A stretch of 33,343 nucleotides of DNA. Source: Clostridia bacterium (GTDB taxonomy: Bacteria; Bacillota; Clostridia; Oscillospirales; CAG-382). The notes below the pieces were generated by a model that did no database searches, was not told the origin of the DNA, and saw nothing but the letters and a program-made list of their open reading frames with translations. Positions 1 to 33,343 of the stretch are shown piece by piece. The stretch spans positions 1 to 33,343 of the forward strand of contig JAFXDO010000049.1 of assembly GCA_017563195.1 (NCBI GenBank), read 5' to 3'. Each line of letters begins with the position of its first letter. The first letter of the stretch is position 1. The position numbers and the translations under genes were made by a program.

Positions 1-288
1 CAGATGAAGATGTTCCTTACGCGTCTCGGTAATAACAGTAAGGCGATAATTACGGGTGACGTTACCCAGATCGACTTGCCGTTTTTGAGAAAGAGCGGTC
101 TCGTCGATGCGCTCGAGATACTCGACGGCATTAACGGCATCTGCATCTTTAAGTTCACGCATAAGGACGTAGTCCGCCATCCGCTCGTGCAGAAGATAAT
201 CCTCGCGTACGAAAAGCGCGACCGCGACGTTATGGCGAGTGCGGACAAGCGACAGCGCGAGACCTTCAAAAGGAGACCCAAGGCATGA
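1..288 (+). CDS. phoH: PhoH-like ATPase, C-terminal end (partial, 5' end outside window)
   Basis: This is the last ~95 residues of a PhoH-family P-loop ATPase; the frame is open from base 1, so the gene begins upstream of the window. What is visible is the family's C-terminal part: the segment [10 protein letters not shown], then [13 protein letters not shown], and the closing region with [16 protein letters not shown]. PhoH proteins are cytoplasmic RNA-associated ATPases usually encoded directly before ybeY. Here the TGA stop overlaps the ybeY ATG by four bases, which fits translational coupling. The Walker A motif is outside the window. Identification rests on these C-terminal motifs and on gene order. 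Confidence 0.93.
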
Positions 289-731
289 TAAAAATATATT
301 TCGACGTTCAGACAGAGCCTATCCCCAAGCTTTACGAAACGCTGATGAAGCGAGTTATACGCACAGCCGTTTCGGAGGCGTATCCCGACCATAAATTCGA
401 GGTAAACGTCACGATATGCGACGATGAGGAGATTCACCTGATAAATAAGGAGCACCGCGGCATCGACCGTCCGACCGACGTTCTTTCGTTTCCTTTTTAC
501 GATTTTGAAAATCCCGAAATAATGACGCTTCTCGGCGATATTATCATCTCACGCGATACTGCCTACCGTCAGGCGCAGGAATACGGCCACTCGGCAAAGC
601 GTGAATTCTGCTTCCTTGCCGCTCACTCTGCGCTTCATCTTCTCGGCTACGATCACGAAACCGACGAGGAACGAATCGAAATGGAAGCAAAGCAGCGCGA
701 AATACTTGATAAACTCGGCATTAAGAGGTAA
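285..731 (+). CDS. ybeY: Endoribonuclease YbeY (16S rRNA maturation)
   Basis: YbeY is a metal-dependent single-strand endoribonuclease acting in 16S rRNA 3'-end maturation and ribosome quality control. The 148-residue protein has the family's usual length and its diagnostic zinc motif H-x3-H-x5-H, seen as [11 protein letters not shown] (His114, His118, His124). The [10 protein letters not shown] segment at about residues 62-71 is also typical. The start at 285 overlaps the phoH stop and is preceded by AAGGAGA. Era follows two bases after the stop, giving the classical phoH-ybeY-era order. Confidence 0.97.
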
Positions 732-733
732 TT

Positions 734-1624
734 ATGACTAAAACAGCATTTATAATGATCGCAGGTAAGCCCAACGTCGGCAAAAGCACCCTGCTCAATA
801 CACTTCTCGGCGAAAAGGTCGCAATAGTTTCCCGCAAACCTCAAACAACCCGTAACCGTATCACCGGCGTGCTTACCAAAGGCGAGAATCAGTACGTTTT
901 CACCGACACCCCCGGTCTTCATAAGCCCAAGACGCTTCTCGGTGAATATATGATGAAATCGGTCGGCAACGTTGCCGATTCCTCCGATATCGTCCTTTTC
1001 GTGGTTGAGGCGGGAAGCGAGCTTAACCCCAACGAAACGAATGCGCTTGAAAAGTATAACGCATCGGGTCTCGACGTGATACTCGTTATCAACAAGACCG
1101 ATAAGGCGAATAAGGTAAAGCTTGCAGAGCAGATAATGGAGCTCTCCAACCGTTATTCCTTCCGTGCCGTCATTCCCGTTTCGGCGCTCTCGGGCGACGG
1201 CGTTCAGTACATCCTCGACGAGCTCGACCCGTTGCTTGTCGAAAGCGTGCATTTCTTCCCCGAGGACTATATCACCGATCAGCCCGAGCGCAAGATATTT
1301 GCAGAGCTTATCCGCGAAAAGGTGTTGAGACTGCTTGACGATGAGATCCCGCACGGTGTGGCTGTGTCGGTCGAGTCCTTCACCGAAAAGAAGGGTCTTC
1401 TTTCGGTGCGCGCCGAGATATATTGCGAGCGCGAATCGCACAAGCGCATCATCATCGGAAAAAACGGCGCGATGCTTAAAAAGATCGGCTCCTATGCACG
1501 TGAGGACGCTGAGGCACTCTTTGACACCAAGGTCTTTCTCGACCTTTGGGTAAAGGTAAAGGAAAACTGGCGTGACAGACCCTCCTTCCTTTCCGACTTC
1601 GGATTTAAGGACGAGCTTGAATAA
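734..1624 (+). CDS. era: GTPase Era (30S ribosome assembly)
   Basis: Era is an essential GTPase that binds the 3' end of 16S rRNA during small-subunit assembly. The 296-residue protein has a P-loop GKPNVGKST at residues 11-19, switch residues in RKPQTTRNRI, the G3 motif DTPG at 58-61 and the G4 motif NKTD at 120-123. The C-terminal third is a KH RNA-binding domain with the signature IIIGKNGAMLKKIG. Length and motif spacing are normal. It lies two bases after ybeY, and its TAATG junction overlaps recO by one base, so it is translated within the same operon. Confidence 0.98.
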   Translation: MTKTAFIMIAGKPNVGKSTLLNTLLGEKVAIVSRKPQTTRNRITGVLTKGENQYVFTDTPGLHKPKTLLGEYMMKSVGNVADSSDIVLFVVEAGSELNPNETNALEKYNASGLDVILVINKTDKANKVKLAEQIMELSNRYSFRAVIPVSALSGDGVQYILDELDPLLVESVHFFPEDYITDQPERKIFAELIREKVLRLLDDEIPHGVAVSVESFTEKKGLLSVRAEIYCERESHKRIIIGKNGAMLKKIGSYAREDAEALFDTKVFLDLWVKVKENWRDRPSFLSDFGFKDELE

Positions 1625-2376
1625 TGCGCCATAAGATCAAGGGCATAGTCGTGCGCGAGCAGCCGAAGGGCGAAACCAGTAAGCTGCTTACCGTGCTTGC
1701 GACGGGCTTGGGCGTTATCACCGTAAATGCAAAGGGCGTCCGCAAGATCTCGTCGCCGTATCTGAAATCGGCACAGCAGTTTGCCTTTTCGGATATGCTT
1801 TTATACGAAAAGAACGGCTTCTATACGCTTACCGAGGCCGCTCTTATCGCGGACTTTTACAGCATCCGCGAGGACATTAAAAATTACTCCCTCGCCTGTT
1901 ATCTGTGTGAGGCGGCAACCTGCTTTACAGTGCCGGGTGAGGAGGCGGGAAGCATTTTAAGGCTTCTTCTCAATTCGCTTTACGCGATAGAAAAGGGTAT
2001 CTCTCCGCGCGCCGTTATAAAGGCGGGGTTTGAGCTGAGGCTGTGCGCCGAATGCGGATATATGCCCGAAACCGATTCCTGCGTAAATTGCGGCGATCCG
2101 CTTGAGGGCAAACCCATTTTGTTTGACGCTCTGCACGGCGTCGCGTCCTGCCGCTCCTGCCAGACTGCCGACAGTGTGAATATGCTTCTTTCGCCGTCCG
2201 TGGGGAAGGCGATCGCGCATATCACCGAAAGCGAGCTTTCGCGCTTCATTTCCTTCCGAATCGGAGAGGATGAGCAGCTTCAGCTTGGTAAGGCGGCGGA
2301 GCGATTTATGCTCGCCTGCGCAGAAAGAGGCTTCAAAACGCTTTCCTTTTACAAACATTGTGAGGAACTTCCATGA
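1624..2376 (+). CDS. recO: DNA repair protein RecO
   Basis: RecO loads RecA onto SSB-coated single-stranded DNA with RecR in the RecFOR recombination pathway. The 250-residue protein begins with the typical OB-fold opening (KGIVVREQPKGETSKLLTVL) and carries the C-terminal zinc-finger cysteines CAEC-x9-CVNC plus a further CRSC pair. The start codon is shared with the era stop (TAATG), and its own stop overlaps the mutS2 ATG by four bases. Era followed by recO is a conserved gene order in Firmicutes. Confidence 0.95.
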   Translation: MRHKIKGIVVREQPKGETSKLLTVLATGLGVITVNAKGVRKISSPYLKSAQQFAFSDMLLYEKNGFYTLTEAALIADFYSIREDIKNYSLACYLCEAATCFTVPGEEAGSILRLLLNSLYAIEKGISPRAVIKAGFELRLCAECGYMPETDSCVNCGDPLEGKPILFDALHGVASCRSCQTADSVNMLLSPSVGKAIAHITESELSRFISFRIGEDEQLQLGKAAERFMLACAERGFKTLSFYKHCEELP

Positions 2377-4757
2377 AAGGCTTCAATAAAGCAAAAACAG
2401 TACTTGAATATGATAAAATAATCGCCTATGCCTCTTCGTTCGCAACGACCGATGCGGCAAGGCAAAAGCTTCTTGAAACGACTCCCTCGATAGACGGCGT
2501 CGTTGTTACACGGCTGCTTGACGAGACCGAGCAGGCGCTCGACCTGCTTGTTCTGAAGGGCAGACCGAGCTTTTCTGCTCCCGACGGCGTCATTGACGCG
2601 GCAGATCGTGCCGAAAAGGGAGCGGTCCTTACTCCGCTTGAGCTTTTGAACATAGCGTCGATGCTCCGCGCAGTAAGCTCGGTTAAGCGATATCCCGAGG
2701 GTAAGGACATCCCTGCGTTATTTCCTTATTTCCAAGCTCTTACCGAGCAGCGTGCTCTTTCCGAGGAGATCGGAATGAAGATAATCGGTGAGGATACCAT
2801 CGCCGACGATGCATCGCCCGAGCTTTACAGAATAAGACGCGATATCCGCAGAGCCGAGGCAAGCGTGCGCGATATACTCGCAAGCATCACAACGGGCGAC
2901 AATGCGAAATATCTCCGCGATTCTGTCGTTACCATCCGCTCGGGCAGATACGTTATTCCCGTGCGTGCCGAGCATAAGAATGAGATCAAGGGTCTTGTCC
3001 ACGACTCCTCCGCTTCGGGACAGACGCTGTTTATCGAGCCTCTTGCAGTGCTTGAGGCTAATAATAAGCTCCGCGAGCTGAAGGGTAAAGAATCCGAGGA
3101 AATAGAAAAGATACTCTCTGAGCTTTCGATGAAGGTCGCTTCATCCTCGGGCATCATCCGCGTCGATTATAAGGCTATGACAGACCTTGACGTGATCTTT
3201 GCACGCGCGTCCTATTCCTCCGATATTATGGGTATCCGCCCCAAAACCGGCGCGAAATCGATAAAGCTCGTCCGTGCAAGACATCCGCTCATTCCCAAAA
3301 GTAAGGTAGTACCAATTTCGGTTGAGTTCGGAGATAGGGACAACGCGCTTATCATCACCGGTCCCAACACCGGCGGCAAGACGGTAACGCTCAAGACGCT
3401 CGGCTTGCTTTCGATGATGGCGCAAAGCGGCTTGTATATTCCTGCAGACGACGGAAGCACGCTCCCGATATTCGATGGGGTGCTTGCCGATATCGGCGAC
3501 GAGCAAAGCATCGAGCAGTCGCTCTCCACCTTCTCGTCGCATATGGTTAACGTTGTTTCGATACTCAAGGAATGCTCTTACGGCTCACTCGTTCTGTTTG
3601 ACGAGCTCGGCGCAGGCACCGACCCGACCGAGGGCGCGTCGCTTGCTATAGCCATTCTCGAGCGTGTCCGTGCATCGGGCGCCATCGTTGCGGCGACCAC
3701 CCACTATTCCGAAATCAAGATATACGCGCTCGATACAGAGGGCGTGTTGAACGCTTCCTGCGAATTCGACCTCGCAACGCTTAAGCCCACCTACCGCCTT
3801 ATTACCGGCATCCCGGGCAGAAGTAATGCGTTTGAAATATCCTTAAGGCTCGGTATGGACGAAGGCGTCATAGCCCGTGCAAAGGAGCTTCTTGCAGACG
3901 ACAATATTCGCTTCGAGGACGTCATAGTCCGACTCGAGGAGACCGAGCAGGATCTCCGTAAGGAAAGAAGCGAGTCGGAAAGAGCGAGAGCCGAGGCATT
4001 GCGTATCCGCGAGGAGGCGGCGCGTAACGCTAAGGAAATGCAGGATCGCGCAGAGGCGGAGCTTGACCGCGCAAGAGCTCAGGCTCAGCGTATCCTCGAT
4101 GCCGCAAAGGCGTCGAGCAATCAGGTCTTCGAGCAGCTCAATGAGCTAAAAAAGGCAGACGCAAAGCGTCTCGAGCTTGCGAGGATCGAGGAGGCGCGTA
4201 AGGCGATCCGGCAAAACCTCAAGGATACCTCCGCTTCGATAAACGACGTTGAGGAATACGAGGTCGAAGAGGAAAACTACGTTCTTCCGCGCCCGCTTCA
4301 GGTTGGAGATAAGGTGCTCCTTGCCGATATCGGCAAGGAAGCGATCGTAAAGAGCATCTCCGGCGAGACCGTCTTCTGTAAAATGGATAGGTTTGAGTCC
4401 AAAACAAACATCAAAAATATCCGCTTGCTTGCAAACTCCGCTGCTGTTGAGAAGCAGAAAAAGGATAAGGGCAAGGCACAGTATACCCACAGCGTGTCTG
4501 CCGTCCGTAACGAGATAGACGTACGCGGCAATATCGGCGACGACGCCTGGTTTATTATCGATCGCTATCTCGACGACGCCATCCTTGCGGGACATGAGCA
4601 GGTCTCGGTCATCCACGGTAAGGGAACAGGTGCGCTTCGTGCGGCGCTTTGGCAGTTCTTCCGTCAGGATAAGGCGAGGATAAAATCCTTCCGCTCGGGC
4701 CGCTACGGTGAGGGCGATCTCGGCGTCACCGTCCTTGAGCTTAAGGTAAAGAAATAA
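2373..4757 (+). CDS. mutS2: Endonuclease MutS2 (MutS-like ATPase with Smr domain)
   Basis: MutS2 is a MutS-family ATPase that lacks the mismatch-recognition domain and has a C-terminal Smr nuclease domain. It suppresses recombination and, in some Firmicutes, acts in rescue of collided ribosomes. The 794-residue protein has the core/lever region to about residue 320, Walker A GPNTGGKT at 330-337, Walker B LVLFDELGAGTDPTEG, a long charged coiled coil (about 510-620, rich in E, R and A), and an Smr domain from about residue 716 with IDVRG and SVIHGKGTGAL. It is the last gene of the phoH operon and is followed within five bases by an intrinsic terminator. Confidence 0.97.
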   Translation: MKGFNKAKTVLEYDKIIAYASSFATTDAARQKLLETTPSIDGVVVTRLLDETEQALDLLVLKGRPSFSAPDGVIDAADRAEKGAVLTPLELLNIASMLRAVSSVKRYPEGKDIPALFPYFQALTEQRALSEEIGMKIIGEDTIADDASPELYRIRRDIRRAEASVRDILASITTGDNAKYLRDSVVTIRSGRYVIPVRAEHKNEIKGLVHDSSASGQTLFIEPLAVLEANNKLRELKGKESEEIEKILSELSMKVASSSGIIRVDYKAMTDLDVIFARASYSSDIMGIRPKTGAKSIKLVRARHPLIPKSKVVPISVEFGDRDNALIITGPNTGGKTVTLKTLGLLSMMAQSGLYIPADDGSTLPIFDGVLADIGDEQSIEQSLSTFSSHMVNVVSILKECSYGSLVLFDELGAGTDPTEGASLAIAILERVRASGAIVAATTHYSEIKIYALDTEGVLNASCEFDLATLKPTYRLITGIPGRSNAFEISLRLGMDEGVIARAKELLADDNIRFEDVIVRLEETEQDLRKERSESERARAEALRIREEAARNAKEMQDRAEAELDRARAQAQRILDAAKASSNQVFEQLNELKKADAKRLELARIEEARKAIRQNLKDTSASINDVEEYEVEEENYVLPRPLQVGDKVLLADIGKEAIVKSISGETVFCKMDRFESKTNIKNIRLLANSAAVEKQKKDKGKAQYTHSVSAVRNEIDVRGNIGDDAWFIIDRYLDDAILAGHEQVSVIHGKGTGALRAALWQFFRQDKARIKSFRSGRYGEGDLGVTVLELKVKK

Positions 4758-4760
4758 AAG

Positions 4761-4787
4761 AAAACACCGTCGACTGACGGTGTTTTT
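4761..4787 (+). terminator. Rho-independent terminator of the phoH-mutS2 operon (copy 1 of a repeated palindrome)
   Basis: A perfect 10-bp stem (AAACACCGTC, loop GACT, GACGGTGTTT) is followed by a T run immediately after the mutS2 stop. The same 24 bases recur at 6196-6219 and 6458-6481. Confidence 0.93.
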
Positions 4788-4842
4788 GACTTCATAGCGT
4801 TAAGCTGTATCCGAATAGGTGTTTTTGTCGCTTGCGCGGTTA

Positions 4843-4870
4843 TTGTTTTTTAGTGATTTGAGGTTATAAT
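4843..4870 (+). promoter_or_regulatory. Probable sigma-A promoter of the XRE regulator gene
   Basis: TTGTTT and TATAAT are separated by 16 bases, with the -10 box about 30 bases before the regulator's ATG. The -10 is perfect; the -35 is weak. Confidence 0.55.
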
Positions 4871-4901
4871 GTATTTATAAAGAAACAGGAGGACTGCATT
4901 T

Positions 4902-5705
4902 ATGTACAATGTCGGCGAAACGATAGCAACGCTGCGAAAAGAGGCGGGTCTGACACAGGAAAATCTTGCGAATATGCTGGGAGTATCGTCACAAGCTGTA
5001 TCGAAGTGGGAAACGGGTACGACGATGCCCGATATAATGCTGCTTCCGCTTATTGCAGACGTTTTCGATACAGATATCGACACGCTGTTTGGCAGAAGAG
5101 TAAGGTCAATGAACAAAAAGCTTACGAAAGATAATATCCACGAGGAAATGTATAATTCGTTTTTCGAAATAATGCAGCATTTTTGGTGTCAGTACGAAGG
5201 AAAGGATGCTGTAGACGTCAGAGATGACGCGAAAAAAGCAAGGGAAGCAATAAAGAAATATACAAATTCACAAACAATGGTGTTGTCGAATATCGAGGGT
5301 AACGGTGTATTCGCCGATTGCGACATAGCTCTTACGTTCAATAAGGAAAAAAATGAGATAGCGAAGCTTTTCGACGATGATTCTGCTTGGAAGGTGCTAA
5401 AACGCTTTGCAGACGGCGATACTCGTAAAATATTCAAATTCATAGTCGAAAACCGAGAAAAATCCTTCACCTCATCTTTCATTGCCACAAAATGCGAAGT
5501 AGAATTGACGTCGGCGGAAAGGGCGCTTCGACATCTTTTGGAAATGAATCTTTTAGGACGCAAGGACGTAGATACGGGTGACGGAACAATATACGTGTAT
5601 TTCGCTTGGGGATTGCATAAGCTTCTTCTGTTTTATGCAATGCTTACGCTCGCCTCGCGACTAGGCAACTATGTTGAACATTACAGAGGAGGTTTTATGT
5701 CGTGA
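4902..5705 (+). CDS. XRE-family (Cro/CI-type) transcriptional regulator with a C-terminal winged-helix-like region
   Basis: A 267-residue cytoplasmic regulator. Residues 1-65 form a standard XRE helix-turn-helix (IATLRKEAGLTQENLANMLG, then VSSQAVSKWETGTTMPDI and LFG). The remaining ~200 residues have no family I recognise. The stretch at about 165-235 (FIVENREKSFTSSFIATKC, then ERALRHLLEMNLLGRK) reads like a winged helix. The ATG is supported by AGGAGG 10 bases upstream. Its last codons overlap the GTG of the following gene, so the two are translationally coupled and probably function together. Targets are unknown. Confidence 0.85.
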   Translation: MYNVGETIATLRKEAGLTQENLANMLGVSSQAVSKWETGTTMPDIMLLPLIADVFDTDIDTLFGRRVRSMNKKLTKDNIHEEMYNSFFEIMQHFWCQYEGKDAVDVRDDAKKAREAIKKYTNSQTMVLSNIEGNGVFADCDIALTFNKEKNEIAKLFDDDSAWKVLKRFADGDTRKIFKFIVENREKSFTSSFIATKCEVELTSAERALRHLLEMNLLGRKDVDTGDGTIYVYFAWGLHKLLLFYAMLTLASRLGNYVEHYRGGFMS

Positions 5706-6211
5706 CGGGAAGTCCGTTGGGATGGCTATCACTGCTTGCTAAACGTATGCGCTTTGGTATAAGGATCGTACGAGCATGCCGTGTAAAGGGATATTCTTTG
5801 AAAAAGAACGGCTTCCTTTGGTGGACGGGCAGAAACAAAAGCAAGAGTTGGAATTTTACGATAACCACACCGAACGAAAGCCTGTGCGTTAAGATGATCG
5901 GAGTAAGAAGCAAACGTATTCTGTACGGATTTGTTGACGAAGAAAGATACGAGATCAAGGACTACACTTTTGCCCTCGCTCATACAATGGACAGCTTTGA
6001 ATACGTGCTAAAACCGAAAGAACGTTATGTGTTTGAAGAAAACGCGACTCCGTGCATCGTTATGATTCCCGAAAGTGTAAAGGTGACGGTTCGTAGCAGC
6101 ACATCTCAAAGAAGCAGAAGCGAAATAGGAAATAATGATCAAACTCCCGAAGGCAGATTCTATTTGTCGGACAAGTTCATAGCAATGCTTAAAGAAAACA
6201 CCGTCGACTGA
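5702..6211 (+). CDS. Hypothetical protein coupled to the XRE regulator
   Basis: A 169-residue protein of a family I do not recognise. The start is a GTG overlapping the regulator's TGA, with AGAGGAGG ending nine bases upstream; the nearer ATG belongs to the regulator's frame. The N-terminal ~40 residues are basic and hydrophobic without a clear signal peptide (WLSLLAKRMRFGIRIVRACR). The middle looks beta-rich (SWNFTITTPNESLCVKMIGV). The C-terminal 40 residues are polar and serine-rich before a short helix. The last codons (KENTVD-stop) lie inside a copy of the terminator palindrome, so the stem of that hairpin is partly coding. It may form a regulator/effector pair with the preceding gene, but nothing shows the function. 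Confidence 0.65.
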   Translation: MTGSPLGWLSLLAKRMRFGIRIVRACRVKGYSLKKNGFLWWTGRNKSKSWNFTITTPNESLCVKMIGVRSKRILYGFVDEERYEIKDYTFALAHTMDSFEYVLKPKERYVFEENATPCIVMIPESVKVTVRSSTSQRSRSEIGNNDQTPEGRFYLSDKFIAMLKENTVD

Positions 6212-6219
6212 CGGTGTTT
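6196..6219 (+). terminator. Terminator-like palindrome, copy 2 (overlaps the 3' end of the hypothetical gene)
   Basis: Identical to the 24 bases at 4762-4785. The upstream five bases also match (AAAGA), making 29 shared bases. The TGA stop of the hypothetical gene sits in the loop and adjoining stem. It is followed by CGG rather than a T run, so termination on the plus strand should be weaker than at copy 1. Confidence 0.7.
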
Positions 6220-6254
6220 CGGTTTGAAGACTTTGTCTGCAAACCGGTCAGAGT

Positions 6255-6450
6255 GAGAGAAATGAGGATATTTTTGGCGAAAAACGAGCGTCGGCGTACG
6301 CTTGTACGACAGTCGAGTTTTTCGTCAAAGCCCTTGAAAATACAATAAAAATTCATATTCCTATAAAAAGAGAAACAAGCTTCAGGTTAAAATGAAGCTT
6401 GTTTTTTGTGAGTATAATTCTTTCAAGGGCACAAATGGACCATTTGTCTT
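6255..6450. repeat. Intergenic element of nested inverted repeats
   Basis: The gene-free stretch 6212-6485 is dense in inverted repeats. TTTGGCGAAAAAC (6273-6285) pairs with the complementary arm ending at 6329, one wobble in 13, and encloses CGTAC-GCTT-GTACG (6295-6308). GCCCTTGAAA (6330-6339) pairs perfectly with TTTCAAGGGC (6421-6430), enclosing the hairpin at 6373-6404. ACAAATGG-A-CCATTTGT (6431-6447) is a perfect palindrome. There is no coding sequence. It could be a MITE-like or REP-like element, or a structured RNA. Part of it resembles the element at 31632-31740. Confidence 0.6.
6373..6406. terminator. Intrinsic terminator-like hairpin
   Basis: A 12-bp stem, AAACAAGCTTCA with TGAAGCTTGTTT, has an 8-base loop and continues into a T run on the plus strand. 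It lies inside the inverted-repeat element, so it may be part of that structure rather than a dedicated terminator. Confidence 0.7.
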
Positions 6451-6457
6451 CGGTCTG

Positions 6458-6481
6458 AAACACCGTCGACTGACGGTGTTT
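6458..6481 (-). terminator. Terminator of the aminoglycoside phosphotransferase gene (palindrome copy 3)
   Basis: Third identical copy of the 24-base palindrome, starting five bases beyond the phosphotransferase stop on the minus strand. The palindrome reads the same way for transcription from either side. Confidence 0.8.
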
Positions 6482-6485
6482 TGTT

Positions 6486-7271
6486 TTATCCGAAAACCTC
6501 AAATGCGGCTATAACGTCGATCATTTCGGGCTGAATCTTATCTCTGCCGTATGCATCGTAAAATCGGTCACGGTATTCTTCTGTGTGCAGATTGAAATTG
6601 AGTGTCCAAGCGCCCCAGAACAGATCGATGTGCCTGTCTCCGACACCGCCGTTTCCAAGGTCGATAAACCCGCTGAAGCGCCAATCGTTTAGCAAAATGT
6701 TCGGCAGACAGTAATCCCCGTGAAGCAGAACGTCACACTTCAGTCGATGCTTGTTCTCGTCAACGATCTTAAACGCTTCGTCCGCACTTGAATAAACGAA
6801 GCTGCCGTCAAAAAGCGAAACGTCGAAGCAGCCACGTGTATAATTGTCGAATGCGGTTTGTATGTAAACCTCGTTGCGATTTTGTATTGGACAGTCGGAT
6901 GCATCGAGCTCGTGAAGCATCCTGAGCCGCTCTGCGATCGTGTCGCAAAGTCGCTTTGGGTCTGAAAGATATACTTCAAATATGCAGTCCTCGCCCGCGA
7001 CGCGCTCTGTCAAAAGCCAGTCTTCATCGTCGCTGAAATACTCAAGTACGGGTGATGAAAGCCCTTTTTTATGAAAGTAATCGGTCATCAGCGCCTCGTT
7101 TTTAAGACTGCCTTTTTTTGATCTCTTCAGAAAGTAACCGTTGTCTTTGTCGATAAACCATACACGAGCATCACGTGAGCAGCTGCTGTCGTACACCGGC
7201 GCGTCCTTAAGAATGGGATGTACCCGACTCGGAAATTTATCGATATCTATGCTTGTCAAAACTCTTTTCAT
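6486..7271 (-). CDS. APH(3')-like aminoglycoside/antibiotic phosphotransferase
   Basis: A protein kinase-fold small-molecule phosphotransferase of the APH family, cytoplasmic. Counting from the upstream Met at 7277 (263 residues), the catalytic loop HGDYCLPN gives His186, Asp188 and Asn193, and the metal-binding Asp206 lies in GFIDLG. A nucleotide lysine is in YFLKRS (Lys51) with a partner Glu61. Length and spacing match APH(3') enzymes, including the closing acidic/aromatic tail. Two in-frame starts exist, 7277 and 7271. I chose 7271 because GGTGA is seven bases before it and it overlaps the upstream stop as ATGA. Coupling to a RACo-like gene is unusual for a resistance determinant, so the natural substrate could be something other than an aminoglycoside. 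Confidence 0.88.
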   Translation of the reverse strand: MKRVLTSIDIDKFPSRVHPILKDAPVYDSSCSRDARVWFIDKDNGYFLKRSKKGSLKNEALMTDYFHKKGLSSPVLEYFSDDEDWLLTERVAGEDCIFEVYLSDPKRLCDTIAERLRMLHELDASDCPIQNRNEVYIQTAFDNYTRGCFDVSLFDGSFVYSSADEAFKIVDENKHRLKCDVLLHGDYCLPNILLNDWRFSGFIDLGNGGVGDRHIDLFWGAWTLNFNLHTEEYRDRFYDAYGRDKIQPEMIDVIAAFEVFG

Positions 7272-8740
7272 TGACATTCACCGAAATACATATTTTCAAT
7301 AAACAGTCCTGCGAAGCAGTCGCTGTCGGCAAGCTCGACCACCTCGGTCATCTCTGCTATCGTCTCCGACTCAAATAAATAATTCTTGCTCAGCAGCGCC
7401 ATCGATGCACCGCCTATGGCGCCCTCGACAGCGTAATAGGGAAGCGATGCAAATCCCTTCGGAAGCAGACCGATAAGCTCGGCGTTATTTACGTTAAGCC
7501 CGCGTCCGAAGCTGCCCGTAACGTAAAGCCGCTTTATCGATTCGGGTGTAAGATTTGCGTGCTCGATAAGCGTGAGTATCCCCGCACAAACCGCCGATTT
7601 TGCAAGCTGAAGCTCGGCGATATCCTCAGGCTTCAGCGTGACTCCGTCAAAGCTCGGAATGGGCTTGATGACGCTTCCGTCAAATGCGACGTATTTGTTT
7701 TTCAAAAGATATGCAATCGCATCTATCAAGCCGCTTGCACATAATCCGCTCGCTTTTGCATTTTCATCGACCGTCGTGATGCTTATTTCGCCGTCAGCTT
7801 CGTCGATCTTGCATATCGCGCCGCCCCTTGCGGGCATACCGCAGCTGATGCTTGCGCCCTCGAATGCCGGTCCTGCAGGTGTCGAGCAGCCGTAAAGCCG
7901 CTTTCCGTCCCATAAAAAGCACTCGTTGTTAGTGCCGACGTCAAGCAATACTGCGGGCTCGTCGAAATCAAGCATGCCTGACTGTATAACCGATGCAATT
8001 GCGTCGCCGCCGATATACGCGTCTGCACATCTCATATAATATCTGTTGCCGATCATATTTCCGAAAAGCGACTTTGGAGTAAAGGGTGCAGTCGCAATGT
8101 CACTCGGGTCGAATCCTGCAAGAAAATGAAGCATTATCGTGTTTGCGGCGATGACGTAAAATTCTATTTCCTTTCCGAACCGTTTTGCGGAATCTGCCAA
8201 AGCACGGTTTATCATATCCGATAACGCTTTGTGCTTGTCGGAGCTTCCGTCGATCCTCGAAATAACGTCTGCGCCGTGTATTCTCTGAGGATTATCCGCG
8301 CTGTCGCCGAAGATAAGCTTACCGTCGGGGAGAGAAAAATATCTTAATGCGACCGTTGTCGTTCCGACGTCAACCGCGCAGGCAAAGCAGGGCTTGTCAC
8401 CGCTTATCGGGTCGGGCTTTACTCTTACGGATGAGTCGCCCTTGAAGTCGGGAGATACCGATTTGGGCACTGTGATGACGCAATCTCCGCTGACTTTTGC
8501 AAAGCAGGCAAGTCGGTATCCGAGCTTAAGCCTTTCACCGAGAGCGAGCGACTCGTCGTCATTCACATCCGAGGCGCATCCCTCGATAATGACGGCGCAA
8601 TTTCCGCATACTCCGCGTCCGTCGCAGGGCATATCGAACGAAAATCCGCTCTCTCGAATGATCGTCGAAACACTCGTTGTTTCAAAATATTCTTTTAAAA
8701 ATTCTTCCTGACCGCAACGCACACAAGCCTTAAAAGTCAT
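7268..8740 (-). CDS. RACo-like corrinoid-protein activator (2Fe-2S ferredoxin + ASKHA ATPase, DUF4445-type)
   Basis: A 490-residue protein of the family that uses ATP to drive reductive activation of cobalt in corrinoid-dependent methyltransferases. The N-terminus has a plant-type 2Fe-2S pattern: Cys39, Cys45, Cys48 (PCDGRGVCGNC) and Cys79 (RLACF). After a linker comes the ASKHA-type ATPase, with the phosphate-binding motif CAVDVGTTTVAL, then GADVISRI, LLDVGTNNECFLW, GPAFEGASISCGMPA and a late LYVTGSFGRGLN. The start at 8740 has GGAG eight bases upstream; an in-frame ATG at 8779 would leave no leader after the promoter. No corrinoid protein or methyltransferase gene lies in this window, so its client is encoded elsewhere. 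Confidence 0.88.
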   Translation of the reverse strand: MTFKACVRCGQEEFLKEYFETTSVSTIIRESGFSFDMPCDGRGVCGNCAVIIEGCASDVNDDESLALGERLKLGYRLACFAKVSGDCVITVPKSVSPDFKGDSSVRVKPDPISGDKPCFACAVDVGTTTVALRYFSLPDGKLIFGDSADNPQRIHGADVISRIDGSSDKHKALSDMINRALADSAKRFGKEIEFYVIAANTIMLHFLAGFDPSDIATAPFTPKSLFGNMIGNRYYMRCADAYIGGDAIASVIQSGMLDFDEPAVLLDVGTNNECFLWDGKRLYGCSTPAGPAFEGASISCGMPARGGAICKIDEADGEISITTVDENAKASGLCASGLIDAIAYLLKNKYVAFDGSVIKPIPSFDGVTLKPEDIAELQLAKSAVCAGILTLIEHANLTPESIKRLYVTGSFGRGLNVNNAELIGLLPKGFASLPYYAVEGAIGGASMALLSKNYLFESETIAEMTEVVELADSDCFAGLFIENMYFGECQ

Positions 8741-8769
8741 AATGAATGCTCCGATATATTGATAAAAAT

Positions 8770-8798
8770 ATTGTACCAAAGAGGCGACTGTTTGTCAA
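8770..8798 (-). promoter_or_regulatory. Sigma-A promoter of the RACo-like/APH operon
   Basis: On the minus strand TTGACA and TACAAT are separated by exactly 17 bases. The -10 box ends 29 bases before the start codon at 8740. It is back-to-back with the thyA promoter. Confidence 0.85.
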
Positions 8799-8816
8799 TT
8801 ACGCATTAAGCTTTCC

Positions 8817-8845
8817 TTGACAAAATTCATAGGCGGTGTTATTAT
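8817..8845 (+). promoter_or_regulatory. Sigma-A promoter of the thyA-dfrA operon
   Basis: TTGACA and TATTAT have a 17-base spacer and lie 31 bases before the thyA ATG. Confidence 0.85.
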
Positions 8846-8876
8846 ATATTTAAGAAAGAAAAAGCGAGGTAATGGT

Positions 8877-9707
8877 ATGAGCTCTGCTGACAAGTCATTC
8901 ATCGAAACCTGTAAGGATATAATCGAAAACGGCACTCCCGTTTTTGATGAGCGTGTGCGTCCGCGCTGGGAGGACGGCACCCCTGCGTACACTATAAAAA
9001 AGTTCGGTGTTGTAAACCGTTATGACCTTGAAAAGGAATTTCCGCTTCTCACCATCCGCCCTATCTCGCTCGAAAAGGCTGTTGACGAAATTCTTTGGAT
9101 CTGGCAGAAAAAGTCCAATAACGTAAACGACCTCAACAGTAAGATATGGGACGCCTGGGCTGACGAAAACGGCTCGATAGGCAAGGCGTACGGCTACCAA
9201 ATGGGAGTTAAGCATAAATATCGCGAGGGCGAATTTGATATGGTCGACCGCGTTTTGTATGACCTTAAGAATAACCCCTGCTCGCGTCGAATTATGACGA
9301 ATATGTACAATTTTCAGGATCTTTCCGAAATGGCGCTCTATCCCTGCGCGTATTCGATGACCTTTAACGTTGTCGACGGAAGACTCTGCGCGATACTAAA
9401 TCAGCGCTCGCAGGATATGCTTGCCGCAAACGCATGGAACGTCGCTCAGTATGCGGCTCTTGTAATGATGCTTGCGCAGGCGTCGGGCTTGAAGGCGGGC
9501 GAGCTTGTTCACGTTATTGCCGACGCGCATATCTACGACCGTCACATTCCCATCGTCAAGGAAATAATCGAACGCACTCCGTTCGATGCACCCAAGGTCA
9601 CGCTCGACCCGACGATCACCGATTTCTATGCCTTCACTCCCGAAAGCTTTAAGGTCGAAAACTACGTTCACGGCGAAAAGATCGGCAGATTCCCGGTTGC
9701 GGTATAG
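8877..9707 (+). CDS. thyA: Thymidylate synthase
   Basis: Converts dUMP and methylene-tetrahydrofolate to dTMP and dihydrofolate. The 276-residue protein carries the arginine pair of the phosphate site (CSRRIM), the catalytic cysteine Cys157 in LYPCAYS, the LNQRSQDM phosphate-binding motif, the NVAQYAAL folate-site helix and the HIYDRH motif that contacts the nucleotide. The ATG at 8877 is placed by GCGAGGT just upstream; an in-frame start further upstream would lie across the promoter. It is immediately followed by dihydrofolate reductase, which regenerates the tetrahydrofolate consumed by this reaction. Confidence 0.96.
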   Translation: MSSADKSFIETCKDIIENGTPVFDERVRPRWEDGTPAYTIKKFGVVNRYDLEKEFPLLTIRPISLEKAVDEILWIWQKKSNNVNDLNSKIWDAWADENGSIGKAYGYQMGVKHKYREGEFDMVDRVLYDLKNNPCSRRIMTNMYNFQDLSEMALYPCAYSMTFNVVDGRLCAILNQRSQDMLAANAWNVAQYAALVMMLAQASGLKAGELVHVIADAHIYDRHIPIVKEIIERTPFDAPKVTLDPTITDFYAFTPESFKVENYVHGEKIGRFPVAV

Positions 9708-9714
9708 GTGATAT

Positions 9715-10227
9715 ATGAAATTAGTTGTTGCAGTTGATAAAAATTGGGGCATCGGATATAAGGGCGAGCTGCTTGCACGCGTCCGTGCGGACCTGCGCAA
9801 TTTCCAAAGCATCACCAAGGGGCACACGGTCGTCCTCGGCTCGAAGACGCTTTCCACCTTTCCCGGCGGACGTACGCTGAAGGACAGAAAGAATATTATC
9901 CTTTCACGCCGTCCCGACTATCAGCCCGAAAACGCGATCGTTATGCACTCTGTCGACGAGGTCATAAGGTATGCCGAAAACAGTGATGAGGAGATATTCG
10001 TCATCGGCGGCGCTACCGTTTACGAGCAGCTTCTTCACTGCTGTGATACTGCGTTTGTAACCAAGTTCGATAAGTCGTTTGAATGCGATGCGTATTTTGA
10101 GAACCTCGATGAATCCCTCGAGTGGTATCTGTCCGACGTCGGTGAAGAGCAAACGACCGATCCCGAAACCGACAGCGAAGAGGGGATGACCTTCCGCTTT
10201 TGTACCTATAAGCGAGTAAATAAATGA
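9715..10227 (+). CDS. folA: Dihydrofolate reductase
   Basis: NADPH-dependent reduction of dihydrofolate to tetrahydrofolate. The 170 residues include the opening VVAVDKNWGIGYKGELL, the conserved acidic active-site residue Asp26 in RADLRNF, the NADPH-binding VLGSKTLSTFPGG and the late glycine motif FVIGGATVYEQLL. Length is typical of chromosomal DHFRs. It lies seven bases after thyA, and its stop overlaps the next ATG by four bases, so it is in the same transcription unit. Confidence 0.96.
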   Translation: MKLVVAVDKNWGIGYKGELLARVRADLRNFQSITKGHTVVLGSKTLSTFPGGRTLKDRKNIILSRRPDYQPENAIVMHSVDEVIRYAENSDEEIFVIGGATVYEQLLHCCDTAFVTKFDKSFECDAYFENLDESLEWYLSDVGEEQTTDPETDSEEGMTFRFCTYKRVNK

Positions 10228-10682
10228 ACGAAGTAATTATACGTGAATCAAAATACGAGGATCGCGAATCGGTCCATCGTCTTTTGCTCCTGATCGCCGA
10301 GCTTCACCGTAACGGAAGACCCGATATGTTTGGCGATCTCGTCAGTAAATACGACGTTAATCAGGTCGGTCAGCGCCTCTCTGCCGAGGATAACGGCGTG
10401 TTCGTCGCAGAGACCGACGGAAAAGTCGTCGGATACGTTTTCTGCGATATTATAAGCGAGGGCAACGGCTTGACGCTTTATATCGACGACCTTTGCGTTG
10501 ATCCCGAGTCGAGAAGCCACGGTATAGGAACAAAACTGCTCGACAGAGCGAAGGAATATGCCGAGGAGAAGAACTGCCAATGCGTGATGCTCAACGTCTG
10601 GGAATTCAATGAAAATGCCGTTGAGTTTTATAAAAAATACGGATTTAAAACACGTACCCGACATATGGAGATAATACTCTGA
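10224..10682 (+). CDS. GNAT-family N-acetyltransferase
   Basis: A 152-residue acyl-CoA-dependent acetyltransferase. The acetyl-CoA motif A is clear: YIDDLCVDPESRSHGIGTKLL (about residues 91-111) contains the R-x-x-G-x-G phosphate loop. The C-terminal motif VMLNVWEFNENAVEFYKKYGF is the usual motif B. Substrate cannot be read from sequence. It starts inside the dihydrofolate reductase stop (ATGA), so it is coupled to the folate genes, although a functional link is not evident. Confidence 0.92.
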   Translation: MNEVIIRESKYEDRESVHRLLLLIAELHRNGRPDMFGDLVSKYDVNQVGQRLSAEDNGVFVAETDGKVVGYVFCDIISEGNGLTLYIDDLCVDPESRSHGIGTKLLDRAKEYAEEKNCQCVMLNVWEFNENAVEFYKKYGFKTRTRHMEIIL

Positions 10683-10693
10683 AGGAGTACATA

Positions 10694-11119
10694 ATGAACA
10701 TAATGCGATTTTTGACCCCGAAAAGTAAGGTTGCCTTCCTTGAATCGGTTGCTACTGTGCGAAACGGGTTTGAAAAGATGACTTATCATAAATATCGCGC
10801 AATTCCCGTAATATCGCCCGACGGAATATACGTCGGCACAGTTACCGAGGGAGACCTGCTCCGCAGTATGCTCAGTAACGGCGGAAGCGATATGCGAGAG
10901 CATGAAAAGGTGTGTATAAAGGACGTTGTCCGTGAGGGATGGAACCCTGCGGTAAGCGTCACCTGTACCGTGGATCAGTTGTTTTCTCGTGTTGCCGAGC
11001 AGAATTTTGTGCCCGTCGTTGACGATAGGGGAGTATTTATCGGCATCGTTACCAGAAAGGCTGTAATAACCTTTTTGACCGACGTTTACGAAAGATCAAA
11101 GAACGGTAACAAGGCATGA
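10694..11119 (+). CDS. CBS domain pair protein
   Basis: A 141-residue stand-alone protein made of two CBS motifs, which in other proteins bind adenine nucleotides. The first spans about 20-62 (YRAIPVISPDGIYVGTVTEG, then DLLRSML), the second about 75-132 (FVPVVDDRGVFIGIVTRKAV). There is no attached enzymatic domain. A GGAG lies eight bases before the ATG, and the stop overlaps the lipoprotein start by four bases. It is probably a nucleotide-sensing accessory subunit with an unknown partner. Confidence 0.88.
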   Translation: MNIMRFLTPKSKVAFLESVATVRNGFEKMTYHKYRAIPVISPDGIYVGTVTEGDLLRSMLSNGGSDMREHEKVCIKDVVREGWNPAVSVTCTVDQLFSRVAEQNFVPVVDDRGVFIGIVTRKAVITFLTDVYERSKNGNKA

Positions 11120-12030
11120 AAAGATTTTTAAGTATTGCTCTTTGCTGTTTCCTGCTGCTCGCGTCCTGCGGAATCGAAGCAGACACCTCTTCGCAGAATG
11201 AAAGTGCAGGCGAAACGTCCACGGATGTCGACGTGACCGAGGGTGCAAAGAGAGTTATCAATTCTCTGAACTATAAGAATAACGGAAAAATGTCGGATAA
11301 CGACGGACCTGCCTTTGCGGTCTATTCAAAAAAAGGCTATAACGGCGCATCCGTGGTGGTGGATATCGCAGATTCCGAAATCAATACGCTCCTTCCCGAC
11401 GGACGCTACGTAAACGGATACTGCTTCCTCGGTCTGGACGTATATGACGGCAGCTATTGGACAAACTGTGCCGACGTCGGCTTGTGCTGGTCGGGCGAAA
11501 ACGGCGGCTGGCATATTTTCTATAATATCTACGAAACGCTTCACGAGGATATGCGCTCTTGGTATGAGTCGGGTAAGATGCTTCCGAAAAACGGAAGATA
11601 TCGACTGACGCTTACGGTGACGCGAAACGACTACGTAAAGCTTACCGTCGAAAGCCTTGACGGTCCCTTCAGAGATTCGGTGGAGCTTGCAGTCAAGGGT
11701 GCGCTTGCCGACGGCAGCAATACCTCGATGCTCTTCAACGTCGCTCTCGACTATCCACCAAATACCAAGCTCGACAGCAACGGCAATGCGTGCGAGGACT
11801 GGGCGGAAATAACCCTTGCAAACAGCGATAAGGGTCTGTATTTCAAAAAGCTTCACGCGACCGAGCTTACGCTTTTCAAAAAGGGCGAGCCGCTGGATTG
11901 GGAGGACGATCTCATCTCCTCTGTCGGCATCTGGCCCGATAAAACGGTAAAGGAATTCGATTATTATCCTACCGAGGTGTTCATTTTTGACGGTAAACAG
12001 TATTACGTAAATCTTGATATGAACAGATAA
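11116..12030 (+). CDS. Putative lipoprotein of unknown function
   Basis: A 304-residue exported protein with a lipoprotein signal peptide: basic start, hydrophobic core and lipobox LLASC (Cys18), then a serine/threonine/glutamate-rich tether to about residue 45. The mature domain is aromatic-rich and appears beta-rich (GYCFLGLDVYDGSYW, GGWHIFYNIY, GRYRLTLTVTRNDYVKLTV), which suggests a jelly-roll or carbohydrate-binding-like fold, but I recognise no family. It is the last gene of the thyA operon, overlapping the CBS gene by four bases and followed by a terminator. Confidence 0.8.
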   Translation: MKRFLSIALCCFLLLASCGIEADTSSQNESAGETSTDVDVTEGAKRVINSLNYKNNGKMSDNDGPAFAVYSKKGYNGASVVVDIADSEINTLLPDGRYVNGYCFLGLDVYDGSYWTNCADVGLCWSGENGGWHIFYNIYETLHEDMRSWYESGKMLPKNGRYRLTLTVTRNDYVKLTVESLDGPFRDSVELAVKGALADGSNTSMLFNVALDYPPNTKLDSNGNACEDWAEITLANSDKGLYFKKLHATELTLFKKGEPLDWEDDLISSVGIWPDKTVKEFDYYPTEVFIFDGKQYYVNLDMNR

Positions 12031-12033
12031 GAA

Positions 12034-12064
12034 AAAAGCCAACGGGATTTCCCGTTGGCTTTTA
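12034..12064. terminator. Bidirectional intrinsic terminator between converging operons
   Basis: AAAAGCCAACGGG and CCCGTTGGCTTTT form a 13-bp stem around an ATTT loop, with A and T runs on both sides. It lies between the stops of the lipoprotein (12030) and the minus-strand PepSY gene (12070), serving both. Confidence 0.93.
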
Positions 12065-12069
12065 TTAAT

Positions 12070-13176
12070 TCAGTCGTCGATTTCGCTGTTGTAGCGGATA
12101 ACGCTGCCGTCAACTGCGTCGATGTCATACTCGTAATCGCAGCCGTTGCAGGAAAATTCGATTTCGTACTTGACCTCGCCTTTGTCTCTGTCAAGCTCGA
12201 TCTCAAAGTCGTAAACGTCGGCTTCGCTTACGTTTGCGTGTGCGATAGCGGCAGCCTTGGCATCGTCGTAGGAGATAAGCTCGTCATCGGAGGGCATCGA
12301 GAAATCGGGAGCGGATGCGTGCTCGCCATCACGGTCGAAATTGAGTATCTCGCCGCTTACAGCGTCGATGTCGTAATCGTATTCATCGTAACCGTTGACA
12401 AATTCGATCTCGTATTCCTTCTTGCCGTCGTCGATTTCAAGCTTGATGCGAAGTCCCGAGATTTCTTCCTTGGAAAGCGATGCGTGCTCGAGAGCGATCG
12501 CCAATGCTGCGTCCTCGCCGATGCAGTCCTCGCCGGAAACTGCGCCTTCGTCGTCATCATCGTCATAATCATTGTCATCGTCGTCATCATAACGGTCGTC
12601 ATCGTCATCATCGTATTTTATGAACGAGGACTGCTCGTATTTGATGATAGAGCCGTCTTCTGCCGAAACGGTAACTTCATATTCCTTTTCGCCGTATACG
12701 AATTCGATCTCGTACTCAAGCCTTCCGTCTTCATCGTCGAGCTTGATTTCACAGTAGGTAAGGTCAGCCTCGGTGAGTGCCTCGAGCCCTGCCTTGGTGA
12801 GAGCCGCATTCAAAGCCGCATCTCTGCCGATATCGTTTTTGTTCACGTCAACCGCAACGTCAACGATCTCCTTTTCAACCTCCTTGACGTCTCCGGTCTC
12901 TGCATCGATGTCGACCTTGTACTTGTATCCGTCGTAAATGAATTCGACCTCGTACTTGTTGCCGTCGTCAAGCTCAACCGAAATGAAGGTTACATCCTCG
13001 TAGTTGATCTTCTGGGAGCCGGTGGAGTAGCGCTTTGCGGTATCCTCGGTGATGACCTCGGCACCGTTAGCCGCTTTGGTATATTCGGGAGCAACCGGCT
13101 CGTTCTTGCCGCAGCCTGCAATAAGCAGGGAAATCGCGAGCGCGGAAACAGTCAGTAATAAAGCATTCTTTTTCAT
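12070..13176 (-). CDS. Lipoprotein with four PepSY-type repeats and a poly-aspartate linker
   Basis: A 368-residue exported lipoprotein (lipobox LLIAGC, Cys22). The mature part consists of four related units with the PepSY pattern of a helical half (DAALAIALEHA, DAKAAAIAHANVSE) followed by a beta hairpin (YEIEFVYGEKEYEVTVSAEDGSII). Approximate positions are 55-105 (helical half reduced), 108-180, 215-280 and 295-368. Between units 2 and 3 is a tract of about 25 residues that is nearly all Asp with a few Tyr, Arg and Asn (about 188-212). PepSY domains are known as peptidase inhibitors and extracytoplasmic regulators. It lies downstream of a two-component system and has its own promoter bearing the motif shared with that system. 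The Asp tract could bind Ca2+, but that is inference. Confidence 0.9.
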   Translation of the reverse strand: MKKNALLLTVSALAISLLIAGCGKNEPVAPEYTKAANGAEVITEDTAKRYSTGSQKINYEDVTFISVELDDGNKYEVEFIYDGYKYKVDIDAETGDVKEVEKEIVDVAVDVNKNDIGRDAALNAALTKAGLEALTEADLTYCEIKLDDEDGRLEYEIEFVYGEKEYEVTVSAEDGSIIKYEQSSFIKYDDDDDDRYDDDDDNDYDDDDDEGAVSGEDCIGEDAALAIALEHASLSKEEISGLRIKLEIDDGKKEYEIEFVNGYDEYDYDIDAVSGEILNFDRDGEHASAPDFSMPSDDELISYDDAKAAAIAHANVSEADVYDFEIELDRDKGEVKYEIEFSCNGCDYEYDIDAVDGSVIRYNSEIDD

Positions 13177-13213
13177 AGGTCTTGTTCCTTTCGTTGTTTT
13201 AGTTTACGCCTTT

Positions 13214-13247
13214 ATTATATCCGCGAAAGATTAAAGTCTCATTAAGG
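13214..13247 (-). promoter_or_regulatory. Promoter of the PepSY lipoprotein gene with a tandem activator-type site
   Basis: On the minus strand there is a perfect TATAAT (13214-13219) but no recognisable -35 box. In its place lies the direct repeat CTTAAT-N5-TTTAAT (13230-13247), with 11-bp spacing as in OmpR/CiaR-type operators. The same motif occurs at the response-regulator promoter. Confidence 0.65.
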
Positions 13248-13297
13248 AACTTTAATTTTTAAAAAAATTCAAAAAAATCAAAATCAACCTGTAGAAT

Positions 13298-13325
13298 ATA
13301 AAAGCAGGCCGCATTCCGCGACCTG
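13298..13325 (-). terminator. Intrinsic terminator downstream of the histidine kinase gene
   Basis: On the minus strand CAGGTCGC, loop GGAAT, GCGGCCTG (one G-T wobble) is followed by CTTTTAT. It separates the kinase gene from the PepSY lipoprotein gene. Confidence 0.75.
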
Positions 13326-13329
13326 TTTA

Positions 13330-14682
13330 TTATAGATCCGCCAATGGCAAAACTACTGTGAATACAGACCCCTCGCCAAGAGTGCTTACGACAGAAATAT
13401 CGCCGTCGTGCGCGTTTGCGATGTACCTTGCAAGCGGGAGCCCGAGACCGTTCCCGCTGCTTCTCGATTCGTCTGCGCGGAAGAATCTGCCCCATATCTT
13501 TTCAAGATGCTCTTCGGAAATACCGATTCCGTTATCTTCGATATCACATACGGCGTTTCCGTTTTCGGACTTAAGCGTTACCTTAAGCTCTCCGCCGACT
13601 CTGCCGTACTTGATGCCGTTTTCGCATAGGTTGAGAAGCATTCGGATGAGCATCGTCGTGTCACCGTCGACAAATACGTCTTGCTCTATATCGGAGACGA
13701 CAATGATGTCCTTGTCCGAAGCAAGCTCGCCAGCCTGCTCGGTAACGCCCGAAACGATTTCACTCAGGTCAAGCCTTTCCTTGTTAACCTTTAAATGCCC
13801 CTTGTCAGCCCGTGAGAGCATCAGTAAGCAGGAAATAAGCCTAGACATTTCCTCTGCGGTTGCGTGTATCGATTCAAGCGATTTGCGTGCAACACCGATT
13901 GTTTCATCGGATTCGAGCGCCGCCTCGGCTTCCGAAATGATAACCGCCATAGGAGTTCGTAGCTCGTGCGACGCATCAGAGGTGAAGCGTTTTTCGTTTT
14001 CAAACGACTCCTGAAGTCGGTCGAGCATAAGATCGAACTCGTTTGCGAGCTTGTGTATCTCGTCGCCTCCGTCGGCAAGCCCTATTCGCTTCGTTAGATC
14101 CTGACCACTGTTAATCATTTCAGCAGAATCGGCGATCCTCTTGACCGGCTTGAATGCGCTTCTCGTTATCCAATAGCCGACGACTGCCGCAATCACGATA
14201 AGAATAGGGAAGGTGACGAGCGCAAGCTTGACTATCGCGGAAAACGCGTGCTCGCTTCCGCTTGCCGTCATAACTCCGCGTACCGTAACCATATATCCCT
14301 TGCCGACGTCTCGCGTCAGATCATATACGTACTGAGCCTGCTCACTCGAGCCGATGGTCTGCAGCTCGTCGCTCGAAAGCTTAAGCGATCTGTCAAAGCC
14401 TGTCGGTAAGCGGCCGTAAAGCAGCTTTCCGTCGCTGTCGTAAACCGCAATATATACGCCGTCGTTGTAATAATCGAGATCGTCGTCTATGTCAAGCCGA
14501 CCGAATCGGTAATCGATCTCCTTGAAGCTGTCGTCGACCGCATCGGTCAGCTTCAGCTTTGTTTCCTCGTATACAGTCCTTTCACTTGCGGAAATCAGGA
14601 AAAAGAGCATTGCCGCAAAAAGAATTATCATGATAAAGGTAAACCAGAAGGTCACCCTGAGCTTTATCGATATTCTCTTCAT
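13330..14682 (-). CDS. Sensor histidine kinase (HAMP-HisKA-HATPase)
   Basis: A 450-residue membrane kinase. TM1 spans about 12-31, an extracytoplasmic sensor of ~120 residues follows, and TM2 spans about 152-173. Then come HAMP (FKPVKRIADSAEMI), the HisKA dimerisation domain with phospho-acceptor His239 in DASHELRTP, and the catalytic domain with N box NLCENGIKYG, G1 DNGIGI and G2 GNGLGLPLA. The topology matches BaeS/CusS-like kinases partnered with OmpR-type regulators. Its ATG overlaps the regulator stop by four bases. The outer sensor domain has no recognised family; given the neighbour, PepSY lipoprotein control is possible. Confidence 0.96.
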   Translation of the reverse strand: MKRISIKLRVTFWFTFIMIILFAAMLFFLISASERTVYEETKLKLTDAVDDSFKEIDYRFGRLDIDDDLDYYNDGVYIAVYDSDGKLLYGRLPTGFDRSLKLSSDELQTIGSSEQAQYVYDLTRDVGKGYMVTVRGVMTASGSEHAFSAIVKLALVTFPILIVIAAVVGYWITRSAFKPVKRIADSAEMINSGQDLTKRIGLADGGDEIHKLANEFDLMLDRLQESFENEKRFTSDASHELRTPMAVIISEAEAALESDETIGVARKSLESIHATAEEMSRLISCLLMLSRADKGHLKVNKERLDLSEIVSGVTEQAGELASDKDIIVVSDIEQDVFVDGDTTMLIRMLLNLCENGIKYGRVGGELKVTLKSENGNAVCDIEDNGIGISEEHLEKIWGRFFRADESRSSGNGLGLPLARYIANAHDGDISVVSTLGEGSVFTVVLPLADL

Positions 14683-15353
14683 TCCGCCACCTTCAAAACG
14701 TATCCCGCACCGCGTACCGTGTGTATCAGCTTTGATTCAAAGCCGTCGTCGATCTTTCGACGCAGATACCTTATATAAACGTCAACTACGTTTGAGCCGC
14801 CCTCGTAATCGTAATTCCAAATGTGCCTGCTGATGCGCTCCCGCGAGAGCACCTTGCCCGAATTGCGGATTAGATATTCGAGAATATCAAACTCCTTGCT
14901 CGCAAGCTGTATTATTTTATCGCCTCGCTTGGCAGTTCGTGCATCGCAATCGACGGTGAGATCACCGACCGAAAACAGATTACTAACGTTGCCCGAGCTG
15001 CGCCTTATCATAACCCTTATGCGTGCGAGGAGCTCATCGGTAGCAAACGGCTTGACAAGATAATCGTCCGCGCCCGCGTCAAGCCCTGCGACCCTGTCGG
15101 AAATGCTGTCCTTTGCCGTCAGCAGGATAACCGGCGTTTTGTCCTTCTTCGCTCTGAGTGTACGAAGAACGTCGAGTCCGCTTTTGCCCGGGAGCATTAT
15201 ATCAAGCAGTATTGCATCATATTCGGCACCGCGCAGATAATCCTCGGCATCGTCGCCTCGAAGGCAGGGATCCACGCTGTAATGCTCATTTATCAGCGCC
15301 TGCGATATGAGTCGATTCAACGATTTTTCATCTTCAACGACGAGAATTCTCAT
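14679..15353 (-). CDS. OmpR-family response regulator
   Basis: A 224-residue two-component regulator. The receiver domain has the acidic pocket VVEDE and phosphorylation site Asp51 in ILLDIMLPGKSG. It also has the switch Thr in LLTAKDS and Lys in YLVKPF. The C-terminal winged helix has ASKEFDILEYLI and the recognition region NVVDVYIRYLRRKID, with the closing HTVRGAGYVL. The start at 15353 is set by GGAAGGAGTGA upstream; a longer in-frame start lacks this site. It is the first gene of a two-gene unit with the kinase. Confidence 0.97.
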   Translation of the reverse strand: MRILVVEDEKSLNRLISQALINEHYSVDPCLRGDDAEDYLRGAEYDAILLDIMLPGKSGLDVLRTLRAKKDKTPVILLTAKDSISDRVAGLDAGADDYLVKPFATDELLARIRVMIRRSSGNVSNLFSVGDLTVDCDARTAKRGDKIIQLASKEFDILEYLIRNSGKVLSRERISRHIWNYDYEGGSNVVDVYIRYLRRKIDDGFESKLIHTVRGAGYVLKVAE

Positions 15354-15391
15354 AATATCACTCCTTCCGATCATATGATACAACGAAAAAG

Positions 15392-15409
15392 GTTAAAGCT
15401 ACATTAAAA
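15392..15409 (-). promoter_or_regulatory. Putative response-regulator binding site over the RR transcription start
   Basis: On the minus strand TTTAAT-N5-TTTAAC, an 11-bp-spaced direct repeat, starts at the last base of the -10 box and covers the expected start site. The same pattern lies at 13230-13247. The position suggests autorepression. Confidence 0.5.
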
Positions 15410-15437
15410 TTATAACATAAATTGTATTCTTAGTCAA
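15409..15437 (-). promoter_or_regulatory. Sigma-A promoter of the two-component operon
   Basis: On the minus strand TTGACT and TATAAT are separated by 17 bases, directly downstream of the htpG terminator. Confidence 0.85.
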
Positions 15438-15440
15438 TGA

Positions 15441-15470
15441 AAAAGGACGGCTTGTCGATGCCGTCCTTTT
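15441..15470 (-). terminator. Intrinsic terminator of htpG
   Basis: AAAAGGACGGC and GCCGTCCTTTT form an 11-bp stem with an 8-base loop, five bases after the htpG stop, followed by T residues on the minus strand. Confidence 0.92.
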
Positions 15471-15475
15471 ATGCT

Positions 15476-17239
15476 TTAAAGAAGCTTGTTGTTGAGTCGT
15501 ACGAATTCCTTGGCTTCCTCTGCGGTAAGGGTGCGAGAAAGCAGGACTGCGGAAAGATATACGTGCTTTGCGATGTCTGCAGAGCCTTCGCTTTCGGGGT
15601 TTTCAAGAAGCTTTTTGATGATCCTGTTGTCAAGGTTTACGGTAAGAGTTTCGCTGTTGGGCATCTTGAATGCCTCTGCACCGGAATTCATATTGTACAT
15701 TCTCATCATATCGGCGAAGCGTCTGCTTTCCTCAGAAAGCGAGATGAGCGCTGCGGCACCGTCCTCACCCAAAGAGGTGAAGCTTACGTTGACGTCCTCG
15801 CGACCGATGACAGAAGCAAAGAGGGAAGTCAACGCTTCGGTGTTGTCGGCAACGCTTTCCTCAAAGCCTGAGTCGATCCTGCGGAACTTGATCTTTTCGT
15901 TCTTGCTTTCAAAGTACTGTGCAAAGCTGTTGTCGATTATATTGTCGAGCACGAGAACCTTTGTGCCCTTGTCGGCAAATATTCCGAGATAATAGCTCTG
16001 TGCATCCTTGTCGTTCGTGTAATAGACGGTTCCCTCGTCCTTGCCGTCGAGGTATTCGCTAATCGTTGCGTATCCGCCGTCGGCAAGCTCGAACATAATG
16101 CTGTTTCGTGCGGAATCTCCGAACTTTTCATCGCGCATACAGGCATACTCGAAATAGGGCTTCATGTCGGGCCAGCTCTTTTCAAGTGCCTCTCTGTCGG
16201 TGTTGAACATCGCGTTGAGCTTGTCGGCAACCTTTTTCGATATGTGAGACGCGATCTTGCGTACGTATGCGTCGTTTTGAAGATAGCTTCGCGAAACGTT
16301 CAGCGGAAGCTCGGGACAGTCGAGAACGCCGCGGAAGTTTACAAGATGCTCGGGGCAGGCGCCCTTGATGTTGTCGGCGACGAAAACTGAGTTGTAGAAC
16401 AGCTTAAGCTCGCTTTCGGTGGAGTCGTATCCGCTTTTTCTCTTGGGAATAAACAGCACTCCCTTGAAATTCAGGGGATAGTCGGCAACGATGTGGAGCT
16501 TGAAGAGCGGGTCCTCGTAATCGTTGAAGACCTTTTTGTAAAACTCGTTGTATTCCTCGTCGGTAACGTCGGAGGGACGTCTCTGCCATAAGGGCTGGGT
16601 ATCGTTGATGACCGATTCGCTGTCGCCTTCGATAAGCACTATCTCATATGGCATAAACGCGCAGTATCTCTCAAGAACGCCTCTCAGCTTCACGTTATCG
16701 AGGTAGGCCACCTCGTCGTCTGCTACGTGCATGATTATTTCGGTGCCGTGGCCGTCTCTTTCGCAAATGCTGCTTTCGAATTCGCCGTCGCTGTTGCAGG
16801 ACCAATGCACGCCATCGCCGCCCTTGTAGGAGCGGGTGAACATTTCGACTTTTTCGGCAATGATGAACATCGAATAAAAGCCGAGACCGAAGTGCCCGAT
16901 TATGCCGCTGTTGCTTTCGTTTTCGTATTTGGAAATGAACTCGACCGCGCCCGAAAGAGCGATGTTGTTGATATAACGATCTACCTCTTCGGCGTTCATA
17001 CCGATGCCGTTGTCGGTCACGGTAATGGTACGTTCGTCCTTGTCGGCTTTAATTGTAATGCGGTAAGCAGTCTCGTCGTCGGGAGCCTCACCGAGCGAAA
17101 TAAGACGCTTGTGCTTGGTAATTGCGTCGCAGGCGTTTGATGCGACCTCGCGAATGAAAATATCCTTTTCGGAGTAAAGCCACTTTTTAATAATTGGGAA
17201 CAGATGCTCGGTATCGACCGAAAGTGCGCCCTTTGCCAT
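15476..17239 (-). CDS. htpG: Molecular chaperone HtpG (bacterial Hsp90)
   Basis: Cytoplasmic ATP-dependent chaperone that remodels client proteins with DnaK. The 587-residue protein carries the GHKL ATP site: EVASNACDAITKHK (catalytic Glu and Mg-binding Asn), DNGIGM and GHFGLGFYSMF. The middle domain has GVLFIPKRK and LNVSRSYLQND with the conserved Arg. It is somewhat shorter than many homologues (about 620-640), the difference lying in the C-terminal dimerisation domain, but the end is followed by a proper terminator. An ATG at 17248 abuts the ribosome site AAAGG, so 17239 (MAKGALSVDTE) has the better spacing. Confidence 0.96.
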   Translation of the reverse strand: MAKGALSVDTEHLFPIIKKWLYSEKDIFIREVASNACDAITKHKRLISLGEAPDDETAYRITIKADKDERTITVTDNGIGMNAEEVDRYINNIALSGAVEFISKYENESNSGIIGHFGLGFYSMFIIAEKVEMFTRSYKGGDGVHWSCNSDGEFESSICERDGHGTEIIMHVADDEVAYLDNVKLRGVLERYCAFMPYEIVLIEGDSESVINDTQPLWQRRPSDVTDEEYNEFYKKVFNDYEDPLFKLHIVADYPLNFKGVLFIPKRKSGYDSTESELKLFYNSVFVADNIKGACPEHLVNFRGVLDCPELPLNVSRSYLQNDAYVRKIASHISKKVADKLNAMFNTDREALEKSWPDMKPYFEYACMRDEKFGDSARNSIMFELADGGYATISEYLDGKDEGTVYYTNDKDAQSYYLGIFADKGTKVLVLDNIIDNSFAQYFESKNEKIKFRRIDSGFEESVADNTEALTSLFASVIGREDVNVSFTSLGEDGAAALISLSEESRRFADMMRMYNMNSGAEAFKMPNSETLTVNLDNRIIKKLLENPESEGSADIAKHVYLSAVLLSRTLTAEEAKEFVRLNNKLL

Positions 17240-17261
17240 TTTTATCATCCTTTCAAATTAA

Positions 17262-17287
17262 GAGAATCGGCTTTTATGCCGATTCTC
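17262..17287 (-). terminator. Intrinsic terminator-like hairpin between the small membrane protein gene and htpG
   Basis: GAGAATCGGC and GCCGATTCTC form a perfect 10-bp stem with a 6-base loop. The minus-strand tail is only CTTAATTT, so termination may be partial. A TTGACA (17293-17298, minus) lies just upstream and could contribute to htpG transcription, with only a poor -10 (TAAAAG). Confidence 0.65.
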
Positions 17288-17304
17288 CGTACTGTCAAAA
17301 TCGA

Positions 17305-17634
17305 TTATTCAGCGTCGCTGTTTTCAGCGGTCTCCTCGGAAGCATCTTCCTCGAATGCGCAAGCGATGTCGTCCTCTGCGATTTCAAAATCGTCGAAGTC
17401 ACCGTAGAGCTCGTCGAATTCATCGAAGAATTCCTCGTCCTCGAGCTGTGCCTTCTTACGCTCCTGATAGTCGGTTACGAGAAGATATGCACCTGCCGCA
17501 CCGCCGATAGCGCCGAATACGCCGAATGCTCTTGCGAGATTCTTTCTCTTTTCAACGTTTACGAGGCAAAGAATAAAGAAGGTGACTGCCTGAACGAGAA
17601 GCGAGATACCGATAATGGGTCTGAACTTTTTCAT
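17305..17634 (-). CDS. Small membrane protein with acidic C-terminal tail
   Basis: A 109-residue protein with two predicted membrane helices, about residues 7-25 (IIGISLLVQAVTFFILCLV) and 35-55 (AFGVFGAIGGAAGAYLLV). A ~45-residue strongly acidic tail follows (EEFFDEFDELYGDFDDFEI and onward). The short loop and N-terminus are basic, so the tail is probably cytoplasmic. GGAGGT precedes the ATG. It lies 36 bases after prfB on the same strand and is likely cotranscribed. I do not recognise a family. Confidence 0.75.
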   Translation of the reverse strand: MKKFRPIIGISLLVQAVTFFILCLVNVEKRKNLARAFGVFGAIGGAAGAYLLVTDYQERKKAQLEDEEFFDEFDELYGDFDDFEIAEDDIACAFEEDASEETAENSDAE

Positions 17635-17670
17635 AATAAATACCTCCGTGATTATGAATATAAATGTCTG

Positions 17671-18780
17671 TTATTTACTGCAGTTGAGCTTTAAATACTC
17701 GTTGATGAAGTCGTCTAGGTCGCCGTCCATAACCGCCTGTATGTTGCCGGTTTCGCAGTTTGTGCGGTTGTCCTTGACAAGCGTGTAGGGCATAAATACG
17801 TACGAGCGGATCTGGCTGCCCCATTCGATGTTCATTTTGGTGCCGGTGATGTCCTCAACGCGCTCGAGATGCTCGCGTTCCTTGATCTCCAAAAGCTTAC
17901 TCTTGAGCATCTTCATTGCGGTCTCGCGGTTCTGAACCTGGCTTCTTTCGGTCTGACAGCCTACGACTATGCCGGTGGGGATGTGGGTTATTCTGATAGC
18001 AGAGTCGGTCTTGTTAACGTGCTGACCGCCTGCGCCGCTTGCACGGTGCGCGTCGATCTTAAGATCGGCTTCGTTAATTTCGATGGTGATCTCGTCGTTG
18101 AATTCGGGGAGCACCTCGACCGATGCAAACGACGTATGTCTGCGTCCGCTCGAGTCGAAGGGGGAGACTCGCACAAGTCTGTGAACACCCGATTCGCTCT
18201 TCAGGTAGCCGTAGGCGTTTTCGCCCTCTACCATAAAGGAAACGCTCTTTATGCCTGCTTCGTCGCCGTCAAGATAGTCGAGAACCTTAAGCTTGAAGTT
18301 CTTTTTTGCGGCATACTGCGAATACATTCGATAAAGCATCTGTGCCCAGTCCTGCGCCTCTGTGCCGCCTGCGCCGGGGTGGATGGAGATGATGGCGTTG
18401 CTGCCGTCGTATTCGCCCGAAAGAAGAATTTCGATCTTCTGTCGTTCATATTCCTTTTTTACTGCGTCAAGGTCGCTCAGTACGTCCTCAACAACGCTGT
18501 CGTCGTCCTCCTCGATCGAAAGGTCGATAAGCGTTTCGATATCGTCAAAGCTTCTTTTCAATGCAAGGTAACGCTCAAGCGTGCCCTTCTTGAACTTAAG
18601 CTGCTTCAATACCACCTGGGATTCCTGCGGCTTGTCCCAAAATCCTGCCTCGGCGGTCTTGTTTTCAAGCTCCTCAACCTCGGTCCTGAGTGTTTCAAAG
18701 CCGATTGAATCGCCGAGATCCTTTATACCTTCGGCAAGCTCACCTAACGAGAGCTTTGCCTGCTCAAGCTGTAAAATCAC
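17671..18780 (-). CDS. prfB: Peptide chain release factor 2, without programmed frameshift
   Basis: RF2 terminates translation at UGA and UAA. The 369-residue protein has the helical N-terminal domain and the FW marker (AGFWDKPQ) used for alignment. The domain ahead of GGQ includes IHPGAGGTEAQDWAQMLYRM. The catalytic loop GAGGQHVNKTDS has GGQ at residues 251-253, and the C-terminal NRTNCETGNIQAVMDG is also present. In most bacteria this gene has an in-frame TGA near codon 25 bypassed by +1 frameshifting. Here the frame is continuous from a GTG start with AAGGAGA upstream, so that autoregulation is absent. Confidence 0.95.
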   Translation of the reverse strand: MILQLEQAKLSLGELAEGIKDLGDSIGFETLRTEVEELENKTAEAGFWDKPQESQVVLKQLKFKKGTLERYLALKRSFDDIETLIDLSIEEDDDSVVEDVLSDLDAVKKEYERQKIEILLSGEYDGSNAIISIHPGAGGTEAQDWAQMLYRMYSQYAAKKNFKLKVLDYLDGDEAGIKSVSFMVEGENAYGYLKSESGVHRLVRVSPFDSSGRRHTSFASVEVLPEFNDEITIEINEADLKIDAHRASGAGGQHVNKTDSAIRITHIPTGIVVGCQTERSQVQNRETAMKMLKSKLLEIKEREHLERVEDITGTKMNIEWGSQIRSYVFMPYTLVKDNRTNCETGNIQAVMDGDLDDFINEYLKLNCSK

Positions 18781-18813
18781 AAACGGGTCTCCTTAATATT
18801 TCTCTTCAAGAAT

Positions 18814-18842
18814 ATTATATTCAAAATCGCCTTTTATGTCAA
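18814..18842 (-). promoter_or_regulatory. Sigma-A promoter of prfB
   Basis: On the minus strand TTGACA and TATAAT are separated by 17 bases, a consensus match, 33 bases ahead of the GTG start. Confidence 0.92.
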
Positions 18843-18910
18843 GCGTTTTAGACCATATTGATTTGTCATTATTGTGAACTTTTCTTGCCCTTGCTAATCA
18901 CAAAAAAGAA

Positions 18911-18930
18911 AAAGCACCCGAGGGTGCTTT
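18911..18930 (-). terminator. Intrinsic terminator of rnpB
   Basis: On the minus strand AAAGCACCC-TC-GGGTGCTTT forms a 9-bp stem with a tight loop, followed by TTC and a further T run. Confidence 0.9.
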
Positions 18931-18941
18931 GATATACGTTG

Positions 18942-19291
18942 CGACAAGCGTACCTGTAAGCCGAGTTCTGTCGTGAACAATCATCTATCTTGGATTTATG
19001 TTGCCATAAACCTCTTTGCCACCTCCATAGGGGCTGCCGAGCAAGCATATGCCCCCGCCACGGTGTTGCTCCGGATAGGGTTTACATGGCTGTGCCGTCT
19101 CCGACACACCGGTGAGCTCTTACCTCGCCTTTCCATCCTTACCAAGAAAATCTTGGCGGTTTATTTCTGTTGCACTGGCCCTAAAGTCGCCTTCGGCAGA
19201 TGTTATCTGTTATCCTGCTCTGTGGAGCTCGGACTTTCCTCACTGTATGAGCTTTCGCTATGATACAGCGCGATTGTTCGGTACGGTCGCT
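18942..19291 (-). ncRNA. rnpB: RNase P RNA (type A-like)
   Basis: The catalytic RNA of RNase P, which removes 5' leaders from pre-tRNAs. Read on the minus strand it contains the universal 5' core GAGGAAAGTCCGAGCTCC, the AAACCGCC and GGTAAGGATGGAAAGGCG segments, GGTAAGAGCTCACCGG, and the 3' core GACAGAACTCGGCTTACAGG. The two ends pair as P1: GTACC near the 5' end with GGTAC near the 3' end, plus CAAGC with GCTTG. The ends given are set by the promoter at 19297-19325 and the terminator at 18911-18930 and may be off by several bases. Length is about 350 bases. Confidence 0.96.
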
Positions 19292-19296
19292 TGCAA

Positions 19297-19325
19297 ATTG
19301 TAACATATCATTTTAATTTTGTCAA
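19297..19325 (-). promoter_or_regulatory. Sigma-A promoter of rnpB
   Basis: On the minus strand TTGACA and TACAAT have a 17-base spacer. The expected start site falls at the 5' end of the P1 helix. Confidence 0.9.
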
Positions 19326-19330
19326 ATATC

Positions 19331-19359
19331 TTGATTATTTTTTTTGTAAGTTATATAAT
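19331..19359 (+). promoter_or_regulatory. Sigma-A promoter of the murD operon
   Basis: TTGATT and TATAAT are separated by 17 bases, divergent from and adjacent to the rnpB promoter, 32 bases before the murD GTG. Confidence 0.85.
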
Positions 19360-19391
19360 AAATCAGTTATATTGTTTTGGAGGTGTTCTCC

Positions 19392-20738
19392 GTGTTAAAG
19401 GAATATGCAAACGAATACGCGGGCAAATACGTAGGGTTTGTCGGTATGGGTGTTTCAAACCTTCCCGTCATCCGCCTCTTTGCTGCCGCGGGTGCCAAAT
19501 GCATCGTAAGAGATAAAAACGATCTTTCCAAGCGCGACTTTTTTAAGGAGCTTACCGATCTCGGGGTTGAATTCATTTTCGGTGAAGGGTATCTCGACTC
19601 GATCGGCGAGTCGCTCCTGTTTTTGTCACCTGCTGTAAGACCCGATCTTGAGGGAATAAATGCCGCTCGTGAAAACGGAACACGCGTTACGAGCGAGATG
19701 GAGGAGTTTATGCGCCTCTGCCCCTGCAGGAAGATCGCGGTTACCGGCAGCGACGGCAAGACGACCACAACAACGCTGATTTCGAAGCTGCTGAACGCGC
19801 AGGGCTATAAGACCTGGCTTGGAGGGAACATAGGAAGAAACCTGTTCGCAACGCTTGACGAAATATCGGTCGACGATATTGCGGTTATCGAGCTTTCGTC
19901 CTTCCAGTTAATGAAGCTCTCTCAAAGCCCCGAAATTGCAGTTGTTACAAACCTGTCGCCGAACCATCTCGACTGGCATACCGATATGAACGAATACGTA
20001 GAGGCGAAAAAGCGAATCTTCGATTTTCAGGATAACGACTCGCTTCTTGTACTCAATGCCGATGACGGCTATTCAAGCGTATTTGCCGAAAGCGCAAAGG
20101 GAAGAGTCCGCACGATTTCGGGCAAAAACGAAACGAGCGACGTATATTTTAACGAGCAAGGTATTTTCGACCGCTCAGGGAATCTGCTCGTCCGCGATGA
20201 GGATATCCGCATCGTCGGCAGACATAATCGCTACAATTATTCTGCAGCCTATGCCGCTGTTATGGAGCTGGTGTCGGTTGATACACTCAACGAGGTTGCA
20301 AGGACCTTCGGCGGCGTCGAACACAGAATAGAATTCGTCCGTGAGATCAACGGAGTTAAGTATTATAATTCAAGCATCGACTCGAGTCCCTCGAGAACGA
20401 CGGCCTGCGTAAATGCGTTTAAGACACCTATCATCGCCATCTGCGGCGGATACGATAAGAACATACCCTACGAGCCGCTCGGAGAGCTGTTTAAAAGCAG
20501 GGTCAAATATACCGTTTTGTGCGGCGCGACCGCGGCTAAAATATCCGCGGTATTCGACTCCGTCGGGTACACCGATTACGAAACGGTAACAAGTTTTGAG
20601 GACGCGGTAAGGGTTGCGTCGTCTCACTCTAACGACGGTGACAGCGTTGTGCTGACGCCTGCATCCGCAAGCTTCGATATGTTCAGAAACTTCGAGGAGC
20701 GCGGAAACCGCTTCAAGGAAATAGTCAACTCTCTCTAA
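19392..20738 (+). CDS. murD: UDP-N-acetylmuramoylalanine--D-glutamate ligase
   Basis: Adds D-glutamate to UDP-MurNAc-L-Ala in cytoplasmic peptidoglycan precursor synthesis. The N-terminal Rossmann-like UDP-binding domain opens with YVGFVGMGVSNLPV. The central ATPase has the Mur ligase P-loop VTGSDGKTTTT, the GGNIG motif, ELSSFQL and TNLSPNHLDWH. The C-terminal domain has EHRIEFVREINGVKYYNSS and CGGYDKN. From a GTG at 19392 the protein is 448 residues; the start is set by TTGGAGGTG seven bases upstream, which an upstream in-frame TTG would overlap. It stands alone here, not among other cell wall genes, followed by peptidases. Confidence 0.95.
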   Translation: MLKEYANEYAGKYVGFVGMGVSNLPVIRLFAAAGAKCIVRDKNDLSKRDFFKELTDLGVEFIFGEGYLDSIGESLLFLSPAVRPDLEGINAARENGTRVTSEMEEFMRLCPCRKIAVTGSDGKTTTTTLISKLLNAQGYKTWLGGNIGRNLFATLDEISVDDIAVIELSSFQLMKLSQSPEIAVVTNLSPNHLDWHTDMNEYVEAKKRIFDFQDNDSLLVLNADDGYSSVFAESAKGRVRTISGKNETSDVYFNEQGIFDRSGNLLVRDEDIRIVGRHNRYNYSAAYAAVMELVSVDTLNEVARTFGGVEHRIEFVREINGVKYYNSSIDSSPSRTTACVNAFKTPIIAICGGYDKNIPYEPLGELFKSRVKYTVLCGATAAKISAVFDSVGYTDYETVTSFEDAVRVASSHSNDGDSVVLTPASASFDMFRNFEERGNRFKEIVNSL

Positions 20739-20748
20739 GGAGGTATAT

Positions 20749-21783
20749 ATGGAAAAGCTTTATGGATTGATTGAAAACCTTACCTCGTATCCCGGTGTTT
20801 CGGGCTTCGAGGATATGGCGTTTGACGGTCTTTGCAAATATATCGAGACGCTCGGTATCTTCGACGAGACCGGTACGACCTCTGTCGGCAGCTTCTACGG
20901 CATTGTGAGGTGCGGTAAGGAAAACGCACCGCTCGTGCTATGTGACGCGCATCTTGACACCGTCGGCTTTGTCGTTACCGAGGTCTGTGAGGGCGGATTT
21001 TTGAGAATTGCGCCCATCGGCGGCATTGCGGCGAAGATACTTCCCGCCGCAGAGATCAACGTATACGGAAAGGAAATTGTAAAGGGCGTATTCGCATCCA
21101 AGCCCCCTCATCTTCAGGAGGCGGGCGAAAGTGAACGTAAAATGACGGTCGAGTCGGATATCAGCATTGACACCGGTTTGCCCTACGAAAGGCTTAAGGA
21201 GCTTGTACGCGTCGGTACCCCCGCAGGATTTCCTTGTAAGCTTACAAAGCTTTTGGGTGATAATCTCGCAGGTGCGGGCTTTGACGACAGACTTTGCGGT
21301 GCCGCTGTTATAAGGGCATTGCAGATGGTTGATAAGGAGTCGCTTAACGTTGACGTTGCATTCCAGTTCTCGGGTAACGAGGAGACCGGCTATAAGGGCG
21401 CAATGACCACGGCATACCGACTCAACCCCGATAAAGCAATCGTAATCGACGTTACTCACGCGTTCGTTCCCGGTGCACCCAAGATAAGAGAGGGCGTTCG
21501 CGCAGGCAACGGCTGCAATATTTGCTTCTCTCCGCAGACCAACCGTGCCTTCACCAAGCAGGCAATCGCGATTGCGGAATCCGAAAATATCCCGTATCAG
21601 CTTGCGGCGGCACCCGGAAGAACAGGCACCAACTCCAATGCCGTTCAGACCACTCGCAACGGCATTCCCACACTTCTCGTATCTATTCCGCTTAAGAATA
21701 TGCACACTATGAGCGAGATCGTAAATATGAATGACGCACTCAACACTTCGCGACTCATCGCGGCGGTGCTCAAATCGATGTAA
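20749..21783 (+). CDS. M42-family metallo-aminopeptidase (paralogue 1)
   Basis: A 344-residue co-catalytic metal aminopeptidase of the M42 family (TET/PepA-like, usually large cytoplasmic dodecamers). Metal and catalytic motifs in order are DAHLDTVGF (His ligand), AGFDDRLCG (bridging Asp), GNEETGYKGA (catalytic Glu and Glu ligand), IDVTHA (Asp ligand) and KNMHTMSE (His ligand). The first motif has TVGF where most relatives have EIGF or EVGF, and an ENGC-like GNGCNICFS segment is present. AAGGAGG precedes the ATG. It is the first of three tandem paralogues and the most divergent of them. Confidence 0.93.
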   Translation: MEKLYGLIENLTSYPGVSGFEDMAFDGLCKYIETLGIFDETGTTSVGSFYGIVRCGKENAPLVLCDAHLDTVGFVVTEVCEGGFLRIAPIGGIAAKILPAAEINVYGKEIVKGVFASKPPHLQEAGESERKMTVESDISIDTGLPYERLKELVRVGTPAGFPCKLTKLLGDNLAGAGFDDRLCGAAVIRALQMVDKESLNVDVAFQFSGNEETGYKGAMTTAYRLNPDKAIVIDVTHAFVPGAPKIREGVRAGNGCNICFSPQTNRAFTKQAIAIAESENIPYQLAAAPGRTGTNSNAVQTTRNGIPTLLVSIPLKNMHTMSEIVNMNDALNTSRLIAAVLKSM

Positions 21784-21796
21784 GGAGGAGAACGCT

Positions 21797-22816
21797 ATGC
21801 TCAGATATCTCGAAAAATATTGCAACCTCCTCGGACCGTCGGGAATGGAGGACGCTGTTCGTGAGGCTATAATTGACGACATCAAGGACTCGGGCGCAGA
21901 ATATGAGACCGACCCTATGGGCAACCTTATCGTTTTTAAGAAGGGTAAAAAGAGAAGAGACAAGAAGGTTCTGTTTTCGGCTCATACCGACGAGGTCGGA
22001 TTTAAGGTCAAATATATCGACGAGGACGGATATCTTTGGTTTGATGCCGTCGGCGGTATCGACCGCAGAGTCGTCAGCGGCAGAAGGATTGTTTTCTGCG
22101 AAAGCAACGTTCGCGGTGTTGTTGCATCTAAAGCAATTCATATGCAGACCCTTGAGGAAAGGGGTAAGTGTGAGCCCATAAGCGAAATGCATATGGATAT
22201 CGGCGCTGACAGCCGCGAAACCGCAAGTAAGTATATCACCGTCGGTGATTGCGCTACTTTTGAGCCAAATTACGAGGAATTCGGAGAAGGGCTTGTACGC
22301 TCCAAGGCGCTTGACGACAGATTCGGATGCGCCGTGCTCGTTGCTATGATCAACAGTGAGCTTGAATACGACACCTACTTCGCCTTCAACACCTGTGAGG
22401 AAATAGGCTGTGACGGCGCAAAGGAGGTAGCTCACCGCTTGAGACCTGATATCGTAATTGCGCTTGAGGCAACTACCGCAGGCGATATAGTCGGTGTACC
22501 AAAAAACAGATGCGCTTGCTCGGTAGGTAACGGCGCAGTGCTTTCGCTGATGGACAGAAGCACCATTTACAGCAGGGATCTCGTATTGCTTGCAACCGAG
22601 GTTGCCGATGAAAAGGGAATCAAGTGGCAGTATAAGAACGTTGTCGCAGGCGGTAACGAGGCGGGTGCATATCAGCGTGCCGCAAGCGGTGCTGAGGTTC
22701 TCGCCATAAGTGCACCTGCAAGATATATCCACTCTGCATCCAACGTACTTTCGATAGAAGATATGAAGGCTGTTGCCGATCTTGCCTCGGCATTGAACGA
22801 AAGGAGCTTTGAATAA
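21797..22816 (+). CDS. M42-family metallo-aminopeptidase (paralogue 2)
   Basis: A 339-residue M42 peptidase with SAHTDEVGF, KALDDRFG, TCEEIGCDGA, ALEATTAGD and ARYIHSASN at the five metal/catalytic positions. The fourth position has Glu (ALEAT) in place of the Asp seen in paralogues 1 and 3 (DVT), which may alter metal binding or substrate range. The ATG at 21797 has AAGGAGGAG upstream; an earlier in-frame start would overlap the previous gene. The stop overlaps paralogue 3 by one base. Confidence 0.93.
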   Translation: MLRYLEKYCNLLGPSGMEDAVREAIIDDIKDSGAEYETDPMGNLIVFKKGKKRRDKKVLFSAHTDEVGFKVKYIDEDGYLWFDAVGGIDRRVVSGRRIVFCESNVRGVVASKAIHMQTLEERGKCEPISEMHMDIGADSRETASKYITVGDCATFEPNYEEFGEGLVRSKALDDRFGCAVLVAMINSELEYDTYFAFNTCEEIGCDGAKEVAHRLRPDIVIALEATTAGDIVGVPKNRCACSVGNGAVLSLMDRSTIYSRDLVLLATEVADEKGIKWQYKNVVAGGNEAGAYQRAASGAEVLAISAPARYIHSASNVLSIEDMKAVADLASALNERSFE

Positions 22817-23811
22817 TGCTTAATCTTGTTAAAAAATATCAAAACGCGTTTTCTGTGTCGGGCTATGAATCCGAGCTCGCGGGAATTATTTCTAAGGATC
22901 TTGCTTCGGTCTGGGACGGCATTTCTCTTGATCCTATGGGCAACCTTATAGTATTCAAAAAGGGTAAGGACTCCTCAAAAAAGCTTATGATAGCGTCTCA
23001 TATGGACGAAATCGGCTTTATGGTCGTCAATATTGAGGAAAGCGGTATGATCCGCGTTGCCCCCATCGGCGGTATTAATGCAATGGCTTCCTGCTATCAT
23101 AACGTTAGGTTCCAAAATGGTGTGACGGGTATTCTCGTTGTTGAGGATGGCACTCGCGCGGCTGATCTCAATGCAAATAAGCTTTTCGTGGATATCGGTG
23201 CCGAAAACGCAGCTAAGGCAAAGCGCAAGGTCAAGGTAGGCGACGTCTGTGCGCTTGCCCCCATGTTCAAGAAGCTTTCCAACAAGAGATATGCCTCCAA
23301 GGCGTTTGACGACAGAGTCTGCTGTGCTATTTCCGCATATGCGGCGCTTAACTGTAAGACTCCCGCATACGATACGTTTTTCGTATTTACCACTCAGGAG
23401 GAGGTTGGCTGCAGAGGCGCGAAGCCCTCTTCGTTTACGGTTATGCCCGATTATGCAATAGCACTTGACGTTACTCCCGCACCCGCTTGCGGTAATCCCA
23501 GCCACCTCACGGCTAAGCTTGGTAACGGTGCAGCTATAAAGATCAAGGATTCCTCTGTTATATGCTCTCGTAAGATGGTAGACAGACTTACCGATCTTGC
23601 AGAGGCAAACGGAATCAAATATCAATACGAGGTGCTTCTCGCCGGCGGCACCGATACCTCTCAAATGCAGATTGCAGGCGCAGGCAGCCACGCTTGCTGT
23701 ATCTCCCTGCCTACAAGATACGTACACAGCCCCGTCGAAACGATTGACGTTGACGACCTGAAGGCTTGCGCAGATCTTCTTATCGCATTTATCGAAAACG
23801 GCGCCGAATAA
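22816..23811 (+). CDS. M42-family metallo-aminopeptidase (paralogue 3)
   Basis: A 331-residue M42 peptidase with a complete set of motifs: IASHMDEIGFM, KAFDDRVCC, TQEEVGCRGA, ALDVTPAP and TRYVHSPVE. The middle of the protein lacks several residues present in paralogue 2. It starts at the last base of paralogue 2 (TAATG), indicating cotranslation. Three different subunits encoded together could assemble into mixed TET-like complexes with complementary specificities, as known for archaeal TET peptidases; that is inference here. Confidence 0.94.
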   Translation: MLNLVKKYQNAFSVSGYESELAGIISKDLASVWDGISLDPMGNLIVFKKGKDSSKKLMIASHMDEIGFMVVNIEESGMIRVAPIGGINAMASCYHNVRFQNGVTGILVVEDGTRAADLNANKLFVDIGAENAAKAKRKVKVGDVCALAPMFKKLSNKRYASKAFDDRVCCAISAYAALNCKTPAYDTFFVFTTQEEVGCRGAKPSSFTVMPDYAIALDVTPAPACGNPSHLTAKLGNGAAIKIKDSSVICSRKMVDRLTDLAEANGIKYQYEVLLAGGTDTSQMQIAGAGSHACCISLPTRYVHSPVETIDVDDLKACADLLIAFIENGAE

Positions 23812-23832
23812 ATAACGGAACGGATTATTAAT

Positions 23833-25074
23833 ATGTTCAACGAAAAGATTATAAATATGAGTCTGGAATGCGAGCGTGAGCTTGCCGAGGTTTTTGCAAG
23901 AGTCGATTCGATCGCTTTTAAAAATACCGAAAAGGTTATGTCTGTATTCCGTGAAAACCGATTGTCGGACAGACACTTCAATTCCACCTGCGGTTACGGA
24001 TATAACGACGACGGCCGTGATCTGTGCGACAAAATGTTCGCAGAGGCATTCGGCGCAGAGGCAGGATTTGCACGTTCGCAGATCATTTCGGGTACTCATG
24101 CGTTAGCTATTGCTCTGTACGGCGTTTTGCGCCCCGGCGATACGATGCTTTCGGTTGCAGGTAAGCCTTACGACACGCTTGATAACGTCATCGGACTCGG
24201 TGACAGTGCAGACAACGGAGAGGGCTCGCTTATCGAATATGGCGTCAAGTACCGTCAGATCGCACTTGTCGATAAAAAAACGCTCGATCTTGATGCGATC
24301 AAAGCGGCACTTGACGAGGATAAGAGCATTAAGGTTGTTTTCGTACAGCGTTCAAAGGGTTACGACGACAGACGTACTCTCACTGTTTCCGAGATAAATG
24401 AGCTTTTCGTGCTCGTACGCAAGTATGACGGCGTTTATCTCGTTGTCGATAACTGCTACGGAGAATTCACCGAGACCGAAGAGCCCAAGGCAGATCTTTT
24501 GGTCGGCTCACTTATCAAAAACGCAGGCGGCGGTATTGCCGAAACGGGCGGTTATATAGTCGGAACCAAGCGTGCGGTCGAGCTTGCGTCTTATCGCTTG
24601 ACGGTTCCCGGCATCGGACTTGAGGCGGGTGCGTCCATGGGCGCAACGAAGCCTATGATAAAGGGTTTGTTTTTTGCGCCTCACGTTACAGCTCAGGCTA
24701 TAAAGACGGCACATTTTGCGGCTGCTATGTTTGAAAAGATCGGCTTTGAGTGTTATCCCGCATCGACGGAAAGCAGGAGCGACATTATTCAGACCATTCG
24801 TCTGCATAATGCAGAAAACGTTTTGAAGTTCTGTCGCGGTATTCAAAAGGGATCACCCGTCGACAGCTTTGTTACTCCCGAGGGCTGGGAAATGCCCGGC
24901 TATAACGATTCCGTCGTTATGGCTGCCGGTGCCTTCACTCAGGGAAGCTCGATCGAGCTTTCTGCCGATGCACCTCTGCGCGAGCCGTATCTCGTTTATA
25001 TGCAAGGTGGCTTGACCTACGAAAGCGGAAAGCTCGGCATTATGACCGCGCTTGACGAAATGCTCTCCGAATAA
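23833..25074 (+). CDS. PLP-dependent methionine gamma-lyase-family protein (aluminium-resistance/YnbB-like)
   Basis: A 413-residue fold-type I PLP enzyme of the family often named aluminium resistance protein or methionine gamma-lyase family. Typical segments are DRHFNSTCGYGYNDDGRD, SQIISGTHALAIALYG, the PLP Asp region VVDNCYGEF and the probable Schiff-base lysine in GSLIKNAGGGI. The C-terminus has YVQ-like VYMQGGLTY with the family's ALDE ending. The upstream ribosome site is weak (AACGGA). It follows the M42 genes by 21 bases and ends the operon. In vivo chemistry of this subfamily is poorly defined; a C-S lyase acting on amino acids released by the peptidases would be consistent. Confidence 0.92.
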   Translation: MFNEKIINMSLECERELAEVFARVDSIAFKNTEKVMSVFRENRLSDRHFNSTCGYGYNDDGRDLCDKMFAEAFGAEAGFARSQIISGTHALAIALYGVLRPGDTMLSVAGKPYDTLDNVIGLGDSADNGEGSLIEYGVKYRQIALVDKKTLDLDAIKAALDEDKSIKVVFVQRSKGYDDRRTLTVSEINELFVLVRKYDGVYLVVDNCYGEFTETEEPKADLLVGSLIKNAGGGIAETGGYIVGTKRAVELASYRLTVPGIGLEAGASMGATKPMIKGLFFAPHVTAQAIKTAHFAAAMFEKIGFECYPASTESRSDIIQTIRLHNAENVLKFCRGIQKGSPVDSFVTPEGWEMPGYNDSVVMAAGAFTQGSSIELSADAPLREPYLVYMQGGLTYESGKLGIMTALDEMLSE

Positions 25075-25078
25075 AGAA

Positions 25079-25105
25079 AAAGGACGGAATTATCCGTCCT
25101 TTATT
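25079..25105. terminator. Bidirectional intrinsic terminator
   Basis: AAAGGACGGA, loop ATTA, TCCGTCCTTT: a 10-bp perfect stem with A and T runs on its flanks. It lies between the plus-strand PLP enzyme gene and the minus-strand serpin gene. Confidence 0.92.
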
Positions 25106-26800
25106 TTATTCGAAGCACTCTACGGTGCCGAGATAGAGCGGGGTCAGCGTATAGTTGTCAATAACCATATACACAAACGGACTGTTTGCGATAAAGAGTC
25201 TTGAATAATCGGGCTGAAACTCGGTGTTAGTGTATGCTTCATCGCCGTTTGAAATTCCGTTTTCATTAACGCTGATTTCGGTATGATTCAGAATTTGCGA
25301 AATATAGATGTCCGAATTTGTGATCCTGCCAAAATCTCCGTCTTTGTCAAATGCGTTGGAAAATTTCATATTTTTAAGCGATTCTGCGATATTACCTTCG
25401 GCTTCGATTGTAAAAGTTGGCATCATAAATCCGCAGGAGCCGTAGTCGCCGTCGAGGTACATCTGTTTAAAATAATCGCTGTCGAGTTTGTCAATAATAT
25501 CCTCTAAGGCAATGCCGTCATTTGGGAGGAGAACTACCATACTGAGCCCGTACTCTAATCCGATGACAACGCCTTCGCAATCGATATTTTCGAAAGAAAA
25601 ATTGACCATTCCGGTAATCATATCAACTTCGGTTACGAATCCGTTGGATTGCATAAACCCCTGCTTTTCGTCAAGCAGCTTGACACGATTTCTCCACTTG
25701 ACAGCAAGCTTGAAATCGGTAGCAAAAATGCATTTTGCGCTTCTTTCGATGCCGCTCAGCACTTCGTTGAGCGCACCGTTGTACCATGCGTCGATCGCTT
25801 CTGCCAAGCTGCTGCTGAAATGCGTTTTAAAAGCGTCCAAACCGTAACACTGATAAACGGTTTTCAGAAAATCAACGTCGATACTCAAGTCGCCGTCGAA
25901 CCAGACGGCACCGTCAAGGCTTGCGTCTGCGTCTGCTTGCAATCTGTCTTTCAGATTCTTAAAGACCCGATTAATGCTTTTGATATCTTCGCTGCCCAAA
26001 GCATCGATAAGCTGCTCGTGTGTTTCATTTCCTGCACCGTTGGCAATGCAGGAGAGTATATATGAAACCGAGATAGGGGAGAGAACGTTGTTTTTGCCGC
26101 TCTCGTACATGCTTGCAAACACGTTATAGCCGAAATCGTTGATGCCCGACAAAGTCTCTTTGTCAGTGATTGTATCGTCGGGCGGTAACGGTGTATTCTC
26201 AGACTCTGAGCCATCGGGAACGTCTTCGTATTCTTCATTGTCGTTACCGACTTCACTATCGACATCTTCTGAAGAGTCTTGACTGATATCCTCGCCTCCG
26301 GAATTGTACGAATCTCCGAACAGCGAGTCCATAATATCAACGTATCCCTCATTGACAAAAATATCGTCGGGTGTGATCACGTAGTCATCGTTGACGGGCG
26401 GCACGGGCTCGGGAGTGTCATCCGGGTTGCCGTCAGGCGTTTCGTCGGGCTGAGACTCATCATTGACATTCGGTTCATCGTACCTATCGTTGTCGTCACC
26501 GGTGCTTCCGTCTTCTTTTTCTTCCGATTGATCCGGAATGAAGTCGATCTCGTTATTCTTCGATTCCTCCTGCGTTTCATCAACGATACCGTTAGAGTGC
26601 GCCTTGTCCTCCGCAACGTATCCGTCGTTTTGGAAAACATTGAAGAATCCGCTGTTTGTTGCAAATACGGTGAACATCATAATGCAGACCAAAAGACCTG
26701 CAGCCCAAGACGTATACTTCCTTCTCATCGTGGCTTGGTGCCTTTGCATTTTGGCGAGCTTGTCGTCAACGAGCTTTTTGAATTCTTCGTTATTTCTCAT
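25106..26800 (-). CDS. Membrane-anchored serpin-domain protein, putative anti-sigma factor
   Basis: A 564-residue protein from the chosen start. Residues 1-29 are charged and cytoplasmic (EEFKKLVDDKLAKMQRHQ), 30-48 form one membrane helix, and about 55-212 are a very acidic Asp/Glu/Pro/Ser linker. From about 215 to the end is a full serpin domain: NNVLSPISVSYILSCIANGA (helix B motif), THEQLIDALG, VDFLKTVYQCYGLDAFKTHF, then EISVNENGIS and SPFVYMVIDNYTLTPLYLG. The hinge reads ENGISNGDEA where inhibitory serpins have small residues (GTEAAA-like), so trap-type inhibition is doubtful. It overlaps the ECF sigma gene by 11 bases; GGAGGAGG inside that gene places the start at 26800 rather than 26809. 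This is anti-sigma architecture with a serpin ectodomain. The anti-sigma role is inferred from context. Confidence 0.85.
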   Translation of the reverse strand: MRNNEEFKKLVDDKLAKMQRHQATMRRKYTSWAAGLLVCIMMFTVFATNSGFFNVFQNDGYVAEDKAHSNGIVDETQEESKNNEIDFIPDQSEEKEDGSTGDDNDRYDEPNVNDESQPDETPDGNPDDTPEPVPPVNDDYVITPDDIFVNEGYVDIMDSLFGDSYNSGGEDISQDSSEDVDSEVGNDNEEYEDVPDGSESENTPLPPDDTITDKETLSGINDFGYNVFASMYESGKNNVLSPISVSYILSCIANGAGNETHEQLIDALGSEDIKSINRVFKNLKDRLQADADASLDGAVWFDGDLSIDVDFLKTVYQCYGLDAFKTHFSSSLAEAIDAWYNGALNEVLSGIERSAKCIFATDFKLAVKWRNRVKLLDEKQGFMQSNGFVTEVDMITGMVNFSFENIDCEGVVIGLEYGLSMVVLLPNDGIALEDIIDKLDSDYFKQMYLDGDYGSCGFMMPTFTIEAEGNIAESLKNMKFSNAFDKDGDFGRITNSDIYISQILNHTEISVNENGISNGDEAYTNTEFQPDYSRLFIANSPFVYMVIDNYTLTPLYLGTVECFE

Positions 26801-27350
26801 TGTCATCATCCTCCTCCAAAATGCTTTTTAAGGCTTTTTTGCCTCTGTATATCAGATTTTCTATCTGCTTCTTGTTTTTGTGCATAACTCTTGCCGCTTC
26901 TTCATACGAGAGATCTTCGAAATACACGAGATGTATGGCGATCCTGTAATCGTTTGGTAGCTTTTTCATTGCTTCGTGTAGGTGCTTTTTTTCTTCATCT
27001 GCTATGACCGAATCCTCAAGTGATCTTTCGTCGTCAGTCGGCTCGTGATATAGCTCGTCAAGCGGAATATATGATCTTTTGGTCTCTTTTCTCAGCCAAT
27101 CGAGCGCACGAGACCTACCTATCATATACAGATAGGTTTTCAACGTAACTTTGAAATTGTACTTTTTCGGTTTGAAAATAATGTACGCGAAAACGTCTGC
27201 CGCGATATCCTCGGCAACGTCTACGTTGTTTACGTAGCGGTTGATAAAGAACGTAAGGCTTGTTCGGTATGTGTTCATTATTTCCTCAAAGGCAGCTTCG
27301 TCACCCTCGAGAAACCGTGCGTACAATGCAGCTCCGCGATCGTTGTTCAT
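26790..27350 (-). CDS. ECF-type RNA polymerase sigma factor
   Basis: A 186-residue group 4 sigma factor. Region 2 is visible as FINRYVNNVDVAEDIAADVF, then LKTYLYMIGRSRALDWLRKE (-10 recognition). After an acidic connector, region 4 reads LPNDYRIAIHLVYFEDLSYE, then EAARVMHKNKKQIENLIYRG (-35 recognition helix-turn-helix). The start at 27350 has GAGGT upstream; an earlier ATG at 27368 lacks a ribosome site. Its 3' end overlaps the membrane-anchored serpin gene, the usual arrangement for an ECF factor and its anti-sigma. I found no convincing autoregulatory ECF promoter in the upstream 190 bases. Confidence 0.95.
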   Translation of the reverse strand: MNNDRGAALYARFLEGDEAAFEEIMNTYRTSLTFFINRYVNNVDVAEDIAADVFAYIIFKPKKYNFKVTLKTYLYMIGRSRALDWLRKETKRSYIPLDELYHEPTDDERSLEDSVIADEEKKHLHEAMKKLPNDYRIAIHLVYFEDLSYEEAARVMHKNKKQIENLIYRGKKALKSILEEDDDNEK

Positions 27351-27420
27351 TTTTGACCTCGTGTACACCGGGCTTCATAGTGTTATACGTATGAGTTTCG
27401 AAAAACACTCTCTTGATTTT

Positions 27421-27449
27421 ATATTAACATTATTATTACGATATTTCAA
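27421..27449 (-). promoter_or_regulatory. Possible sigma-A promoter of the ECF sigma/serpin operon
   Basis: On the minus strand TTGAAA and TAATAT are separated by 17 bases, about 70 bases upstream of the sigma start. The region is AT-rich, so chance matches are likely. Confidence 0.35.
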
Positions 27450-27486
27450 CATATATTGTAAAGCGAAGTCAAAACTGCGTTTGATG

Positions 27487-27515
27487 TTGACAAATTCGGT
27501 AAAGAAGTATATAAT
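27487..27515 (+). promoter_or_regulatory. Sigma-A promoter of the RyR-domain gene
   Basis: TTGACA and TATAAT are separated by 17 bases, a consensus match, 31 bases before the ATG and divergent from the sigma operon. Confidence 0.9.
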
Positions 27516-27546
27516 TTTTACAACAAAATTGATCGGAAGTGATAAA

Positions 27547-29469
27547 ATGCTCTGGTACGTCTGTCTTGCGGCTGTATTGGTTTTGATAGGATTTGTGCTT
27601 AAGTTTGTTTTCGATAAAAAATTTGCACGTATGCGGATGTTTTACGTAATGCTCGGCTGCTTCTTTATTGCAGTCGTTCTGTATATTCCTCCGTATTTTA
27701 CGAATTATGATTTCATTACAGCGATTTGGGGCTGTCTGATAAACGTTTTGCAGGTCATTTCGCTCGATGCCGATTATCTCTACTTTTATAAGGACATTGC
27801 CTCAGGAATCGGGGTCGATGCAGTTACCGCAATATACGTATTCCTACTCGGTACCGTTCACGTTGCGTTACCTGCCGTTTCTGCTTTGACAGCGGTAACC
27901 CTTTTCGTACAGTACCTCACCAGAATTAGAATGAGCCTTGTTAAAAGAAGCAACAAGACCGTTCATATTTTCTCGCAGGTAAGGGAAGAGTCCATCGTAC
28001 TTGCAAAGGATATAAGAAAGCATGACAAGAAGTGTGAGATAATCTTCCTCGATGATAAAGACAAATCGGACTATGCGGATCTTCGTTTTGAATTGAGATG
28101 CAAGGTTCTTGACGAAAGAATCGAGAACATTAAGGCATCCGCAAAGGCGCGCAAGGTATACTACTACTGTATATCCGAGGATGAAGAGACAAATCTTAAT
28201 TCCGCGCTGACGATAATGTCTTACCTTGAAAATGCAGAGCGTGAGATACAGCAGAACAACTACGTATATCTCTTTACCGCAGATCCTTCCGCGGAAATGA
28301 TAATCGACTCGATAAACAAGGGCTTTGTCAATATAGACCTTATTGATGAGCATAAGACCGCGGCATACAATCTTTTGCAGCAATATCCCTTGCTCGACTA
28401 TGCTGTCAACGGCAGGATCAACGTTATGGTTTGCGGCTTTTCCGACGTTAGCAGACAGGTACTCAGAGCCGTGTCTTGGATCGGACAGCTCGCGGGATAT
28501 GAGCTTAACGTATCTGTCATTGGCAGGGAAATTGAAAACGATGCCGAGAATTTCAAGTCTGCCTATCCCGGTCTCTTCACCAAAAGATACAATATTCGCT
28601 TCTATAGCTATAAAAATGATACCGAAATGGAAACCATTCTTGCAGAAAGTCTTTCCGACAGTAATTACGTTGTTGTAGCCGAGTCGGACGATGATTCTCA
28701 GAAAACCGTCGAACGTGCGATAAAGCTCAGAAGATTCTTCTACGGCGTCGGCGGCGACTTTACAAATCAGCCCCCCGTTTTCGCATATATCGAAAAGGAT
28801 GAAAAGGCGTCTGCCGTCAGCGCGCTCAGAACGGCCGAGTCCAAGGCGGAACGTCGTATGCCCTATAATATTACTCCGTTTGGTATGGCGAGCGAGATAT
28901 ATACGTTCAAGAATATAACCGAGTCGGACCTCGATATTCTTTCCCAGAACGTGCATCTTGTTTACGAGGATATATTCAGCGACGGTCCCATCGACGTTGT
29001 CGGCGCTCTTGAGCGCTACAACCTGTTCGAGGTCAACAAGAACGCTAACCGTGCAAACGCACTTCACATAAGATATAAGCTCCTTATGCTGGGTCTTGAT
29101 TTTACGTTGGATAACGACAAGGAAGAGGTTGATTTCAAGGAATATCTCACGCAGGAAGCGCTTGACAGGCTTACTCTTGCCGAGCACGACCGTTGGATGG
29201 CATTCCTCGAGAGCGAAGGCTGGGTAGAGTCAACCATCGATCAGGCAAACGCATATAAGGCATCCGGAATCAGTAAGGGAAGACACAACTGCCCGCTGCT
29301 CAAGATGCATCCCTACATATGCGATTTTGACGATTTGAAGCAGAGATCCGATGATCTCGGACTGCCTGATTCCACAATCTACGATATTGAGCTTATCGCT
29401 CGTATACCCGATATTTTGCACGACAAGTGGAACATTTCGGGAAGACGATACAGGATAGTTAAGCACTGA
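27547..29469 (+). CDS. Membrane protein with tandem Rossmann (TrkA-N/RCK-like) domains and C-terminal RyR domain
   Basis: A 640-residue protein. The N-terminus has about four hydrophobic segments (near 3-22, 31-49, 57-72 and 91-123). Two Rossmann-like units follow, the first from about 137 (TVHIFSQVREESIVLAKDI, with acidic IIFLDD), the second from about 290 (NVMVCGFSDVSRQVLRAV). From about 541 to 625 is a RyR-type domain: LAEHDRWMAFLESEGW followed by LLKMHPYICDFDDL. The layout resembles RCK-gated channels, though I see no K+ selectivity filter. Bacterial RyR domains have been proposed to bind nucleotide-derived ligands in signalling and conflict systems. GGAAGTG precedes the ATG at 27547; the frame is open further upstream but would cross the promoter. 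Confidence 0.82.
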   Translation: MLWYVCLAAVLVLIGFVLKFVFDKKFARMRMFYVMLGCFFIAVVLYIPPYFTNYDFITAIWGCLINVLQVISLDADYLYFYKDIASGIGVDAVTAIYVFLLGTVHVALPAVSALTAVTLFVQYLTRIRMSLVKRSNKTVHIFSQVREESIVLAKDIRKHDKKCEIIFLDDKDKSDYADLRFELRCKVLDERIENIKASAKARKVYYYCISEDEETNLNSALTIMSYLENAEREIQQNNYVYLFTADPSAEMIIDSINKGFVNIDLIDEHKTAAYNLLQQYPLLDYAVNGRINVMVCGFSDVSRQVLRAVSWIGQLAGYELNVSVIGREIENDAENFKSAYPGLFTKRYNIRFYSYKNDTEMETILAESLSDSNYVVVAESDDDSQKTVERAIKLRRFFYGVGGDFTNQPPVFAYIEKDEKASAVSALRTAESKAERRMPYNITPFGMASEIYTFKNITESDLDILSQNVHLVYEDIFSDGPIDVVGALERYNLFEVNKNANRANALHIRYKLLMLGLDFTLDNDKEEVDFKEYLTQEALDRLTLAEHDRWMAFLESEGWVESTIDQANAYKASGISKGRHNCPLLKMHPYICDFDDLKQRSDDLGLPDSTIYDIELIARIPDILHDKWNISGRRYRIVKH

Positions 29470-29476
29470 TTATCAG

Positions 29477-29510
29477 CAGGACGTCGAAGAGTATATTTTG
29501 ACGTCTTGCT
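29477..29510 (+). terminator. Weak terminator-like hairpin after the RyR-domain gene
   Basis: GCAGGACGTC and GACGTCTTGC (one G-T wobble) form a 10-bp stem with a 14-base AT-rich loop, just after the stop at 29469. There is no real T run, so it may only attenuate. Confidence 0.4.
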
Positions 29511-29532
29511 TGTATTTCGGAAGGATACAATT

Positions 29533-30708
29533 ATGAACTATCGTTATGATAAATACGGAAATAAGCTTTCGATACTCGGGTTCGGATGTATGCGATTCCC
29601 GAGAAAGCTGGGTGCTATCGACTTTGATGAGACCGAACGCGAGATCGTGACCGCATACGAAAAAGGGGTCAACTACTTCGATACGGCGTACATTTACCCG
29701 GGAAGCGAGGCTACCCTTGGCGAAATCCTTGCAAAGCACGGAATACGCGAAAAGGTTTACGTTGCAACAAAGCTGCCGCATTATCTTATGAAAAGCAGAG
29801 AAGATCTCGACGCAAAATTCAACGAGCAGCTCAAGCGACTGAAAACCGATTACGTCGATTATTATCTGATGCATATGCTCACCGATACCGCGACGTGGGA
29901 CAGACTTAAGGATCTGGGAATACTCGAGTGGATAGACGAAAAGAAGAAAAGCGGAGCAATAAGGCAGATCGGCTTTTCATATCACGGAAACTCCGAAATG
30001 TTTTGCTCGCTGATCGATGCCTATGATTGGGATTTTTGTCAGATACAGTACAACTATATGGACGAGCATTCTCAGGCAGGCAGAAAGGGCTTGCATTATG
30101 CGAGCACAAAGGGAATTCCCGTGGTGATAATGGAGCCGCTGCGCGGCGGAAAGCTCGTTAGCCATTTGCCCGACACCGCAAAGAAGATATTTGACGAGTA
30201 CGAGCCGAAGCATACTCCTGCGCAATGGGCGTTCCGCTGGCTGTGGAATCAGCCCGAGGTTACAGTCGTGCTTTCGGGTATGAATTCCGAGGAAATGCTT
30301 CTTGATAACATAAATACCGCATCGACCGTCAGCGTCGGCGAGCTTGGCGAATGCGAGCAGGCAATGCTGGATCGTGTCGTTGCGTCGATAAACGCGAAAA
30401 TGAAGGTTGGCTGTACCGGCTGCGGGTACTGTATGCCGTGTCCGAAGAACGTCGATATACCGGGAACCTTTGCTGCATATAACAGACGATTTGCAGAGGG
30501 AAAGTTCTGGGCGTACGTCGACTATTTTATGTGCACGGCACTTCGCACGAACTCGACTGCCGCATCGAATTGCATCGGTTGCGGAAAGTGCGAAAAGCAT
30601 TGCCCGCAGAAAATAGAGATACGCGAGCGTCTTAAGGATGCAAGAAAAGAGCTTGAGGGACCGGTTTATCGGGTTGCGGCAAAGGTTGCGAAGATTTTTA
30701 AGTTTTAA
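29533..30708 (+). CDS. Aldo/keto reductase with C-terminal [4Fe-4S] ferredoxin domain
   Basis: A 391-residue oxidoreductase. The TIM-barrel AKR part has the catalytic residues in FDTAYIYPGSE (Asp, Tyr), ATKLPHY (Lys) and YYLMHML (His). The NAD(P)-site strand region VVLSGMNSEEML is also present. The C-terminal ~100 residues hold two iron-sulfur cysteine clusters, CTGCGYCMPCPKNVDIP (from about 293) and CIGCGKCEKHCPQ (from about 347). Such fusions are common in anaerobes and probably couple carbonyl reduction to ferredoxin-like electron transfer; the substrate is unknown. GGAAGGA sets the start at 29533. It may be read through from the RyR gene, since no separate promoter is evident. Confidence 0.93.
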   Translation: MNYRYDKYGNKLSILGFGCMRFPRKLGAIDFDETEREIVTAYEKGVNYFDTAYIYPGSEATLGEILAKHGIREKVYVATKLPHYLMKSREDLDAKFNEQLKRLKTDYVDYYLMHMLTDTATWDRLKDLGILEWIDEKKKSGAIRQIGFSYHGNSEMFCSLIDAYDWDFCQIQYNYMDEHSQAGRKGLHYASTKGIPVVIMEPLRGGKLVSHLPDTAKKIFDEYEPKHTPAQWAFRWLWNQPEVTVVLSGMNSEEMLLDNINTASTVSVGELGECEQAMLDRVVASINAKMKVGCTGCGYCMPCPKNVDIPGTFAAYNRRFAEGKFWAYVDYFMCTALRTNSTAASNCIGCGKCEKHCPQKIEIRERLKDARKELEGPVYRVAAKVAKIFKF

Positions 30709-30710
30709 TC

Positions 30711-30739
30711 TTGTATTTTGAGAGAGATAGATGTATAAT
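30711..30739 (+). promoter_or_regulatory. Sigma-A promoter of the EEP lipoprotein gene
   Basis: TTGTAT and TATAAT are separated by 17 bases, starting two bases after the reductase stop. Confidence 0.75.
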
Positions 30740-30761
30740 ACCAACATCAGGAGGTGGCATT

Positions 30762-31583
30762 ATGAAGAAAGCGTTAACGTTCTTTTTAGTGATCGCAATG
30801 TGCATATTATCCGTGTTTATGGCATCCTGCTCCGAAAACGGCGAGAATGAATCATCCGAAATTTCTGAGGAAAGCAAAGGACCCACGACCATGAAATTAA
30901 AAGTAGGCTCGTACAATATTGCCAACGGCAGAGAAATCAATTGGGATTTCAAGGTTCTGGCAAAGGATATTACAGATAACGGACTCGATATTGTCGGTAT
31001 TCAGGAGGTTGACCAATTCTGCAATCGCTCCAAGAATTCCGATACGCTCGCGTTGCTCAAGGAATATACCGGTATGGAATACGGTGCATTCTTCAAGTGT
31101 ATAGATTATGACGGAGGCGAATACGGCACAGCAATTCTCTCCAAATACCCTATTTTGGGCACTGAAGAGCTAGAGCTTAACGATGGCTCTCAGGTTGAAA
31201 GACGTCTCCTTACTTATGCTAAGATCGACGTTGAAGGAACCGTAATCAATTTCTTCAACACACATCTTACCATCCATTCAGATCCCATTCGCGCGCTTGA
31301 ATTCCAGCTTGTGAAGGATAGAGTCAAGGATGAAGCCAATTGTATTCTCGTAGGTGACTTTAACGTAGACAGCTATGATGAATGGGAAATACTTAAGCCT
31401 CTTTCCTACATCAATACCCCTGAAACCGGCTACATTACACATCCCGAGGGAGACAGACAGATTGACAATATCTGCTATTCCTCCGAATTCAGACTTGTTG
31501 AGGGCGGTCACGGCATTTATCAGCAATACCATTCCGACCACGTTCTTCTTTACGCAGAGTTTGAAATCGATAAGGCTGAATAA
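30762..31583 (+). CDS. Endonuclease/exonuclease/phosphatase-family lipoprotein
   Basis: A 273-residue exported protein of the EEP superfamily (DNase I/sphingomyelinase/inositol phosphatase fold). It has a lipoprotein signal peptide with lipobox FMASC (Cys23) and a short Ser/Glu tether. Fold motifs in order are VGSYNIANG, IVGIQEVD (metal-binding Glu), YGTAILSKYPI, FFNTHLT, CILVGDFNVDS (catalytic Asp-Phe-Asn), RQIDNI and YHSDHVLLYAE (catalytic Asp-His). All active-site residues are present, so it should be active at the cell surface on nucleic acid, phospholipid or sugar phosphate. GGAGGTGG sets the start at 30762. Confidence 0.93.
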   Translation: MKKALTFFLVIAMCILSVFMASCSENGENESSEISEESKGPTTMKLKVGSYNIANGREINWDFKVLAKDITDNGLDIVGIQEVDQFCNRSKNSDTLALLKEYTGMEYGAFFKCIDYDGGEYGTAILSKYPILGTEELELNDGSQVERRLLTYAKIDVEGTVINFFNTHLTIHSDPIRALEFQLVKDRVKDEANCILVGDFNVDSYDEWEILKPLSYINTPETGYITHPEGDRQIDNICYSSEFRLVEGGHGIYQQYHSDHVLLYAEFEIDKAE

Positions 31584-31631
31584 TTCATAAACCAAGTCAC
31601 GGCATTGGGCGATGCGCCACAGTGAGAAAAC

Positions 31632-31740
31632 GGTTTTGCGCTACCGTTTTGCCCTGTAACTTAGTCAAAAAGCCTTGAAATACGTTTGTATTCCTTCGTT
31701 TTTCGCCGTCGTTACAGAACAAATCGCATACGCGCAAAAC
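31632..31740. repeat. Intergenic element of nested inverted repeats
   Basis: The gene-free stretch 31584-31895 holds nested inverted repeats. GTTTTGCGC (31633-31641) pairs with GCGCAAAAC (31732-31740), enclosing CTGTAAC (31654-31660) with GTTACAG (31711-31717), enclosing GAAATAC-GTTT-GTATTC. A competing hairpin is AAAACGG (31627-31633) with CCGTTTT (31644-31650). TCGTTTTTCGCC (31696-31707) is the exact complement of 6276-6287, and the GTCAAA...TTGAAA segment resembles 6324-6343, linking it to the element there. A MITE-like repeat or a structured RNA are both possible. Confidence 0.55.
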
Positions 31741-31786
31741 TGCTACGCACCTTAAAATCAGATAGTTTTGTCGCAAGACAAAGAAG

Positions 31787-31824
31787 AAATCCGCGATAAT
31801 ACGAGTGTATATCGCGGATTTTTG
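31787..31824. terminator. Intrinsic terminator, probably of the EEP lipoprotein transcript or of spoVT
   Basis: AAATCCGCGATAATAC and GTATATCGCGGATTT pair over 15 bp with a single bulged A and a GAGT loop, followed by T residues on the plus strand and A-rich sequence upstream. It lies between the lipoprotein (plus) and spoVT (minus) stops. Confidence 0.88.
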
Positions 31825-31895
31825 ATGCAGTATTGTGCAAAATTGGCGATTTTAAGGCGATTTATCACTTTGGTGCATCGCCCTTGGGGTTGTTC

Positions 31896-32426
31896 TTATA
31901 TCTCGGTTTGCGAGGACATAAAGTAGGCGCCTGCATCGACCAGCGGTTTTTCGCTTCCGTCGTGCGTTTTGCCGTTCTGCTTCAGCGACATTATCGCACC
32001 GATAACGCTTCCGTCGCTCACGATCGGCGAAAGATAGCTGACCTCGCTCCCGCCCTCGGTCACGGTTATTCCGCTATCTCCGTTGGCGCTATAGCTTTTT
32101 CGGTTGGACAGTACCCCCGAAAGCCCGAATGAAATCGGCTTTTTCAGATACTCCTTGCGCGACACCCCCGCGACGGCAATAACGTTTTCCCTGTCGCATA
32201 TTGCGATCGGTATCCCGCTCGTTCGGTTGATCGCTTCGGCATATTCTTCCGAAACACGACTCATTTCGCCCACCGGCGAATACTTGCGAAACACCACACT
32301 CCCGTCGTTTTCGGTGTATATTTCGAGTGGATCGCCCTCACGGATCCGCATAACTCGGCGTATCTCTTTGGGTATTACAACGCGCCCCAAATCATCAATT
32401 CGGCGCACAATTCCCGTTGCTTTCAT
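31896..32426 (-). CDS. spoVT: Stage V sporulation protein T (AbrB-type regulator with GAF domain)
   Basis: A forespore transcription regulator that modulates sigma-G-dependent genes in endospore formers. The 176-residue protein has the N-terminal swapped-hairpin SpoVT/AbrB domain (ATGIVRRIDDLGRVVIPKEI, then RRVMRIREGDPLEIY) and a C-terminal GAF-like domain from about residue 55 (AEAINRTSGIPIAICDREN, SPIVSDGSVIGAIMSL). Length matches B. subtilis SpoVT. AAGGAGAAA precedes the ATG. It is the best evidence in the window that the organism forms spores. Confidence 0.95.
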   Translation of the reverse strand: MKATGIVRRIDDLGRVVIPKEIRRVMRIREGDPLEIYTENDGSVVFRKYSPVGEMSRVSEEYAEAINRTSGIPIAICDRENVIAVAGVSRKEYLKKPISFGLSGVLSNRKSYSANGDSGITVTEGGSEVSYLSPIVSDGSVIGAIMSLKQNGKTHDGSEKPLVDAGAYFMSSQTEI

Positions 32427-32461
32427 ATATAAATTTCTCCTTGTTTTTACGTTTGCGCTGT

Positions 32462-32491
32462 TAGTATTTGTAAAATTGGGGAGGTTTATAC
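32462..32491 (-). promoter_or_regulatory. Putative sigma-G-type promoter of spoVT
   Basis: On the minus strand GTATA and AATACTA are separated by 18 bases, close to the sigma-G consensus (GMATA, 18 bases, CATWMTA), ending about 35 bases before the ATG. SpoVT is sigma-G-dependent in B. subtilis. Confidence 0.55.
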
Positions 32492-32676
32492 TTTAATTCA
32501 TAATTATCGCCTTTATAAGCCGTATATAAATCTTCGGGCACAAGTCGTTTCAACTTCTATTGGTAAAGTCACATCACTTAATGAATCAGTTGTAACATAA
32601 AATTTGATACAATTTTAGTTGAATTTGGTTGTACTTAATTAGAATTATGCTTACTTTTAATGTTAGTTTTGCAGTA

Positions 32677-32705
32677 TTTACTTTTATGTGTTTTTGTGTT
32701 ATAAT
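32677..32705 (+). promoter_or_regulatory. Probable sigma-A promoter of the acyltransferase gene
   Basis: TTTACT and TATAAT are separated by 17 bases in the AT-rich intergenic stretch 32427-32780, about 75 bases before the chosen ATG. Apart from this and the spoVT promoter I see nothing in that stretch. Confidence 0.5.
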
Positions 32706-32780
32706 TTTTGCCATAGATGAAAGCACTTGTACAGACATTTAATTAATAAAGACTTTTATGCAAAAGTAATGATACAAGCA

Positions 32781-33343
32781 ATGAGAAAAAAGCTTATTGA
32801 AATAATTTATAAATTAAAACTAACGTTTTTACTGAAAATTATATATAGGATTTTCAGTTGTAGTTTTAAGGTTAAAAAAAATAATATTTTTTCTGTAAAT
32901 CATACAGTTATGTTAAGATCTAAATTCACCGTGAATGGAAAAAACAATAAAGTTGAAATAGAAAACGATTCTTTTTTGGAAAACTGTAATATAAAGATTA
33001 TCGGAAATAACAATAGCGTTAAAATCGGCAAAAACACTTACGCAAACAATCTAAATTTAATTATAGAAAACAACGATAACAATATAAACATTGGCGAAAA
33101 CTTTTTTGTCTGTGGCAATACACGCCTATACGTTGTAGACGGGTCAACTCTTTCCTTTGGCAATGATTGTATGCTATCCGATAACATAGAAATGCGCACG
33201 ACAGATAATCATGGAATATTCGATTTGGATACAGGGGTTAGAATTAATCCCGAAAAAGATATCTGCATTGGGAATCATGTCTGGATTGGTATGGGCGTTA
33301 CTGTCTTGAAGGGTGTCTCTATATCAAACGGATGTATTTTAGG
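32781..33343 (+). CDS. Left-handed beta-helix (hexapeptide) acyltransferase, 3' end outside window
   Basis: The frame is open from ATG 32781 to the window end, giving 187 residues of a longer gene. After a basic N-terminal helix (MRKKLIEIIYKLKLTFLLK), the protein consists of hexapeptide-like repeats: VEIENDSFLENCNIKIIG, VKIGKNTYANN, INIGENFFVCG, LSFGNDCMLSD. The typical acetyltransferase signature follows: TTDNHGIFD, then ICIGNHVWIGMGVTVLKGVS. Such enzymes O-acetylate surface polysaccharides or sugars, so a capsule or exopolysaccharide cluster probably continues beyond the window. An in-frame ATG at 32769 is an alternative start; neither has a clear ribosome site. The region is much more AT-rich than the rest of the window, which suggests acquisition by transfer. 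Confidence 0.88.
   Translation, partial: MRKKLIEIIYKLKLTFLLKIIYRIFSCSFKVKKNNIFSVNHTVMLRSKFTVNGKNNKVEIENDSFLENCNIKIIGNNNSVKIGKNTYANNLNLIIENNDNNINIGENFFVCGNTRLYVVDGSTLSFGNDCMLSDNIEMRTTDNHGIFDLDTGVRINPEKDICIGNHVWIGMGVTVLKGVSISNGCIL

Follow-up and report, generated by a model that had tools for sequence, protein, structure and literature searches.

Anti-sigma factors with sensing ectodomains are known, and among the closest described systems is the SigV/RsiV pair of Bacillus subtilis and Clostridioides difficile. In the parts of the source consulted, RsiV consists of a short tail, a single helix at residues 37-59, and a lysozyme-binding ectodomain made of DUF4163/DUF3298; ligand sensing by this ectodomain is followed by regulated proteolysis, in which both signal peptidase and a site-2 protease cut (PMC4183432). 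The RsgI proteins of Clostridium thermocellum place various CBM and GH sensing ectodomains on a common anti-sigma module, and SigI/RsgI control cellulosome and cellulase genes, according to excerpts of two sources (PMC12484212, PMC3413522). In Bifidobacterium breve, also a gut bacterium, a protease-inducible two-component system adjoins the serpin operon and raises serpin through envelope signaling; the portions of the source at hand do not describe it as carrying a serpin sensor (PMC8012564). Other gut and clostridial serpins of the same fold, namely tengpin, miropin, the siropins, and C. thermocellum PinA, are given no sigma or anti-sigma role in the sections consulted (PMC5127057, PMC12484212).

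Here, we describe a locus in which an ECF sigma factor gene is followed by a gene for a membrane protein that ends in a serpin. It lies in a window of 33,343 nucleotides, by which we mean the whole stretch of DNA that was analyzed. The locus resembles SigV/RsiV in pairing an ECF sigma factor with a single-pass, short-tailed partner, but a serpin and a long acidic linker stand in place of DUF4163/DUF3298, and release of the sigma factor by proteolysis is our proposal. With SigI/RsgI, it would share a sensor that matches its product in kind, serpin and serpin, in a comparison that is our own. However, the RsgI family is defined by an RsgI N-terminal domain, for which Pfam gave no match in the window protein, the ectodomain is a serpin, and SigI belongs to a different sigma family from the window ECF sigma factor. 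A serpin as the ectodomain of an anti-sigma factor is apparently new, as no such system was found in the portions of the open-licence literature on serpins and sigma/anti-sigma factors that were covered.

Organization of the sigma factor/serpin locus

The sigma factor gene occupies 26790..27350 on the minus strand (ATG at 27350, stop ending at 26790) and encodes 186 aa, with the size and regions of an ECF (group 4) sigma factor and Pfam matches above cut-off to Sigma70_r4_2 (3.9e-13) and Sigma70_r2 (2.2e-08). The next gene on the same strand (25106..26800, 564 aa) starts at an ATG at 26800 after a GGAGG and has a stop ending at 25106; two more in-frame ATGs lie upstream of this start, at 26806 and 26809. 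It was annotated as an anti-sigma/serpin gene from its Pfam Serpin match and the adjoining sigma gene, directly downstream of which it takes the position expected of an anti-sigma factor. The 11-base overlap between the genes (26790-26800) that the original prediction had described is borne out by the coordinates. The window assembly (G000) is 1.7 Mb in size and 73% complete, with three serpins. Three other genomes of the same genus carry orthologous sigma factors with 75% (G003), 75% (G008), and 69% (G006) identity to the window sigma factor, and the fused gene adjoins the sigma gene in all three, overlapping it by 4 bases in two and lying 1 base apart in the third. Elsewhere in the window, at 20749-23811, there are three adjacent M42-type aminopeptidase genes, two of them Pfam-confirmed and the third assigned by resemblance alone, and a methionine gamma-lyase-like gene sits between this trio and the sigma/serpin operon.

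The second protein has the single-pass layout of an anti-sigma factor by hydropathy, with a short tail, one helix, and an outer domain. Its basic cytoplasmic tail (residues 1-29, 26714..26800, minus strand, as for all features of this protein) is the putative sigma-binding segment, judging by the co-variation of tail and sigma factor over 26 pairs described below. A single membrane helix follows at about residues 30-48 (26657..26713, from hydropathy only), then an acidic linker of about 169 residues with 54 D/E and 5 K/R by residue count (26144..26656), and finally the serpin domain (25121..26143). The serpin fold is complete by sequence: the Pfam Serpin match (PF00079, 2e-49) covers profile positions 3-367 of 370, and the domain can be aligned over its full length with 2pef, a bacterial serpin of solved structure (E 9e-27). 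Tengpin 2vh4 gives the same match (E 1.3e-26), and miropin was also matched. Hydropathy, Pfam, and the alignment to 2pef agree with a cytoplasmic segment of ~29 residues, one membrane helix, and a full serpin domain, as first proposed from the sequence; the linker is acidic as claimed, but it measures 169 residues rather than ~155. In the three orthologues, the linkers have 134-164 residues, 37-48 of them acidic.

A Pfam scan of the serpin protein at E up to 0.1 returned only Serpin and a sub-threshold DUF4179. Membership in the DUF4179 family was rejected at 14.4 bits against a cut-off of 30.1, as were the RsiV and RsgI families, since the same scan found neither DUF4163/DUF3298 nor the RsgI N-terminal domain. 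We also looked by eye for a site-1 motif of the RsiV kind, similar to a signal-peptidase site and following the helix, but nothing that looked consistent across the sequences was seen.

Co-variation of the tail and exchange of the ectodomain

To judge which part of the fused protein follows the sigma factor, we compared distances across 26 fused pairs. Tail distances tracked sigma distances closely (Spearman r 0.64; partial 0.62, permutation p 0.001), and serpin-domain distances did so far less (r 0.24; partial 0.14, p 0.088), where partial values hold the other distance constant and some shared ancestry remains in the figures. Contact between tail and sigma factor would be expected to produce co-variation of this kind, and the contrast between a high value for the tail and a low one for the serpin would fit, as expected, an anti-sigma module with an exchangeable ectodomain. 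Such an exchange is seen directly at two loci (L176 and L177), where a tail and sigma factor like those of the serpin-bearing L032 are joined to a different, non-serpin ectodomain. In what we call split operons, the serpin is separate from the anti-sigma protein, which carries its own ectodomain; this middle gene has the same layout as the fused proteins, with a tail that is sometimes almost identical (e.g., MRELNECKAEILRRSENRIKERRRKR in the middle gene of L081 vs MREINEYTAEVFRRSENRIKARKRKR in the fused L086). A tree of 133 sigma factors (26 fused, 45 split, 39 with no serpin, 23 unlabeled) requires nine changes of the fused label, at least five of them forced by well-supported branches in what is a quick tree with long branches, and so fusion, loss, or both have occurred repeatedly. 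From these comparisons, the serpin-tipped protein is very probably the anti-sigma factor of the ECF sigma factor. The anti-sigma role first suggested by gene order is thereby upheld by adjacency in 3/3 orthologues, by tail/sigma co-variation, and by the occurrence of a related tail on a non-serpin ectodomain next to a closely related sigma factor.

The window's own genome contains a second ECF operon (contig C75, locus L043, 1-2584) made up of a sigma gene, a small single-helix protein, and a lipoprotein serpin. Its sigma factor is 56% identical to that of the window, and its upstream motif reads AAGGAACTT before CGTATAA.

Recurrence of the pairing

We surveyed 63 genomes of the window's family, 40 of which have serpins, and compared the surroundings of all 67 serpins found. 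In 27/67 cases, the serpin belonged to a fused protein encoded immediately after an ECF sigma gene, a count that includes one locus (L045) with a 62-residue sigma fragment at the end of its contig and three (L040, L041, and L046) whose serpin ORF starts were placed too far upstream by the mechanical ORF caller. Another 14 were the third gene of a split operon (sigma, small single-helix protein, serpin), and four lay 1.0-2.1 kb behind a sigma gene, three as the second serpins of a tandem and one (L097) outside any tandem. The remaining 22 comprised 21 without a sigma gene nearby and one with too little upstream DNA. Homologues that consistently lack an adjacent sigma gene had been named at the outset as evidence against a sigma/serpin pairing; with 3/3 orthologues and 27/67 family serpins showing the adjacency, they do not consistently lack one. 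Many relatives encode the serpin on its own, either as the third gene of an operon or with no sigma gene in the neighborhood, and serpins are therefore probably outputs as well.

From the sigma side, an alignment search confirmed at least 447 sigma loci, and among the best 80 of these, all in named genomes and some in genomes shared with the 67-serpin set, six were fused, 34 had a serpin within 1.5 kb downstream, three had one further downstream, two had one upstream only, and 35 had none (seven of the 35 with under 1.8 kb of downstream DNA). A helix was called in 74/75 partner ORFs from these best 80 loci. Metagenome assemblies of Oscillospiraceae, Lachnospiraceae, and further Clostridia supplied nearly all of the 80, and many of these originate from the gut of goat, sheep, deer, or buffalo; the named isolates among them are Anaeromassilibacillus sp. 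An172 (L243) and Cuneatibacter caecimuris DSM 29486 (L255), both with the split operon. Single-linkage clustering of the neighbors of the 80 loci gave two large clusters, the sigma factors (71 loci) and a mixed group of 50 serpins and 55 unlabeled proteins (70 loci). The next cluster covered 14 loci, and outside the two large clusters no other conserved neighbor, such as a target protease gene, emerged from these 80. In two Lachnospiraceae loci (L237 and L264), a fused sigma-serpin pair lies directly upstream of a second sigma/single-helix pair.

Across the order, serpins were found in 149/297 genomes. Among the best-scoring serpin loci at this level, 6/19 were split operons and 13/19 had no sigma gene in the available upstream DNA, whose length lay between 1 and about 1,350 bases. 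Of 20 loci chosen for long or low-scoring serpins, a choice that favors the fused form, 14 had this form, each with a tail and a helix preceding the serpin; it occurs in five other families of the order (f12, f13, f15, f19, and f24).

Reactive-loop hinge and divergence of the serpin domain

Inhibitory serpins have a hinge at P17-P9 that resembles ExGTEAAAA, in the portion of the source consulted (PMC8233489). By hinge alignment, the window serpin reads ENGISNGDEA at this place (25235..25264, minus strand), which is non-canonical and does not fit the inhibitory pattern, and the G003 orthologue reads ENGTMDADKV and is likewise not inhibitory. Among 93 complete hinges in 97 aligned rows, these two were the only ones with fewer than three small residues at P12-P9. 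The other orthologues have inhibitor-like hinges (EKGTLAASAT in G008, EFGTVAAASS in G006), most fused relatives retain small-residue hinges, and the lipoprotein serpins of the predicted regulon described below have intact ones (ERGTRAGAVT, ERGTKAGAAT, and ELGTKAGAVT). Charged hinge residues hinder loop insertion. With its inhibitory hinge lost, the window copy is therefore probably not a suicide inhibitor or classical loop-insertion trap; most of its relatives could be.

The anti-sigma-borne serpin domain also diverges widely, with 27-35% identity between genomes where the sigma factor retains 67-78%. Lipoprotein serpins are closer to one another between genomes, at 49-52%. Fast divergence of the ectodomain is also our supposed reason for the empty result of a genome-contig scan with the single serpin protein, in which 15 stretches matched the pattern and none was confirmed.

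Two further features of the hinge and loop were observed. Fused loci from the order-level set (L299-L315) mostly have hinges like EEGVTAAAYT, with an aromatic residue at P9, vs EKGTKAGAAT in many lipoprotein serpins. The reactive loops of several lipoprotein serpins (L043, L085, L095, and L050) contain a recurring stretch of the EM..EC type around the expected P1, a hint that they share a target protease with a preference for acidic residues.

A shared promoter motif and the predicted regulon

A predicted ECF promoter, GAGTGTTTTT-N11-CGTATAA, lies upstream of the operon at 27383..27410 on the minus strand and was recognized as a motif shared upstream of window-type sigma genes. Searched as GTGTTTTT-N11-CGTATAA, it has five exact copies in the window's own genome and one more with one mismatch. 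Allowing up to two mismatches gave 19 matches vs 14 for the reversed control, and because this is close to background, only the first six sites were retained. Across 24 genomes of the genus, there were 15 exact copies, 13 of them in the four genomes whose sigma factor is at least 69% identical and two in the other 20, with none for the reversed motif; the genomes compared are 61-99% complete, and the four sigma-bearing ones may share the motif by descent. Each of the 13 copies is followed, 14-34 bases on, by the mechanically called start of an ORF with 181 aa or more. The two copies outside the sigma-bearing genomes, in G021 and G022, begin with AAG rather than GAG and precede ORFs that by eye look like one dGTPase-like gene; they were set aside as unrelated.

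The genes behind the motif recur between genomes. It precedes the sigma operon itself in the window's genome, G006, and G008, with a looser copy at the G003 sigma operon, and a lipoprotein serpin in the window's genome, G003, and G008 (about 47% identical). The window's genome and G003 share it before a dockerin protein (35% identical; dockerin by Pfam in the former) and before a D,D-carboxypeptidase (60%; Pfam in the former). The window's genome and G008 share it before a lipoprotein whose copper-amine-oxidase-like match falls below cut-off (43%) and before a secreted protein with a dockerin-like end by similarity (56%), where the copy is exact in G008 and has one mismatch in the window's genome. 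From this co-occurrence, we infer that the window sigma factor uses these promoters, and the prediction for three genomes is that a sigma factor held by a serpin-tipped anti-sigma factor turns on a secreted serpin. Cohesin matches were also found on five contigs of the window's genome (C42, C63, C69, C68, and C48), four of the five over cut-off, and these are in keeping with the dockerin proteins predicted to belong to the regulon. Another class of motif (TGAAACC or TGCAACC, then GACGRGTAT, ACGGTATAT, or similar) stands before the sigma genes of L084, L095, L101, L034, L037, and L049, the partners of which have a second type of tail.

Proposed circuit and alternative explanations

Taken at slightly better than even confidence, our reading is that the ECF sigma factor and its single-pass, serpin-ended anti-sigma factor form a protease-response circuit in which the serpin acts as bait or receptor. 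The sigma-brake part of this reading is well supported. The rest is proposed, namely that the tail binds the sigma factor, that proteolysis releases it, that the signal is a protease, and that sensing falls to the serpin. Counting against the reading are the non-inhibitory hinges of the window and G003 copies, the split operons in which the serpin is a separate protein, the 21/67 family serpins and 13/19 best-scoring order-level loci that show no sigma gene, and the 35/80 sigma loci that show no serpin. The basic cytoplasmic tail would hold the sigma factor at the membrane until an extracellular protease, from the host, the diet, or a neighbor, engages or cuts the serpin/linker ectodomain. The ectodomain would then be shed, or opened to a site-1 cut, after which a site-2 (M50) protease would cut within the membrane and free the sigma factor. 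Once freed, it would turn on its own operon, the lipoprotein serpin with an intact inhibitory hinge, the dockerin-bearing secreted proteins, another lipoprotein, and the D,D-carboxypeptidase. Given its degenerate hinge, we expect the window copy to work as a receptor or bait and not by suicide inhibition, with inhibition falling to the secreted serpin. Since the linker is flexible and 134-169 residues long, a signal passed by shape change alone is unlikely, and ectodomain shedding followed by an M50 cut is favored over a purely mechanical signal. An M50 protease match is present in the window's genome (188.7 bits), but such matches also occur in 14/14 control genomes, and its presence is therefore weak evidence.

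The same data could be arranged differently. The anti-sigma factor might be real but respond to another trigger, such as membrane or wall stress or a regulated site-1 protease, with the serpin as inhibitor cargo that is shed on cutting and whose gene is induced with the operon. Serpins do appear as plain outputs, as the third gene in 14/67 family loci and as lipoproteins behind the same motif, and most fused copies keep the small-residue hinge that such cargo would need. Yet that hinge has been lost from the window and G003 copies but retained in the lipoprotein serpins of these two genomes, and the anti-sigma-borne serpin is more divergent (27-35%) than the lipoprotein serpin (49-52%), so that we consider inhibitor cargo unlikely. 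The degenerate hinge of the window copy fits another reading, in which the serpin fold binds a ligand other than a protease, such as a peptide, polysaccharide, or hormone-like molecule, and the loop is irrelevant. Ligand binding by the RsiV ectodomain can license site-1 cutting, in the parts of the source consulted (PMC4183432), and the dockerin proteins in the predicted regulon and the cohesins in the genome are compatible with such a ligand. Against it are the small-residue hinges of most fused relatives and the serpin within the predicted regulon itself, and we regard a non-protease ligand as rather unlikely.

In a further arrangement, the serpin would guard the anti-sigma factor that carries it: it would inhibit whichever protease attacks the linker, and the system would fire only when the protease exceeds the guards. 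The long, exposed acidic linker beside the serpin and the inhibitor-like hinges of the G006 and G008 orthologues are in line with this, but a guard would be unworkable in the window copy, whose hinge is degenerate, and the linkers of some relatives are short (in L096, the helix is at about 42-60 and the serpin starts from about 88); this arrangement is improbable. Chance adjacency is very unlikely because the sigma/serpin pairing recurs in the family and the order, and the overlapping frames, the co-variation of the tail, and the common motif also argue against it and against a misjudged operon with no regulatory link between sigma factor and serpin.

Implications for serpins in gut bacteria

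Returning to the protease-response circuit, we extend it only tentatively to the serpins of gut Oscillospirales at large. These might be extracellular protease receptors, such that an anti-sigma-fused serpin reports an attack across the membrane and a secreted serpin answers it, with the copy of the window lineage as a dedicated, non-inhibitory bait. The literature sampled acknowledges that what bacterial serpins do is still an open question. If the reading is true, a widespread serpin-tipped anti-sigma factor would place serpins in the bacterial signaling network with a role that can be tested, would offer a modular extracellular protease sensor, and would provide a molecular entry point to the ways in which gut commensals may perceive the proteases of hosts or neighbors. 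Serpins are the family that animals use to trap proteases, and our findings suggest that such bacteria may both sense and answer proteases with one toolkit.
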